Shown here in pieces: positions 1-64,000 of a DNA stretch of 64,000 bases. The notes under the pieces are model-generated. The model saw only the letters and a program-made list of their open reading frames with translations. It made no database searches and had not been told where the DNA came from. The translations under genes and the position numbers were made by a program. Position 1 is the stretch's first letter. Each line of letters opens with the position of its first letter. The DNA is from Burkholderia contaminans (GTDB lineage: Bacteria; Pseudomonadota; Gammaproteobacteria; Burkholderiales; Burkholderiaceae). The stretch lies in the NCBI RefSeq assembly GCF_029633825.1, contig NZ_CP090640.1, positions 1,302,001-1,366,000 of the forward strand. The letters run 5' to 3'.

Positions 1-294
1 CGCGGCCTCGTGTTCATCGCCGCGAACGTGACGATGCGCGGCGGCGAGCTCGATCTCGTGATGCGCGAGCCCGACGGCATGCTCGTGTTCGTCGAGGTGC
101 GCGCGCGGCGCAGCGTCCGGCATGGCGGCGCGGCCGCGAGTGTCGGCTGGCGCAAGCGGCGTCGCCTGGTGGCGGCCGCGCTCCAGTTCTGGGCGCGGCA
201 CGGCGCCGGCGCCGCGTGCCGCTTCGACGTCGTCGCGTTCGAGGCCGGCCGGCTCGCGTGGTTGCGCGACGCATTTCGTGCCGACGATGCGTAG
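1..294 (+). CDS. yraN: YraN family (UPF0102) protein, 3' part
   Basis: The frame is open from the first base of the window, so the 5' end lies outside; about 97 codons remain. The visible part has the YraN/UPF0102 core: the segment [20 protein letters not shown] matches the E-x-D...VFVEV active-site pattern of this nuclease-fold family, followed by a basic helix ([15 protein letters not shown]) and an FDVVAF strand. The biochemical role of the family is not settled; the fold resembles Holliday-junction resolvases and restriction nucleases. The neighbours (SIS protein, BON lipoprotein) reproduce the E. coli yraN-diaA-yraP order, which supports the call. Confidence 0.88.
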
Positions 295-420
295 CCGCGA
301 GCTGTGACGAGATGTAAAGAGTTCTTGCCGGACCCCCGGAGAGGGTGCCGGAGTACGGTAAACTCGCCGCACCCACGATGTCGCGCGATGCGTGCCGCGC
401 GCCCAGTTCACCAGGAATCG

Positions 421-1005
421 ATGTCAGTCGAACGTATTCAGCAACATTTCCGCGACAGCGCCGCGCTTCACGCCGAAGCGGCCGACGCGCTGTCGCTGCC
501 GATCGCAGCCGCGGTCGATGCGATGTTCGCCGCGCTGGCGAACGGCAACAAGATCGTCGCGTGTGGTGACGGCCCGTCGGCCGCCGCCGCGCATTACCTC
601 GCCGTGTCGCTCGTCGGCGGCTTCGAGCGCGAGCGCCCGGGCCTGCCCGCGATCGCGCTGGCCACCGATGCGTCGCAGGGCGGCCTCGCGGGCGCGGTGT
701 CCGCCGATCAGCTGTTCGCGCAGCAGGTGCGCGTGCTCGGCCAGACCGGCGACATCCTGCTGGTGCTCGATCCGGCCGGCGCGTCGCCGCGCGTGCTGGC
801 GGCGATCGACGAAGCGCACGAGCGCGAGATGACCGTCGTCGCGCTGACGGGCGGCGAAGGCCATGCGGTCGCCGCCGCGCTGTCCGATACCGATATTCCG
901 ATCAGCGTGCCCGCCGTTCGCGCGGCGCGCATCCACGAAGTCCATCTGCTGACCATCCACTGCCTGTGCGACGGCATCGACGCGATGCTGCTGGGTGAGG
1001 ATTGA
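421..1005 (+). CDS. diaA: SIS-domain protein, DiaA / phosphoheptose isomerase-like
   Basis: A 194-residue single SIS-domain protein, close to E. coli DiaA (196 aa) and GmhA. The domain covers nearly the whole chain; the core reads GNKIVACGDGPSAAAAHYLA and later LLVLDPAGASPRVLAAIDEA. I chose the ATG at 421 because the chain then matches family length; the frame is open further upstream. DiaA stimulates DnaA assembly at the origin, while GmhA makes heptose precursors of LPS. The place between yraN and a BON lipoprotein favours DiaA. The usual CGNGGSA loop is altered to CGDGPSA, so isomerase activity is doubtful. The stop lies 17 bp before the next gene. Confidence 0.82.
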   Translation: MSVERIQQHFRDSAALHAEAADALSLPIAAAVDAMFAALANGNKIVACGDGPSAAAAHYLAVSLVGGFERERPGLPAIALATDASQGGLAGAVSADQLFAQQVRVLGQTGDILLVLDPAGASPRVLAAIDEAHEREMTVVALTGGEGHAVAAALSDTDIPISVPAVRAARIHEVHLLTIHCLCDGIDAMLLGED

Positions 1006-1022
1006 ACGAAGGAGAGCCGTCG

Positions 1023-1823
1023 ATGAATCAAAGCCGCGTCAAACAGACGCTCGTCAGAACCACGCTGCTCGCTGCGTTGACGGCGGGCCTCGCCGTGTCG
1101 CTGCAAGGTTGTGTGCTCGGGGTCGTGGGCGCAGCGGCCGGCGGCGGCGCGCTGATCGCGACCGATCGCCGTACGCTCGGTGCGCAGACGGAGGATCGCG
1201 AGATCCAGGTCAAGTCGCTCTCGCAGATCAACAACGGGCTGCCCGACCAGTCCCACGTGAACGTGACGGTGTTCAACCGCCGCGTGCTGCTGACGGGTGA
1301 AGTGCCGAACAATGCATCGAAGCAGCGCGCCGAGGAAATCGTGCGGGCCATCAACAACGTGAACGGCATCGTCAACGAGCTGTCGGTCGAGCCGGCGTCG
1401 TCGCTGTCGTCGCGTGCGAACGACTCGTACCTCGAAGGACGCGTGAAGTCCGAGCTGATCGCGACGAAGGGCATCTCGGCGAACTACTACAAGGTCGTCA
1501 GCGAACGCGGCAACCTTTACCTGATGGGGCTCGTGACGGTCGACGAGGGCAATCGCGGTGCGGAAGCCGCCAGCCAGGTGCCGGGCGTCGAGAAGGTCGT
1601 GAAGGTGTTCCAGTACGTGAAGCCGCAGGACGCGCAGGCGCTGCAGAACGCATCGCCCGCAAGCGGCGCATCCGGCGCGCAGGCTGTCGCCGCGCCGGCG
1701 GATACCGCGACGGTGGGCGCCGTGCCCGACGCGTCGGTGCAGTCCACGCCGCTGCAGCCGCCCGCACCGATCTCGAATTCGTCGAACGTGCACCCGGGCA
1801 ACCCGAAGGCCCCGTCGCAATGA
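1023..1823 (+). CDS. dolP: Dual BON-domain outer-membrane lipoprotein (DolP/YraP-like)
   Basis: A 266-residue lipoprotein. The signal peptide ends in a lipobox LQGC with the lipidated Cys at residue 30. Two BON domains follow (about 65-130 and 140-210), then an Ala/Pro/Ser-rich tail of about 55 residues that E. coli DolP (191 aa) lacks. DolP supports outer-membrane integrity and the BAM complex; the same role here is inference from architecture and the yraN-diaA-dolP order. The start at 1023 has an AAGGAG ribosome binding site at 1011-1016. The stop overlaps the start of the next gene by 4 bases, so the two are probably translationally coupled. Confidence 0.87.
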   Translation: MNQSRVKQTLVRTTLLAALTAGLAVSLQGCVLGVVGAAAGGGALIATDRRTLGAQTEDREIQVKSLSQINNGLPDQSHVNVTVFNRRVLLTGEVPNNASKQRAEEIVRAINNVNGIVNELSVEPASSLSSRANDSYLEGRVKSELIATKGISANYYKVVSERGNLYLMGLVTVDEGNRGAEAASQVPGVEKVVKVFQYVKPQDAQALQNASPASGASGAQAVAAPADTATVGAVPDASVQSTPLQPPAPISNSSNVHPGNPKAPSQ

Positions 1824-2182
1824 AGAACAGGCAGATGAAGCAGATGAAACAGTGGATGGTGCAGGGCGCCGCAGTCGCGGCGCTCGTGATTGGCACGCTG
1901 GGCGTCGCGCACGCGGATGTCGGTGACGGCCTGAAGGTCGCGCGCGGCAACGCGTGCATGGGCTGCCACGCGGTGGACCGCAAGCTCGTCGGCCCGTCGT
2001 TCAAGGATATCGCCGCCCGCTACAAGGCCGATCCGCAGGCCGTGGCCAAGCTGTCGAAGAAGGTGAAGGAAGGCGGCTCCGGCGTCTGGGGCGCCATTCC
2101 GATGCCCGCGCACCCGCGCATGAGCGACGCCGACGTGCGTTCGGTGGTCGAATGGGTGCTGGCTGGCGCGCCGTCAAAGTAA
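1820..2182 (+). CDS. Small periplasmic class I cytochrome c (c551/c552-like)
   Basis: A 120-residue protein with a signal peptide (hydrophobic stretch about 13-30, cleavage near AHA-DV) and one haem c site CMGCH at 46-50. The likely axial Met lies in IPMPAHP near the C-terminus, as in cytochrome c551/c552. It should carry electrons in the periplasm; the partner is unknown. The ATG overlaps the stop of the BON lipoprotein gene by 4 bp (ATGA), which indicates co-transcription. The methionine- and lysine-rich start leaves the exact initiation codon open, because internal ATGs at residues 6, 9 and 13 would also keep the signal peptide. Confidence 0.88.
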   Translation: MKNRQMKQMKQWMVQGAAVAALVIGTLGVAHADVGDGLKVARGNACMGCHAVDRKLVGPSFKDIAARYKADPQAVAKLSKKVKEGGSGVWGAIPMPAHPRMSDADVRSVVEWVLAGAPSK

Positions 2183-2207
2183 GGTTCGAGGGGCGATTCA
2201 ACCCCTA

Positions 2208-2237
2208 TTGCCAAGCGCAGAAATGCGTGTGTATGAT
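2208..2237 (+). promoter_or_regulatory. Sigma70-type promoter of tRNA-Ala(CGC)
   Basis: TTGCCA at 2208-2213 and TATGAT at 2232-2237 are separated by 18 bp. The -10 ends 11 bp before the mature tRNA. Each hexamer matches the consensus at five of six positions. Confidence 0.6.
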
Positions 2238-2248
2238 GGTTGACTGTT

Positions 2249-2324
<76 letters not shown>

Positions 2325-2336
2325 ACGGGATTCGAA

Positions 2337-2366
2337 GGGCTCGATCACAAGATCGAGCCCTTTTTG
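2337..2366 (+). terminator. Rho-independent terminator after tRNA-Ala
   Basis: A perfect 10-bp stem GGGCTCGATC/GATCGAGCCC with an ACAA loop is followed by TTTTTGTTTT. It ends the tRNA transcript. Confidence 0.9.
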
Positions 2367-2408
2367 TTTTTGGCGCCCGGAAGCAGCGCATCTATCTCGA
2401 AATACAAA

Positions 2409-2439
2409 CGTATACATTTGCATACGGACGCACTATGCT
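2409..2439 (+). promoter_or_regulatory. Putative promoter with palindromic operator before the 2470 gene
   Basis: The inverted repeat CGTAT-N8-ATACG (2409-2426) overlaps a possible -35 TATACA (2411-2416), spaced 17 bp from a -10 TATGCT (2434-2439). A repressor bound here would block polymerase. The first gene of the downstream cluster may itself be a ribbon-helix-helix protein, which would allow autoregulation; that link is inference. Confidence 0.45.
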
Positions 2440-2469
2440 TTGAGTCATCGATTCGAAGGGATGGACGTC

Positions 2470-2964
2470 ATGCAAACCGTATCGGTACGAATTCCGGAAG
2501 ACGACCTCGCGTGGCTGGTCGAACTGCAATTGCCCGACGCGACGAGTCCGAGCGACAAGATTCGCGCGCTGATCGCCGACGCGCGCCGCCGCGTCAAGGG
2601 CGCGCATGACTTCGTGCGCTGCGCCGCGCTGTTCAGGGAGCAGGTGCGGCCGGTGCTGGATGCGATCGACGCGTACGAGCACGCGACGCATCACCGCTCG
2701 GAAATCGTGACGCTGCTCGCCGCGCAACTCCCCGAACTCATGGCCAGCCTCGTGACGGCTGCGCCGCCGGGCAAACCGATCGGCGAGGCGGCTGGCGAGC
2801 TCGAGGCGCGGCTGACCGCGAAGAGCATGCGCATGCTGCTCGGCCTGCTGCGCCTGGCCGTGACCGGCAACCCTCCCGCCTATCATCCTGACGTGCTCGA
2901 TCCGTACGTGCACGAGGTCAAGGAGCTGGCGAACCTCATTCAACCGGCTCAGGCCCATTCGTGA
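2470..2964 (+). CDS. Hypothetical protein with possible ribbon-helix-helix N-terminus
   Basis: A 164-residue protein that I do not recognise. The N-terminus (QTVSVRIPEDDLAWL, then a basic helix with ALIADARRRV) resembles a ribbon-helix-helix strand-helix-helix unit; the rest is helical without clear motifs. I prefer the ATG at 2470 because GAAGGG (2455-2460) is well spaced for it and too close for the in-frame ATG at 2461. The gene is the first of four same-strand genes leading to pspA, yqiJ and yqiK. It could be a local regulator or a structural partner of the PspA system; neither is shown. A palindrome lies in its promoter region. Confidence 0.7.
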   Translation: MQTVSVRIPEDDLAWLVELQLPDATSPSDKIRALIADARRRVKGAHDFVRCAALFREQVRPVLDAIDAYEHATHHRSEIVTLLAAQLPELMASLVTAAPPGKPIGEAAGELEARLTAKSMRMLLGLLRLAVTGNPPAYHPDVLDPYVHEVKELANLIQPAQAHS

Positions 2965-3030
2965 GATGCCCGCGAACCCGGTGCGAGGCGGCAGGTCGGC
3001 CCACCTGAATCCCAGAAGGAGTGACAAGTC

Positions 3031-3732
3031 GTGACGACAGAACATTTCGGTATCCGAGTCAAAAGGTTGATGACCGCGAACGTGCACGCGCTGATCGGTT
3101 CGCTGGAAAGCCGCATGCCGCAAGCGATCCTCGAGCAGTACCTGCGCGAATTCGACGATGTGATCGCGCAGGCGCGGGTGGCGCTCGGCCGGCACGAAGC
3201 GGCGCGGTACCAGGCGGCCAAGGCGATCGCGCGCATCAACAACGAGATCGAACGACTGAACGACCTGCTGGGCACCGCGCTGGCCCGCAACGACGATGCG
3301 GCTGTGCGTGCCGGTGCGGAGCGGCAGATCGAGCTGGAGGATCAACTCGGCGTGCTGCAGCAATCGCTTCATGACGCAAGCGAGCGCGCACAGGCTGCCG
3401 AGGCGGACCTGCTCGGGCTGCGCGCGAAACGCGCGGAGATGGAAGCAGGGCTGCGTGAACTGATCGCGGCGCGTGTGCCAGGCGACGGCGAGCGCCGGGC
3501 GGAAGAGGCAACGGGCTTCGCGGGCGCCGATCCGAGAGCTGAGCAGCTCGAACAGGGGTTCAACCGGACGATGGCCGGTGCGACCGGAGCGGTCGGGTTG
3601 GGCACCGGTTCATCGTCGGCCGATCCATCGCTGTTGCATCGTCTGGAAACCCTGCACAAGGAACAGCGAATCGAGGAGCGTGTCGCCCGCCTGAAGTCGC
3701 AATCTGGCAAGCTGGCGGACGACATGTCTTGA
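3031..3732 (+). CDS. pspA: PspA/IM30 family membrane-stress protein
   Basis: A 233-residue, almost entirely helical protein with long charged coiled coils, as in PspA/Vipp1. The N-terminal amphipathic part (FGIRVKRLMTANVHALIGSL) is followed by YLREFDDVIAQARVALGRHE and heptad-rich helices to about residue 140, then a Gly/Ala/Ser-rich linker (about 150-200) and a final helix. The family binds stressed inner membranes and forms ESCRT-III-like polymers. The start is GTG at 3031, with AAGGAG at 3016-3021. Downstream yqiJ- and yqiK-like genes make the known PspA-NfeD-flotillin association. No PspF gene or clear sigma54 -24/-12 site is visible, so control probably differs from E. coli. Confidence 0.88.
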   Translation: MTTEHFGIRVKRLMTANVHALIGSLESRMPQAILEQYLREFDDVIAQARVALGRHEAARYQAAKAIARINNEIERLNDLLGTALARNDDAAVRAGAERQIELEDQLGVLQQSLHDASERAQAAEADLLGLRAKRAEMEAGLRELIAARVPGDGERRAEEATGFAGADPRAEQLEQGFNRTMAGATGAVGLGTGSSSADPSLLHRLETLHKEQRIEERVARLKSQSGKLADDMS

Positions 3733-3765
3733 TGATTCGCCCCCGATCCTGAGAGCAAAACAACA

Positions 3766-4425
3766 ATGACTTCTTCACTGATGCTGCCGGGCAATGCGCC
3801 GTTCGTCGCCGCGATCGGGCTGATGATCGTGATCGGCGTGCTGGAGTGCGTGTCGATGCTGATGGGGCTCAGCCTGACCGAGCATGCAGGCAACCTGCTG
3901 GTCCTGCATTTCGGTCTCGATCACGCGGACGGCGGGCCCGATGCCGGCGTCGTCGGCCAGTTTCTCGGCTGGCTGCACGTGGGCCGGGTGCCGCTGCTGA
4001 TCCTGCTGATCCTCTTCCTGCTCGGCTTTTCGGTGGTCGGGCTCGCGTTGCAGACGTCGATGCAGGCCGTCGCGGGCTTCACGATGCCCACCGGGCTGGC
4101 CGTCGTGCTGGCCGTGCTTGCGGCATTGCCGTTCGTGCGCCACACCGGCAAGTTCTTCGCGCGCTTTCTTCCGCAGACTGAAACCACGGCGGTATCCGAA
4201 GCCGACTTCATCGGCCGCACCGCACGGATCGTCACCGGCGAAGCGTCGTTCGGCAATCCGGCCGAAGCGCGGCTCGTCGACGAGCACGGCCAGCAGCACT
4301 ACGTCCGCGTCGAACCGGACGAGGCCGGCCGGACCTTCACGAAAGGCACGACGGTCCTGCTTGTATCGCGTATTTCGGGTTCGCGTTACCACGCCATAGA
4401 AAATCCCCGGCCCGAGTTGCTCTGA
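3766..4425 (+). CDS. yqiJ: YqiJ-like inner-membrane protein with OB fold (NfeD family)
   Basis: A 219-residue membrane protein. Three or four hydrophobic segments are visible (about 12-33, 70-95 and 100-125), followed by a soluble C-terminal domain (about 145-215) with a VSEADFIGRTARIVTGEAS strand pattern typical of the NfeD/YqiJ OB fold. NfeD-type proteins are partners of flotillins, and the flotillin gene follows after 90 bp. It probably anchors or helps assemble the YqiK flotillin in membrane microdomains. The gene lies 33 bp after pspA, so co-transcription is likely. Confidence 0.85.
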   Translation: MTSSLMLPGNAPFVAAIGLMIVIGVLECVSMLMGLSLTEHAGNLLVLHFGLDHADGGPDAGVVGQFLGWLHVGRVPLLILLILFLLGFSVVGLALQTSMQAVAGFTMPTGLAVVLAVLAALPFVRHTGKFFARFLPQTETTAVSEADFIGRTARIVTGEASFGNPAEARLVDEHGQQHYVRVEPDEAGRTFTKGTTVLLVSRISGSRYHAIENPRPELL

Positions 4426-4515
4426 ATCCCGTTTCACCAGGCCACCGCCGTTGAGAGCGGCGTGGACTGGCGCACCTTGCTGTCACCATCCGTACACAGG
4501 AGTCGAACAAACATC

Positions 4516-6309
4516 ATGATGAATGCACTCTCTTTCTGGGGCGCTGTCGCATTGGCAGTGATGGTGGGTATCTGCGTGATCGGCATGATCTTCGCGCGTC
4601 TTTACGTGCGAGCGTCGGCGGAGCGGGCCTTCGTCCGCACCGGGCTGGGCGGGCAGAAGGTGATCATGAGCGGCGGCGCGGTCGTGCTGCCGGTGTTTCA
4701 CGAAGTGATCCCGATCAACATGAACACGCTGAAGCTCGAAGTGAGCCGCGCGACGCACGACAGCCTGATCACGAAGGACCGGATGCGCGTCGACGTGGTC
4801 GTTGCCTTCTTCGTGCGGGTCGCGCCGACCGAAGAGGGCGTGTCGACCGCCGCACAGACGCTCGGCCAGCGCACGCTGGCGCCCGAAAACCTGCGCGCGC
4901 TCGTCGACGACAAGTTCGTCGATGCGCTGCGCTCGACCGCCGCGCAAATGACGATGCAGGATCTGCAGGACGCACGCGAAAAATTCGTGCAGGGCGTGCA
5001 GAACACGGTCGCGGAGGACCTGACGAAGAACGGGCTGGAGTTGGAAAGCGTGTCGCTGACCAACTTCAACCAGACGTCGAAGCAATACTTCGACCCGAAC
5101 AACGCGTTCGACGCCGAAGGCCTGACCAAGCTCACGCAGGAAACCGAGCGCCGCCGCAAGGAGCGCAACGAGGTCGAGCAGGACACCGAGGTGGCCGTGC
5201 GCGAGAAGAACCGCGACGCGCTGTCACGCAAGCTCGAGATCGATCAGCAGGAAGCGTTCATGAAGCTCGAGCAGGAGCAGCAGGTCAAGACGCGCACCGC
5301 CGAGCAGAACGCGCGGATCGCCGCGTACGAGGCCGAGCGTCACCAGGAGGCCGAACAGAGCCGGATCGGCGCCGAGCGGCAGATCCAGGAATCGGAGATC
5401 CAGCGCGAGCAGGCTGTGCGCACCCGCAAGGTGGAAGCGGAGCGCGAAGTGCGCGTGAAGGAGATCGAGCAGACGCGTGTCACGCAGATGGCCGCGATCG
5501 AGCAGGCCAAGGTGACTGAAATCGCGGAGCAGGAAAAGGCCATCGTGATCGCGGAGAAGTCCGAGGCACAGTCCCAGGCGCAGGCGCGCGCGAGCGAGTC
5601 GCTCGCGGATGCGGTGCGGGCCGAGCAGCAGGTCGAGACGACGCGCCGCACCGCGGAAGCCGATCGGGCGAAGCAGGTCGCGCTGATCGAGGCAGCGCAG
5701 GCGGCGGAAACGCAGGCCGTCCATATCACGACACAGGCACGTGCAGAGCGCGATGCGGCCCAGATGCAGGCGGCCGCGATGGTCGAGCTGGCCGAGGCTG
5801 CGCGCAAGAAGGGGCTCGCCGAAGCGGAAGCGCAGCGTGCGCTGAACGACGCGATCAATGCGCTGTCGTCGGACCAGACGAGCCTCAAGTTCAAGCTGGC
5901 GTTGCTGCAGGCACTGCCTGCCGTGATCCAGCAGACGGTCGAGCCGATGAAGGCAATCGACGGCATCAAGATTATCCAGGTCGACGGGCTCAACCGTGGC
6001 GGTAGCGCCGCGGACGGCGTCGCGCCTGCTGCGAACGGTAGCAACCTGGCCGAGCAAGCGATGTCGGCGGCGTTGTCCTATCGCGCACATGCGCCGTTGA
6101 TCGATTCGCTGCTCGGTGAAATCGGGTTGTCCGGCGGTTCGCTGCAAGGGCTCGTGCCGGGTGTCGGGACGGAGGTGTCGGCACCGACACACGCACCGGC
6201 ACAGGCACACACACCGGTACACGCATCGGCTTATGCACCGGCACCCGCACCGATCACCGTCCACCCGGTCGGCAGTGCATCGCCCAAAGCCGACGGCGCA
6301 GTGGCATGA
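4516..6309 (+). CDS. yqiK: YqiK-like flotillin (SPFH/band 7 protein)
   Basis: About 597 residues: an N-terminal membrane anchor (residues 5-30), an SPFH/PHB domain (about 40-190), then a very long Glu/Ala/Arg-rich coiled coil (about 210-460) typical of flotillins, and a variable tail. Flotillins organise inner-membrane microdomains. The ATG at 4516 follows AGGAG at 4499-4503; the ATG at 4519 is equally possible, and a GTG 54 bp upstream is in frame but lacks a good site. The last 60 residues include a low-complexity His/Pro/Ala/Thr segment (near HTPVHASAYAPAPAP) encoded by degenerate short repeats at 6180-6250, a likely spot for length variation. Confidence 0.9.
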   Translation: MMNALSFWGAVALAVMVGICVIGMIFARLYVRASAERAFVRTGLGGQKVIMSGGAVVLPVFHEVIPINMNTLKLEVSRATHDSLITKDRMRVDVVVAFFVRVAPTEEGVSTAAQTLGQRTLAPENLRALVDDKFVDALRSTAAQMTMQDLQDAREKFVQGVQNTVAEDLTKNGLELESVSLTNFNQTSKQYFDPNNAFDAEGLTKLTQETERRRKERNEVEQDTEVAVREKNRDALSRKLEIDQQEAFMKLEQEQQVKTRTAEQNARIAAYEAERHQEAEQSRIGAERQIQESEIQREQAVRTRKVEAEREVRVKEIEQTRVTQMAAIEQAKVTEIAEQEKAIVIAEKSEAQSQAQARASESLADAVRAEQQVETTRRTAEADRAKQVALIEAAQAAETQAVHITTQARAERDAAQMQAAAMVELAEAARKKGLAEAEAQRALNDAINALSSDQTSLKFKLALLQALPAVIQQTVEPMKAIDGIKIIQVDGLNRGGSAADGVAPAANGSNLAEQAMSAALSYRAHAPLIDSLLGEIGLSGGSLQGLVPGVGTEVSAPTHAPAQAHTPVHASAYAPAPAPITVHPVGSASPKADGAVA

Positions 6310-6420
6310 CGCGCGGGGTGTGAGGCACGCCGTCCGTGCCCCGTAGCACCGGGTTGGACGCGGATGGCGCAGCGCGATGAAGCCGCGTCACGCCTGCCTT
6401 GCGTTCCCGTCGGCATCGGA

Positions 6421-6450
6421 CAGGCCCGATCGAGCGATCGGGCCTGTTTT
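6421..6450 (+). terminator. Terminator of the pspA-yqiJ-yqiK cluster
   Basis: A 12-bp-class stem (CAGGCCCGATCG against CGATCGGGCCTG) is followed by TTTTG. It lies between the convergent yqiK and gudD genes. The T-run is on the + strand, so it serves yqiK. Confidence 0.8.
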
Positions 6451-6474
6451 GCCATCAACCGCCCGCTACCTCCC

Positions 6475-7872
6475 TCACCCCCGCCCGACACTCGGCCGCT
6501 TCGGATCGTACGTCCACCCCGGCACGAGATAGCGCATCGCGACCGCATCGTCGCGCGCTGTACCGCCAACCTGCCGATAGAACGCATGCGCGGCCTCGAC
6601 CTGCGCCATGTCGAGCTCGATCCCGAGGCCCGGCCGCTCCGGCACGGCCACTTGGCCGCCGACGATCTTCAGCGGCTCGCGCGTGAGCCGCGCATCGCCT
6701 TCCTGCCAGATCCAGTGCGTGTCGATCGCGGTGATCTTGCCGGGCGCGGCCGCTGCCGCATGCGTGAACATCGCAAGCGACACGTCGAAATGGTTGTTCG
6801 AGTGCGAGCCCCACGTGAGCCCCCAGTCACGGCAAAGCTGCGCGAGCCGCACCGAGCCCTGCATCGTCCAGAAATGCGGGTCGGCGAGCGGGATGTCGAC
6901 CGCCTGCAGCCGCACCGCATGATCCACCTGCCGCCAGTCGGTCGCGATCATGTTGGTCGCGGTCGGAATGCCCGTCGCGCGGCGGAATTCGGCCATCACC
7001 TCGCGGCCCGAATAGCCGCCTTCCGGCCCGCACGGATCTTCCGCATACGCGAGCAGGTGGCCTTGCCCGCGGCACAGCGCGACGGCTTCGTCGAGCGACC
7101 ACGCGCCGTTCGGGTCGAGCGTCGCGCGGGCATCGGGGAAGCGCGCCTTGATCGCGGCGATCGCTTCCATCTCGTCGGCGCCGGCCATCACGCCGCCCTT
7201 CAGCTTGAAATCGGCGAAGCCGTAGCGCTCGACCGCGGCCTCGGCCTGCCGCGCGATCGCGGCCGGCGTGAGCGCTTCCTCGTTGCGCAGCCGGAACCAG
7301 GCGTCCGACGCGTGCGTCTCGTCGCGGTACGGCAGATCGGTGCGGCGCCGGTCGCCGAGGTAGAACAGATAAGCGAGCATCGGCACCGCGTCGCGCTGCT
7401 GGCCTTCACCAAGCAGCGCCGCGACCGGCACGTCGAGATGCTGGCCGAGCAGGTCGAGCAGCGCGGCCTCGATCGCGGTGATCACGTTGTCGAGCCGCAG
7501 GTTGATCTCGTGCGGCTGGCGCAGCACCGCGGCTTCGCCCGCCGACGTCACCTCGTGCCGGATCGTGCGGCCCGCACCCGGGCCCGCGCCGGACAGCGCC
7601 GCGCGCACCGCGTTGAGCGTCGCCTGATAGCGTCCGATCGACTGACCGACCACGAGATCCGTCATGCGTTCGAGCGCGTGGCGGATGCCTTCGCCGCCCG
7701 GCACTTCGCCGACGCCCGTGTGTCCACTGCTGTCGTCGAGGATCACGAGGTTGCGCGTGAAGTACGGCGCGTGCGCGCCGCACAGGTTGAGCAGCATGCT
7801 GTCGCGGCCGGCGACGGGAATCACCTGCATGCGCGTGACGTGCGGGGTGCCGGCACGGCGGGATTCGGACAT
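6475..7872 (-). CDS. gudD: Glucarate dehydratase
   Basis: A 465-residue enolase-superfamily enzyme (E. coli GudD is 446 aa). It removes water from D-glucarate to give 5-keto-4-deoxy-D-glucarate. The barrel contains the Lys-x-Lys base motif (DFKLKGG), metal-ligand stretches TLDPNGAW and [15 protein letters not shown], and the His-bearing SHSNNHFD motif, all characteristic of GudD. The ATG at 7872 gives the sequence [15 protein letters not shown]. The gudP gene starts upstream on the same strand with a 62-bp gap, so the pair is probably one transcription unit. No GntR/FadR-type regulator for it lies in the window. Confidence 0.93.
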
Positions 7873-7934
7873 CGGTTCGCTCCTGGTTCCGGTGGTGCAC
7901 GGGCCGCCGGCCGCGCCGGCGCGGCCCGCGCGGT

Positions 7935-9275
7935 TCATTGAAGCTCGACGCGGCGGATCTCGCCGACGACGAACAGGTAGCAGATCACGGCGACGAGCGC
8001 GTGCGCGACGACATAGACCAGCGCGCCGTTGAACGAGCCGCTGCGGTCGACGATATAGCCGATCGCGATCGGCGTCGTGATGCTGGAGAGGTTGCCGCAC
8101 GTGTTGAGCAGCGCGCCGCTCAAGCCCGCGATCTGGCGCGGCGCGGTGTCGGCGTTGACGGCCCAGCCGAGCGCGCCGAGCCCCTTGCCGAAGAACGACA
8201 GCGCCATGAACAGCACGACGAGCACGTGAGAATCGGTGTAGTTGCAGACGATCATCGACATCGACAGCAGCATGCCGAACACGATCGGCACCTTGCGCGC
8301 GACCGACAGAGAGCGACCCTGCCTGAGCAGCCCGTCGGACACGACGCCGCCGAGAATCCCGCCGAGGAAGCCGCACACGGCCGGGATCGACGCGACGAGC
8401 CCCGCGTTGAGGATCGACATCCCGCGCGCCTGCACGAGATAGACGGGAAACCACGTGATGAAGAAATAGGTGAGCGCGTTGATGCAGTACTGCGCGACAT
8501 ACACGCCGACCAGCATCCGGCTCTTCAGCAGCGCCTTCACGTGGCGCATCGACGGGCCGCCGTCGCGTTCGCCGGTCGCCTGGTCGATGTTGACGAGCGC
8601 GCCGCCTTCGGCGAGGTAGTCGAGTTCCGCGCGGTTGATGCTCGGGTGGTCCTTCGGGTCGTACATCGTGCGGTTCCACACCAGCACGAACGCGAAGCCG
8701 AGCACGCCCATCACCGCGAACACCGATTGCCAGCCGAACGCGTGCACGAGCCAGCCCATCAGCGGCGCGAACACGACGGTCGCCGCGTACTGCGCGGCGT
8801 TGAAGATCGCCGACGCGGTGCCGCGCTCGGGCGCAGGGAACCACGCGGACACGATCCGGCTGTTGGCCGGGAACGACGGCGCCTCGGCCGCGCCGACCAG
8901 GAAGCGCAGCCCGAACAGCAGCGCGAACGCGGCCGCGCCGCCGAAGAAGCCGATCCCGCCTTGCAGCAGCGTGAACAGCGACCAGAAGAAGATGCTGAAC
9001 GCATAGACGATGCGCGATCCGTAACGGTCGAGCAGCCAGCCGCCCGGCAATTGCGCGATCACGTACGACCAGCCGAACGCGGAAAAGATGAAGCCCATCT
9101 GCACGTGGCTCAAGTGCAGCGCGCGGGCGAGGCTCGGGCCCGCGATCGCGATCGCCGCGCGATCCGCGTAGTTGATCGTCGTGACCGCGAACAGGACGGC
9201 CAGCACCAGCCAGCGCACGCGGGAGCGCCGGGCCGTTGCCGATGCGGACGCCGGCAGCGCTTGAAGCGGATTCAT
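7935..9275 (-). CDS. gudP: MFS glucarate/galactarate transporter (GudP-like)
   Basis: A 446-residue major facilitator of the anion:cation symporter family with about 12 membrane segments. Family motifs are visible: [19 protein letters not shown] in helix 1, the loop [11 protein letters not shown], and [19 protein letters not shown] in helix 4. Linkage to gudD identifies the probable substrate as D-glucarate (or galactarate). The ribosome binding site GGAGGAGACA (complement of 9280-9289) is perfectly complementary to the seed of the candidate small RNA at 21454. Two overlapping perfect palindromes lie 162-198 bp upstream. Confidence 0.9.
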
Positions 9276-9436
9276 GACTTGTCTCCTCCGAAGGGCGGAA
9301 GGTGCCGTCGTGCGGCTGGCGCGTCGGTTGCGCGCATGTTGTGTATTGATGCCGCCGGCGGAGGCCGGGCACCGGACGCCCGGGGCGGGCAGGGCGTCCC
9401 GGCCATTCTGTCACGTCGATATTTGCGCTTTCATGC

Positions 9437-9473
9437 CAATTGCTGACTTGATCGATTCAGCAATTGAATCGAT
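9437..9473. promoter_or_regulatory. Two overlapping perfect inverted repeats upstream of gudP
   Basis: Repeat A is CAATTGCTGA (9437-9446) with TCAGCAATTG (9457-9466), a 10-bp arm with a 10-bp spacer. Repeat B is ATCGATTCA (9451-9459) with TGAATCGAT (9465-9473), a 9-bp arm with a 5-bp spacer. They share the bases TCA (9457-9459) and TG (9465-9466), so as hairpins they exclude each other. They may be operators for a glucarate regulator encoded elsewhere; this is inference. Confidence 0.6.
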
Positions 9474-9508
9474 GGACCGAGGCGGTGCGGATGTCGTCAA
9501 CATATTTT

Positions 9509-9550
9509 TACCCGGATAATATTGACATCCAATTAATACCCGGATAAAAA
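9509..9550 (+). promoter_or_regulatory. Promoter of the DUF2239 gene flanked by direct repeats
   Basis: TTGACA (9522-9527) and TAAAAA (9545-9550) are 17 bp apart. The direct repeat TACCCGGATAA occurs at 9509-9519, just upstream of the -35, and at 9537-9547, running into the -10. The spacing is 28 bp, close to three helical turns, so a dimeric regulator could grip the promoter from one face. Confidence 0.6.
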
Positions 9551-9586
9551 TAGCGTCATTCCGATTCCAGCCTGCGGGCGACCACG

Positions 9587-10219
9587 ATGACTACCATCCC
9601 ATTGCTTCCTTCGTACACGGCCTTCGACGGCCACCGGCGGCTCGCGTCGGGCCCGCTCTCGACGGTCGCGCTCGCGGTCCGGCAGGCGGCCGGCGACGCG
9701 ATGCCCGGCACGATCCTGATCTTCGACGACGCGACCGGCCGCTCGATCGACCTCGACCTGCGCGGCACGGCGGCCGACATCCGCGCACGCTATGCGGCGC
9801 CGTCGGGCGACGCATCCGGCAGTTCCGACGAGCCGGCAGGCGCCGGCGCGGGCGAGCAGCGCGGCCGCGGCCGGCCGAAGCTCGGCGTCGTGTCGCGCGA
9901 GGTCACGCTGCTGCCGCGTCACTGGGAATGGCTGGCCACGCAGCCCGGCGGCGCGTCGGTCGCGTTGCGCAAGCTCGTCGAGGACGCACGGCGCACCCAC
10001 GCGGAAGCCGACCGGCGACGCGACGCGCAGGCGCGCGCGTATCACTTCATGTCGGCGATGGCGGGCGACCTGCCCGGTTTCGAGGAGGCCGTGCGCGCGC
10101 TGTATGCGAACGACCTGACACGCGTCGCCGAGCTGATCGCCGGCTGGCCGGACGACGTGCGCGACCATGCGCTTGCGCTGGCGCGCGGCGAGCTGCCGCC
10201 GTCCACCGAAGACTGCTGA
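9587..10219 (+). CDS. DUF2239 family protein
   Basis: A 210-residue soluble protein of the uncharacterised DUF2239 family. The N-terminal part (YTAFDGHRRLASGPLSTVALAV, then GTILIFDDATGRSIDLDLRG) is beta-rich; a Gly/Ala/Ser linker (about 70-90) leads to RGRGRPKLGVVSREVTLLPRHWEWLA, which resembles a helix-turn-helix-adjacent basic region, and a helical C-terminal part. The function is unknown. The gene has its own promoter and precedes the carotenoid oxygenase by 17 bp, so the two are probably co-expressed. I chose the ATG at 9587; no strong ribosome binding site is visible just upstream. Confidence 0.8.
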   Translation: MTTIPLLPSYTAFDGHRRLASGPLSTVALAVRQAAGDAMPGTILIFDDATGRSIDLDLRGTAADIRARYAAPSGDASGSSDEPAGAGAGEQRGRGRPKLGVVSREVTLLPRHWEWLATQPGGASVALRKLVEDARRTHAEADRRRDAQARAYHFMSAMAGDLPGFEEAVRALYANDLTRVAELIAGWPDDVRDHALALARGELPPSTEDC

Positions 10220-10236
10220 CCGGAGCAACGGACGCC

Positions 10237-11568
10237 ATGACCGCATTCGATCTGAACCGCGGCGCGCTCGCGCCGGTTGCCGACGAGGTCGATCTCGTCG
10301 ACCTGCGCGTGAGCGGCGCGATCCCGCACGAACTCGCCGGCACGTTGCTGCGCAACGGCCCGAATCCGCCGGGCGGCCGTTTCGAAGGGAGCGACGTGCT
10401 GTCGTGGTGGCCGGAAGCCGCGATGCTGCATGCGATCGCGTTCGAAGGCGGCCGCGCGACCGGCTACCGGAACCGCTGGGCGCGCACGCAGCGCTGGGCG
10501 GCCGTGCATGCGCCCGGTGAGGCGCGGCAACTGCCCGATACCAATCCGAACGTGAGCGTGCTGCAGCATGCCGGCGAGTTGCTCGCGCTGTCGGAGGGCG
10601 GCGCACCGTTCGCGATCACGGCCGCGCTCGATTCGCTCGGCGTGCCCGCACGGCACGCGGGCCTCGGCGGCGGGATGACCGCGCATCCGAAGGTCGATCC
10701 GGTGACCGGCGAGCTGATCGCGTTCCGCGCGGACTGGCGCGCGCCGTGGCTGCGCTACGGTGTGGCCGACGCGCAGGGCGTGCAGCGCGTCGATCTCGAG
10801 ATCGACCTGAATGCGCCGTCGATGATGCACGACCTCGCGATCACCGAAACCCGCAGCCTGCTGCTCGACCTGAACGTCGGCTACGACTTCTCGCTGCTGA
10901 AGCAGGGCCACCGGATGCCGCTGCGCTGGCACGACGACCGGCCCGCGCGCATCGGCGTGCTCCCGCGCCACGGCGGCACGGTGCGGTGGTTCGACGTCGA
11001 GCCGTGCTTCATCCTGCACGTCGTGAACGCATATGACTGCGACGCGTCGTGCATCGTGCTCGATGCGGTGCGCTATCCGTCGTACCTGCGGCTCGACGCG
11101 GGCACGGGCCGCTTCGCCGACAACCCGGTCGGCGAGCTGTGGCGCTATGTGATCGATACGGCGAACGGGCTGATCGACGAAGGGCCGCTCGCCGACGGCG
11201 GCATCGAGATGCCGCGCATCAACGAAAGCCGGACGGGGCGCCGCTACCGCTACCTGTATGCGGTGGAGCAGCCGAACCCGGTGGAAATGCGCGGCGTGAT
11301 GCGTTTCGATCACGCGAGCGGCACGACGACGCGCTACGCGGTGCCGCCCGGCGACCAGAACAGCGAGCCGGTGTTCGTGCCGCGCCCGGGCGGTGCGGAC
11401 GAGGACGACGGCTGGCTGCTGGTGATGGTCTACCGCGCGGCGACCGATACGAGCGACGTCGTGATCCTCGATGCGCGCGCGATCGACGCGGGGCCGGTCG
11501 CCACCGTGCACCTGCCGCGCCGCGTGCCGGCCGGATTCCACGGCGCGTGGGTGCCGCGCGAACGTTGA
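10237..11568 (+). CDS. Carotenoid oxygenase / lignostilbene dioxygenase family (RPE65-like) protein
   Basis: A 443-residue seven-bladed beta-propeller dioxygenase. The four iron-binding histidines are all recognisable: TAHPKVDP, MMHDLAITE, FILHVVNAYD and the C-terminal GFHGAW. The N-terminus shows the family signature LRNGPNPPGGRF. Such enzymes cleave a conjugated double bond in carotenoids or in stilbenes; with no carotenoid biosynthesis genes nearby, a plant-derived aromatic substrate is as likely. The ATG at 10237 comes 17 bp after the DUF2239 stop, with GGAG at 10222. It converges on the ABC-transporter operon with only 19 bp between stops and no obvious terminator. Confidence 0.9.
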   Translation: MTAFDLNRGALAPVADEVDLVDLRVSGAIPHELAGTLLRNGPNPPGGRFEGSDVLSWWPEAAMLHAIAFEGGRATGYRNRWARTQRWAAVHAPGEARQLPDTNPNVSVLQHAGELLALSEGGAPFAITAALDSLGVPARHAGLGGGMTAHPKVDPVTGELIAFRADWRAPWLRYGVADAQGVQRVDLEIDLNAPSMMHDLAITETRSLLLDLNVGYDFSLLKQGHRMPLRWHDDRPARIGVLPRHGGTVRWFDVEPCFILHVVNAYDCDASCIVLDAVRYPSYLRLDAGTGRFADNPVGELWRYVIDTANGLIDEGPLADGGIEMPRINESRTGRRYRYLYAVEQPNPVEMRGVMRFDHASGTTTRYAVPPGDQNSEPVFVPRPGGADEDDGWLLVMVYRAATDTSDVVILDARAIDAGPVATVHLPRRVPAGFHGAWVPRER

Positions 11569-11587
11569 ACGTGAGCGGCGGCGCGCG

Positions 11588-12754
11588 TCACTGCGCGCGC
11601 AGCGCGTCGACGATCTTCAGCCGCGCGGCGCGCATCGCCGGCAGGAAGCCGCCGACGAGCCCCATCACCAGCGAGAACAGCAGCGTCTTCACGACGATCG
11701 CGGGCGTCAGCACGAAGCGGAACGACAGGTCCGCGAAGGTCTGGAAGTTGGTCGTCGAAAACGACGCGAACTGCATCAGCGACGCGCATGCGAGCCCCGC
11801 GACGCCGCCGACGAAGCCGAGCAGCAGCGCTTCCAGCAGGAACGCGGCGAGCACGTTCGTGCGCTTGAAGCCGAGCGCGCGCAGCGTGCCGATCTCGGCG
11901 ACGCGGTTCGCGACCGACGCATACATCGTGATCATCGCGCCGATCATCGCGGCGATCGAGAAGATCGTCGACAGCGTGATGCCGAGGATGTTGATGAACG
12001 TCGACAGCGCCTTCGACTGGTCGCCGTAGAAGGTCTGTTCGCGTTTCGCCTCGTCGGTGAGCCGCGGGTCGACGTCGATGTCGGCCTTGAAGCGCGCGAA
12101 GCCGCCGGCGCTCGGGATGCGCAGCACCATCGACGAATAGCTGGTGCGCCGGAACGACTGCATCAGCTGGTCGACGTCGCCCCAGATCTCCGAATCGAAG
12201 CCGCTGCCGCCCGCGTCGAAGATGCCGACGATGGTCCAGTCGCGCTGCGCGAAATGCAGGCTGTCGCCGAGTTGCGTGCCGCTGAACCCTTTCGCGATCG
12301 CGCTGCCGACGATGATTTCCGACGAGCCGGGCGCGAACATGCGGCCGGCGACGAGCTTCACGTGCGGGCGCAGCGCGAGGCCGGACGGCGACACGCCGCG
12401 GATCACGACGTTCGACGGCTTGCCGGTCGACGTCTTCACCAGCGAGATCAGCACGACCGCTTCCTTCGACACGAGCGGCCGGCCGTCGGGGCCGAGCGCG
12501 ACGGCCGGGTGCATTTCGAGCGCATTGGCCTGCTGGTGGTCGATCGAGCTCTGGATCTCGGTTTCGGCGCCCTTGCGGATCACCACCGCGTTGTCGGGTT
12601 CGCCGGTCGACACGAGCGTCTTCGTGAGCCCCGCGTCGAGCATTTGCACGGTCGCGAACACGAAGATCACGAGCGCCATCCCGCCGGCGGTCAGCGCGGT
12701 GGTGAGCCGCCGGGTCCACAGGTTGCGCGCGATGTAGTTGAGCGGGATCGCCAT
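11588..12754 (-). CDS. ABC transporter permease (FtsX/MacB type), second
   Basis: A 388-residue permease with the FtsX/MacB layout: one N-terminal membrane helix (about 20-42), a large periplasmic domain (about 45-255), and three C-terminal helices (about 265-385). The last helix is followed by the usual PAMRAARLKIVDALRAQ end. It should pair with the permease encoded just upstream as a heterodimer powered by the operon's ATPase. The ATG at 12754 (MAIPLNYIARN) is 8 bp after the preceding stop. It is the last gene of the operon. Confidence 0.88.
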   Translation of the reverse strand: MAIPLNYIARNLWTRRLTTALTAGGMALVIFVFATVQMLDAGLTKTLVSTGEPDNAVVIRKGAETEIQSSIDHQQANALEMHPAVALGPDGRPLVSKEAVVLISLVKTSTGKPSNVVIRGVSPSGLALRPHVKLVAGRMFAPGSSEIIVGSAIAKGFSGTQLGDSLHFAQRDWTIVGIFDAGGSGFDSEIWGDVDQLMQSFRRTSYSSMVLRIPSAGGFARFKADIDVDPRLTDEAKREQTFYGDQSKALSTFINILGITLSTIFSIAAMIGAMITMYASVANRVAEIGTLRALGFKRTNVLAAFLLEALLLGFVGGVAGLACASLMQFASFSTTNFQTFADLSFRFVLTPAIVVKTLLFSLVMGLVGGFLPAMRAARLKIVDALRAQ

Positions 12755-12762
12755 GCGCCAAC

Positions 12763-13917
12763 CTAACCGATTGCCCTGAGGCCTTCGACCACGCGCACGC
12801 GCGCCGCCTGCCACGCCGGCACGATCGCCGCCGCGAAGCCGACCGCGACCGAGCACACGGCCTGCAGCACGACCGTTTCGGTCGACACCTTGAACACCGG
12901 GAAGATGCCGCCGGCCGCCTGCTTGAACAGGCTCGCGGCGGGCGGCGTCGCGAGGATCCCGAGCCCGCCGCCGGCCACCGCGATCACGACCGATTCGCCG
13001 AACACGATCAGCGCGAGGAAGCCGGGGCCGAAGCCGAGCGCCTTCAGCGTCGCGTATTCGGCCGTGCGCTCGCGCGCGCTCATCGCCATCGCGTTGGCCA
13101 TCACGGCCATGATGATCAGGATCACCACGTACGACACGACGCGGATCGCCGCGATGATCTGGTTCGACATCGCGACGAAGCCGAGCTGGAACGCCTGCTC
13201 GGTCTCGGTCAGCGTCTCGGCGAGCGAGTTCTTGAACACTGCGTCGACGTTGCGCGCGATCGACGCGCCGTCGTCGGGGTTCGCGACGCCGAGCACGAAT
13301 ACGCCGACCTGGTCGGCCTGCTTCGGCGTGCGCTGGCGCACCGTCTCGTTCAGGTATTCCCAGTGAAACACCAGCTGCCGCGTGATCGTCGAGTCGTCAC
13401 GGCCGTCCAGGATGCCGCGCACGACGAAATCCCACGTGCCCGGGTAGATCGTGCCCTTCAGCGGGATCACGTCGCCGATCCTGAAGCCGAATTGCGTCGC
13501 GAGCTGGCGGCCGACGAGGCAGCCGCGGCGGTCGCGATCGTAGTCGGCGCGCTGCTGCGCCGGGATGATGAATTCCGGGTACAGGTCGAGATAGTTGTCC
13601 GATACGGCGAAGCTCGCGAAGAAGTTCTTCGGGTCGCGATAGATGCCGCCGAACCAGTTCGACCGGACCACGGCCGTCACGCCTTCGACGCCGCGGATCC
13701 GGTTCTCGTAGTTGACGGGCAGCGGAAACACGAGCGAGATCGCGTTGCGCGTGACGAGCCGCCCGCTGGATGCGGCGGCCGCGCCTGCGTACCACGCGTC
13801 GACCACGGTGTGCAGCAGCCCGAACGCGAGCACGGCGATCGTGAGCCCGAGCACGGTCAGCAGCGTGCGCAGCCGGTGCCGCAGCGCATTGCGCGCGATC
13901 AGCTTCAGCACGTACAT
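12763..13917 (-). CDS. ABC transporter permease (FtsX/MacB type), first
   Basis: A 384-residue permease with an N-terminal helix (about 18-40), a periplasmic domain (about 45-250) and three C-terminal helices (about 255-375), ending in [18 protein letters not shown]. The [14 protein letters not shown] segment is the conserved cytoplasmic loop of FtsX-type permeases. Unlike MacB, the ATPase is a separate protein. It begins 21 bp after the ATPase stop and likely forms the transporter with the downstream permease. Mechanotransmission-type export is known for the family; the substrate here is unknown. Confidence 0.88.
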
Positions 13918-13938
13918 CGCGCGCGCTCCCGCAGCCGG

Positions 13939-14637
13939 TCAGCCGGCGTGCCCATCGATCAGCTCCCCTTTTTCCAGATGGACGAGCGAGCGTGCGGCGC
14001 CGGCCGCGTGCGCGTCGTGCGTCACCATGATGATCGTCTTGCCGAGCTCGGCGTTCATCCGCTGCAGCATCGCGAGCACGTCGGTGGCCGATGCGCGGTC
14101 GAGGTCGCCGGTCGGCTCGTCGGCGACGATCAGCACGGGATCGGTGATCAGCGCGCGCGCGATCGCGACGCGCTGCTGCTGGCCGCCCGACAGTTCCGAC
14201 GGGTAATGGCTCGTCCGGTCGCCGAGGTTCACCATGTCGAGCACGAGTTCGACGCGCTCGCGCCGCTCGCGGCGCGACAGGTGCGTGAGCATCAGCGGCA
14301 GCTCGACGTTCTCGAACGCGGTGAGCACGGGCATCAGGTTGTAGAACTGGAAGATGAAGCCGACGTTCGCCGCGCGCCATTCGGCCAGTTGCGCCTCGGC
14401 GAGCCGGGAGATGTCGAGGCCGCCCACGCGCAGCTCGCCGCTGTCGGGCCGGTCGATGCCGGCCACCAGGTTCAGCAGCGTGCTCTTGCCGGAGCCCGAC
14501 GGCCCCATCAGCGCGACGAAGTCACCTTCGCCGATGTCGAGCGTGATGTCGGTCAGCACCGGCACGATCTGGTTGCCGCGCCGGTACGACTTCGCGACGT
14601 GGCTGAGCTCGACGAGGGGTGGCCGGGCGTCGTTCAC
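13939..14637 (-). CDS. ABC transporter ATP-binding protein (MacB/LolD type)
   Basis: A 232-residue ATPase. Walker [11 protein letters not shown]-loop FQFYNLMP, signature LSGGQQQR, Walker [14 protein letters not shown] and the H-loop MVTHD are all intact, and the sequence is of the LolD/MacB subfamily. The start is probably GTG at 14637 ([11 protein letters not shown]); it lies 5 bp after the adaptor stop, which suggests translational coupling. It drives the two permeases downstream. Confidence 0.92.
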
Positions 14638-14642
14638 GCGCG

Positions 14643-15848
14643 CTACTTCTTCGCGACGGTCACTTTCGCGCCGTCCTTCAGCTTCGCGCCCGGCGCGAGC
14701 ACGACCGTGTCGCCGGGTGTCACGCCGCGCACCGCGACGAGCTCGCCGATTCGCACGCCCTTCGTCACGGCCACCGCATGCACGACGTCGTCCTTCACGA
14801 CGAACACCGCCGGCCGGCCATCGCGTTCGACCACGGCGCTCGCCTGCACGGCCGTCACCGGCTGCCGGTCCTGCGCGGTCGCCGGCTTCGACAGGAAGGC
14901 GATCTTCGCGCTCATGTCGGGCAACACGCGCTCGTCGCGGTCGACGAAGCGCACCTTCACGAGCACGGTGGCCTTCGAGCGGTCGACGGTCGGCACGATG
15001 CGCGACACGCGGCCGGCGAAGCGCATGTCGGGCAGCGCGTCGAGCTGGATCTCGCACGGCTGCTCGGCGCGGATCTTCGCGATGTTCGATTCGGCGACGT
15101 CGGCCTCGACCTCGAGCGTCTTCATGTCGGCGATCGTCACGACCGCGCCCTTGCTGTCCGACGCGGACGAGAACGGCGTGATGTTGTCGCCGACGTTCGC
15201 GTGCTTGGCGAGCACGATGCCGTCGAATGGCGCGCGGATCACCGTCTGGTCGACCGCCACCTGCGCGGCCTGCGCGTTCGCCTCGGCCGATACGATCGCG
15301 GCCTGGTCGCTGTTGAGCGTCGCGCGCGCCTTGTTCACGCGGGCCGTGTCGGTGTCGAGCTGCGCGGCCGGCACCGCGCCTTTCGGCGCGAGCGCGGCGG
15401 TGCGGCGCAGCGCGATCTCGGCGTCCTTCAGCTCGGCCTGTGCGACACCGAGGTTCGCACGGGACACCTGCACCTGCGCGCGTGCCTGCGCGAGCGACGC
15501 TTGCACGTCGTTGCTTTCGAGCCGCGCGATGATCTCGTCCTGCTTCACGCGCGTGCCTTCCAGCACGCCGAGCCACTCGACGCGCCCCTGGCCCTTCGAC
15601 GCGACCGCGGCCTTGCGCTGCGGCACGACGTAGCCGGTCGCATTGAGCTGCGTGTCGTTCTGGTACGGGTAGGCGGACGTGACGGACGTGGTGTCGACGG
15701 TCGGCCGGCCGGTGAGCGCGAGGCCGGCGCCGATCGCGATGACGGCGAGCGCGGCGGCGACCGTATAGCGCACCCAGCGGCGCCGGCGCGGCGCCGGTGC
15801 GAGCGGACGCCGGTCGATTTTCAGTTTGTCCAGGTTGTGATCGGGCAA
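14643..15848 (-). CDS. Periplasmic adaptor (HlyD/MacA family) of the ABC export system
   Basis: A membrane-anchored adaptor of about 401 residues. One N-terminal helix (WVRYTVAAALAVIAIGAG) is followed by a lipoyl half-motif (GQGRVEWLGVLEGTRVKQDE), an alpha-helical hairpin (about 110-185), the second lipoyl half (VIRAPFDGIVLAKHANVGD) and beta-barrel domains. This is the MacA-type bridge to an outer-membrane channel, which is not encoded nearby. I propose TTG at 15848 (LPDHNLDKLKIDRR); no ATG lies between it and the membrane helix, but GTG/TTG alternatives exist and the ribosome binding site is poor. First gene of the four-gene operon. Confidence 0.82.
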   Translation of the reverse strand: MPDHNLDKLKIDRRPLAPAPRRRRWVRYTVAAALAVIAIGAGLALTGRPTVDTTSVTSAYPYQNDTQLNATGYVVPQRKAAVASKGQGRVEWLGVLEGTRVKQDEIIARLESNDVQASLAQARAQVQVSRANLGVAQAELKDAEIALRRTAALAPKGAVPAAQLDTDTARVNKARATLNSDQAAIVSAEANAQAAQVAVDQTVIRAPFDGIVLAKHANVGDNITPFSSASDSKGAVVTIADMKTLEVEADVAESNIAKIRAEQPCEIQLDALPDMRFAGRVSRIVPTVDRSKATVLVKVRFVDRDERVLPDMSAKIAFLSKPATAQDRQPVTAVQASAVVERDGRPAVFVVKDDVVHAVAVTKGVRIGELVAVRGVTPGDTVVLAPGAKLKDGAKVTVAKK

Positions 15849-16206
15849 TTTGAGCGCCTCGAGACGGCGGCGGTCTGACGACCGGCCGCGACCCGGTTTC
15901 CGGGGAAAGGGACGGATGGACGCCAGTATAAGCGTCGCCCCGACGGTTCGCGAGCCGGTTTGCAGCGCCGCCGCGGCCGCCGCCGGACGGTCGCCGACCC
16001 GGGATACGGGTGCGCCCCCGGGGAAACCCGAGGGGCGCAAGCAACGTGTCAACTTTCCGCAAACACGGTGCGTTATGGAACCAGTGCGTCAGGTTTTGTC
16101 GCGACGGCACGGCAAATGCCGGCCTCGCGGCCTGGGGCTCCGATGCGAATGCCTCGCATCTTTACTTACCGGTACGTTTGATTTTTTCTCCGCTAAAGGA
16201 AGAACA
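15849..16206. other. Intergenic region between divergent adaptor and small secreted protein genes
   Basis: 358 bp. It must contain promoters in both directions; I see no strong consensus pair. A perfect inverted repeat GATGCGA-ATGCC-TCGCATC lies at 16142-16160, about 47 bp before the ATG at 16207, with an AT-rich tract after it. Around 15960-16040 the DNA is very GC-rich with short self-complementary stretches. Confidence 0.5.
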
Positions 16207-16437
16207 ATGAAGAAGACGCTCGCTTCGATCATCGCCGCAGCATTCGCGCTCGCATCGGTTTCGGCATTCGCACAGGATGCGTCGGCACCGGCAGCCGACA
16301 CGTCGGCCGCTGCACCGGCCAAGAAGGATCACAGCAAGCCGAAGCACCAGCTGAAGCACCACGGCTCGAAGAAAGGCCAGGCGAAGGCCGCAGCCGCATC
16401 GGCCGCCGGCACGAACGACGCAGGCGCGCAGAACTAA
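16207..16437 (+). CDS. Small secreted Ala/Lys/His-rich protein
   Basis: A 76-residue protein with a clear signal peptide (MKKTLASIIAAAFALASVSAFA, cut before QDAS). The mature part of about 54 residues is low-complexity: Ala-rich, with KKDHSKPKHQLKHHGSKKGQ in the middle. It has no enzyme motif. The composition resembles acid-shock or metal-binding periplasmic peptides (Asr-like), but this is only compositional. Ribosome binding site AAAGGAAG at 16196-16203. It has its own terminator, so it is a single-gene unit. Confidence 0.85.
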   Translation: MKKTLASIIAAAFALASVSAFAQDASAPAADTSAAAPAKKDHSKPKHQLKHHGSKKGQAKAAAASAAGTNDAGAQN

Positions 16438-16483
16438 GAAGCGCGTTGCGCCGGGGCCGGCACCGCCGGCCGCCAGTCGCGAG

Positions 16484-16519
16484 ACCCCGCATGTTCAGGC
16501 ATGCGGGGTTTTGTTTTTT
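16484..16519. terminator. Terminator after the small secreted protein gene
   Basis: A perfect 10-bp stem ACCCCGCATG/CATGCGGGGT with a 6-nt loop is followed by TTTGTTTTTTT. It lies between convergent genes and directly abuts the stop of the Mut7-C gene. The T-run points to + strand use. Confidence 0.9.
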
Positions 16520-17281
16520 TCAGGCCTCGTGTTGTTCACCGGCCGGCGGCGGCGCGCGCATCGCGTCGACCACCGTGCGCATGCGCCGCCAGTGCGAGCC
16601 TTCCCAGAACACGCGCCGGCACACGTCGCACGCGGCGAAGCGCAGGTGCCGTTGCCGGACGCCGGCCGGCACGCGCGGCGCGGCGGCGGCCGCGTCGAGC
16701 GGATGCAGCGGCGCATTGCAGCGCAGGCACAGCCGGAACGGCCGCATGTGCGGCGCGAGGTCGAGCCGCTCGAACAGTTCGCGCAGCTGGTCGGCCGGCT
16801 GCACCGCGTGCAGGTAGCAGCCGCGCGCGACCGCGCGCCGCTTGAGCAGCTCGCGGTCGCGGGTCAGCACGATCCGGCCCTCTCGCGCGGCGAGCGCCGC
16901 GAGCTCGTCGTCGCGGTAATGGTTGTCGTAGCAGGTGTCGAAGCCTGCGAGGCGCAGCAGTTGCGCGAGGCCGCCGAGATGCGCGTCGGCGACGAAGCAC
17001 CATTGCGCCGGTGGCGGCGCGGTGGCTCCGTTCACGGTGGCCGACTGCGCGCGCTCCGGAAAGGCTTCGACCCGGTCGCCGTCGTCGAGCGGCCGGTCGA
17101 GCGCGGCCGGCGCGTCGTTCACGCACAGCCGGCCGATTTCGGTGTGCGGGACGCCGAGCGCCTCGATCGCGTGCTTCACCGTCGCGTCGCGCGCACATGC
17201 GTGCCCGAACGCGCGGTCGCGCTGCGCGCGCGGGAGAAAGGCGTTCAGTTCGTCGTGGAAGCGGAAGGTCGCGGTCGCCAT
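16520..17281 (-). CDS. Mut7-C RNase-domain protein with N-terminal ubiquitin-like domain
   Basis: A 253-residue protein. Residues 1-80 form a ubiquitin/ThiS-like beta-grasp domain (ATATFRFHDELNAFLP ... DDGDRVEAFPERAQ). Residues about 95-250 are a Mut7-C domain: a PIN-like nuclease core with FVADAHLGGLAQLLRLAGFD and GRIVLTRDRELLKRR carrying the conserved Asp residues, then a zinc ribbon CLRCNAPL...CDVCRRVFW. The family is predicted to be an RNase; substrates are unknown. The ATG at 17281 gives MATATFRF. The gene stands alone, divergent from the dehydrogenase gene downstream in the window. Confidence 0.88.
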   Translation of the reverse strand: MATATFRFHDELNAFLPRAQRDRAFGHACARDATVKHAIEALGVPHTEIGRLCVNDAPAALDRPLDDGDRVEAFPERAQSATVNGATAPPPAQWCFVADAHLGGLAQLLRLAGFDTCYDNHYRDDELAALAAREGRIVLTRDRELLKRRAVARGCYLHAVQPADQLRELFERLDLAPHMRPFRLCLRCNAPLHPLDAAAAAPRVPAGVRQRHLRFAACDVCRRVFWEGSHWRRMRTVVDAMRAPPPAGEQHEA

Positions 17282-17377
17282 GCGGGCAGTATGGCACCGT
17301 GCTTGGCCGGCCGCGTGCCCTGCAGGCGCCACGCATCTGTGTTTAACTCCCCGCTTCACGGAGCGAAGGAGCGGAAA

Positions 17378-18247
17378 ATGGATCTCGGATTTATCGGGCT
17401 GGGTGAAATGGGGCAGGCAATCGCGACGAACCTGCTGAAGGCCGGGCACACGGTGCGGGTCTGGAACCGGTCGCGCGAGCGCGCCGAGCCGCTCGCGGCC
17501 GTCGGCGCGCAGATCGTCGACACGCCGGCCGACGCGTTTCGCGGCGACGCGGTGTTTTCGATGCTGGCCGACGACGCCGCGGCACGCGCGATCTTCGACG
17601 ACGCACTGCTCGCCCAGGCGCCGCGCGGCCTGATCCACGTCAACATGGCGACGGTGTCGGTCGCGCTGGCCGAATCGCTCGCGCACGCGCATGCATCGCG
17701 CGGCATCCATTATGTCGCCGCGCCGGTGATGGGCCGGCCGGACGTGGCAGCCGCCGCGCGCCTCACGATCATGGCGGGTGGCCCGGCCGAGGCGATCGAC
17801 CGCGTGCAGCCGCTGTTCGACGCGATCGGCCAGAAGACCTGGCGGTTCGGTTCGCTGCCGCAGCACGCGAACGTCGCGAAGATCGCCGCGAACTTCACGC
17901 TCGCGTCGGCGATCGAGACGCTCGGCGAGGCCTCTGCATTGCTCGGCGCGCACGGCGTCGCGATGCGCGATTTCCTCGACGTGATCACCGGCAGCGTGTT
18001 TCCGGGCCCCGTCTACGAGGGCTACGGCTCGATGATTGCCGAGCGGCGCTACGAGCCCGCCCGCTTCAAGGCGCGCCTCGGGTTGAAGGACGTTCGCCTG
18101 GCGCTGGAAGCCGGCGACGCCGTGTCGGTGCCGCTGCCGGTGGCAAGCGTCGTGCGCGACAACCTGCTCGACGCGCTGGCGCACGGCGGTGGCGAGCAGG
18201 ATTTCGCGGTGCTCGGCGAAGTCGCGCTGCGCCGCGCGGGCCGCTGA
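17378..18247 (+). CDS. NAD(P)-dependent beta-hydroxyacid dehydrogenase (HIBADH family)
   Basis: A 289-residue oxidoreductase. The Rossmann motif GFIGLGEMGQAIATNLLKAG is at the N-terminus, WNRSRERAEPLAAVGAQ follows, and the helical C-terminal domain holds the catalytic-lysine motif NVAKIAANF. Members oxidise 3-hydroxyisobutyrate, tartronate semialdehyde or related acids, or reduce imines; the substrate cannot be told from sequence. The glucarate genes lie 8 kb away, so a tartronate semialdehyde role is possible but not supported by linkage. The ATG at 17378 follows AAGGAG at 17366-17371. Confidence 0.88.
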   Translation: MDLGFIGLGEMGQAIATNLLKAGHTVRVWNRSRERAEPLAAVGAQIVDTPADAFRGDAVFSMLADDAAARAIFDDALLAQAPRGLIHVNMATVSVALAESLAHAHASRGIHYVAAPVMGRPDVAAAARLTIMAGGPAEAIDRVQPLFDAIGQKTWRFGSLPQHANVAKIAANFTLASAIETLGEASALLGAHGVAMRDFLDVITGSVFPGPVYEGYGSMIAERRYEPARFKARLGLKDVRLALEAGDAVSVPLPVASVVRDNLLDALAHGGGEQDFAVLGEVALRRAGR

Positions 18248-18323
18248 TCCGTCGCGCGACAGAAGTCCGGCGCACCGGCATAATCGACGTTTCGTTTTCC
18301 CTTACATCGACGCAGAGGCGGGC

Positions 18324-18965
18324 ATGAACTTGCATACGTGGTGGCTTTTCGTGGCGACGGTGTTCGTCGTGTCGGCGATTCCGGGCCCGAACATGCTGCT
18401 GGTGATGACGCACGGCGCGCGGCACGGGCTGCGGCGCTCGACGTGGACGATGGCCGGCTGCCTCACCGCGCTGGTGCTGATGCTGTCGGTGTCGGCGGCG
18501 GGTCTCGGCGCGGTGCTCGAAGCCTGGCCGGCGATGTTCAACACGTTGCGCTTTGCGGGTGCGGCCTACCTGATCTACCTCGGTGTGAAGGCGTGGCGCG
18601 CACGCGTGGACGACGAGCAACCTGCCGCCGACGTCGAGACCGTGTCGCGCCAGGGCGCGCCGGCATCGCGCGGGACGCTGTTCCGCAACGGCTTCCTGGT
18701 CGCGGGCAGCAACCCGAAGGCGATCCTGTTCGCGGCCGCGCTGCTGCCGCAGTTCATCAACGCCGCCGAGCCGACGCTGCCGCAGTTCGGCGTGCTCGTC
18801 GTCACGTTCGCGGTGATCGAGGTGAGCTGGTATCTCGTCTACGCATCGTTCGGCACGCGCATCGGCGCGACGTTGAAGAGCCAGAGCGTGGCGAAGATCT
18901 TCAACCGGCTGACGGGTGGCTTGTTCGTCGGCTTCGGCGCGATGATGGCGCTGGTTCGTCACTGA
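18324..18965 (+). CDS. LysE family exporter
   Basis: A 213-residue protein with about six membrane helices. The N-terminal family motif is present (AIPGPNMLLVMTHGARHGLRR), as are the NPKAILFAAALLPQF and C-terminal NRLTGGLFVGFGA motifs. LysE/RhtB proteins export amino acids or related compounds. The ATG at 18324 follows GAGGCGGGC, a weak site. It may be transcribed with the dehydrogenase gene 76 bp upstream. Confidence 0.9.
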   Translation: MNLHTWWLFVATVFVVSAIPGPNMLLVMTHGARHGLRRSTWTMAGCLTALVLMLSVSAAGLGAVLEAWPAMFNTLRFAGAAYLIYLGVKAWRARVDDEQPAADVETVSRQGAPASRGTLFRNGFLVAGSNPKAILFAAALLPQFINAAEPTLPQFGVLVVTFAVIEVSWYLVYASFGTRIGATLKSQSVAKIFNRLTGGLFVGFGAMMALVRH

Positions 18966-18986
18966 TGTCGAACTGACGCTGGCACG

Positions 18987-19030
18987 CAGAACGCCCCGTC
19001 CCTCGCAAGCGGGCGGGGCGTTCTGCTTTT
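18987..19030 (+). terminator. Terminator after the LysE exporter gene
   Basis: A 12-bp stem CAGAACGCCCCG/CGGGGCGTTCTG is followed by CTTTTC. It lies between convergent lysE-like and MFS genes. Confidence 0.85.
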
Positions 19031-19052
19031 CGGGCCTCCGTCACGCGCCCGC

Positions 19053-20348
19053 TCATGCACGCGGGCGCGTCAATGCCGCTGCGCCGGCGCCGCGTCCGGC
19101 CGCGAGCCCGAAGACGGCGGCCGCGCCGGCGAACGCAAACCCCACGCCGCACACCGCGCTCCACCCGCCCGAGGCCCACGCGCTGCCTGCGAGCACCGCG
19201 CCGAGCGCGCCGCCGATGAAGAACAGCCCGACGAACAGCCCGTTCAGGCGGCCGCGCGCGGCCGGGTTCAGCAGGTTGATTGCGCGGCGGCCGATCGTCT
19301 GGTCGACGATCACGCCCGCATCGAGCAGCGCGGCGCCGCCGGCCAGCAGCGCGAGCGCGAGGCCGCGATGCATGCGTGCGTCGAAGCCGAACCAGCCGGC
19401 GCCCGCGATCCCGAGCACGACGAGCGCCACGAGCATCGTGCCGTGCGCGATCCGCTGCGCGGCCGGGCCATGGCCGTGGTCGCCGGCACGGCCTGCGAGT
19501 GGCGTGACGATTGCACCGCTCGCGCCGGCGAACGCGAACAGCGCAATGCCGTGCAGGTCGAGGCCGAACGGCGGCTGCGCGAGCCGCAGCCCGACCGAGG
19601 TCCAGAATGCGCTGAACGCGGCCATCGCGAGCGCGGCCGACAGCGCATGCCGGCGCAGCACCGGCTCATCGGCGAGCAGGCGCCCCATCGACGCAAGCAG
19701 CGTGCGGTAGCCGGCCGAGATCGACGGCGTGCGCGACGGCAGGCGCAGCGCGAGCACCACGGCGATCGCGGCGTTCGCGAGCGCGGCCAGCACGTAGAAC
19801 CCGCGCCAGCCGGCTGACCCCGCGATCAGGCTCGCGAGCGGCCGCGACAGCAGGATGCCGAGCATCAGCCCGCTCATCACGTTGCCGACCGCGCGGCCGC
19901 GCTGCGCCTCGGGCGCCATCGACGCGGCCATCGGCACGAGCATCTGGATCACGCTCGACGCGGCGCCGGCCACGAGCGTCGCCAGCAGGAATACGGTGCC
20001 CGACCGCGTGAACGCCGGCAGCGCGAGCGCGGCTGCGCACGCGGCCAGCGTCGCGACGATCAGGCGGCGGTTCTCGAGCAGGTCGACGAGCGGGACGAGC
20101 AGCACGAGCCCGGCCGCATAGCCGAGCTGCGGCAGCATCGCGACGAGGCCGGCCGGGCCGGGCGGCAGGTGCAGGTCGGCGCTGATCGGCCCCGTCAGCG
20201 GCTGCGCGGCGAACAGGTCCATCACGATCACGCCGACCGTCGCGGCGAAGAACAGCGTCATGCCGGCGCTCAGCGCGGGCGGCGGGCCGGCCGGCGCGCT
20301 GACGGGCGGGCGCGCGGCGGCGGGGCAACGGTTGGCAGGGCAGTTCAT
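19053..20348 (-). CDS. MFS transporter (drug efflux type)
   Basis: A 431-residue major facilitator with about 12 membrane segments. Visible features are the N-terminal helix GMTLFFAATVGVIVMDLFAAQPL, the loop-2/3 region with DLLENRRLI, and RGRAVGNVMSGLMLGILLSRP, all typical of the inducible efflux family (YnfM/AraJ-like). The N-terminus is Pro/Ala-rich and cytoplasmic. It is divergent from a LysR regulator gene 97 bp away, which probably controls it. Confidence 0.88.
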   Translation of the reverse strand: MNCPANRCPAAARPPVSAPAGPPPALSAGMTLFFAATVGVIVMDLFAAQPLTGPISADLHLPPGPAGLVAMLPQLGYAAGLVLLVPLVDLLENRRLIVATLAACAAALALPAFTRSGTVFLLATLVAGAASSVIQMLVPMAASMAPEAQRGRAVGNVMSGLMLGILLSRPLASLIAGSAGWRGFYVLAALANAAIAVVLALRLPSRTPSISAGYRTLLASMGRLLADEPVLRRHALSAALAMAAFSAFWTSVGLRLAQPPFGLDLHGIALFAFAGASGAIVTPLAGRAGDHGHGPAAQRIAHGTMLVALVVLGIAGAGWFGFDARMHRGLALALLAGGAALLDAGVIVDQTIGRRAINLLNPAARGRLNGLFVGLFFIGGALGAVLAGSAWASGGWSAVCGVGFAFAGAAAVFGLAAGRGAGAAALTRPRA

Positions 20349-20445
20349 CGGAAGCCTGGCGAGTGAGTCGAAGGAGTCCCCATCGTAGGTGCCCGATGTT
20401 TATGCGACAATTGAAATATCTCTAACATGATTATGCGAGTTTGCT

Positions 20446-21375
20446 TTGAATACGCGTGATCTCCAGGCATTCGTCGCGGTGGTCGACAGCGGGTCGATGG
20501 TTGCCGCGGCCGCGAAGCTCCACCTGACGCAGCCGGGCCTGACGCGGCGCGTGCAGAACCTCGAAACGCTGCTCGGCATGCCGCTGCTCGAACGGCAAAG
20601 CAAGCCGCTGAAGCCGACGGCCGCCGGGCGCGACGTCTATGCGCTCGCGCGTAACGTGCTGGGCGCGGTCGACGAGTTGATGGCGGCGGGCGCGCCGGAC
20701 AGCGAGCCGTCGGGCGAGCTGCGCATCGGCGTGCCGCCGTTCCTGTCCGAGCTGGCGCTCGAGCAGCCGATCGACCGGCTGCGCGACGCGTTTCCGCGTC
20801 TCACGCTGCGGGTGACGGCCGGCTGGTCGCCGGCGCTGATGCAGGGCATCGAGCGCGGCACGCTCGACGTCGCCGCCGTGATGGTGCCGGCCAGTTCGAC
20901 ACTGCCCGATACGTTCGCGTCGACGCTGCTCGGCACGCAGCCGACGGTGCTCGTCGCCGCGCGCGACTATCCGCTGCCGGACGGTCCGCTGTCGATCGAC
21001 ACGCTGTCGGGTTTTCCGTGGGTGCTGAGCCAGGACGGCTGCGGGATGCGTTCGGCGCTGAGCCGCATGCTCGGCGCGGCCGGGCTGCCGTTCGACGTCG
21101 CGGTCGAGGCGTTCGGCTCGGAGCTGCAGCTGTCGCTCGTCGCGCGCGGCGCGGGCATCGGCATCGCCGCGCCGAACGCGCTGGCGCGCAGCGCCCATCG
21201 CGATGCGCTGAGGGTGGTGGAAACGGTGGGGCTGGAGACGCGGATCAACGTGTGGATCGTGCACGGCGCGCTGCCGGGCCGGCTGGTGCGGCCGGTCGCG
21301 CTGCTGCGCGATGCGCTGGCCGAAGTGCTCGACCGGGAAAACAGGGTGGGGTCAGATGCGGCGAAGGCGGTCTAG
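20446..21375 (+). CDS. LysR family transcriptional regulator
   Basis: A 309-residue LysR protein: winged helix-turn-helix at 1-60 (DLQAFVAVVDSGSMVAAAAKLHLTQPGLTRRVQNLE) and a co-inducer domain (about 90-295). The start is probably TTG at 20446 because the DNA-binding domain begins right there (NTRDLQAF). The gene diverges from an MFS exporter; LysR regulators usually control the divergent neighbour. An interrupted palindrome ATGTT-N23-AACAT (20396-20428) lies in the 97-bp space and may belong to its site, though it is not a clean T-N11-A box. Confidence 0.9.
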   Translation: MNTRDLQAFVAVVDSGSMVAAAAKLHLTQPGLTRRVQNLETLLGMPLLERQSKPLKPTAAGRDVYALARNVLGAVDELMAAGAPDSEPSGELRIGVPPFLSELALEQPIDRLRDAFPRLTLRVTAGWSPALMQGIERGTLDVAAVMVPASSTLPDTFASTLLGTQPTVLVAARDYPLPDGPLSIDTLSGFPWVLSQDGCGMRSALSRMLGAAGLPFDVAVEAFGSELQLSLVARGAGIGIAAPNALARSAHRDALRVVETVGLETRINVWIVHGALPGRLVRPVALLRDALAEVLDRENRVGSDAAKAV

Positions 21376-21418
21376 AGGCAGCATTCGAGGGAAAATCCTT
21401 ATTTTCTCTACGGAAATG

Positions 21419-21447
21419 TTGCATTGCGGAAACCGATTCGCTATAGT
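21419..21447 (+). promoter_or_regulatory. Strong sigma70 promoter of the candidate small RNA
   Basis: TTGCAT (21419-21424) and TATAGT (21442-21447) are separated by exactly 17 bp; each matches the consensus at four or five of six positions. It lies after the LysR stop and no open frame follows it. The predicted transcription start is near 21454. Confidence 0.7.
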
Positions 21448-21453
21448 TGCACC

Positions 21454-21513
21454 TGTCTCCTCCATGTCTCCTCTGATATGGATTCAGCCCGCCTCTTAGG
21501 CGGGCTTTTTTTT
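21454..21513 (+). ncRNA. Candidate trans-acting small RNA with anti-Shine-Dalgarno seed
   Basis: The predicted transcript is about 60 nt, from near 21454 to the T-run ending at 21513. The 5' half is unstructured and pyrimidine-rich, with two copies of a TGTCTCCTC block (21454-21463 and 21465-21473). The 3' half is a Rho-independent terminator: AGCCCGCCT (21486-21494), CTT loop, AGGCGGGCT (21498-21506), then eight Ts. No open frame is present. The layout is that of a small Hfq-type sRNA whose single-stranded seed pairs with ribosome binding sites. It lies between the LysR gene and the oppositely oriented ompW gene. I cannot say from sequence alone whether it matches a published Burkholderia sRNA. 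Confidence 0.68.
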
Positions 21514-21559
21514 GCCTGCGATTTTGTCGCGGTCTTCCCTTCCTCGTCCGTCGCCGCGC

Positions 21560-22396
21560 TCAGAACTTGTACGTCATCCCGACGTAGCTGATGATCGGAT
21601 CGGCCTTCAGGTCCGATTTCGACTCCGAGAGCACCGTGCCGTCGGCCGCCTTGATCGTCACCGTCGACGTCGTCTTCAGCGGGATGTACGTGACCGACGC
21701 GATCAGCCCGAAATGCTCGGTCATGTTGTACTGCAGGCCCGCGTTGAACACCGGCTGCCATGACGACGACGCCTTCGCCTCCACCGAGGTCGTACCCGGC
21801 TTGCCCGCGCCCGCCGCGAGAACCGCGCCGAGGTTGTCCTGCGTCTGCTTGATGAAGTTCGTGTTGAGCTGCAGGTCGCTGAACCAGTTGTACGACACGC
21901 CGAGGCCGAGGAACGGCCGGAACTTCGCGTTTGCCGCCCCGAAGTAGTACTGCAGGATCGCCGCCGGGCTCCACTGCCGCACGCTCTTCACGATCGGGTT
22001 GACCGAGGCCAGCCCGATGTTCTGCGTGCCGAGCGCGCCGGCCGGGCCGGGCGGCTTGATCGTGCCCTGGCCCGACACCTTGAACACCGGCGGCACGCCG
22101 GCCACCGACGTGACCGCGATATGGTCGGTCAGGAAGTGGCTGACCGTCAGGCCCACGGTGTCGGCGCCGCTCGTGTGCAGCCCGGTGCCCGGCGACGTGA
22201 ACGACGGCGGCAGCCGCAGCGGCGTGTTGATCGGCGTCGGCGCGACGTTGGTCGTCATCGGCGTGCTGCTCTGCTGCGGCATGATATGGAACCAGCCCAG
22301 CGTCACGACGTTGCTGCCAGCGCTCTGCGCGTGCGCCGCGAGCGGCGCCACGGCGGCGGCGCCGGCCGCCGCGCAGAGAAGGGTCTTCTTCATCAC
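21560..22396 (-). CDS. ompW: OmpW family outer-membrane protein
   Basis: A 278-residue protein with a signal peptide (cut after LAAHA-Q) and the OmpW pattern: GWFHIMPQQSS near the N-terminus, PTVGLTVSHFLTDH-like strands, KFRPFLGLGVSYNWF, and the C-terminal strand SYVGMTYKF ending in aromatic Phe, as needed for BAM assembly. OmpW forms a small eight-stranded barrel for hydrophobic compounds. The start is ATG at 22396, or at 22393 one codon later. It follows a DUF2957 lipoprotein gene by 15 bp, so it is probably the last gene of a three-gene unit. Confidence 0.9.
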   Translation of the reverse strand: MMKKTLLCAAAGAAAVAPLAAHAQSAGSNVVTLGWFHIMPQQSSTPMTTNVAPTPINTPLRLPPSFTSPGTGLHTSGADTVGLTVSHFLTDHIAVTSVAGVPPVFKVSGQGTIKPPGPAGALGTQNIGLASVNPIVKSVRQWSPAAILQYYFGAANAKFRPFLGLGVSYNWFSDLQLNTNFIKQTQDNLGAVLAAGAGKPGTTSVEAKASSSWQPVFNAGLQYNMTEHFGLIASVTYIPLKTTSTVTIKAADGTVLSESKSDLKADPIISYVGMTYKF

Positions 22397-22411
22397 GGCT
22401 TTCCCCTCCGC

Positions 22412-23662
22412 TTACTGGACGAATGCGCCGATCGTGAAATACGGCGTCGATCCCGCGTTGTCGAGGAAACCGAACACGCCACCCGTGAAGATGAACTTGC
22501 CGGTCGGCGACGTGCTGCCCGAGCCCGTGTGAATCGTCGTGACCGTGCCCGGCACCTTCTGCGTGTAGTCGAGATCGAGCGCGGTCGCGAGCGAGGCCTG
22601 CGACGCGTTGAACGGATCGAGCAGCGTGGCCTGCTTGTCGATCAGCGCGGTGGTCCGGTAATCGAACTGGCTGTCGACGCCGATGTACTCGCCGTTCTGC
22701 GAGCCGGTCGCGATCGCCGTCTGTGGCGAGAGGATCGAGATGCTCGATTCGTCATCGGCGGTGAGGCCCGGCACGCCGTTGGCGTCCGGCGTCGGGTTCG
22801 GGTTCGCGACACCCGTGCGCACGAGGATCGGCACGAGCTGGTTGCGCAGCTTGCCGACGATCATGAAGCCCTTGCCCTGCGGCGTCGCCGACAGCGTCGG
22901 CTTCAGCTGGCTCGCGTAGTTGTTCGACTGGAACGCGCCGCTGCCGTCGGCCGACTGCGCGAAGTTCGTGCCCTGCTGCGTGCAGGCGCCGCCCGCGAAC
23001 TGGCCGGTCGTATCGCACTTGGTCCACGTGCCGTCCGCGTTGATCGTCACCTTCGCGTCGATCGACGCGGGCGCGAACTTCTGCGACGGCACTTCGCCGA
23101 AGCCGATGTGGCTGTACGTGCCCGCGACCTTCGTGATGTCGGTTTCGATCGACGAGAAGCCGATGAACGGGTAGTACGGGAACTTCGTATCGGGCACCGC
23201 GGCCTGGCCGAGCACGCCGTCGAACTGGATTTCCTTGCCGGGGATCGTGCCGCCCGCCACGCCGAAGCCGACGAAGATGCGCGCCGGGCGCGACGCATCG
23301 AGGCTCGCGCCGTTCAGCCGGAACGCGCACTGGTTCAGCTTGTTGGTCGGCAGCAGCGTTTCCTGCGTGAGCGTGCCGCTGTCGACGGTGCCTGCGCGGG
23401 TCGGCGTGACGGTGCCGGTCTTTTGCGGGACGGCCGATTCGACGTAGGTGACCTGCCAGGTCATCTTGGTCGTGTCGAGCTGGACTTTCGCGAGCTCGCC
23501 GCTGCCTGCGCCGCCCGTGAATACAGTGTTGTAGTCGAGCGTGGCGGGGCAAAGCCGGTCTTCGACGAGCGGGGGCGGGTTGTCGCCGCCGCTGCCGCTG
23601 CCGCCGCAAGCGGAAAGAAGGGGGGCGGCAAAGGCCGCCGCCAGAATGAGGTTGCGCTTCAT
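22412..23662 (-). CDS. DUF2957 lipoprotein (first paralogue)
   Basis: A 416-residue lipoprotein with lipobox LLSACGGS (Cys19). The mature chain is beta-rich with few charged residues: GGAGSGELAKVQLDTTKMTW, FVGFGVAGGTIPG, FPYYPFIGFSSIETDITKVAG, DDESSISIL and the end STPYFTIGAFVQ. These landmarks recur in the next gene upstream, so the two are tandem duplicates. DUF2957 has no assigned function. The ATG at 23662 precedes MKRNLILAAAFAAP and has AGGAG just upstream. The ompW gene follows by 15 bp; a joint role at the outer membrane is plausible but unproven. Confidence 0.82.
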   Translation of the reverse strand: MKRNLILAAAFAAPLLSACGGSGSGGDNPPPLVEDRLCPATLDYNTVFTGGAGSGELAKVQLDTTKMTWQVTYVESAVPQKTGTVTPTRAGTVDSGTLTQETLLPTNKLNQCAFRLNGASLDASRPARIFVGFGVAGGTIPGKEIQFDGVLGQAAVPDTKFPYYPFIGFSSIETDITKVAGTYSHIGFGEVPSQKFAPASIDAKVTINADGTWTKCDTTGQFAGGACTQQGTNFAQSADGSGAFQSNNYASQLKPTLSATPQGKGFMIVGKLRNQLVPILVRTGVANPNPTPDANGVPGLTADDESSISILSPQTAIATGSQNGEYIGVDSQFDYRTTALIDKQATLLDPFNASQASLATALDLDYTQKVPGTVTTIHTGSGSTSPTGKFIFTGGVFGFLDNAGSTPYFTIGAFVQ

Positions 23663-23812
23663 GTTGCTCCTCCAGATTTGTCTTGTGCGGCGGCCAGCTC
23701 CCTGTCGGCCGCTTCTGTTGGTCGTGCTCGTCCTGCTTGCGCCGTGCCGAGCGCCTTCGTGCCTTCCCTGCGTCACGCGACGGCGGTCAGCCCGCCGTCG
23801 CGCCCTCGTTCG

Positions 23813-25243
23813 CTACTTGCTGATCTGCGCGCCCACGCCGAAGTACGGTGTCGACGACGTCGTCGAATTCGCCGACGTCGGCGTGACGCCGCCGTTCACC
23901 GTGCCCTGGATCAGCGCCGCGTACAGCCCGCCCGTCGCGATCACCACGCCCGATGCGGACGGGTAGGCCGCGCCGCTTGGCGGGGCGGTCGTCGCGTTCA
24001 GCAGGCCCGGCGTCGTCTGGCCGTAGTCGAGCGTGAAGCCGTCTTCCTCGACCTGCGTGGACGGGTTGATGAACGACGCGTTGCTGCCGCGGATCAGTGC
24101 GGCCGTGTACTTGAAGTTCGAGTCCGCGCCCGCGTAACCGCCGTCGATCGCGCCCGACGTGATCGCCGTCGCCGCGCCGAGCACCGCGATGCCCGATTCG
24201 TCGTCGACCTGCGCGTCGGTGTGCAGCGGCGGCGTGCCGAGGTTCACGTTGCCCGTGCGCACGATCACCGGCACCGTCGCGCCGTTGAGCTGGCCGATCA
24301 CCATGTGCGCGGTCGCCGACTTGCCGGTCGCGCCGACGATCGGCAACTGCGTTTGCGGCAGCGTCTGCGGCGCCTTCGCGCTGTCGAAGTAGCCGCCGTT
24401 CGCGGTGTTCGCGGTCCACGGGTTGCCGGTCGTCTGGCAGCCGCCCGAACTCGTCGACGTGCACGCGCCGTTCGCGTCGAACGTCTCGCTCGAGTTCGAA
24501 CCCTTCGTCGCATAGTTGCCCGACGGCACGAGGTGGTAGATCAGTGCGTTGTACGTGCCCGGCAGCTTCGTGAGGTCGGTCGTCGTGTTCGCGAAGCCGA
24601 GGAACGGGTAGAAATCGAAGTGACGGTTCGGCACCTTGCCGACGTCCTTTGCCACCACGACCGGACCGATGGCGATCGTCAGCCCGTCGTACTGGATCGT
24701 CGCGCCCGGAATGCCGCCGCCCGCGACACCCATGCCGACCAGCAGCATCGGCGGGTTCGCCTGGTTGAAGTCGGCGGCCGTCGAATAGGTCGTGCCGTTC
24801 GGCGCCTTGCCCGAGCCCGGCGTGAGGATGAACGCGCAGCGCGTCTGCTCGGCGGTCGGCAGTACGCCGGTCGGCGGGTGCATGACTGCACCGGTGATCG
24901 TCGTGCCGGCGCGGCTCGGCGTGACCGTGCCGGTCGCGAGCGGAATCGGCGATTCGAGCCACTTGAGCGTGTAGGTCATCGCCACCGCGTCGATGTTGAC
25001 GCTGACGATCTCGCCGCTACCGGCGCCGCCGAGGTACGTGCTCTTCACGATGTCGGCGTTGGCCGGGCACAGTGCGCCGTTGATGGGCTGCGACGGCGGC
25101 GGCCCTTGCGTGCCGCAACTGGATCCGGAACATTGGGGCGCATTGATCGGCGCGGGTGCGCCGCCGTCCCCCCCACCACATGCAACCAGGAAAGGGGCAA
25201 TGGCAAAGGCCGTTGCCACCCCCTTCGATAAGGTGTGCGACAT
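23813..25243 (-). CDS. DUF2957 lipoprotein (second paralogue)
   Basis: A 476-residue lipoprotein with lipobox FLVACGGG (Cys22) and a Pro/Ser/Cys-rich linker (about 25-50). It shares with its neighbour the landmarks GGAGSGEIVSVNIDAVAMTY, VGMGVAGGGIPG, FDFYPFLGFANTTTDLTKLPG, DDESGIAVLG and the C-terminus STPYFGVGAQIS. It is about 60 residues longer, mainly in the linker and in a central Ser/Thr/Gly-rich insert. Function unknown. It is the first gene of the DUF2957-DUF2957-ompW set; 150 bp separate the two paralogues, so a second internal promoter is possible. Confidence 0.82.
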   Translation of the reverse strand: MSHTLSKGVATAFAIAPFLVACGGGDGGAPAPINAPQCSGSSCGTQGPPPSQPINGALCPANADIVKSTYLGGAGSGEIVSVNIDAVAMTYTLKWLESPIPLATGTVTPSRAGTTITGAVMHPPTGVLPTAEQTRCAFILTPGSGKAPNGTTYSTAADFNQANPPMLLVGMGVAGGGIPGATIQYDGLTIAIGPVVVAKDVGKVPNRHFDFYPFLGFANTTTDLTKLPGTYNALIYHLVPSGNYATKGSNSSETFDANGACTSTSSGGCQTTGNPWTANTANGGYFDSAKAPQTLPQTQLPIVGATGKSATAHMVIGQLNGATVPVIVRTGNVNLGTPPLHTDAQVDDESGIAVLGAATAITSGAIDGGYAGADSNFKYTAALIRGSNASFINPSTQVEEDGFTLDYGQTTPGLLNATTAPPSGAAYPSASGVVIATGGLYAALIQGTVNGGVTPTSANSTTSSTPYFGVGAQISK

Positions 25244-25676
25244 GCCGCTGTCTCCAATCGTTTAATTGTGCGAGCTAATGTCGCCGCCTTGATTTTTGCT
25301 GTCAATTGATGAACCCGTCTAAAAAAGGCGATTGAAACGGGTGTCGTGTATTGAATCCTTGTCCGACACGGCATTCGGTAAGAATTAAAACGTGGGACAG
25401 GCTGCCGAAAGCGGCCAGAGTGGGGGATGTGCGACGCCGGACAGGCCGGCGCAGAGCCTTCCTGCGTATAACGGCAGCGTTTAAAGCGGCGGTATCCGGT
25501 TTATCCCTATTCGGGATTGACTGGATAAAGAAGGGGCGGGATTAATTCACTGGTAATCGCGCAATGGAAAGCTTGTAAATATTTGTAAATGCGCGATCCG
25601 GATTTTTATTTATTGCCTGATACGGGTAAATAAAAAGCCGGCCAGTGGCCGGCTTTGCATTGCATGCGATGATGAA
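25244..25676. other. Intergenic region upstream of the DUF2957 genes
   Basis: 433 bp, clearly more AT-rich than its surroundings. On the - strand a TTGACA (complement of 25300-25305) is followed 17 bp later by a weak -10 (GACATT), a possible promoter of the 25243 gene. At its left end lies the argC terminator. I see no small gene in the rest. Confidence 0.5.
25630..25656 (-). terminator. Terminator of argC
   Basis: The inverted repeat AAAGCCGGC/GCCGGCTTT with a short central loop, on the - strand followed by TTTATT, lies 21 bp after the argC stop. Confidence 0.8.
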
Positions 25677-26627
25677 TCAGCGTTTGAGGCCGGCGTCCTC
25701 GGCCGCGCCGATGTTCAGGTTCATGCACTGGATCGCGGCGCCCGACGCACCCTTGCCGAGGTTGTCGAGGCGCGCGACCGTGACGAAGCGCTCCGCGTTG
25801 CCGAACACGAACAGGTCGACGCGGTTCGTGTCGTTGTTCGCCTGCACGTCGAAGAAGCCGCCGTCGAGGTTCGCGTCCGCATCGAACGGCGCGACGCGCA
25901 CGAACGCTTCGTCCGCGTAGTACTCGGCGAACACGCGCTGCACGTCCTGCGGCGTCGCGCGCTTCGCGAGCTGCTCGGGCGTGAAGTAGGTCGTCACCGC
26001 GAGGCCCTTCAGGAACGGACCGACGATCGGCGTGAAGATCGGCGGGTTCGCGAGGCCCGTGTGCGCGGCCATTTCCGGCAGGTGCTTGTGCGCGAGGCCG
26101 AGCGCGTACGGGCGCGGGCTCGCGAGCTTGCCGCCCGGCGCCGCGTTCTCGTACTCGGCGATCATCGACTTGCCGCCGCCGCTGTAGCCGGTGATCGAGT
26201 AGCTGTGCGCGGCGAACGTCGGCGCGACGATGCCCGCATCGACGAGCGGCCGCATTGCGAGCACGAACGCCGATGCGTGGCAGCCCGGCACCGCGATACG
26301 CTTCGACGTGCGAATCTTCTCGCGCTGCGCGCGGGTCAGCTCGGGCAGGCCGTAGGCCCAGTCGGCGCTGGTGCGGAACGCGGTGCTCGCGTCGATCAGC
26401 GTGGTGTTCGGGTTCTCGACGAGCGACGCGGATTCGCGCGACGCGACGTCCGGCAGGCACAGGAACGTGACGTCCGACGCGTTGATCAGGCGGCGGCGCT
26501 CGTCGACGTCCTTGCGCTTCGCTTCCTCGATACGCAGGATCTCGATGTCGCTGCGTGCCGACAGGTATTCGAAGATCTTGAGGCCGGTTGTGCCTTCCTG
26601 GCCGTCGACAAAAACTTTGGTGCTCAT
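25677..26627 (-). CDS. argC: N-acetyl-gamma-glutamyl-phosphate reductase, type 2
   Basis: 316 residues. It makes N-acetylglutamate semialdehyde in arginine synthesis. The short form (AGPR type 2) is recognisable by length and by the N-terminus [21 protein letters not shown]. The catalytic cysteine lies in [12 protein letters not shown]; the [14 protein letters not shown] and [14 protein letters not shown] segments complete the active site. It stands as a single gene with its own terminator, which is normal for argC in Burkholderia. Confidence 0.94.
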
Positions 26628-26713
26628 TTCGCTCTCACTGAATGAAACGGGGGCCCGCGCCCTGAAACCGCCATTTTAAGACGTCATCCGGCGGGCCTGC
26701 ACCGCGCGGGGCG

Positions 26714-26740
26714 AAAAAAAGACGGCCGGCGGGCCGTCTT
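26714..26740 (-). terminator. Terminator of the WrbA-like gene
   Basis: Stem AAGACGGCC/GGCCGTCTT; on the - strand the hairpin is followed by a seven-T run (complement of 26714-26720). It lies 41 bp after the stop at 26782. Confidence 0.85.
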
Positions 26741-26781
26741 GTGTCCCTTTGGCGCCGGCCGCAGCGGGCGCCGGGGCGCGC

Positions 26782-27354
26782 TCAGCCGCGGCCGGCAACC
26801 CAGCGGGCGGTCGCTTCGGCGACGCGCCGGCCGAATGCCTTGCCCGTCTCGAGGTCGCCCGGCAGCGGGCCTTCGTCGGGCGTCGAATCGGCCGGCGACT
26901 GCGCGAGCAGGCCCGTCGAGCCGCCCAGGTAGTTGATGTCGTTGCGCGTGGCCGCCTTCGAGTTGGCCGGCATCAGGCTCGTGCCGACCCACACCATCCC
27001 ATGCTGCATCGACAGCGTGACGAAATATTGAATTGTCGAGAATTTGTCGCCGTTCATCGTCGCGGAGTTCGTGAAGCCCGCGGCGATCTTGTCCTTCCAT
27101 TTCTGCGTGAACCACGCTTTCGACGTCGCGTCGGCAAACTGCTTGAACTGCGCCGACGGGCCGCCCATGTAGGTCGGCGCGCCGAAGACGATCGCGTCGG
27201 CCGCGTCGAGCGCGGCCCAGCCCGCGTCGTCGACGTCGCCGACGGCGAGCAGGCGCACGGTCGCGCCGGCATCCTGCGCGCCCGCGTGCACGGCTTCGGC
27301 CAGTTTCTGCGTGTGACCGTAGCCGCTGTGATAGACGATGACGATGTTCGACAT
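26782..27354 (-). CDS. Flavodoxin-fold NAD(P)H:quinone oxidoreductase (WrbA-like)
   Basis: A 190-residue flavoprotein. The FMN phosphate loop VIVYHSGYGHTQKLAEAV is at the N-terminus, FGAPTYMGGPSAQFKQFAD forms the second FMN loop, and FVTLSMQHGMVWVG resembles the WrbA active-site stretch. WrbA-type enzymes reduce quinones with two electrons and limit redox stress. The ATG at 27354 gives MSNIVIVYHSG. It is preceded, on the same strand, by a PEBP-family gene 216 bp away; the genes are probably separate units. Confidence 0.88.
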   Translation of the reverse strand: MSNIVIVYHSGYGHTQKLAEAVHAGAQDAGATVRLLAVGDVDDAGWAALDAADAIVFGAPTYMGGPSAQFKQFADATSKAWFTQKWKDKIAAGFTNSATMNGDKFSTIQYFVTLSMQHGMVWVGTSLMPANSKAATRNDINYLGGSTGLLAQSPADSTPDEGPLPGDLETGKAFGRRVAEATARWVAGRG

Positions 27355-27570
27355 GAAGCGTTCTCCGGAAAGGAACGGGAACGGCGGACCGCAGGCTCGC
27401 CGCGTCACGCGTCGCCGGTGGGCGGCGCGACGGATGCGCGGCATGGCGCCGCGACCGGTGACGACGAGTCTAGCAAGCCGAAATGACGGGAAAACGCGTG
27501 AGCGCGGAGAACGTTATTTCGCGGCGGCCGGCAATCGCGGCGGCGTGCGATGCCCGGCGGCCCATGCGCG

Positions 27571-28164
27571 TTACTGCCCGTAGTTGACCGTGAGTTGCGC
27601 GGTGCCGATCGCCAGCGTGCCGATCTCGTGCTCGAACATCGGCGCGGGGCGGCCCTGCGCGACGCGCAGGTCGTCGCCCTTGAGCGCATAGACGGTGATC
27701 ACGTAGCGGTGCGGCTTGCCCGGCGGCGGGCACGGGCCGCCGTAGCCGTCGATCCCGAAGTCGTTGCGCGCCTCGCTCGCACCGATGCGCCGCAGGAAGC
27801 CGGACGCGCTTGCGTCGGCTGGCAGGCTCGTGACCGTCGCCGGAATGCCCGCCACGGCCCAGTGCCACCAGCCGTGCCCCGGAGCATCGGGATCGAAGAC
27901 CGTGACCGCATAGCCGCGCGTGCCGGGCGGCGGGTTGTGCCAGGTGAGTTGCGGCGAGTGGTTGCCGCCCTTGCAGTCGCCGCGGTCGAACACGTTCGCG
28001 GCGCGGACGCGCCCGCCCGGCGTCAGGTCATCGCTCGTCACGGTGAACGGGCCTTCCGCATGCGCGGGCAGGGCAGAGAGGACGACGGCGTAAAGGAGGG
28101 CGGCGAGGAACGGCGACGGGCGACCCGATGGCGCAGGCGGAGTGATCCGGCGATCCACACGCAT
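27571..28164 (-). CDS. Secreted YbhB/YbcL (PEBP-like) protein
   Basis: A 197-residue protein with an N-terminal signal peptide (hydrophobic about 16-34, cut after LPAHA). The PEBP fold shows DPDAPGHGWWHWAVAGIP and the ligand-site segment GYGGPCPPPGKPHRYVITVYAL. The family is related to eukaryotic Raf kinase inhibitor protein; the bacterial role is unclear. The ATG at 28164 gives a long basic n-region (MRVDRRITPPAPSGRP); a start further in is possible but no better ATG is present. Confidence 0.87.
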   Translation of the reverse strand: MRVDRRITPPAPSGRPSPFLAALLYAVVLSALPAHAEGPFTVTSDDLTPGGRVRAANVFDRGDCKGGNHSPQLTWHNPPPGTRGYAVTVFDPDAPGHGWWHWAVAGIPATVTSLPADASASGFLRRIGASEARNDFGIDGYGGPCPPPGKPHRYVITVYALKGDDLRVAQGRPAPMFEHEIGTLAIGTAQLTVNYGQ

Positions 28165-28351
28165 ATGGCGCTTCTCCCGTCACGTGGGCCGGACCGATGC
28201 GTCCGGCGTTGTTGGCGTCGTGCGTTGCCTGCGCAACTGATGGCAGCGATGGATCAAGTCTAGCATTAGGGTTCGATGAGCGACGCACGCCGCGACCCGT
28301 GGTCGCGATCGTTTCCTGCGCGAATCGACGGGCGCAAAATCGACGGACGAA

Positions 28352-28381
28352 AAAAAGCCGCCCGCGATGAAGCGGGCGGCT
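28352..28381 (-). terminator. Terminator of pyrE
   Basis: A perfect 10-bp stem AGCCGCCCGC/GCGGGCGGCT with a GATGAA loop; on the - strand it is followed by a six-T run. It lies 39 bp after the pyrE stop. Confidence 0.9.
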
Positions 28382-28419
28382 CGTTCAGCCAGGACGCCGG
28401 CCGGCGGGCCGGCGCGGCA

Positions 28420-29106
28420 TCAATCCTTCGGGGACGTTGCGCCGCCGTGCGCAGCCGACCACTCGGCCGGTGCGTGCAGGAATTTCTCGACTTCGTCGAG
28501 CGTCTTCGTCTCGAAGTAGCCCGAGGCCTTCGCGACGCGCAGCACGTCCCACCACGTCGCGAGCGCGTGCAGGTCGACGTCGATGTCCTTCAGGACCGAC
28601 ACGCTTTCCTTGAAGATGTTGTAGTGGAACAGCACGAAGCAGTGGTTCACCGTCGCGCCCGCGGTGCGCAGCGCGTTGACGAAGTTGATCTTGCTGCGGC
28701 TGTCGGTCGTCAGGTCTTCCACCAGCAGCACGCGCGAGCCTTCTTCCAGATGGCCTTCGATCTGCGCGTTGCGGCCGAAACCCTTCGGCTTCTTGCGCAC
28801 GTACTGCATCGGCACCATCATCCGGTCCGCGATCCACGCCGCGAACGGGATGCCGGCCGTTTCGCCGCCCGCCACCGCGTCGATCTGCTCGAAGCCGATG
28901 TCGCGCGTGATCGTCGTTTCAGCCATTTCCATCAGCGCGCGGCGCACGCGCGGGTACGAAATCAGCTTGCGGCAGTCGATATAGACGGGGCTTGCCCAGC
29001 CGGACGTGAAGATGAACGGTTTTTCTGCGTTGAAGTGCACTGCCTGTACTTCGAGCAGGATTTTGGCGGTCGTATCCGAGATCGACTGACGATCGTAGCC
29101 TGTCAT
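28420..29106 (-). CDS. pyrE: Orotate phosphoribosyltransferase
   Basis: A 228-residue enzyme. It joins orotate and PRPP to give OMP in pyrimidine synthesis. Visible are [54 protein letters not shown] (flexible catalytic loop) and the PRPP-binding segment [15 protein letters not shown]. In the last one the usual VDDVITTG is replaced by a variant ending in Ser, as seen in some proteobacterial OPRTs. I take the ATG at 29106 (MTGYDRQ) because AAGGA lies six or seven bases upstream; the ATG at 29112 would be too close to it. Confidence 0.92.
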
Positions 29107-29566
29107 GGGCATTCCTTGGGTGATGAGCGAAGAGCGGGCGCGGGCCCGGTGGCGCAGCAAGGGGAACCTGCCCAGGGGGCCGGGGCGCGATCGGACGGCC
29201 AATCGCATCGCTGCGCGCGTAGCCCGCTATTTTACCCGATTCAGGCCGGTTTTCGGCGGAATTCGCGCGGGTTCGACGCGCGGCTCACCACCGGCGAAAC
29301 AAACGGGGCTGGATCGCTCGCGCGCTGAGGCGGAGGATGCGGCGTTGCACCAACATGCGTCATTTAGGGGGTGTACACTAGGCGACCCTTAGAAATCGTT
29401 CAGTACTTTGTACTTTCCTCTTGCCACCCGCCAAGGTTCGATGGCGTGCCGATCCGGCGCGTCGCGTGCCGTCTCGCAGTCGATCACCCCCTCGATTCAA
29501 GCAGACGCGGCCGAAGGTGCTGTGTACTGAACCGTCAATATTTCGCATGTCTCTCGCAGGTCAATC
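29107..29566. other. Divergent promoter region between pyrE and maeB
   Basis: 460 bp without a gene. It must hold promoters for both genes. A perfect inverted repeat AGTAC-TTT-GTACT lies at 29402-29414, followed by a pyrimidine-rich stretch. The sequence GGGTGTACACT at 29368-29378 is another short self-complementary spot. I found no convincing -35/-10 pair. Confidence 0.45.
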
Positions 29567-31837
29567 ATGGACGAACAACTGAAGCAGGCCGCACTCGCTT
29601 ATCACCTGAACCCGAAACCCGGCAAGATTTCGGTCACCCCGACCAAGCCGCTGTCGAACCAGCTCGATCTGTCGCTCGCGTATTCGCCGGGCGTCGCCGC
29701 TGCGTGCGAAGCGATCCACGCCGATCCGCTCGACGCGCAGAAGTACACGTCGCGCGGCAACCTCGTCGGCGTCATCACGAACGGCACCGCCGTGCTCGGC
29801 CTGGGCAACATCGGCCCGCTCGCCGCGAAGCCGGTGATGGAAGGCAAGGGCTGCCTCTTCAAGAAATTCGCGGGCATCGACGTGTTCGACATCGAACTGT
29901 CGGAGTCCGACCCCGACAAGCTCGTCGAGGCGATCGCGATGCTCGAGCCGACGCTCGGCGGCATCAACCTCGAGGACATCAAGGCGCCGGAATGCTTCTA
30001 CATCGAGCAGAAGCTGCGCGAGCGCATGAAGATTCCCGTTTTCCACGATGACCAGCACGGCACCGCGATCATCGCGTCGGCCGCGATCCTGAACGGCCTG
30101 AAGGTCGTCGGCAAGAAGCTGTCCGAAGTGAAGCTCGTGTGCTCGGGCGCGGGCGCAGCGGCCATCGCGTGTCTGGACCTGCTCGTGAACCTCGGCCTGA
30201 CGAAGTCGAACATCCTCGTCGCCGATTCGAAGGGCGTGATCTACGAAGGGCGCGGCAACCTCGATCCGTCGAAGCAGCGCTATGCGGCGACCACCGACGC
30301 ACGCACGCTCGCCGACGCGATCGTCGGCGCGGACGTGTTCCTCGGCTGCTCGAGCGCGGGCGTGCTGAAGCAGGACATGGTCAAGACGATGGGCGACAAG
30401 CCGCTGATCCTGGCGCTCGCGAACCCGGAACCGGAAATCCGCCCGGAAGACGCGAAGGCCGTGCGTCCGGACGCGATCGTAGCGACCGGCCGTTCGGACT
30501 ACCCGAACCAGGTCAACAACGTGCTGTGCTTCCCGTTCATCTTCCGCGGCGCGCTCGACGTCGGCGCGACGACGATCACGGAAGAAATGAAGCTCGCGTG
30601 CGTGCGCGCGATCGCCGAGCTGGCGCAGGAAACCGACCAGAGCGAAGAAGTCGCGAAGGCGTATGAAGGCCACTCGCTCGAATTCGGGCCGGACTACCTG
30701 ATTCCGAAGCCGTTCGACCCGCGCCTGATCATCAAGATCGCGCCGGCCGTCGCGCAAGCCGCGATGGACTCGGGCGTTGCCACCCGCCCGATCCAGGACA
30801 TGGACGCGTACCGCGAGCAGCTCGGCGCGACCGTCTACCGCACCGGCATGGTGATGCGTCCGGTGTTCGCCACCGCGAAGCAGAAGCAGGCCCGCATCGT
30901 GTTCGCCGAGGGCGAAGACGAGCGCGTGCTGCGCGCCGCGCAGTTCGTGCTGCAGGAAAAGATCGCGAAGCCGATCCTCGTCGGCCGTCCGTCGGTCATC
31001 GACATGCGCCTCGCGAAGATCGGCTCGAAGCTGAAGGCCGGCACCGATTTCGAGATCGTCGACCCGGAAGACGATGCGCGCTACCACCGCTACTGGCAGG
31101 CGTATCAGGAGATCGGCGCGCGCGACGGCGTGACGCCGGAAGTCGCGAAGGCCGCGATGCGCAAGTTCAACACGCTGATCGGCGCGATGCTCGTGCATCT
31201 GGGCGACGCGGACGGGATGATCTGCGGGATGATCGACACGTTCCACAGCCACCTGAAGTTCATCGAACAGGTGCTGGGCCGTGCGAAGGGCGCCGAGCAC
31301 TTCGCGGCGATGAACCTGCTGATGCTGCCGGGCCGCAACCTGTTCGTGTGCGATACGTACGTGAACGAACTGCCGAGCGCCGAACAGCTCGCCGACATGA
31401 CGATCCAGGCCGCGGCCGAGATCGAGCGCTTCGGCATTGCGCCGAAGGCTGCGCTGCTGTCGAACTCGAACTTCGGCAGCGCGCCGTCGGCGTCGTCGCG
31501 CCGGATGGGCGAGGCTCGCAAGCTGATCGTCGAACGCGCACCGAACCTGGAAGTCGATGGCGAAATGCACGGCGACGCGGCGCTGTCGGAGCTGATCCGC
31601 AAGCAGGCATTCCCCGGCACGACGCTGTCGGGTGAAGCGAACCTGCTGATCATGCCGAACGTCGAAGCGGCGAACATCGCGTACAACCTGCTGAAGATGG
31701 TCGGCGGCGAAGGCGTGACGGTTGGCCCGTTCCTGCTCGGCGCGGCGAAGCCGGCTCACATCCTGACGCCGGCTGCGACCGTGCGCCGGATCATCAACAT
31801 GACGGCCGTTGCCGCCGCGAACGTGAACACGAAGTAA
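29567..31837 (+). CDS. maeB: NADP-dependent malic enzyme with phosphotransacetylase-like domain
   Basis: 756 residues in two parts. Residues 1-430 are a malic enzyme: [47 protein letters not shown] and the nucleotide-binding [17 protein letters not shown]. Residues about 430-756 form a phosphotransacetylase-like domain ([19 protein letters not shown] ... [18 protein letters not shown]), which in MaeB is regulatory, binding acetyl-CoA, rather than catalytic. It decarboxylates malate to pyruvate with formation of NADPH. The ATG at 29567 gives [13 protein letters not shown]. It stands as a single gene with its own terminator. Confidence 0.95.
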
Positions 31838-31878
31838 GTCCACGCCCGCGTGTGCCGCGCTTTACGCGCGGCGCAATG

Positions 31879-31917
31879 AAAAACGCCACGGAACCTGCGT
31901 TCCGTGGCGTTTTTTTA
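31879..31917 (+). terminator. Terminator of maeB
   Basis: Stem AAACGCCACGGAA/TTCCGTGGCGTTT with a CCTGCG loop, followed by more Ts. It lies between the convergent maeB and indolepyruvate oxidoreductase genes. Confidence 0.93.
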
Positions 31918-31986
31918 TCGTGACGCGACGTGAACGGATAGCCGCTCGCCGGCGGGCATCCGGCCGCGAATGCCCGCCGCGTGCCG

Positions 31987-34900
31987 TCAAGCGACCTGCT
32001 GGTGCGACTGGCCGCCCGACGGTGAACGCCACTTCGCGAGCAGCGTGTCCCGCTTCTGGCGTACCGCGCGCAGGTTGTTCTCCTTCACGTGGCCGTAGCC
32101 GCGAATGCCGTCCGGCAGCGCCGCGAGCTCGACGGCGAGCGGACGGTTGGCCGCGTTCAGCTTGGCGAGCACCTCGTCGATCAGTGCTTCGTACTCACCG
32201 ATCAGCGCACGCTCGGTGCGACGCTCCGCAGTACGGCCGAACGGGTCGAGCCCGGTGCCGCGCAGGAACTTCGCTTTCGCGAGCATCCGGAACGCCGACA
32301 TCATCCACGGGCCGTAGGCCTTCTTCACGAGATGGCCGTGGGCGTCCGTCTTCGCGAACAGCGGCGGCGCGAGGTGGAACTTCAGCTTCCAGTCGCCTTC
32401 GAACTGCGCGGTCAGGCGCGCGAGGAACGCCGGATCGGATTGCAGCCGCGCGACCTCGTATTCGTCCTTGTACGCCATCAGCTTGAACAGGTTGCGCGCG
32501 ACCGCTTCGGTCAGCGGCTCCTGCATCGTGTCGCCGTCTGCCAGCGTGCGCTCGGCCGCGCGCACCTTGTCGACGAATGCCGCATAGCGAGACGCGTACG
32601 CGGCGTTCTGGTACGCGGTGAGGAATTCGACACGCTTCGCGATCAGCGCGTCGACGGCCTTCTTCGTGTGCAGCGAAATCACCGTGGCGCCTTGCACGGG
32701 GCGCGCGTCGCCGGCCGCAGCCTGCTTCACGCTCGCCAGGTCGTACGCGGCGCGGCGGCCCCAGTCGAAGGCCGCGCGATTCTTCTCCACCGATACCGCA
32801 TTCAGCTCGATCGCGCGGACGAGCGACGCGAGCGTGAGCGGCAGCCAGCCCTTCTGCCACGCGTAGCCGAGCACGAACGGGTTCGTGTAGATCGCGTCGC
32901 CGAGCAGCGCGACCGCGAAGCGGTTCGCGTCGATGAAATCGACGGCTTCACCTGCTGCCGCGCGGATGTCGTTCTCGGCAGACAGGCCCGGGAACGACCA
33001 GTTCGGGTTCTTGATGAACTCGGCGGTCGGCGTCTGCGCGCTGTTGACGACTACGCGCGTCGTGTCGTGGCGCATCCGCGACGTGCACTCGTCGCCGGCC
33101 GTGACGATCGCATCGCAGCCGATCACGAGGTCGGCCTCGCCCATCGCGATTCGCGTCGCATGGATGTCGGTCGGCGCGTGCGAGATCTGCACATGGCTCA
33201 TCACGGCGCCGCCCTTCTGGGCGAGACCGGTGACGTCGAGCACGGTCACGCCCTTGTTCTCCAGATGCGCGGCCATCCCGAGCAGCGCGCCGATCGTGAC
33301 GACGCCCGTGCCGCCGACGCCCGTGACGAGCACGCCGTATGCGCGGTCGATGTCCGGCAGCGTCGGCTCCGGGATCGGCGGCAGTGCGTTGCCGTCGACC
33401 GACACGGCCTTCGGCTTCTTCAACTGGCCGCCCTCGACCGTGACGAAGCTCGGGCAGAAGCCCTTCACGCACGAGAAGTCCTTGTTGCAGCTCGACTGGT
33501 TGATCTGGCGCTTCGTGCCGAATTCGGTTTCCAGTGGCTCGACCGACAGGCAGTTCGACTGCACCGAGCAGTCGCCGCAGCCTTCGCACACCGCGTCGTT
33601 GATCACGACACGCTTGGCCGGATCCGGATACGTGCCGCGTTTGCGGCGACGGCGTTTCTCGGTCGCGCAGGTCTGGTCGTAGATCAGGATCGTCGTGCCT
33701 TCGATCTCGCGCAGCTCGCGCTGCACGTCATCGAGCTGGTCACGGTGGTGGATCGTCACGCCCGGCGCGAGCAGCGCCTTCTGGCTGTCGTACTTCTCCG
33801 GCTCGTCGGTGACGATCACGATCTTCTTCGCGCCTTCCGACGCGAGCTGGTGCGTGATCTGCGGCACCGTCAGCACGCCGTCGACCGGCTGGCCGCCCGT
33901 CATCGCCACGGCGTCGTTGTAGAGGATCTTGTAGGTGATGTTCGCCTTCGACGAGATCGCCGCGCGCACGGCCAGCAGGCCCGAGTGGAAATAGGTGCCG
34001 TCGCCGAGGTTCGCGAACACGTGCTTTTCGTCCGTGAACGGCGCCTGGCCGATCCATGGCACGCCTTCGCCGCCCATCTGGCTGAAGGTGCTCGTGCTGC
34101 GGTCCATCCACACGGTCATGTAGTGGCAGCCGATCCCCGCGATCGCGCGCGAGCCTTCCGGCACGTTGGTCGACGTGTTGTGCGGGCAGCCCGAGCAGAA
34201 CCACGGCTTGCGCTCGGTCTGCACGTGGGGCTTCGCGAGCGCCATTTCCTTCGCGTTGATCACGGCGAGGCGCGCGGCGATGCGTGCCCGCACGTCGGAC
34301 GGCAGCTCGAACTTCTCGAGGCGCGTCGCGATCGCCTTCGCGATGATCGCGGGCGACAGTTCGTAGTGCGCGGGCAGCAGCCAGTTGCCCATCGGCACCG
34401 ACCATTCGCCGCCGGCGCCGTCCTTCTCGTCGAACTTGCCGAACACGCGCGGGCGTTGCCCGTCGGGCCAGTTGTACAACTCTTCCTTGATCGCGTATTC
34501 GAGGATCTGGCGCTTTTCCTCGACGACGAGGATTTCGTCGAGCCCGCGCGCGAACGCCTGTGCGCCCTGTGCTTCGAGCGGCCACACGCAGCCGACCTTG
34601 TAGAGCCGGATGCCGATTCGCGCGCAGGTTTCGTCATCGAGGCCGAGGTCGGTCAGCGCCTGGCGCACGTCGAGGTACGCCTTGCCGCCGGTCATGATCC
34701 CGAAGCGCGCGCTCGGCGAATCGATCTCGATGCGGTCGAGCTTGTTCGCGCGCACGTAGGCGAGCGCCGCGTACCACTTGTAGTCGAGCAGCCGTGCTTC
34801 CTGCACGAGCGGTGGGTCGGGCCAGCGGATGTTCAGGCCGCCTTCCGGCAGGATGAAGTCGGTCGGCAGCACGATCTCGGTGCGATGCGGGTCGATATCG

Positions 34901-35577
34901 ACCGATGCCGACGATTCGACCACGTCCGTCACGCACTTGAGCGCGACCCACAGGCCCGAGTAGCGGCTCATGGCCCAGCCGTGCAGGCCGAAGTCGAGAT
35001 ATTCCTGCACGTTGGACGGGAACAGCACCGGCAGCCCGCAGGCCTTGAAGATGTGTTCGGACTGGTGCGCGAGCGTCGACGATTTCGCCGCGTGGTCGTC
35101 GCCGGCGAGCACCAGCACGCCGCCGTGCTTCGACGAGCCGGCCGAGTTCGCGTGCTTGAATACGTCGCCCGTGCGGTCGACGCCCGGGCCCTTGCCGTAC
35201 CACATGCCGAACACGCCGTCGTGCTTCGCGCCGGGGTACAGGTTCACTTGCTGCGAGCCCCACACGGCGGTGGCGGCGAGATCTTCGTTGAGGCCGGGCT
35301 GGAAGACGATCTGGTGGGCGGCCAGGTGCTGCTTGGCTTTCCAGAGCGACAGATCGAGGCCGCCGAGCGGCGATCCGCGGTAGCCGGAGATGAAGCCTGC
35401 CGTATTGAGACCGGCGGCGCGATCGCGTTCCTGCTGGAGCATCGGCAAGCGCACGAGGGCCTGGATGCCGCTCATGTACGCGCGACCGCGTTCCAGTGTG
35501 TATTTGTCGTCAAGCGTGACGGACTTCAGCGCGGCTTCTAGCGATGCGCGTTGGCCTGCGTCTAGCGGGGCATTCAT
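31987..35577 (-). CDS. Indolepyruvate ferredoxin oxidoreductase, fused IorA-IorB type
   Basis: A single 1196-residue chain joining the large (TPP) and small (gamma) subunits. It decarboxylates aryl-pyruvates, from aromatic amino acid transamination, to aryl-acetyl-CoA with ferredoxin as acceptor. Landmarks in order: N-terminal FISGYRGSPLGGLDLSLW, the CSGCPHNTSTNVPEGS region, a ferredoxin-like Cys cluster (CEGCGDCSVQSNCLSVEP and CNKDFSCVKGFCPSF), GVGGTGVVTIGALLGMAAH of the gamma domain, then about 250 C-terminal residues. Its ribosome binding site TGGAGGAGAC (complement of 35583-35592) is perfectly complementary to the 21454 small-RNA seed. It may feed aryl-acetyl-CoA to the nearby paa pathway. 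Confidence 0.92.
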   Translation of the reverse strand: MNAPLDAGQRASLEAALKSVTLDDKYTLERGRAYMSGIQALVRLPMLQQERDRAAGLNTAGFISGYRGSPLGGLDLSLWKAKQHLAAHQIVFQPGLNEDLAATAVWGSQQVNLYPGAKHDGVFGMWYGKGPGVDRTGDVFKHANSAGSSKHGGVLVLAGDDHAAKSSTLAHQSEHIFKACGLPVLFPSNVQEYLDFGLHGWAMSRYSGLWVALKCVTDVVESSASVDIDPHRTEIVLPTDFILPEGGLNIRWPDPPLVQEARLLDYKWYAALAYVRANKLDRIEIDSPSARFGIMTGGKAYLDVRQALTDLGLDDETCARIGIRLYKVGCVWPLEAQGAQAFARGLDEILVVEEKRQILEYAIKEELYNWPDGQRPRVFGKFDEKDGAGGEWSVPMGNWLLPAHYELSPAIIAKAIATRLEKFELPSDVRARIAARLAVINAKEMALAKPHVQTERKPWFCSGCPHNTSTNVPEGSRAIAGIGCHYMTVWMDRSTSTFSQMGGEGVPWIGQAPFTDEKHVFANLGDGTYFHSGLLAVRAAISSKANITYKILYNDAVAMTGGQPVDGVLTVPQITHQLASEGAKKIVIVTDEPEKYDSQKALLAPGVTIHHRDQLDDVQRELREIEGTTILIYDQTCATEKRRRRKRGTYPDPAKRVVINDAVCEGCGDCSVQSNCLSVEPLETEFGTKRQINQSSCNKDFSCVKGFCPSFVTVEGGQLKKPKAVSVDGNALPPIPEPTLPDIDRAYGVLVTGVGGTGVVTIGALLGMAAHLENKGVTVLDVTGLAQKGGAVMSHVQISHAPTDIHATRIAMGEADLVIGCDAIVTAGDECTSRMRHDTTRVVVNSAQTPTAEFIKNPNWSFPGLSAENDIRAAAGEAVDFIDANRFAVALLGDAIYTNPFVLGYAWQKGWLPLTLASLVRAIELNAVSVEKNRAAFDWGRRAAYDLASVKQAAAGDARPVQGATVISLHTKKAVDALIAKRVEFLTAYQNAAYASRYAAFVDKVRAAERTLADGDTMQEPLTEAVARNLFKLMAYKDEYEVARLQSDPAFLARLTAQFEGDWKLKFHLAPPLFAKTDAHGHLVKKAYGPWMMSAFRMLAKAKFLRGTGLDPFGRTAERRTERALIGEYEALIDEVLAKLNAANRPLAVELAALPDGIRGYGHVKENNLRAVRQKRDTLLAKWRSPSGGQSHQQVA

Positions 35578-35907
35578 TAACAGTCTCCTCCACCCAGTTT
35601 GGGATCACCAAAACTCGCCTGCTTCGGGCATCTTGTGGACGCGTCGGCAGTGGCCGGCATATTGGCCGGTTTTAAGCGATGGTAGCACTGGGGCAAACCC
35701 GCCGCCCATCGGTTGGAATGCGGGGGGATTGCGGCGCTGCGTCAGAAAAACAGGGCAGAACCATGCGTTACATCATGTAAAAGCATGTAAAGCCTGCCCC
35801 ATCTTCGTGCAAACGCCGTTAATCTTGTCGGCCTGCCGGAGGTGCCCGGCCGCGTTGGCTTGTTTCGACGCAATCGGGGAGGCGCCGGCAGTTTTACAGG
35901 AGGTGCA
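35578..35907. other. Intergenic region with palindrome TTACAT-C-ATGTAA
   Basis: 330 bp between divergent genes. A perfect 13-bp palindrome TTACATCATGTAA lies at 35768-35780, and a third half-site ATGTAAA follows at 35785-35791. A partial inverted repeat around AGTTTGG-GATCA-CCAAAACT (35597-35616) lies in the oxidoreductase leader. No further gene is visible. Confidence 0.5.
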
Positions 35908-36102
35908 ATGAACACACGTCATATCCAGAGTTTCCTGATCGTGTCCGCCGCGTTTTTCTCGATGACCGGCCCGGTGCACGCGCGAGGCGCGAGCGCACTG
36001 GCGGCAGCCGGCGCGCAGATGCAGCAGATCGTGCCGGCCCAGGACGCCGTCGCGCAGCAGTCGGCCGAGCGCGCCGTCGAGTCGAAGGCGAACGCGCGTT
36101 GA
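35908..36102 (+). CDS. Small secreted hypothetical protein
   Basis: A 64-residue protein with a signal peptide (TRHIQSFLIVSAAFFSMTG, cut after VHA). The mature part of about 39 residues is Ala/Gln-rich (AGAQMQQIVPAQDAVAQQSA) and probably one helix. There is no known domain. The ribosome binding site CAGGAGG (35897-35903) fits the ATG at 35908 very well, and an own terminator follows, so this is a genuine single-gene unit. The function is unknown. Confidence 0.78.
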   Translation: MNTRHIQSFLIVSAAFFSMTGPVHARGASALAAAGAQMQQIVPAQDAVAQQSAERAVESKANAR

Positions 36103-36137
36103 TCCGCTCGCGCGGCCAGCGGGCCGCGCCGGAATGC

Positions 36138-36174
36138 AAAAAGGGCGGGAATCCTCGGATTCCCGCCCTTTTTC
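36138..36174. terminator. Terminator between the small secreted gene and hppD
   Basis: A 12-bp stem AAAGGGCGGGAAT/ATTCCCGCCCTTT with loop CCTCGG and T/A-rich ends on both sides. It can act for both convergent genes. Confidence 0.9.
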
Positions 36175-36234
36175 TTTGCGCCGCCGGATCGTGCGGGCTG
36201 CCGGGTTGCCCCGGGCAGCCGCCCGCCGGATGCG

Positions 36235-37332
36235 TCAGGCCTTGTCCTGCACGACGCCGCGGCGGATCTGGTCGAGTTCGATCGATTCGAACAGCGCCTT
36301 GAAGTTGCCTTCGCCGAAGCCCTGGTTGCCCTTGCGCTGGATGATCTCGAAGAAGATCGGCCCGATCTGGTTCTCGGTGAAGATCTGCAGCAGCAGGTCG
36401 TCGCGCGCGCCGTCGATCAGGATCTTGCGTTTCTTCAGTTCGTCCAGCGATTCGCCGTGGTTCGGCACGCGGCGGTCGACCAGCTCGTAATACGTGTCGA
36501 TCGTGTCGAGCAGCTTCACTTCCTTGCTGCGCAGGCCATCGACCGCCTGGTAGATGTCGGTGGCGCCGAGCGCGATGTGCTGGATGCCTTCGCCGTGGTA
36601 AGCGTCGAGGTATTCCTGGATCTGGCCGGCCGTATCCGAACCTTCCTCGTTGATCGGGATGCGGATCTTGCCGCACGGCGACGTCATCGCCTTCGACTTC
36701 ACGCCCGTCACCTTGCCTTCGATGTCGAAGTAGCGCACTTCGCGGAAGTTGAACAGGCGCTCGTAGAACTCCGCCCATTCCTGCATGCGGCCGCGATGCA
36801 CGTTGTGCGTCAGGTGGTCGATGTAGGTGAGGCCGTGGCCGACCGGGTTCGGGTTCGCGCCGGCGATCGGCTCGAAGTCGACGTCATAGATGCTGATGTC
36901 GCCGATGGCGCCCGGTTGCGCGCCGTTCTTGCCGCGCCAGCGGTCGACGAAGTAAATCAGCGAATCGCCGATGCCCTTGATCGCCGGGATGTTCAGCTCC
37001 ATCGGGCCCGTCTTGTTGTCGAAGCCCCATGCGCCGAGCTCCAGCGCGTGCTTGTACGCCTTCGCGGCGTCCTGCACGCGGAACGCGATCGCGCAGATCG
37101 ACGGCCCGTGCAGGCGCGCGAAGCGTTGCGCGAACGAATCGGGTTCGGCGTTGATGATGAAGTTGATGTCGCCCTGGCGGTACACCGTCACGTCTTTGTG
37201 GCGGTGGCGCGCGATCGCGGTGAAACCCATCCGTTCGAACAGCTGTCCGAGCGCTTTCGGGTCCGGTGCCGTGTATTCGATGAATTCGAAGCCGTCGGTG
37301 CCGACGGGGTTGTCCCAGTTCGGGATCTGCAT
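36235..37332 (-). CDS. hppD: 4-hydroxyphenylpyruvate dioxygenase
   Basis: A 365-residue Fe(II) enzyme of tyrosine breakdown; it turns 4-hydroxyphenylpyruvate into homogentisate. The two vicinal-oxygen-chelate domains are visible. The metal ligands fit the histidine in YIDHLTHNVHRG, the one in GIQHIALGATDIY, and the glutamate in IFFEIIQRKGNQGFGEGNFK. The ATG at 37332 (MQIPNWDNPVG) follows AGGAGACACGCC. It diverges from an Lrp-type regulator gene, a common arrangement for hppD in beta-proteobacteria. The downstream homogentisate genes are not in the window. Confidence 0.95.
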   Translation of the reverse strand: MQIPNWDNPVGTDGFEFIEYTAPDPKALGQLFERMGFTAIARHRHKDVTVYRQGDINFIINAEPDSFAQRFARLHGPSICAIAFRVQDAAKAYKHALELGAWGFDNKTGPMELNIPAIKGIGDSLIYFVDRWRGKNGAQPGAIGDISIYDVDFEPIAGANPNPVGHGLTYIDHLTHNVHRGRMQEWAEFYERLFNFREVRYFDIEGKVTGVKSKAMTSPCGKIRIPINEEGSDTAGQIQEYLDAYHGEGIQHIALGATDIYQAVDGLRSKEVKLLDTIDTYYELVDRRVPNHGESLDELKKRKILIDGARDDLLLQIFTENQIGPIFFEIIQRKGNQGFGEGNFKALFESIELDQIRRGVVQDKA

Positions 37333-37544
37333 GGCGTGTCTCCTGTGGGGGCGATCGGCCGGGGCGACGTGCGCAGGCCCGGCCTGGTTCGATGTCGAAC
37401 GTGGCGCCCGCGGCGGCGAGCGCGACGAATCGGTACGTGCGACAGAGTGTAGCGGGCAGCCGTGAGCGTAAACTTGCGAACTTAATTGCCCGAACCTACG
37501 ATGGCGCAATTTCCAGTCTCAAACCATTCATTGGAGGGCAGAAG

Positions 37545-38069
37545 ATGGCGCAAGCCGAATTGGATGCCATCGATCGGCGAATCCTCGCGATTCTTCAGGA
37601 GAACGGGCGCCTGTCGAACCAGGAGATCGCCGAGCGTGTGAACCTGTCGCCGAGCCCGTGCCTGCGGCGGATCCGGCGGCTCGAGGAGATCGGCGTGATC
37701 ACCGGCTATGTCGCGCTGCTCGATCCGCAGAAGCTCGGGCTCGATCTGCTCGCGTACGTGAGCGTGCGGCTCGAGAAGCGCGGCGGCCTGGCGCCGATGC
37801 GGGCCGACGAAACGTCGGCGCGGGCGGGCGCGACCCATGCGGAGCTGTTCCGCGCGGCCGTGCAGACCTGGCCGGAAGTGGTCGCGTGCCACGCGATGAC
37901 GGGGGACATGGATTACCTGCTGCGCGTGCAGGTCGAGGACATGGCGCATTTCTCCCGCTTCGTGCAGGAGCACCTGCTGCATCACCCGTCGGTGATCGAC
38001 GTGAAGACGAGCTTTTCGCTCGAATGCTTCAAGGAAACGACGGCGTTGCCGATTCGTTCGGTGCGCTAG
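37545..38069 (+). CDS. Lrp/AsnC family regulator, probable regulator of hppD
   Basis: A 174-residue regulator: N-terminal helix-turn-helix (DAIDRRILAILQENGRLSNQEIAERVNLSPSPCLRRIRRLE) and a C-terminal RAM ligand domain (about 70-160) with TGDMDYLLRVQVEDM. There is a small insert (GGLAPMRADETSARAG) between the first RAM strands. The ATG at 37545 (MAQAELDAIDRR) is preceded by GGAGGG at 37533. Divergence from hppD suggests that it senses an aromatic amino acid or keto acid; this is inference. In the 212-bp space I could not define a clear binding site. Confidence 0.88.
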   Translation: MAQAELDAIDRRILAILQENGRLSNQEIAERVNLSPSPCLRRIRRLEEIGVITGYVALLDPQKLGLDLLAYVSVRLEKRGGLAPMRADETSARAGATHAELFRAAVQTWPEVVACHAMTGDMDYLLRVQVEDMAHFSRFVQEHLLHHPSVIDVKTSFSLECFKETTALPIRSVR

Positions 38070-38127
38070 TGCGCGGCGGGGACGGGAGAGGCCGGGCGCG
38101 CGGCACGCGCGGCCCGGCTGGCCGACA

Positions 38128-38775
38128 TTACGCCGTCAGCGCGGCGGGCATCAGCGATTCGATGAACTTCGTGGTACGACGCGCCTGGCGCTTCATCGCG
38201 TAGTCGAATACCGCGGCCTGCTCCTGCAGCATCTCGGCGATGATCGTCGAGTGGTCGGCCGGCGGCAGCGACAGGTACGCATCGGCTTCGCCGTACGCGT
38301 ACTCGATCCGCATCCCGGATTTCTTCGCGATGTGCATCATCGTCGCGTTACGCGACAGGCAGTGCATGTACAGCATCGTCACGTGCGTGTTGCGGCTGCG
38401 GATCGCCGCGCGCTCGAACAGCTTCGAGCCGACGCCGCGGCCGCGTGCGCTTTCGAGCACCGACACGCCGAATTCGGCCGTGCGCTTGTCGCCCTCGGCC
38501 GGCAGGTAGGCCAGGTGGCCGACGCCGATCAGTTCGAGGTCGTGGTCGAATACACCGAACACGGTGTCGCGGCCGAAGTCGATCGTGCGGACGTAGTTCT
38601 CGATCACGTGGTCGGGCACCATCTGGCCGAAGCGCAGCAGGCGATCCTCTTCGTCGAGCGAGAGAAAGTGGGTGAGCATCTGCTCACGGTCTTTGGAAGC
38701 CAGTTCCCTGACGAGAACCGGCGCACTGCCGACCGTGCCGACGACTTCGGCTGGGCCGTTGAATTGCGTGTTCAT
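38128..38775 (-). CDS. GNAT family N-acetyltransferase
   Basis: A 215-residue GNAT protein. The acetyl-CoA motif is GVSVLESARGRGVGSKLFERAA, preceded by the beta-strand pair FGVFDHDLELIGVGHLAYL. The substrate is unknown. The start is the ATG at 38775 (MNTQFNGPAEV), with GAGGAA about ten bases upstream. The C-terminal extension (about 165-215: EMLQEQAAVFDYAMKRQARR) is helical. It converges on the Lrp gene. Confidence 0.87.
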   Translation of the reverse strand: MNTQFNGPAEVVGTVGSAPVLVRELASKDREQMLTHFLSLDEEDRLLRFGQMVPDHVIENYVRTIDFGRDTVFGVFDHDLELIGVGHLAYLPAEGDKRTAEFGVSVLESARGRGVGSKLFERAAIRSRNTHVTMLYMHCLSRNATMMHIAKKSGMRIEYAYGEADAYLSLPPADHSTIIAEMLQEQAAVFDYAMKRQARRTTKFIESLMPAALTA

Positions 38776-39010
38776 CGTGGGTTCCTCAGTGTGTGGCTGC
38801 ACAAACGGGTTGTGCAATGCAACAGCATTTTACCCGACGAGGGTTGGGGAAAACCCGTATTTGACGTTATTTGTGCCGAGGGGAAATTCTAAAACCGCTT
38901 AGTTAATCCTGTATGTATTTGATTTTTAATGGATTTAAAATTCATCATATGAAACGCACGACGGGCGGTCGCAGTGTACCCGTCGCGCAACGCATGCTGC
39001 TGCGCGGCAA

Positions 39011-39616
39011 TCAGGCCGCCGTCGACAGCCCACGTTCGATCAGGTCGATCACCTGCTCGGCGAAGTCGCGGTAGCCGAGGCGGCCGCCCGGCTTCAGCCA
39101 TGTGAACGTCCAGTTGATCATCCCGAACACCATCATCGTCACCGATGTCTGGTTTTCCTTCGAGATGCGGTCCGGGTACGCGCGTGCGAGCTGGCGCGTG
39201 AATGCCGCGACGATGTCGCGCTGGCGGTCGAGCACGATTTCGCGCTGTGCGTCCTCCAGATACTTCACGTCGTTGAGCAGCGCGACGTGCCGGCTGTGCG
39301 ACGTCTCGTACTCGGCGAGGAACGCGCGCACGAGCTCGGCGAACGCGTCGCGCTCGCTGAGGCCACGCCGCTGGCTCGCCCCTTCGACCTCGGCGATGAT
39401 CAGCATCAGCCGTTTCGTGTAGCGGTCGAGCAGGTCGAACAGGATCGCTTCCTTGCTCTCGTAATAGTGATAGAGGCGCGCCTTCGACGTGCCGCTCGCG
39501 GTCGCGAGATCGGACATCGACGTGCTCGGGTAGCTCGTCTGCGCGAATTTCTCGGCGGCCAGATCGAGGATCTGCTCGCGCTGGGATTCGTGGTCGGGCG
39601 CTCGGGTACGGGCCAT
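39011..39616 (-). CDS. paaR: TetR family regulator of phenylacetate genes (PaaR)
   Basis: A 201-residue TetR protein. The helix-turn-helix is at about 12-60 (ILDLAAEKFAQTSYPSTSMSDLATASGTSKARLYHYYESKE); the C-terminal ligand domain is TetR_C-like. Location behind paaE, with only a DUF1835 gene between, matches the PaaR repressor described in B. cenocepacia, which releases the paa promoters when phenylacetyl-CoA is present. The start is ATG at 39616 (MARTRAPDHE). The DUF1835 gene ends 16 bp upstream, so the two are co-transcribed. A matching palindrome lies in the paaA promoter. Confidence 0.88.
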   Translation of the reverse strand: MARTRAPDHESQREQILDLAAEKFAQTSYPSTSMSDLATASGTSKARLYHYYESKEAILFDLLDRYTKRLMLIIAEVEGASQRRGLSERDAFAELVRAFLAEYETSHSRHVALLNDVKYLEDAQREIVLDRQRDIVAAFTRQLARAYPDRISKENQTSVTMMVFGMINWTFTWLKPGGRLGYRDFAEQVIDLIERGLSTAA

Positions 39617-39632
39617 GGTCGAATGCGGAAGA

Positions 39633-40457
39633 TTAGCGGTGCGGGGTGGCCGTGCGGGCTGCGCGCACCTGCGTGGAAGAGAGGGCGTCGGGCGCGTCGT
39701 CCTGCAGCTCGAGCCGGCCGGCTGCCGCGAGTTCGCGGCAGCGCCACCAGGCGATCGAGTCGCTGACGAACAGCCCGCCGCGGTCGGCGTCAGCCATGAT
39801 GCTGCCGACGAGGCGCGCCGCAGGCCGCCAGTCGGCTTCCGCACGCGCGATGATCAGCGCGTCGAGGTCCTCATAGTAGCCGCTCTTGATGGTGTTGCTG
39901 ACCCAGTAGCGCAGCTCGGCGTTCAGGTGCTTCGCCTCCTGCCATTCGAGCGCGAGGCGGCCGATGCGCAGCACCGAGATCGGTGCGGCCACCGGGCGCT
40001 TGCGCGCCAGCTCGGCCGGCGAGAACATCCCGGTCGCACACGCCTGGTCGGTGCGCGATAGCGCCGCGCGTTGCGCCGAGTCGAGATCGGCGGCCGACAG
40101 CCGCACTTCGTTCAGGCGCTGCGGGACGTTGCGCAGGTGATAGGCGACGCGGCGCAGCAGCAGTTTGTCGCCGACGCTCGGCGCATGCCACACGACTACC
40201 TGGTCCGTATCGGTCGCGAGCTGGTCGAGGCGCGCGAATTCGCCTTCGATCTCTGCATTCCAGTCGGGAATCTGGTCGCCGAGCACGCGCTGCCAGAAGG
40301 CTGCGCGCGTGTCGGGCGTCTCGTCGGCGCCCTTGAGCGGCCCGACGCCGAGATCGTCGAGCAATCCGACGACGCGCTCGTCGCGTCCGGCTTGCGCAAG
40401 TGCCTCGCGCAGCGACGCGGCGGCGGTGCCGCCCTGAATCACATGAATGGTACTCAT
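39633..40457 (-). CDS. DUF1835 domain protein
   Basis: A 274-residue soluble protein. The N-terminal DUF1835 part (TIHVIQGGTAAASLREALAQAG ... VVGLLDDLGVGPLKG) is followed by a helical region with DQVVVWHAPSVGDKLLLRRVAYHL, and a C-terminal part with ELRYWVSNTIKSGYYEDLDALI. Its function is unknown. It sits between the paaABCDE operon and paaR, and a terminator separates it from paaE. It is therefore linked to paaR rather than to the catabolic operon. Confidence 0.85.
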   Translation of the reverse strand: MSTIHVIQGGTAAASLREALAQAGRDERVVGLLDDLGVGPLKGADETPDTRAAFWQRVLGDQIPDWNAEIEGEFARLDQLATDTDQVVVWHAPSVGDKLLLRRVAYHLRNVPQRLNEVRLSAADLDSAQRAALSRTDQACATGMFSPAELARKRPVAAPISVLRIGRLALEWQEAKHLNAELRYWVSNTIKSGYYEDLDALIIARAEADWRPAARLVGSIMADADRGGLFVSDSIAWWRCRELAAAGRLELQDDAPDALSSTQVRAARTATPHR

Positions 40458-40473
40458 CGGCCTGTCGTCAACA

Positions 40474-40523
40474 AAAGAAAACCGCCGGCCGGGCGGACGT
40501 TGCGATGTCCAGCCGGCCGGCGG
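40474..40523 (-). terminator. Terminator of the paaABCDE operon
   Basis: On the - strand CCGCCGGCC (40482-40490) pairs with GGCCGGCGG (40515-40523) around an inner GGAC/GTCC hairpin, followed by GTTTTCTTTTG. It lies 63 bp after the paaE stop and isolates the DUF1835-paaR pair. Confidence 0.85.
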
Positions 40524-40585
40524 CCCCTAGTGTAAGCGAGATGTGTGACGGCGAGAAACCGTCTGGCGCCGCGACGCGACGTCGC

Positions 40586-41674
40586 TCAACGCTCGTCGTA
40601 GCTCACGACGACCTTGTCGCTGATCGGGTGGCACTGGCAAGTGAGCACGAAGCCGTCCTTCACTTCATGCTCTTCGAGCGTGTAGTTCTTCTCCATCCGC
40701 ACTTCGCCCTCGAGCACCTTCGCGCGGCACGTGCAGCATACGCCGCCCTTGCACGCGTACGGCAGCGCGAGGCCCGCGCGCAGGCCGACATCGAGCAGGC
40801 TCACGCCTTCGTATGGCAGGCGCAGCTTGCGCTTCTTGCCGTCGAGCACGATTTCCAGGTCGGCCGCCGGCGTCTGGTCGGTGATTTCGACGACCGGCGC
40901 ACCGGCCTGCGGCAACGGCGTGCCGAAGCGCTCGACGTGCACCTTCGCCTGCGGCACGCCGGCGGCCTTCAGCGCGGCCTCGGCCGCATCCATCATCGGC
41001 GCGGGGCCGCAGATGAATGCCTCGTCGATCGCGTCGGCCGGCATCAGCGTGTCGAGGAATTCCGCGCATTTCGCCTGGTCGAGCACGCCGTTGAACAGCG
41101 CGACGTCCTGCTGGTCGTCCGACAGCACGTGATAGAGGACGAAGCGGCTCATGTAGCGGTTCTTCAGGTCCTCGAGCTCCTCCGCGAACATGATCGCGTC
41201 GACGCTGCGGTTGCCGTAGATCAGCGTGAACGTGCTGCGCGGCTCGAGTTCGAGCGTCGTCTTCACGATCGCGAGCACCGGCGTGATGCCGGAGCCGCCG
41301 GAAAACGCGATGTACTGCTTGCCGTGATCGGCGTTCAGGTGCGTGAAGAACCGGCCGTCCGGCGTCATCACGTCGATCGTGTGGCCCGGCTTGAGCGAGT
41401 CGAACGCGAAGTTCGAGAAGCGGCCGCCGCGCACCCGCTTGATGCCGATGCGCAGTTCGCCGTCACGATCGTAGTCTGTCGTGCCGACGCAGATCGAATA
41501 CGAACGGCGCGTTTCCTCGCCGTCGATGTGGGTCTTCAGCGTGACGAACTGGCCCTGCGTGAAGCGGTACGCGTCGCGCAGCTCGGGCGGCACGTCGAAG
41601 GAGACGGTTACGGCGTCGGCGGTCTCGGGCCGCACGTCGCGGATACGCAGCGGATGAAATTGCGGGGTCGCCAT
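40586..41674 (-). CDS. paaE: Phenylacetyl-CoA epoxidase reductase subunit PaaE
   Basis: A 362-residue reductase: N-terminal FAD and NAD(P)H domains (RRSYSICVG, FSGGSGITPVLAIVKTTL, GPAPMMDAAEAAL) and a C-terminal plant-type [2Fe-2S] domain with CKGGVCCTCRAKV and a final CQCHP. It passes electrons from NADPH to the PaaAC oxygenase. The ATG at 41674 (MATPQFHPLRI) starts 5 bp after the paaD stop. Last gene of the paaABCDE operon. Confidence 0.95.
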   Translation of the reverse strand: MATPQFHPLRIRDVRPETADAVTVSFDVPPELRDAYRFTQGQFVTLKTHIDGEETRRSYSICVGTTDYDRDGELRIGIKRVRGGRFSNFAFDSLKPGHTIDVMTPDGRFFTHLNADHGKQYIAFSGGSGITPVLAIVKTTLELEPRSTFTLIYGNRSVDAIMFAEELEDLKNRYMSRFVLYHVLSDDQQDVALFNGVLDQAKCAEFLDTLMPADAIDEAFICGPAPMMDAAEAALKAAGVPQAKVHVERFGTPLPQAGAPVVEITDQTPAADLEIVLDGKKRKLRLPYEGVSLLDVGLRAGLALPYACKGGVCCTCRAKVLEGEVRMEKNYTLEEHEVKDGFVLTCQCHPISDKVVVSYDER

Positions 41675-41679
41675 ATCGA

Positions 41680-42240
41680 TTAATAGGGTTTGAAGTAGTC
41701 GAAGGGTTCGCGGCAGTCGACGCAGCGATACAGCGCCTTGCAGGCCGTGGACGCGAATTGCGCGAGACGCTCGGTACGGGCGGAGCCGCAGCGCGGGCAC
41801 GCGGGTGCCGCGACCGGTCGCGGCACGAAGCGCACGACGTTTTCTCGCGGCGTGGCGATGCCGCACTGGCCGACCGGCGGCGCGATGCCGTACGCGCGCA
41901 GCTTGTCGCGCGCTTCCTGCGTGATCCAGTCGGTCGTCCACGCGGGCGCGAGCACCGTCTCGATCCGGTGCGGCGGGAGGTCGGCGGCCTGCAGCGCGGC
42001 CGCGATGTCCTCCGCGATCTGCGACATGGCCGGGCAGCCCGAGTAGGTCGGCGTGATCACGACTTCGAGCTGGCCGTCTTCCGCGCGGCGGACGTCGCGC
42101 AGGATGCCGAGCTCGCGGATCGACACGACCGGGATCTCGGGGTCGGGCACGGCTTCGAGCACGTCCCATGCGCGAGCGAGCAGCGGGTCGGCGTGGCGCG
42201 CGGCGGGCACGGCGTTGGCGGGGGCGGTCTGGACGGACAT
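41680..42240 (-). CDS. paaD: Phenylacetyl-CoA epoxidase complex protein PaaD
   Basis: A 186-residue MIP18/SufT-like protein: WDVLEAVPDPEIPVVSIRELGILRDV, YSGCPAMSQIAEDI, and a C-terminal zinc ribbon CPRCGSARTERLAQFASTACKALYRC. In known systems PaaD is needed for assembly of the iron-sulfur or di-iron sites of the epoxidase complex. It starts 27 bp after the paaC stop. All four ribbon cysteines are present. Confidence 0.94.
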   Translation of the reverse strand: MSVQTAPANAVPAARHADPLLARAWDVLEAVPDPEIPVVSIRELGILRDVRRAEDGQLEVVITPTYSGCPAMSQIAEDIAAALQAADLPPHRIETVLAPAWTTDWITQEARDKLRAYGIAPPVGQCGIATPRENVVRFVPRPVAAPACPRCGSARTERLAQFASTACKALYRCVDCREPFDYFKPY

Positions 42241-42267
42241 CGTCGGGCTCCGTGGCGGGGCGGCCGG

Positions 42268-43071
42268 TTACCAGCTCGCGCCGGGATGCTGGCGTGCGAG
42301 GCTTTGCAGTTCGGCGAGCAGGTAGCCCATGTGTTCCGAGTGCTCGCCCTGCTTGCCGGTCGTCACGTGCTGCACGGGGGCCGGCAGCGTGAGCGTCGCT
42401 TCCGCGAGCGCGTCGTCCACGTCCGCGCGCCATGCTGCTTCGAGCGTGGCCGGGGCGGGGGCGATGCCCTCGGCGGCGACCGCGTCATCGATCGCATCGG
42501 CGGCGAAGAATTCGCGCGTGTACGGCGTCAGGTAGTCGAGCGCGCGCTGAGCGCGACGGTGCGATTCGTCGGTGCCGTCGCCGAGGCGAACGAGCCACTC
42601 GCGTGCGTGCTGCACGTGATAGCGGGTCTCCTTCACCGATTTCGCGGCGATCGCGGCGAGCTGCGTGTCGGTCGACGTTTCGAGCGCGTTCCACACGTGC
42701 AGCATCAGCACCGAGTACAGGAAGTTGCGCACGATCGTCACCGCGTAGTCCTTGTCGGCGTGCGCGGTGCCGGCGAGCGGGCCGTAGTGCGGCAGCTCGG
42801 CGAGCGTGAAGTTCGCGAACTCGCGCTCGGTACGGAAGTACGCGTAGTCGTCCTCGGTCTTCGTTGCGCCGGTGAGCTGGCGCTCGAGTTCGGCCGCATG
42901 CGTATACAGCATGCGCGCCTGGCCGATGAGGTCGAGGCTCATGTTGGTGAGCGCGATGTCTTCCTCGAGGATCGGGCCGTGGCCGCACCATTCGGCGTTG
43001 CGCTGACCGAGGATCAGCGTGTTGTCCGCGAGGCGCAGCACGTAGGAGAGGTGTTCGGGCGTGATCGTCAT
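42268..43071 (-). CDS. paaC: Phenylacetyl-CoA epoxidase structural subunit PaaC
   Basis: A 267-residue ferritin-like protein. The N-terminal LSYVLRLADNTLILGQRNAEWCGHGPILEEDIALTNMSLDLIGQARM is characteristic of PaaC, the non-catalytic partner that forms the (AC)2 core with PaaA. Length fits the family (about 250). It lies 10 bp after the paaB stop, with the ATG at 43071. Confidence 0.95.
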   Translation of the reverse strand: MTITPEHLSYVLRLADNTLILGQRNAEWCGHGPILEEDIALTNMSLDLIGQARMLYTHAAELERQLTGATKTEDDYAYFRTEREFANFTLAELPHYGPLAGTAHADKDYAVTIVRNFLYSVLMLHVWNALETSTDTQLAAIAAKSVKETRYHVQHAREWLVRLGDGTDESHRRAQRALDYLTPYTREFFAADAIDDAVAAEGIAPAPATLEAAWRADVDDALAEATLTLPAPVQHVTTGKQGEHSEHMGYLLAELQSLARQHPGASW

Positions 43072-43081
43072 GGCGCGGGCG

Positions 43082-43366
43082 TTACATGTGGTTGACTTCG
43101 TCGGGCAGCGTATAGAACGTCGGGTGACGGTAGATCTTGTCGCCCGCCGGCTCGAACAGCTCGGCCTTCTCGCTCGGATCCGACGCGGTGATCGCCGACG
43201 ACGGCACCACCCAGATGCTCACGCCTTCCTGGCGGCGCGTGTAGACGTCGCGCGCCATGCGCAGCGCCATCGACGCGTCGGCGGCGTGCAGGCTGCCGCA
43301 ATGCTTGTGATCGAGCCCCTGCCTGCTGCGCACGAACACTTCCCAGATCGGCCATTCCTTGTTCAT
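43082..43366 (-). CDS. paaB: Phenylacetyl-CoA epoxidase subunit PaaB
   Basis: A 94-residue protein (EWPIWEVFVRSRQGLDHKHCGSLHAADASMAL) with normal PaaB size and motifs, including ARDVYTRRQEGVSIWVV. PaaB bridges the AC core in the multicomponent complex. The start ATG at 43366 has an AGGAGA site; it follows paaA by 40 bp. Confidence 0.95.
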   Translation of the reverse strand: MNKEWPIWEVFVRSRQGLDHKHCGSLHAADASMALRMARDVYTRRQEGVSIWVVPSSAITASDPSEKAELFEPAGDKIYRHPTFYTLPDEVNHM

Positions 43367-43406
43367 CACTTTCTCCTGAATCCTGAATTCGATGGTGTGC
43401 CGCTGC

Positions 43407-44405
43407 TCAGGCGGCGTGCTGTTCTGCGCGCGCGCGGCGCTTCGCTTCGTGGGCGAGGGCGGCTTCGCGTACCCATGCGCCGTCCTCATGCGCTTTCACG
43501 CGAGTCGCGAGGCGTTCCTTGTTGCACGGGCCGTCTCCGTTGACCACGCGCCAGAATTCGTCCCAGTCGATCGTGCCGTAGTCGTGATGGCCGCGCGCCT
43601 CGTTCCACTTCAGGTCGGGGTCGGGCAGCGTCACGCCAAGCACCTTCGCCTGGTCGACCGTCGCGTCGACGAACTTCTGCCGCAGGTCATCGTTCGTGAT
43701 CCGCTTGATGCCCCATTTCGCGGACTGGTTGCTGTGGACCGAATCGGCGTCGCTCGGGCCGAACATCATCAGCACCGGCCACCACCAGCGGTTCACGGCC
43801 TGCTGAACCATCGCGCGTTGCGCGTCGGTGCCCTTCATCATCGACAACAGTGCGTCGAAGCCCTGGCGCTGGTGGAACGATTCTTCCTTGCACACGCGGA
43901 TCATGGCGCGCGCGTACGGGCCGTACGTGCAGCGGCAAAGCGGGATCTGGTTCATGATCGCGGCGCCATCGACGAGCCAGCCGATCACGCCGACGTCCGC
44001 CCAGGTCGGCGTCGGGTAGTTGAAGATGCTCGAATATTTCGCCTTGCCGGCGTGCAGCGCGTCGATCAGCGAGTCGCGCGATACGCCGAGCGTTTCGGCC
44101 GCGCTATACAGATAGAGGCCGTGGCCGGCTTCGTCCTGGACCTTCGCGAGCAGGATCGCCTTGCGCTTCAGGCTCGGCGCGCGCGAGATCCAGTTGCCTT
44201 CGGGCAGCATGCCCACGACTTCCGAATGCGCGTGCTGCGAGATCTGGCGTACCAGCGTCTTGCGATAGGCGTCGGGCATCCAGTCCTGCGGTTCGATCTT
44301 GCCGTCGGCGGCCATGACCGCATCGAACCGCGCCTGCTCGGGCGACTCGGCTGCGGCGTCGAGCGGCGCGACGTTGCCGGGGATGTCGAGGGATTGCGTG
44401 TACAT
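43407..44405 (-). CDS. paaA: Phenylacetyl-CoA epoxidase catalytic subunit PaaA
   Basis: A 332-residue di-iron oxygenase. It epoxidises the ring of phenylacetyl-CoA. The metal-binding helices include [17 protein letters not shown] and [17 protein letters not shown] (E..E/D-x-x-H pairs). The N-terminal segment [23 protein letters not shown] is family-typical. First gene of the paaABCDE operon; a PaaR-type palindrome lies in the promoter, 43-58 bp upstream of the ATG at 44405. Confidence 0.96.
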
Positions 44406-44437
44406 GGCGAGGCTCTCGTCCGGTTGAATGTGTGCGA

Positions 44438-44463
44438 AGTATAAACCAACCGACCGGTCGGTT
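44438..44463 (-). promoter_or_regulatory. paaA promoter with PaaR-type operator
   Basis: The perfect 16-bp palindrome AACCGACCGGTCGGTT occupies 44448-44463. On the - strand a -10 TATACT (complement of 44438-44443) follows 4 bp downstream, so the operator fills the promoter spacer. This is the site type described for PaaR in B. cenocepacia; binding would block polymerase until phenylacetyl-CoA releases it. Confidence 0.82.
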
Positions 44464-44604
44464 AATAAATTTGTTGTGGATTTGCGGCGAGACTCGGGTA
44501 AACGAGGGACGTCGGGGTGCGATCGGAGGGTGTGATGGTGGTCCGGCGCGTGGGGTTCGCGTCTTCTGCGGCACAATGCCCGCTTTCCGACGAGGATTTT
44601 GCCG

Positions 44605-45873
44605 ATGTCATTTCGAAGCAGTATCGCCGCAGTCGTGCTGGGTGCGGCCGTCTTTGTCTCGCCGCCCGTGGCGTCGGCTTCGGCTGCGCCGGCCGGATGG
44701 GTGGCGGCGTGGGCGACCGCGCTGCAGCCTATTCCCGATCTTGCCGCACCGCCGCCGCTCTATCGCGCGCCCGACGTGGCTGGACGGGCCGTGCGCCAGA
44801 TCGTCTACCCGACGGTGTCGGGGCGTGCTGCGCGGATCCGCATCAGCAATGCCTACTCCCGTGCGCCGCTGGTCGTGGTGGCGGCGAGCCTCGCGCGCGC
44901 AGGCGAAGGGGCGGCGCTTGCCGGCGCGGCGGTGCCGGTCCGGTTCGGCGGCAAGGCGTCGGTGACGCTTGCGCCGGGCCAGGAGCTCGAAAGCGATCCG
45001 GTGGCGATCGACGTGGCGGCCGGGCGACCTTATGCGATCAGCCTCCAAATGGGGGCAAACCAGCGGATGACGGTCTGGCACCGCGTGTCGAACCAGTTCA
45101 ATTACGTGTCTGCACCCGGTGATCACGTGAGTGATCCGGGCGCCGCGCTGTTCCGCACTCGCTTTACTCAATATGCATGGGTGAGCGAGCTCGCGGTCGA
45201 GGCTGGTTCGGCGCGCGCGAGCGTAGCGGCGATCGGCGATTCGATTACCGACGGGCTGCGCTCGAGCGTGAACCGGAACCGCCGCTGGCCGGACGCACTG
45301 GCGCGTCGACTGACCGCCTCTGGGGCGGAGTCGATCGGCGTCGCGAATCTTGGGATCAGCGGGAACCGGCTGCTCAGCGATTCGGCGTGCTACGGCACGT
45401 CGATGGCCTCGCGGTTCGAGCGCGATGCGCTGTCGCGTGCGGGGGTGAAGGCGGCGATCGTGCTGATCGGGATCAACGACATCAATTTCGCGGCGATGCC
45501 GCCGCGCGCGGGGCTCGATTGCGACCATCCGCATACGCAGGTCACGGCTGCATCCTTGATCGACGGCTACCGCCGGCTGATCGAAGCGGCGCACCGTCAC
45601 GGCGTGAAGGTCTTCGGCGCGACGCTGACGCCGGCCGGGCTGCCGGCGGGGCGTGAGGCGACCCGCCTTGAGGTGAACCGATGGATCCGAAGCGGTGGCG
45701 GGTTCGACGGTGTGGCCGACTTCGATGCCGTGCTGCGCGATCCGGCGCGCCCGAGCGTGCTGCAGCGTCGATACGATAGCGGGGACGGCATTCATCCGAG
45801 CGACGCCGGCTACACGGCGATGGCCGACGCGGTGCCGGTCGAGCAGCTGCAGGCTGCGGTGGGCGGCAAGTGA
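44605..45873 (+). CDS. Secreted SGNH/GDSL hydrolase
   Basis: A 422-residue protein. A signal peptide (about 1-25, cut after ASASA) is followed by an N-terminal beta-rich region (about 30-185) and an SGNH hydrolase domain: GDS motif [25 protein letters not shown], and the catalytic Asp-His in [15 protein letters not shown]. The substrate may be an ester of a lipid or polysaccharide. I chose ATG at 44605 ([10 protein letters not shown]); a TTG at 44599 is the alternative. The ribosome binding site is GAGG at 44592. Divergent from paaA. Confidence 0.88.
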
Positions 45874-45947
45874 CGCACCGCTGTATATAGAGGGAAGTGT
45901 TGCCGGCAACGCGTAGGTCAGTGGCGCCATTTGGCACGTCGAGCCCG

Positions 45948-45982
45948 AAGCCCCCGTGCGCGTCAGCGCACGGGGGCTTTTT
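45948..45982 (+). terminator. Terminator of the SGNH hydrolase gene
   Basis: A 13-bp stem AAGCCCCCGTGCGC against GCGCACGGGGGCTT with a GTCA loop, followed by TTTTTC. It ends just before the rrn promoter. Confidence 0.9.
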
Positions 45983-46004
45983 CAAAATATTTTCACAAAG
46001 GGGC

Positions 46005-46033
46005 TTGCGGAGTTGGGGGTGGGTGCTTAGAAT
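46005..46033 (+). promoter_or_regulatory. rrn promoter P1
   Basis: TTGCGG (46005-46010), 17-bp spacer, TAGAAT (46028-46033), then a GC-rich start region (CGCCTC). Located 407 bp upstream of the mature 16S. Confidence 0.7.
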
Positions 46034-46165
46034 CACGCCTCTTTCGCGCTAACGGAAACGCGGCGCGGGAGAGGGAAGCAAGGTTGGTGGAGCGCAGCAG
46101 TCTGAAGCGCGCAACCGGCCTGGAAGTTGAGCCCCGCAGTCGCAACGATGTAGTGTAAAAAGTTG

Positions 46166-46194
46166 TTGACGAACTGCGAAACACGGTTCATAAT
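46166..46194 (+). promoter_or_regulatory. rrn promoter P2
   Basis: TTGACG (46166-46171), 17-bp spacer, CATAAT (46189-46194), followed by a GC-containing discriminator (CTCGC) as expected for growth-rate-controlled rrn promoters. Confidence 0.75.
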
Positions 46195-46253
46195 CTCGCT
46201 TCTCTGCTGCTGAAAACGCAGCGCTGCCGGGAAACACGAAGTTCCTCGCAGAA

Positions 46254-46266
46254 TGCTCTTTAAAAA
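46254..46266 (+). promoter_or_regulatory. boxA antitermination site of the rrn leader
   Basis: TGCTCTTTAAAAA matches the boxA core TGCTCTTTAACAA. A second boxA-like TTCTTTAACAAT is found before 23S at 48321-48332. Confidence 0.8.
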
Positions 46267-46270
46267 TTAA

Positions 46271-46292
46271 CAGCCGATAAGTGTGGGCGCTT
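46271..46292 (+). other. 5' arm of the 16S processing stem
   Basis: The sequence is complementary, with a few G-U pairs, to 47993-48014 just after the 16S gene. Together they form the RNase III stem that brackets 16S. Confidence 0.7.
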
Positions 46293-46439
46293 GATGGCAG
46301 CGAGCTGATCCTCGGATCAGATAGCGAAAGTATCAAGAGTCTCACACTAAAGTAAGTCAGGTTTATGAAGTGATTCATATTCCTGTCAGCTTTGAGTGAG
46401 CGACCGGTTCTTAACTGAACCGAAAACAGTAACAGGTTT

Positions 46440-47971
<1,532 letters not shown>

Positions 47972-48035
47972 CCAGAGCTATCTCGCGAAGTTGAGCGCTC
48001 ACGCTTATCGGCTGTAAATTTAAAGACAGACTCAG

Positions 48036-48112
48036 GGGTCTGTAGCTCAGTCGGTTAGAGCACCGTCTTGATAAGGCGGGGGTCGTTGGTTCGAATCCAA
48101 CCAGACCCACCA
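48036..48112 (+). tRNA. tRNA-Ile (anticodon GAT)
   Basis: A 77-nt tRNA with acceptor GGGTCTG/CAGACCC, anticodon loop CTTGATAAG, TTCGAATC T-loop and encoded CCA. Standard first tRNA of the 16S-23S spacer. Confidence 0.97.
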
Positions 48113-48151
48113 TTGTCTGGCGGTAGGTACCTGAGGTCATCTGTACTCAAT

Positions 48152-48227
48152 GGGGGCATAGCTCAGCTGGGAGAGCACCTGCTTTGCAAGCAGGGGGTCG
48201 TCGGTTCGATCCCGTCTGCCTCCACCA
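48152..48227 (+). tRNA. tRNA-Ala (anticodon TGC)
   Basis: A 76-nt tRNA with acceptor GGGGGCA/TGCCTCC, anticodon loop CTTTGCAAG and encoded CCA. Second tRNA of the rrn spacer. Between it and 23S (48228-48504) lie a boxA (48321-48332) and the 23S processing arm 48333-48354, which pairs with 51473-51494. Confidence 0.97.
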
Positions 48228-48504
48228 ATCTTCAATGACAAACATTCGAATGACGATTGTTCGAGTCTTTGTCATTGGCGATTGAGCCAGTCAGAGGATA
48301 TCAACAGATATCGGCTGTCGTTCTTTAACAATCTGGAAGAAGTAAGTAATTTGGATAGCGGAAGCGTCTTGAGATGGACGTGAAAGTTATCCGGGTTGTG
48401 ATTGTATCGATGTATCTCAAGATGATTCGAACTCTATGTTCGACTTAAATTGGAATACGGCACAACGCGAGAACTCAACCTGTAACGAGACAGACTCGTT
48501 ATAG

Positions 48505-51381
<2,877 letters not shown>

Positions 51382-51532
51382 ATAACAAGTCTGCCTTGTA
51401 GATCGGCGCCGTGCGATAGCACTGGCTGCGATCCAAAGCGACAAGTTGGATTCTCGTGTGTGATACACACAACCTAAATTACTGCTTCTTCCAGGATTGG
51501 TTGCGCTGCGAAGCCAGCGCAACAACCCTCTT

Positions 51533-51648
51533 TGCCTGATGACCATAGCGAGTCGGTCCCACCCCTTCCCATCCCGAACAGGACCGTGAAACGACTCTAC
51601 GCCGATGATAGTGCGGATTCCCGTGTGAAAGTAGGTAATCGTCAGGCT
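51533..51648 (+). rRNA. rrf: 5S ribosomal RNA
   Basis: About 115 nt. The ends GCCTGA and TCAGGC pair; the internal CCCACCCCTTCCCATCCCGA and GATAGTGCGGATTCCCGTGT are typical. The exact termini are uncertain by one or two bases. Confidence 0.95.
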
Positions 51649-51660
51649 CCCTAAGCCAAG

Positions 51661-51687
51661 AACCCCCGCCCGAAAGGCGGGGGTTTT
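51661..51687 (+). terminator. Terminator of the rrn operon
   Basis: Stem AACCCCCGCC/GGCGGGGGTT with loop CGAAA and a TTTTT run, 13 bp after 5S. Confidence 0.93.
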
Positions 51688-51689
51688 TG

Positions 51690-53515
51690 CATTGGCGCGG
51701 CAGAAATGCATGGGGGCGGGATGACGGCCTGGCTGGAGCTGCAGCGCCGAATGCGCCGATCTAGGCATCTACCACTCTCGAGCAATTCGCAGCTCTCTGC
51801 GCGGCTGATGAAACCGATCGAGCTGGCGTCGCACTCGTGGCTGGCGCTGGCCGAAGCCCACATTCAAACATCCACCCTCCCGCTGTACCTCTCGGCGTAG
51901 ATTTGAGCGTCGCGGGCTGTGGCCCGGTGTGGCATCACCAACCCGTCGATTGCTGCCTATCGAGGCCCGTTCGTCAGCGTATTGAGCTCATCCACGCCTT
52001 AAAATCACCATTGCGATTCCGTGCCGATCGAGCATGTTCCGCGGCCTCCGTTACCGCGTGAACCGTCAGCAAGACCCGGGTAACGGGTTGCCTCTATCGG
52101 ACGTTCCGGGCGTGTTCTTGCCGCGAGCGCTGAGCGACTGTTACCCATCGAGCGAGTGAAGACGGATGCGCCCAGGATGACATCGTGAAGTTATCCAGAG
52201 TTGTTCGCGTCTCAATTCCTTGCATCTTCGCACAAGTCGACGCATTCGAAGAAACGGGCACACGTAACCAGTCGGAGCCAAAAATCGATGCGTAGCGCGA
52301 GCTGCGCGTCCGCGAGTTCATCGACCGGATAGCACCAGAAATCCGCGCTCTTTTGGGCGAGCACGAGTTGCCCATCGCGCAACACATGCTTCTTCGCGTG
52401 AATTGGCCGTGCGGCCAAAGCAGTCGCGCCCTTCGCCCACGAACGCGAAGTGTGTGCCGCCGGCGTCGACGCCGATCGCACCGTGCATGCGGTACTCGAA
52501 TCGCGGAGTGCGGAGCCATCGACGGGCGAAAACCGGCACGGCATGTTCCGGCCTTGCTCTTGGATTGGCACGACCAACGCCGGGTGGCGAGCAGTAGATG
52601 CTGAAGACTGGATGTCGCATGCCGGCTTTCCTTCGTCGTCGTCGGACTGATGCGGAGCGGAAAACGCGCCGGCGTCTAACCCTGCGCAGGCATTGATGCT
52701 CAACTGCACGAGACGGGCATCGTACGGGCACGCGGGATGTCGCTTGTATGCCGAGGATTCGCTGCGATAGACCGACCAGTTACTGACGTTCGTCGGCTTG
52801 CACGACGGCAAGATGCAGTGGGCGGCACATTGCAGAATGTTCGCCGAGATCGCATGGCCAAGTCTGCGGGGCAGACCTGGGCGAGGTCGCTTATTGTCGG
52901 TGAGTAATGGCTGCAATGGATCGATGCAGGCCGGGCTGCCGAATTCACATTCGGGGGCGTTATAGCCGGCGCCGACGAGATACATGGACGCATCGTTGAG
53001 TAGCCACGCATATGCGATCGCATCTTGGCTTAACGGGGATGCCCCAGCGGAACCGACGTGCGCCGCGCCGAGGCCCCCGACATCCAGTGCGGGGCTTCAG
53101 TCGATCATATACTGGCTTGCACCACGGTTGCTGCCGGGCGTTCAGGAGCGTGGCTGTCAGCCAGCGTCTGCTGGCGGATCCTGATGGTCATACCTGGCGA
53201 CGCCAGGCGCCCGACACAACGGCCGCATGCACGGTTAGAGCCATGAGGATCCGAACCGGAGGCGGGCAGTTGACCGGTGACGGTATCGCGCCTGTCGCTG
53301 AAGTCGGCAAAGGTCGGTCGCGCCCATGACTTCCGGTCGGCAGAGCCGGCCGCAGAGCCCGAAGCTGTTGCCCGGAAACGCATGAAAGGCTCGTCGTGTA
53401 TATCGCCTGCAGGTGCGGCCACACAACGCGTGAGATCGCCGGCAGTATCCCGAAAAGTACCGGGGACGGATCATCGAATCCGCCCGGCACGAAATTTGCG
53501 GAAATTTTTCGTTTA
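51690..53515. other. 1.8-kb region without recognisable genes
   Basis: No frame here shows a protein family that I know, and base composition looks less GC-rich than in the neighbouring genes. It may be decayed coding DNA. The longest open stretch on the - strand runs from 53096 down to 52212 (see the pseudogene entry). No IS ends, tRNA fragments or long repeats were seen. Confidence 0.5.
52212..53096 (-). pseudogene. Possible gene remnant, unknown family
   Basis: An open frame of 294 codons follows a stop at 53099-53097. Its first part reads like protein (QDAIAYAWLLNDASMYLVGA, then GYNAPECEFGSPACIDPLQP), and so does its last part (DGQLVLAQKSADFWCYPVDE). The middle is low-grade, and another frame there shows GAIGVDAGGTHFAFVGEGR, as if a frameshift had occurred. 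The first ATG is at 52985, well inside the good part. I do not recognise the family. It may be a decayed gene or only chance in GC-rich DNA. Confidence 0.25.
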
Positions 53516-53520
53516 CCTGC

Positions 53521-53549
53521 TTGGCAGAGCGCGAAAGAGGTCGTATGAT
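53521..53549 (+). promoter_or_regulatory. Upstream promoter before the tRNA-Tyr cluster
   Basis: TTGGCA (53521-53526), 17-bp spacer, TATGAT (53544-53549). Five of six matches in each hexamer. It lies about 210 bp before tRNA-Tyr, with no gene between. Confidence 0.55.
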
Positions 53550-53716
53550 GGCGGTCTTTCGTTTTCAGCGAAGATGCAGATCGACGTTGAGGGCGAAGTC
53601 TGACGAAGATGTGGCACTGATCAGTAGGACCCATGCTTGCCTTAGCCGGGCAAGGGCGGGAGATCGGTGGTCAAGCAGGTGTCGGGAAGAAAGTGAAAAT
53701 AATCTTCCGGGTCCGC

Positions 53717-53745
53717 TTGACAGAAGTGCGATGCACCCCCATAAT
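53717..53745 (+). promoter_or_regulatory. Main promoter of the tRNA-Tyr-Gly-Thr-tuf unit
   Basis: Perfect TTGACA (53717-53722), 17-bp spacer, CATAAT (53740-53745). The start is expected near 53752, eight bases before tRNA-Tyr. Confidence 0.85.
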
Positions 53746-53759
53746 CGTCAGTTCTCTAC

Positions 53760-53845
53760 GGAGGGGTGCCCGAGTGGCTAAAGGGGGCAGACTGTAAATC
53801 TGTTGGCTTACGCCTACGTTGGTTCGAATCCAACCTCCTCCACCA
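53760..53845 (+). tRNA. tRNA-Tyr (anticodon GTA)
   Basis: An 86-nt class II tRNA with long variable arm, acceptor GGAGGGG/CTCCTCC, anticodon loop CTGTAAATC and encoded CCA. Confidence 0.97.
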
Positions 53846-53889
53846 AGATTATCAGCGCAGTGAGCGGTAAGGAATCGTTTGTGGCCCGT

Positions 53890-53963
53890 GCGGGTGTAGC
53901 TCAATGGTAGAGCAGAAGCCTTCCAAGCTTACGACGAGGGTTCGATTCCCTTCACCCGCTCCA
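53890..53963 (+). tRNA. tRNA-Gly (anticodon TCC)
   Basis: A 74-nt tRNA with acceptor GCGGGTG/CACCCGC, anticodon loop CTTCCAAGC and encoded CCA. Located 44 bp after tRNA-Tyr. Confidence 0.97.
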
Positions 53964-53987
53964 GACCGCGAAGTTGAAGCGTAAAGC

Positions 53988-54062
<75 letters not shown>

Positions 54063-54128
54063 GCAGTAAAAAGTCAGTGTCTTGTTTGCGCGCGGCGCAA
54101 CCTGTGAAATTCCTTCTGGGAGTCGAAA

Positions 54129-55318
54129 ATGGCCAAGGGTAAATTTGAGCGGACCAAGCCGCACGTGAACGTTGGTACGATTGGTCACGTTGACCACGGC
54201 AAGACGACGCTGACGGCAGCGATCACGACGGTTCTGACGAAGAAGTTCGGCGGCGAAGCGAAGGCATACGACCAGATCGACGCGGCACCGGAAGAAAAGG
54301 CGCGCGGCATCACGATCAACACGGCACACGTCGAGTACGAAACGGCTAACCGCCACTACGCACACGTCGACTGCCCGGGCCACGCTGACTATGTGAAGAA
54401 CATGATCACGGGCGCAGCGCAGATGGACGGCGCGATCCTGGTTTGCTCGGCAGCAGACGGCCCGATGCCGCAAACGCGCGAGCACATCCTGCTGGCACGT
54501 CAGGTTGGCGTTCCGTACATCATCGTGTTCCTGAACAAGTGCGACATGGTGGACGATGCTGAACTGCTCGAGCTGGTCGAGATGGAAGTTCGCGAACTCC
54601 TGTCGAAGTACGACTTCCCGGGCGACGACACGCCGATCGTGAAGGGTTCGGCGAAGCTGGCGCTGGAAGGCGACACGGGCGAGCTGGGCGAAGTGGCGAT
54701 CATGAGCCGGCCGACGCGCTGGACACGTACATCCCGACGCCGGAGCGTGCAGTTGACGGCGCGTTCCTGATGCCGGTTGAAGACGTGTTCTCGATCTCGG
54801 GCCGTGGTACGGTCGTGACGGGTCGCGTTGAGCGCGGCATCGTGAAGGTCGGCGAAGAAATCGAAATCGTCGGTATCAAGCCGACGGTGAAGACGACCTG
54901 CACGGGCGTTGAAATGTTCCGCAAGCTGCTGGACCAAGGTCAAGCGGGCGACAACGTTGGTATCCTGCTGCGCGGCACGAAGCGTGAAGACGTGGAGCGT
55001 GGCCAGGTTCTGGCGAAGCCGGGTTCGATCACGCCGCACACGCACTTCACGGCTGAAGTGTACGTGCTGAGCAAGGACGAAGGCGGCCGTCACACGCCGT
55101 TCTTCAACAACTACCGTCCGCAGTTCTACTTCCGTACGACGGACGTGACGGGCTCGATCGAGCTGCCGAAGGACAAGGAAATGGTGATGCCGGGCGACAA
55201 CGTGTCGATCACGGTGAAGCTGATCGCTCCGATCGCGATGGAAGAAGGTCTGCGCTTCGCAATCCGCGAAGGCGGCCGTACGGTCGGCGCCGGCGTCGTC
55301 GCCAAGATCATCGAGTAA
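54129..55318 (+). pseudogene. tuf: Elongation factor Tu gene with a 1-bp deletion
   Basis: EF-Tu delivers aminoacyl-tRNA to the ribosome. The G-domain is normal ([43 protein letters not shown]). After ELGEVAIMS the frame is lost: the sequence ATGAGCCGGCCGACGCGCTG lacks one T (AGCCTGGCC expected) at about 54708/54709. The frame ends at 54770, and the correct frame resumes with [20 protein letters not shown] and is intact to 55318. With the base restored the protein is exactly 396 residues. Either the read is wrong, or this is a dead copy backed up by a second tuf gene, which Burkholderia usually has downstream of fusA. Confidence 0.9.
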
Positions 55319-55345
55319 GCCAGTTATTCGTTGATCGACAGTTTT

Positions 55346-55367
55346 GGGGCTGGCAACAGCCAGCCCC
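55346..55367 (+). terminator. Hairpin after tuf
   Basis: GGGGCTGG and CCAGCCCC pair around a small loop, 28 bp after the tuf stop. No T-run follows, so it is more likely an mRNA-processing or stability element before tRNA-Trp. Confidence 0.5.
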
Positions 55368-55377
55368 AGCATGGTTT

Positions 55378-55453
55378 AGGGGTATAGCTCAACTGGCAGA
55401 GCGTCGGTCTCCAAAACCGAAGGTTGGGGGTTCGATTCCCTCTGCCCCTGCCA
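55378..55453 (+). tRNA. tRNA-Trp (anticodon CCA)
   Basis: A 76-nt tRNA with acceptor AGGGGTA/TGCCCCT, anticodon loop CTCCAAAAC, discriminator G and encoded CCA. It lies between tuf and secE, as in many proteobacteria. Confidence 0.97.
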
Positions 55454-55459
55454 AAAATA

Positions 55460-55487
55460 GCCACGTGTCCTACGTGGCATTTGTTTT
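55460..55487 (+). terminator. Terminator-like hairpin between tRNA-Trp and secE
   Basis: Stem GCCACGT/ACGTGGC with GTCCT loop, then ATTTGTTTT. It lies 9 bp before the secE start, so it may attenuate rather than end transcription. Confidence 0.55.
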
Positions 55488-55495
55488 AAGGTGTT

Positions 55496-55876
55496 ATGGC
55501 GAATCCATCCGTCGAAACTGTAAATACCTCCGGCGATAAGCTGATGCTGGCCCTGGGCGTATTGTTGGTCTTGGCCGGATTCGTGGGCTTCTTCTGGCTG
55601 GCCAATCAGCAGTGGTATGTCCGCGGTGCCGCGTTGGCGGTAGGTATCATCGCCGGCGTGGCCGTCGGGCTGATGTCCGCACCTGGCAAGAGCCTCATCG
55701 CTTTTGCCAAGGATTCGTACAAGGAAGTCCGGAAGGTCGTTTGGCCCACCCGCAAGGAAGCAACGCAAACCACACTCGTCGTGTTCGGTTTCGTGCTCGT
55801 GATGGCGATTTTCCTCTGGTTGAGTGACAAATCGATCGAATGGGTGATTTTCTCGGCGATTCTGGGTTGGAAATGA
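55496..55876 (+). CDS. secE: Preprotein translocase subunit SecE
   Basis: A 126-residue protein with three membrane helices (about 17-38, 42-60 and 95-120), the long E. coli-like form. The conserved amphipathic stretch [28 protein letters not shown] precedes the last helix. SecE clamps SecY in the inner membrane. The ATG at 55496 is preceded by AAGGTGTT. The stop is one base before the nusG start, so the two are coupled. Confidence 0.95.
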
Positions 55877-55877
55877 T

Positions 55878-56435
55878 ATGAGCGATACTCCGGCATCCCC
55901 GAGCGGAAAGCGTTGGTACGTCGTGCACGCCTACTCCGGTATGGAGAAGAGCGTGCAACGTGCGCTTCAGGAGCGCATTGAACGTGCTGGCATGCAGGAC
56001 AAATTCGGTCAGATCCTGGTTCCGACCGAAGAAGTGGTCGAAGTCAAAGGCGGCCACAAGGCAGTGACCGAGCGTCGTTTCTTCCCCGGCTACGTGCTGG
56101 TCGAGATGGAAATGACGGACGAAACGTGGCACCTCGTGAAGAACACCGCGAAGGTCACCGGTTTCGTCGGCGGTGCGCGTAACCGCCCGACCCCGATTTC
56201 CCCGAAGGAAGTCGAGAAGATCATGTCGCAGATGCAGGAAGGCGTTGAGAAGCCGCGCCCGAAGACCCTGTTCGAAGTCGGCGAGATGGTGCGTGTCAAG
56301 GAAGGCCCGTTCACGGACTTCAATGGCACCGTCGAAGAAGTCAACTACGAAAAATCGCGCGTGCGTGTGTCGGTCACTATCTTTGGTCGATCCACCCCGG
56401 TCGAACTTGAGTTCGGCCAGGTCGAAAAAGTTTGA
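55878..56435 (+). CDS. nusG: Transcription termination/antitermination factor NusG
   Basis: A 185-residue protein. The NGN domain ([23 protein letters not shown] ... [12 protein letters not shown]) and the KOW domain ([25 protein letters not shown]) are both complete. NusG links RNA polymerase with Rho or the ribosome. It follows secE by one base, the standard secE-nusG pair. Confidence 0.96.
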
Positions 56436-56445
56436 TCCCGATTCG

Positions 56446-56467
56446 GTGGGCAGCCTAGGCTGCCCAC
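56446..56467 (+). promoter_or_regulatory. 22-bp perfect palindrome in the nusG-rplK spacer
   Basis: GTGGGCAGCC-TA-GGCTGCCCAC, 11 bp after the nusG stop. It lacks a T-run. It could be a processing hairpin, an attenuator or part of the rplK control region. Confidence 0.55.
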
Positions 56468-56577
56468 CTTCGCGCTTACGGCCCGCGTCATGGCCGTTGA
56501 GGAGCGTCAGTAGCCAGTGGCGAAAGCGCGTTATTACTCACCGAACGCCTTCTCCGGCGTTCCAATGAGGTTCACAA

Positions 56578-57009
56578 ATGGCAAAGAAGATTATCGGCTT
56601 TATCAAGCTGCAGATCCCTGCAGGTAAAGCCAACCCGTCGCCGCCGGTCGGTCCGGCACTGGGCCAGCGCGGCCTGAACATCATGGAGTTCTGCAAGGCG
56701 TTCAACGCGCAGACTCAAGGCATGGAGCCGGGTCTGCCGGTGCCGGTGGTCATCACGGCATTCGCTGACAAGAGCTTCACGTTCGTGATGAAGACGCCGC
56801 CGGCGACCGTCCTGATCAAGAAGGCGGCGAAGGTGGACAAGGGCTCGAGCAAGCCGCACACCGACAAGGTCGGTTCGATCACGCGCGCTCAAGCTGAAGA
56901 AATCGCGAAGACCAAGATGCCGGACCTTACGGCAGCTGATCTGGACGCAGCCGTTCGCACCATCGCTGGTAGCGCACGCTCGATGGGCATCACTGTGGAG
57001 GGCGTGTAA
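56578..57009 (+). CDS. rplK: 50S ribosomal protein L11
   Basis: 143 residues, the usual length. The N-terminal domain ([37 protein letters not shown]) and C-terminal rRNA-binding domain ([23 protein letters not shown]) are intact. L11 is part of the GTPase-associated centre. Its stop is immediately followed by the rplA start. Confidence 0.97.
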
Positions 57010-57708
57010 ATGGCTAAGATCTCCAAGCGCCGTCAGGCATTTGCTGCCAAGGTTGATCGTCAGAAGCTGTACGCGATCGAAGACGCACTGAGCCTCGTGA
57101 AGGAATGCGCGAGCGCGAAGTTCGACGAGTCGATCGACGTCGCAGTCCAGCTCGGCATCGATGCGAAGAAGTCGGATCAAGTCGTTCGTGGTTCGGTCGT
57201 TCTGCCGGCAGGTACGGGCAAGTCGGTTCGCGTTGCTGTGTTCGCGCAAGGCGAGAAGGCTGAGCAAGCACGTGCTGCAGGCGCGGAAATCGTCGGTATG
57301 GAAGACCTGGCAGAGCAGATCAAGGCTGGCCAGATGGACTTCGACATCGTGATCGCTTCGCCGGACACGATGCGTATCGTCGGTACGCTCGGTCAGATCC
57401 TCGGCCCGCGCGGCCTGATGCCGAACCCGAAGGTCGGTACGGTCACGCCGGACGTCGCAACCGCCGTCAAGAACGCGAAGGCTGGTCAGGTGCAATTCCG
57501 TGTCGACAAGGCCGGTATCATCCACGCGACCATCGGCCGTGCATCGTTCGAGCCGACCGCACTGCGTTCGAACCTGTCGGCACTGATCGAAGCGCTGCAG
57601 AAGGCAAAGCCGGCAACGAGCAAGGGCGTCTACCTGCGCAAGATCGCACTGTCGAGCACGATGGGCGTCGGCGTGCGTGTCGACCAGGCTACGCTGGCAG
57701 CACAGTAA
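57010..57708 (+). CDS. rplA: 50S ribosomal protein L1
   Basis: 232 residues, normal length. Recognised by [45 protein letters not shown] and the C-terminal [21 protein letters not shown] region. L1 binds the 23S L1 stalk and in E. coli represses the rplKA mRNA. It starts directly after the rplK stop with no gap. Confidence 0.97.
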
Positions 57709-58012
57709 GTATTCGGGCCGCTTCGTTCGTGAAGCGGCCTACATGGGCTTTGGGCGGTTGTTCGTGCGGTAGGGCGGGCAACCGGTTATCAAAGACCGTT
57801 GGTGGGGCGCAGCAGTCAGGTGATCCCTTAATTCAAGCCAACGCAGATGGCGAACCCGAAAAAGTTTTGCAGTGGTGAAGCCGCAGGCCGCGAAGCGATT
57901 CCCGGCGTGAGGTGGAAATACTCCTAACGAGGTCGGACGCCGTTGTTGAACGAGGTACGTGAGGTTTCGGCCATGCCGGCCACGCCGAACGTATCGTTTC
58001 TGGAGGCTAACC
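57709..58012 (+). promoter_or_regulatory. rplJ leader: rplJ leader (L10 control region)
   Basis: 304 bp without a gene. A hairpin GGGCCGCTTCG...GAAGCGGCC (57716-57738) lies right after rplA. The rest has an rplJL-leader layout: a long untranslated stretch in which L10-L12 is known to bind in other bacteria. I could not assign the binding kink-turn with certainty, nor a clear promoter. Confidence 0.5.
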
Positions 58013-58510
58013 GTGCCGCTTAATAGAGAAGACAAGCAAGCCGTCGTCGCTGAGGTTTCCGCGCAAGTCGCGAAGGCCCAGACCGTTGTGCTGGCTGAGT
58101 ATCGTGGAATTGCGGTTGGCGATCTGACCAAGCTGCGCGCGAAAGCGCGTGAGCAACAGGTTTACCTGCGCGTGTTGAAGAACACGCTGGCGCGTCGCGC
58201 TGTTGAAGGTACGCCGTTTGCTCCGCTGGCAGAGCAGATGACTGGCCCGTTGATCTACGGCATCTCGGAAGATGCAATTGCTGCTGCTAAGGTCGTCAAC
58301 GACTTCAGCAAGAGCAATGACAAGTTGGTCATCAAGGCTGGTTCGTTCGATGGCAAGGTGATGGACAAGGCTGGCGTGCAAGCGCTGGCAAGCATCCCGA
58401 GCCGCGAAGAACTGCTCTCGAAGCTGCTGTTCGTTATGCAATCGCCTGTTTCGGGCTTCGCGCGCGCTCTGGCCGCGCTGGCCGAGAAGAAGCAAGCGGA
58501 AGCTGCGTAA
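58013..58510 (+). CDS. rplJ: 50S ribosomal protein L10
   Basis: 165 residues. The start is GTG at 58013 ([20 protein letters not shown]), with TGGAGG at 58001; upstream codons in frame give non-L10 sequence. The core [19 protein letters not shown] and [18 protein letters not shown] is typical. L10 anchors L7/L12 dimers on the ribosome stalk and controls its own operon. Confidence 0.95.
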
Positions 58511-58573
58511 TCGAACGTGCATCAGCGTCATTGATCGCTGGCTGTATCCGAATTCAATTTAGGAGTATTTCAA

Positions 58574-58948
58574 ATGGCAATCGCAAAAGAAGACATCCTG
58601 GCAGCAGTCGAAGGGATGACCGTTCTGGAACTGAACGAACTGGTCAAGGCATTCGAAGAGAAGTTTGGCGTGTCGGCAGCTGCAGTGGCAGTCGCTGGCC
58701 CGGCAGGCGGCGGCGCAGCTGCTGCAGCAGAAGAGAAGACCGAATTCACGGTCGTTCTGGCTGAAGCAGGCAGCAACAAGGTTGCAGTCATCAAGGCAGT
58801 TCGCGAACTGACGGGCCTGGGCCTGAAGGAAGCGAAGGACGTCGTTGACGGCGCACCGAAGGCTGTCAAGGAAGGCGTCGACAAGGCTGCTGCTGAAGAA
58901 GCCAAGAAGAAGCTGGAAGAAGCAGGCGCGAAGGTCGAAGTCAAGTAA
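58574..58948 (+). CDS. rplL: 50S ribosomal protein L7/L12
   Basis: 124 residues. N-terminal dimer helix pair ([26 protein letters not shown]), Ala/Gly hinge ([15 protein letters not shown]) and C-terminal domain ([37 protein letters not shown]) are complete. It recruits translation GTPases. Located 63 bp after rplJ. Confidence 0.97.
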
Positions 58949-59325
58949 GTTTCGGCGCGCTGTGCGAAGGCTGGCGGTATTTTCACCGCCGGCCTTTTTG
59001 TGCTTTGTGGGGACGTTATTCTGGCACTCATTCGGGAGCCCGAATAATCGGCCCCAGAAGCCAAAGAAAACCGCCTGATCGTTGTCATTGGTCACGAATG
59101 GCGGTTCTCTTTGTCTTCTGAAGCGACTGCAGAAGGCAAGTTTGGTCGGGTAGCGGGCAACACAGGCATCCGCTGCCGTCAGCCAGCGGTTGGTAGCGGC
59201 CAACCACCAAGCTTCTCGGCTCGTTCAAGCCGTCGGACGGCCATCGGGTCTCAGTCGGTGAACACTCGGGTTTGAAACGTCCAGGTATTCCGCCTCGATA
59301 GCACCCGCCGTGATTCGGAGATCGT
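58949..59325 (+). other. rplL-rpoB spacer with attenuator hairpin
   Basis: 377 bp. The only clear element is the terminator-like hairpin at 58967-58999. The remaining sequence shows no gene; it ends in the rpoB ribosome binding site region with no strong AGGAGG. Confidence 0.6.
58967..58999 (+). terminator. Attenuator/terminator after rplL
   Basis: Stem AAGGCTGGCGGT against ACCGCCGGCCTT (one G-U pair) followed by TTTTTGTG. As in E. coli it may stop part of the transcripts so that rpoBC is made less than L7/L12. Confidence 0.8.

Positions 59326-64000
<4,675 letters not shown>

Follow-up and report, generated by a model that had tools for sequence, protein, structure and literature searches.

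A double-hairpin sRNA of family RF02278 in Burkholderia contaminans and its probable control by PhaR

A small RNA gene of Burkholderia contaminans, set between a LysR-type regulator gene and an OmpW-family gene, is a member of Rfam family RF02278 (Betaproteobacteria toxic sRNA), and the -35 hexamer of its promoter lies inside a TGC-N3-GC palindrome that resembles the published site of PhaR. The reading of the locus that appears probable is that of a double-hairpin sRNA that would occlude Shine-Dalgarno (SD) sequences, with transcription under the control of PhaR and release upon synthesis of PHB. What is new here is the proposed PhaR control of RF02278 sRNAs; the RNA itself belongs to a known family. 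Positions are those of the window, the whole stretch of 64,000 nucleotides that was analysed (assembly GCF_029633825.1, contig NZ_CP090640.1, 1,302,001 to 1,366,000), and the features are as follows.

20446-21375, + strand: LysR-type regulator gene, upstream of the sRNA and on the same strand
21388-21409, + strand: near-palindrome AGGGAAAAT-CCTT-ATTTTCTCT, upstream of the promoter
21416-21432, + strand: PhaR-like box ATGTTGCATTGCGGAAA, overlapping the -35, with 2 mismatches to YTKNTGCRNYGCANMAR
21419-21424, + strand: -35 hexamer TTGCAT, read directly, spaced 17 bp from the -10
21442-21447, + strand: -10 hexamer TATAGT, read directly
21454-21513, + strand: RF02278 double-hairpin sRNA, probable ncS03/RIT100 orthologue (76.5 bits, model positions 1-64)
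21454-21460, + strand: seed 1, the unpaired 5' end UGUCUCC (complement of GGAGACA), from fold and ensemble
21461-21482, + strand: hairpin 1, with a loop (21469-21474, UCCUCU) that presents seed 2
21486-21513, + strand: hairpin 2, the intrinsic terminator with its U tract
21560-22396, - strand: OmpW-family gene, convergent to the sRNA

The expected start of the sRNA is position 21454, 7 nt past the -10, giving a transcript of 60 nt. Two TGTCTCCTC blocks are read directly within it, at 21454-21462 and 21465-21473. The terminator has a 9-bp stem (21486-21494 with 21498-21506) closed by a CTT loop and runs into eight Ts (21506-21513), the first of which is still inside the stem; of the four sites in a local terminator scan, this one has the longest stem. 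The promoter has no entry in the local scan of the window because TTGCAT fits TTGACA at just 3 of 6 positions. In orthologues the -10 is mostly TATAGT, and also TAGAAT or TATGAT. A preliminary description made from the letters of the window had proposed an sRNA gene that has a promoter to itself (TTGCAT, 17 bp, TATAGT), a perfect 9-bp terminator with eight Ts, and a transcript of about 60 nt with two anti-SD blocks, and these three points are borne out by the elements read at 21419-21447, 21486-21513 and 21454-21513, respectively. The U tract and terminator are compatible with an Hfq-dependent sRNA. None of the 25 NCBIfam families listed for the LysR protein reaches its cut-off.

The computed fold of the sRNA has an energy of -28.2 kcal/mol, compared with -11.4 +/- 2.4 in shuffled sequences (z -6.9; 0 of 200 shuffles as good). 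In this fold 21461-21468 pairs with 21475-21482, and the ensemble agrees that the unpaired nucleotides of the 5' half are nt 1-7 and loop nt 16-21 only. The 5' half had been described as unstructured, an idea rejected on account of this pairing; of the two CU blocks, one forms the free 5' end and the other is held in a hairpin loop. Among 34 diverse, hand-picked sequences, changes on both sides were found in 10 of the 15 predicted pairs overall. In hairpin 1 they affect three of six consensus pairs (in 3, 6 and 3 of the 34 sequences), and in hairpin 2, where 8 of 9 pairs are kept in at least 32 of the 34 sequences, they affect 7 of 9.

The match of 21454-21513 to RF02278 covers model positions 1-64 of 64 and scores 76.5 bits where 50 is required (whole-window E = 1.1e-13), and the features of the family, two hairpins together with a CU-rich unpaired 5' end and loop, are present. 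The name of the family goes back, as cited, to growth inhibition when the RNA was cloned in E. coli. The RNA is therefore not "unannotated", as it had been called, being already represented in Rfam and in papers on Burkholderia sRNAs; a check against Rfam and published lists gives the RF02278 match and a layout that fits the expressed ncS03/RIT100 of B. cenocepacia. The candidate of an undescribed sRNA was rejected in view of the full-length match and the published Burkholderia double-hairpin RNAs. The sRNA begins 78 nt past the stop codon of the LysR gene, on the same strand, a position that would also suit a chance hairpin or a terminator of the LysR gene instead of an sRNA gene. Such an explanation is barely credible when set against the full-length RF02278 match and the separate promoter, the identity of nt 1-40 in 31 loci, the unlinked paralogues in the same genome and the published mapping of ncS03 transcripts in B. 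cenocepacia, and it was rejected on the Rfam match.

In B. cenocepacia, ncS03 is described as a "double-hairpin RNA" with a mapped start and a length of 59 nt (PMC4603805, PMC5688073), and it is listed as RIT100 in a review (PMC10987360). Like the window RNA, RF02278 and the J2315 RNAs ncS03, ncS05, ncS27 and ncS62 have two hairpins, CU-rich unpaired stretches complementary to ribosome binding sites (RBS), and a U tract; the J2315 RNAs are 57-67 nt long, with ncS27 at 92 nt and processed (PMC4603805, PMC5688073, PMC10987360). The window RNA is most likely the orthologue of ncS03: the gene order of the window (LysR forward, sRNA forward, OmpW reverse) is the same as that of ncS03, and the RNA is 60 nt long and begins TGTCTCC. 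The basis of this assignment is the layout together with B. cenocepacia NCTC13227 (L015), in which the same first 40 nt lie behind the same LysR gene; in this comparison no difference was found in the RNA itself.

The B. contaminans genome (9.44 Mb) has five matches to RF02278, four of them over the cut-off, and the paralogues sit at unlinked places. By length and surroundings, the four copies over the cut-off fit the four J2315 double-hairpin RNAs. Besides the window copy there is an ncS05 type of 68 nt (L002), an ncS27 type of 62 nt plus a leader of about 30 nt, with the -10 about 30 nt further upstream (L003), and an ncS62 type of 59 nt (L004), whose 3-kb locus also includes an autoinducer-synthase gene; ncS62 itself is placed close to cepI (PMC5688073). 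A perfect GTTGTATCGATACAAC palindrome lies upstream of the ncS62-type start (L004:1444-1459) and was not seen before the other three copies over the cut-off in this genome.

Conservation of the locus was followed with the LysR protein, and hence independently of the RNA, in a search that gave 46 loci; the window protein is 96% identical to the LysR proteins of B. lata and B. puraquae. The RNA was found after the LysR gene in all 31 Burkholderia loci whose LysR protein matches at 78-96% (L006-L035 and L049, the last matched over 53 residues at 89%). Promoter, seed and terminator are conserved together in all 31, which upholds the expectation of the preliminary description. Nucleotides 1-40 of the sRNA are identical throughout, with changes confined to the loop end of the terminator stem, its loop, position 53 and the tail. 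The other 15 loci are 13 homologues of 65-69% (including Burkholderia sp. H160) and two distant partial matches; among these the RNA occurs only at a Trinickia locus (L041), 2.8 kb away.

PhaR of Ralstonia eutropha has the site YTKNTGCRNYGCANMAR, with up to three mismatches accepted; it represses phaP1 and is sequestered by granules. PhbF of Herbaspirillum has a footprinted site TG[N]TGC[N]3GCAA. The window box deviates from the PhaR site by 2 mismatches, with GCG in place of GCA, and it is weak if taken alone, as some 4% of background windows contain a site with up to 2 mismatches (14 of 328 from the loci surveyed below, 15 of 385 from the window). Such a site lies in 10 of 282 upstream regions of genes in this genome and in 4 of 173 intergenic ones. 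All 31 orthologues have at most 2 mismatches at the same position, and four of them have 1. The genome encodes one PhaR (TIGR01848, 155 bits). One of its two phasin genes has two PhaR boxes, which flank its TTGACA promoter; the second phasin gene (L146) lacks TGC-N3-GCA in the 900 nt before its start, and no box with up to 3 mismatches was found within 300 nt upstream of phaR and phaB. A further PhaR-like box in the window, with 1 mismatch, lies at 38809-38825, where it directly follows a -10-like hexamer, TAAAAT, and precedes a GNAT acetyltransferase gene on the - strand (38131-38775).

Upstream of RF02278 RNAs, TTGC-N3-GCA is present at or near the -35 in many lineages. The box was counted at one locus per genome in 87 of the 144 genomes of the order with a match over the cut-off, from 19 families. 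These genomes were hand-picked, largely from the top of a score-ordered list, and upstream sequence was not a criterion; those passed over include G535, G675, G641, G649, G398, G616, G491, G552, G581, G408, G454 and G637, and L134, which duplicates the site of L163, was excluded. Absence of PhaR means the lack of a TIGR01848 match, in a set in which some genomes are incomplete. Within 150 nt upstream of RF02278, a box with up to 2 mismatches was found in 52 of 69 genomes with PhaR (2.23 expected from shuffles) and in 1 of 18 without it (0.37 expected; Fisher p 6.5e-8, kinship ignored). At up to 1 mismatch the counts are 25 of 69 (0.21 expected) versus 0 of 18 (0.03), and at up to 3 mismatches 65 of 69 (15.3) versus 2 of 18 (2.6). 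The motif was proposed after inspection of 27 of the 87 loci (L107-L135); hence the 60 fetched afterwards were counted apart, and they gave 31 of 43 with PhaR (1.61 expected) versus 1 of 17 without (0.37; p 4e-6). When dyads were counted without a given motif, TGC-N3-GCA ranked first (54 of the 69 PhaR genomes, 5.5 expected). With the 52 boxes taken as -35 elements, -10-like hexamers peak at a spacer of 17 (24 counts, and 34 at 16-18), with a smaller group at 36-38 (13 counts).

The box might be no more than a -35 variant in a conserved promoter context, with control exerted by growth rate or by another regulator, for example through the AGGGAAAAT-N4-ATTTTCTCT palindrome. The region from -70 to -36 is indeed conserved as well as the box, with mean identities of 98% for -70..-51 and -50..-36 across 32 sequences, and the palindrome, of which the genome has no second copy (GAAAATNNNNATTTTC occurs once), is a possible second operator or UP element. 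The two mismatches of the window box point the same way, as do the paralogues: among the four copies over the cut-off in this genome, only the window copy has, at the -35, a box with up to 2 mismatches; there are 3 mismatches at this place in the ncS05 type, and the best sites (2 mismatches) of the ncS27 and ncS62 types lie elsewhere. The -35 alone is not the cause of the box, however, because it is the second half-site that tracks PhaR. Among TTG-type promoters, TTGC is found in 52 of 59 with PhaR and 11 of 15 without, whereas 43 of 59 with PhaR and 3 of 15 without carry GC in the second half-site, the other 12 of the latter lacking it. Moreover, among the upstream regions compared, the palindrome is restricted to window-type Burkholderia copies, while the box spans many families. 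A -35 variant under other control is a rather unlikely account, and control through PhaR remains the preferred reading.

The association of box and PhaR has gaps. The box is in the majority in 9 of 14 family groups with PhaR; families f4 and f10 have it in 8 of 10 and 7 of 9 PhaR genomes and lack it in the one PhaR-less genome that each contains, but f1 (Burkholderiaceae), f8 and f43 have it in 1 of 3, 5 of 10 and 0 of 2 genomes despite PhaR. Loss of PhaR is partly confounded with clade, and co-occurrence of RF02278 and PhaR is itself weak (178/66/88/67 of 399 genomes; odds ratio 2.05). Family f1 was also examined through all 46 copies over the cut-off in 15 hand-chosen genomes of 12 genera, all with PhaR. 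Of the 12 matching f1 genomes in the order-wide set, three were in the 87-genome test and G000, G011, G073 and G083 were taken copy by copy; G075, G095, G111 and G133 were left out, as was G142, which shares its genus with G124. Anywhere in 165 nt, a box with up to 2 mismatches was found in 29 of the 46 copies and one with up to 3 in 41. TGCNNNGCR lies at -37..-28 in 24 copies and at -80..-55 in 9, and it is absent within 150 nt in 13.

Genomes without PhaR have a different upstream signature. TATTAGA occurs upstream of RF02278 in 16 of the 18 PhaR-less genomes versus 2 of the 69 with PhaR, both in f43, and at several PhaR-less loci a palindrome TTAG-N6-CTAA covers the -10 and replaces the PhaR-type box. 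RF02278 RNAs thus seem to have changed regulator between lineages. The conserved motif of the PhaR-less genomes (e.g., L165, L174, L181, L186, L205 and L218) is ATATTAGA. A related promoter has been described for S17 of Bordetella pertussis, whose authors report a 5' region similar to RF02278 RNAs and a promoter with a -35 of TTGCAT, a 17-bp spacer and a -10 of TACTAT; unlike the window RNA, S17 has a long leader and is processed by RNase E, and its authors postulate a repressor without naming it (PMC11722255). The S17 hexamers (TTGCAT/17/TACTAT) recur at two family f4 loci, L119 and L127, where the -35 lies inside TTCTTGCATCGCACAAA, a PhaR-like box with 1 mismatch. The broader proposition, that the RF02278 RNAs of Burkholderiales are largely an arm of the PhaR regulon released by PHB, that PhaR-less lineages use a TTAG-N6-CTAA regulator instead, and that the S17 repressor is PhaR, is somewhat better than an even bet.

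The PhaR-like palindrome over the -35 would place transcription of the sRNA under PhaR. PhaR would repress the sRNA and, during PHB synthesis, would move to the granules and leave the sRNA to be released; the released sRNA would then lower translation of genes for uptake and catabolism of carbon compounds and amino acids. PhaR of R. eutropha can also activate, as it does at phaP3, so the repressive sign is what we infer here. That published dual role leaves room for the converse arrangement, PhaR as activator and the sRNA made when PHB is absent, which is improbable: the box overlaps the -35, where bound PhaR should exclude polymerase, and ncS03 rises in glucose medium (PMC5688073). This 8.0-fold increase and a 2.6-fold one in starvation (Table 2, PMC5688073) are counted in favour of PhaR/PHB control. 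ncS03 changes by +2.9 in biofilm, and it also rises in osmotic stress (+2.7) and at low pH (+3.5; PMC5688073), two responses not obviously explained by PHB. Control of an sRNA by PhaR has a precedent in MmgR of Sinorhizobium meliloti, an sRNA with a role in carbon storage whose promoter is bound by AniA/PhaR (PMC12542648, PMC8401924). MmgR is an alphaproteobacterial sRNA and is likened to RF02278 by its regulation; given this precedent, the kind of circuit is already known.

As to the mode of action, the seed UGUCUCC and the loop UCCUCU would bind target mRNAs at extended SD sequences (GGAGACA, GGAGGA), and such pairing would stop ribosome binding in trans. GGAGACA is the most frequent of all 7-mers within 20 nt ahead of the first ATG (9 of 286 ORFs), and GGAG is followed by ACA in 9 of 70 cases before first ATGs versus 26 of 1512 overall; the 286 genes are crude ORF calls (first ATG, at least 450 nt, G+C-rich third positions). 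Duplexes at or below -18 kcal/mol were computed for 15 of 286 gene starts versus 3 of 286 gene bodies, but the energies over SD regions are not significant, 30 shuffled seeds giving a mean of 9.2 and a maximum of 23 against the 15 of the real seed. This computation does not prove targets, and there is no clear pairing of the sRNA at the starts of phaP (-11.5), phaR (-9.2) or phaB (-15.3 kcal/mol). The target-blocking step rests instead on published predictions, in which 55-80% of the predicted targets of double-hairpin sRNAs lie around gene starts and comprise transport and metabolism of carbon compounds, regulators and envelope genes (PMC5688073), and on the growth attenuation reported for ncS27 (PMC5688073). 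By analogy with these relatives, we infer SD occlusion for the window copy as well.

Two wider roles had been suggested for the RNA, that of a global translation repressor and that of a titrator of the ribosome. The first holds in part: growth attenuation by ncS27 and the RBS-centred targets agree with it, but the predictions are limited to certain gene classes and do not extend to all mRNAs. The second is rejected. The sRNA and the 3' end of 16S rRNA share CCUCC in the same sense, that of the 16S anti-SD, so that the sRNA would compete with 16S for mRNAs and would not pair with 16S itself. A complete rRNA operon (16S, two tRNAs, 23S and 5S) lies elsewhere in the window, at 46440-51647.

The regulator behind accumulation of the double-hairpin sRNAs was stated to be unknown in the 2017 paper, which describes a motif shared by the upstream regions of three of the four J2315 RNAs and gives it no name in the main text (Fig. 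S3, PMC5688073); this figure may already show the PhaR-like box, unnamed. No link between PhaR and RF02278 was found in literature listings or in the four main texts searched by term: the main texts of PMC5688073 and PMC4603805 contain no PhaR, PHB or phasin, that of PMC11722255 no PhaR or PHB, and that of PMC7011215 has PHB only in the title of a reference. If the proposal is true, PHB granules that titrate PhaR would release several paralogous RNAs, so that stored carbon would put a brake on nutrient uptake and the "toxic" RNAs would report on PHB storage. The link would join the regulation of PHB to post-transcriptional control of nutrient use, with relevance for producers of biopolymers, Cupriavidus and Herbaspirillum among them.

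RF02278 is present in all 65 genomes of the genus, in 285 of 299 of the family (278 over the cut-off), in 244 of 399 of the order (144 over the cut-off), and in 103 of 369 of the class, where only 3 are over the cut-off, the B. contaminans genome and two others of its order; none of 14 control genomes has a match. Neisseria NmsR, as cited in PMC5688073, resembles the window RNA in having two CU-rich unpaired stretches directed against RBS regions, but it is a tandem pair, whereas the RF02278 copies in B. contaminans are dispersed single copies. Matches below the cut-off (28-49 bits) occur outside Burkholderiales (e.g., L136, L137, L140, L141 and L142), and the RF02278 cut-off of Rfam may be too strict. 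Those sub-cut-off matches that were examined retain the CU seed and the double hairpin, and some are in tandem, about 150-220 nt apart (G969, G990, G852 and G884).
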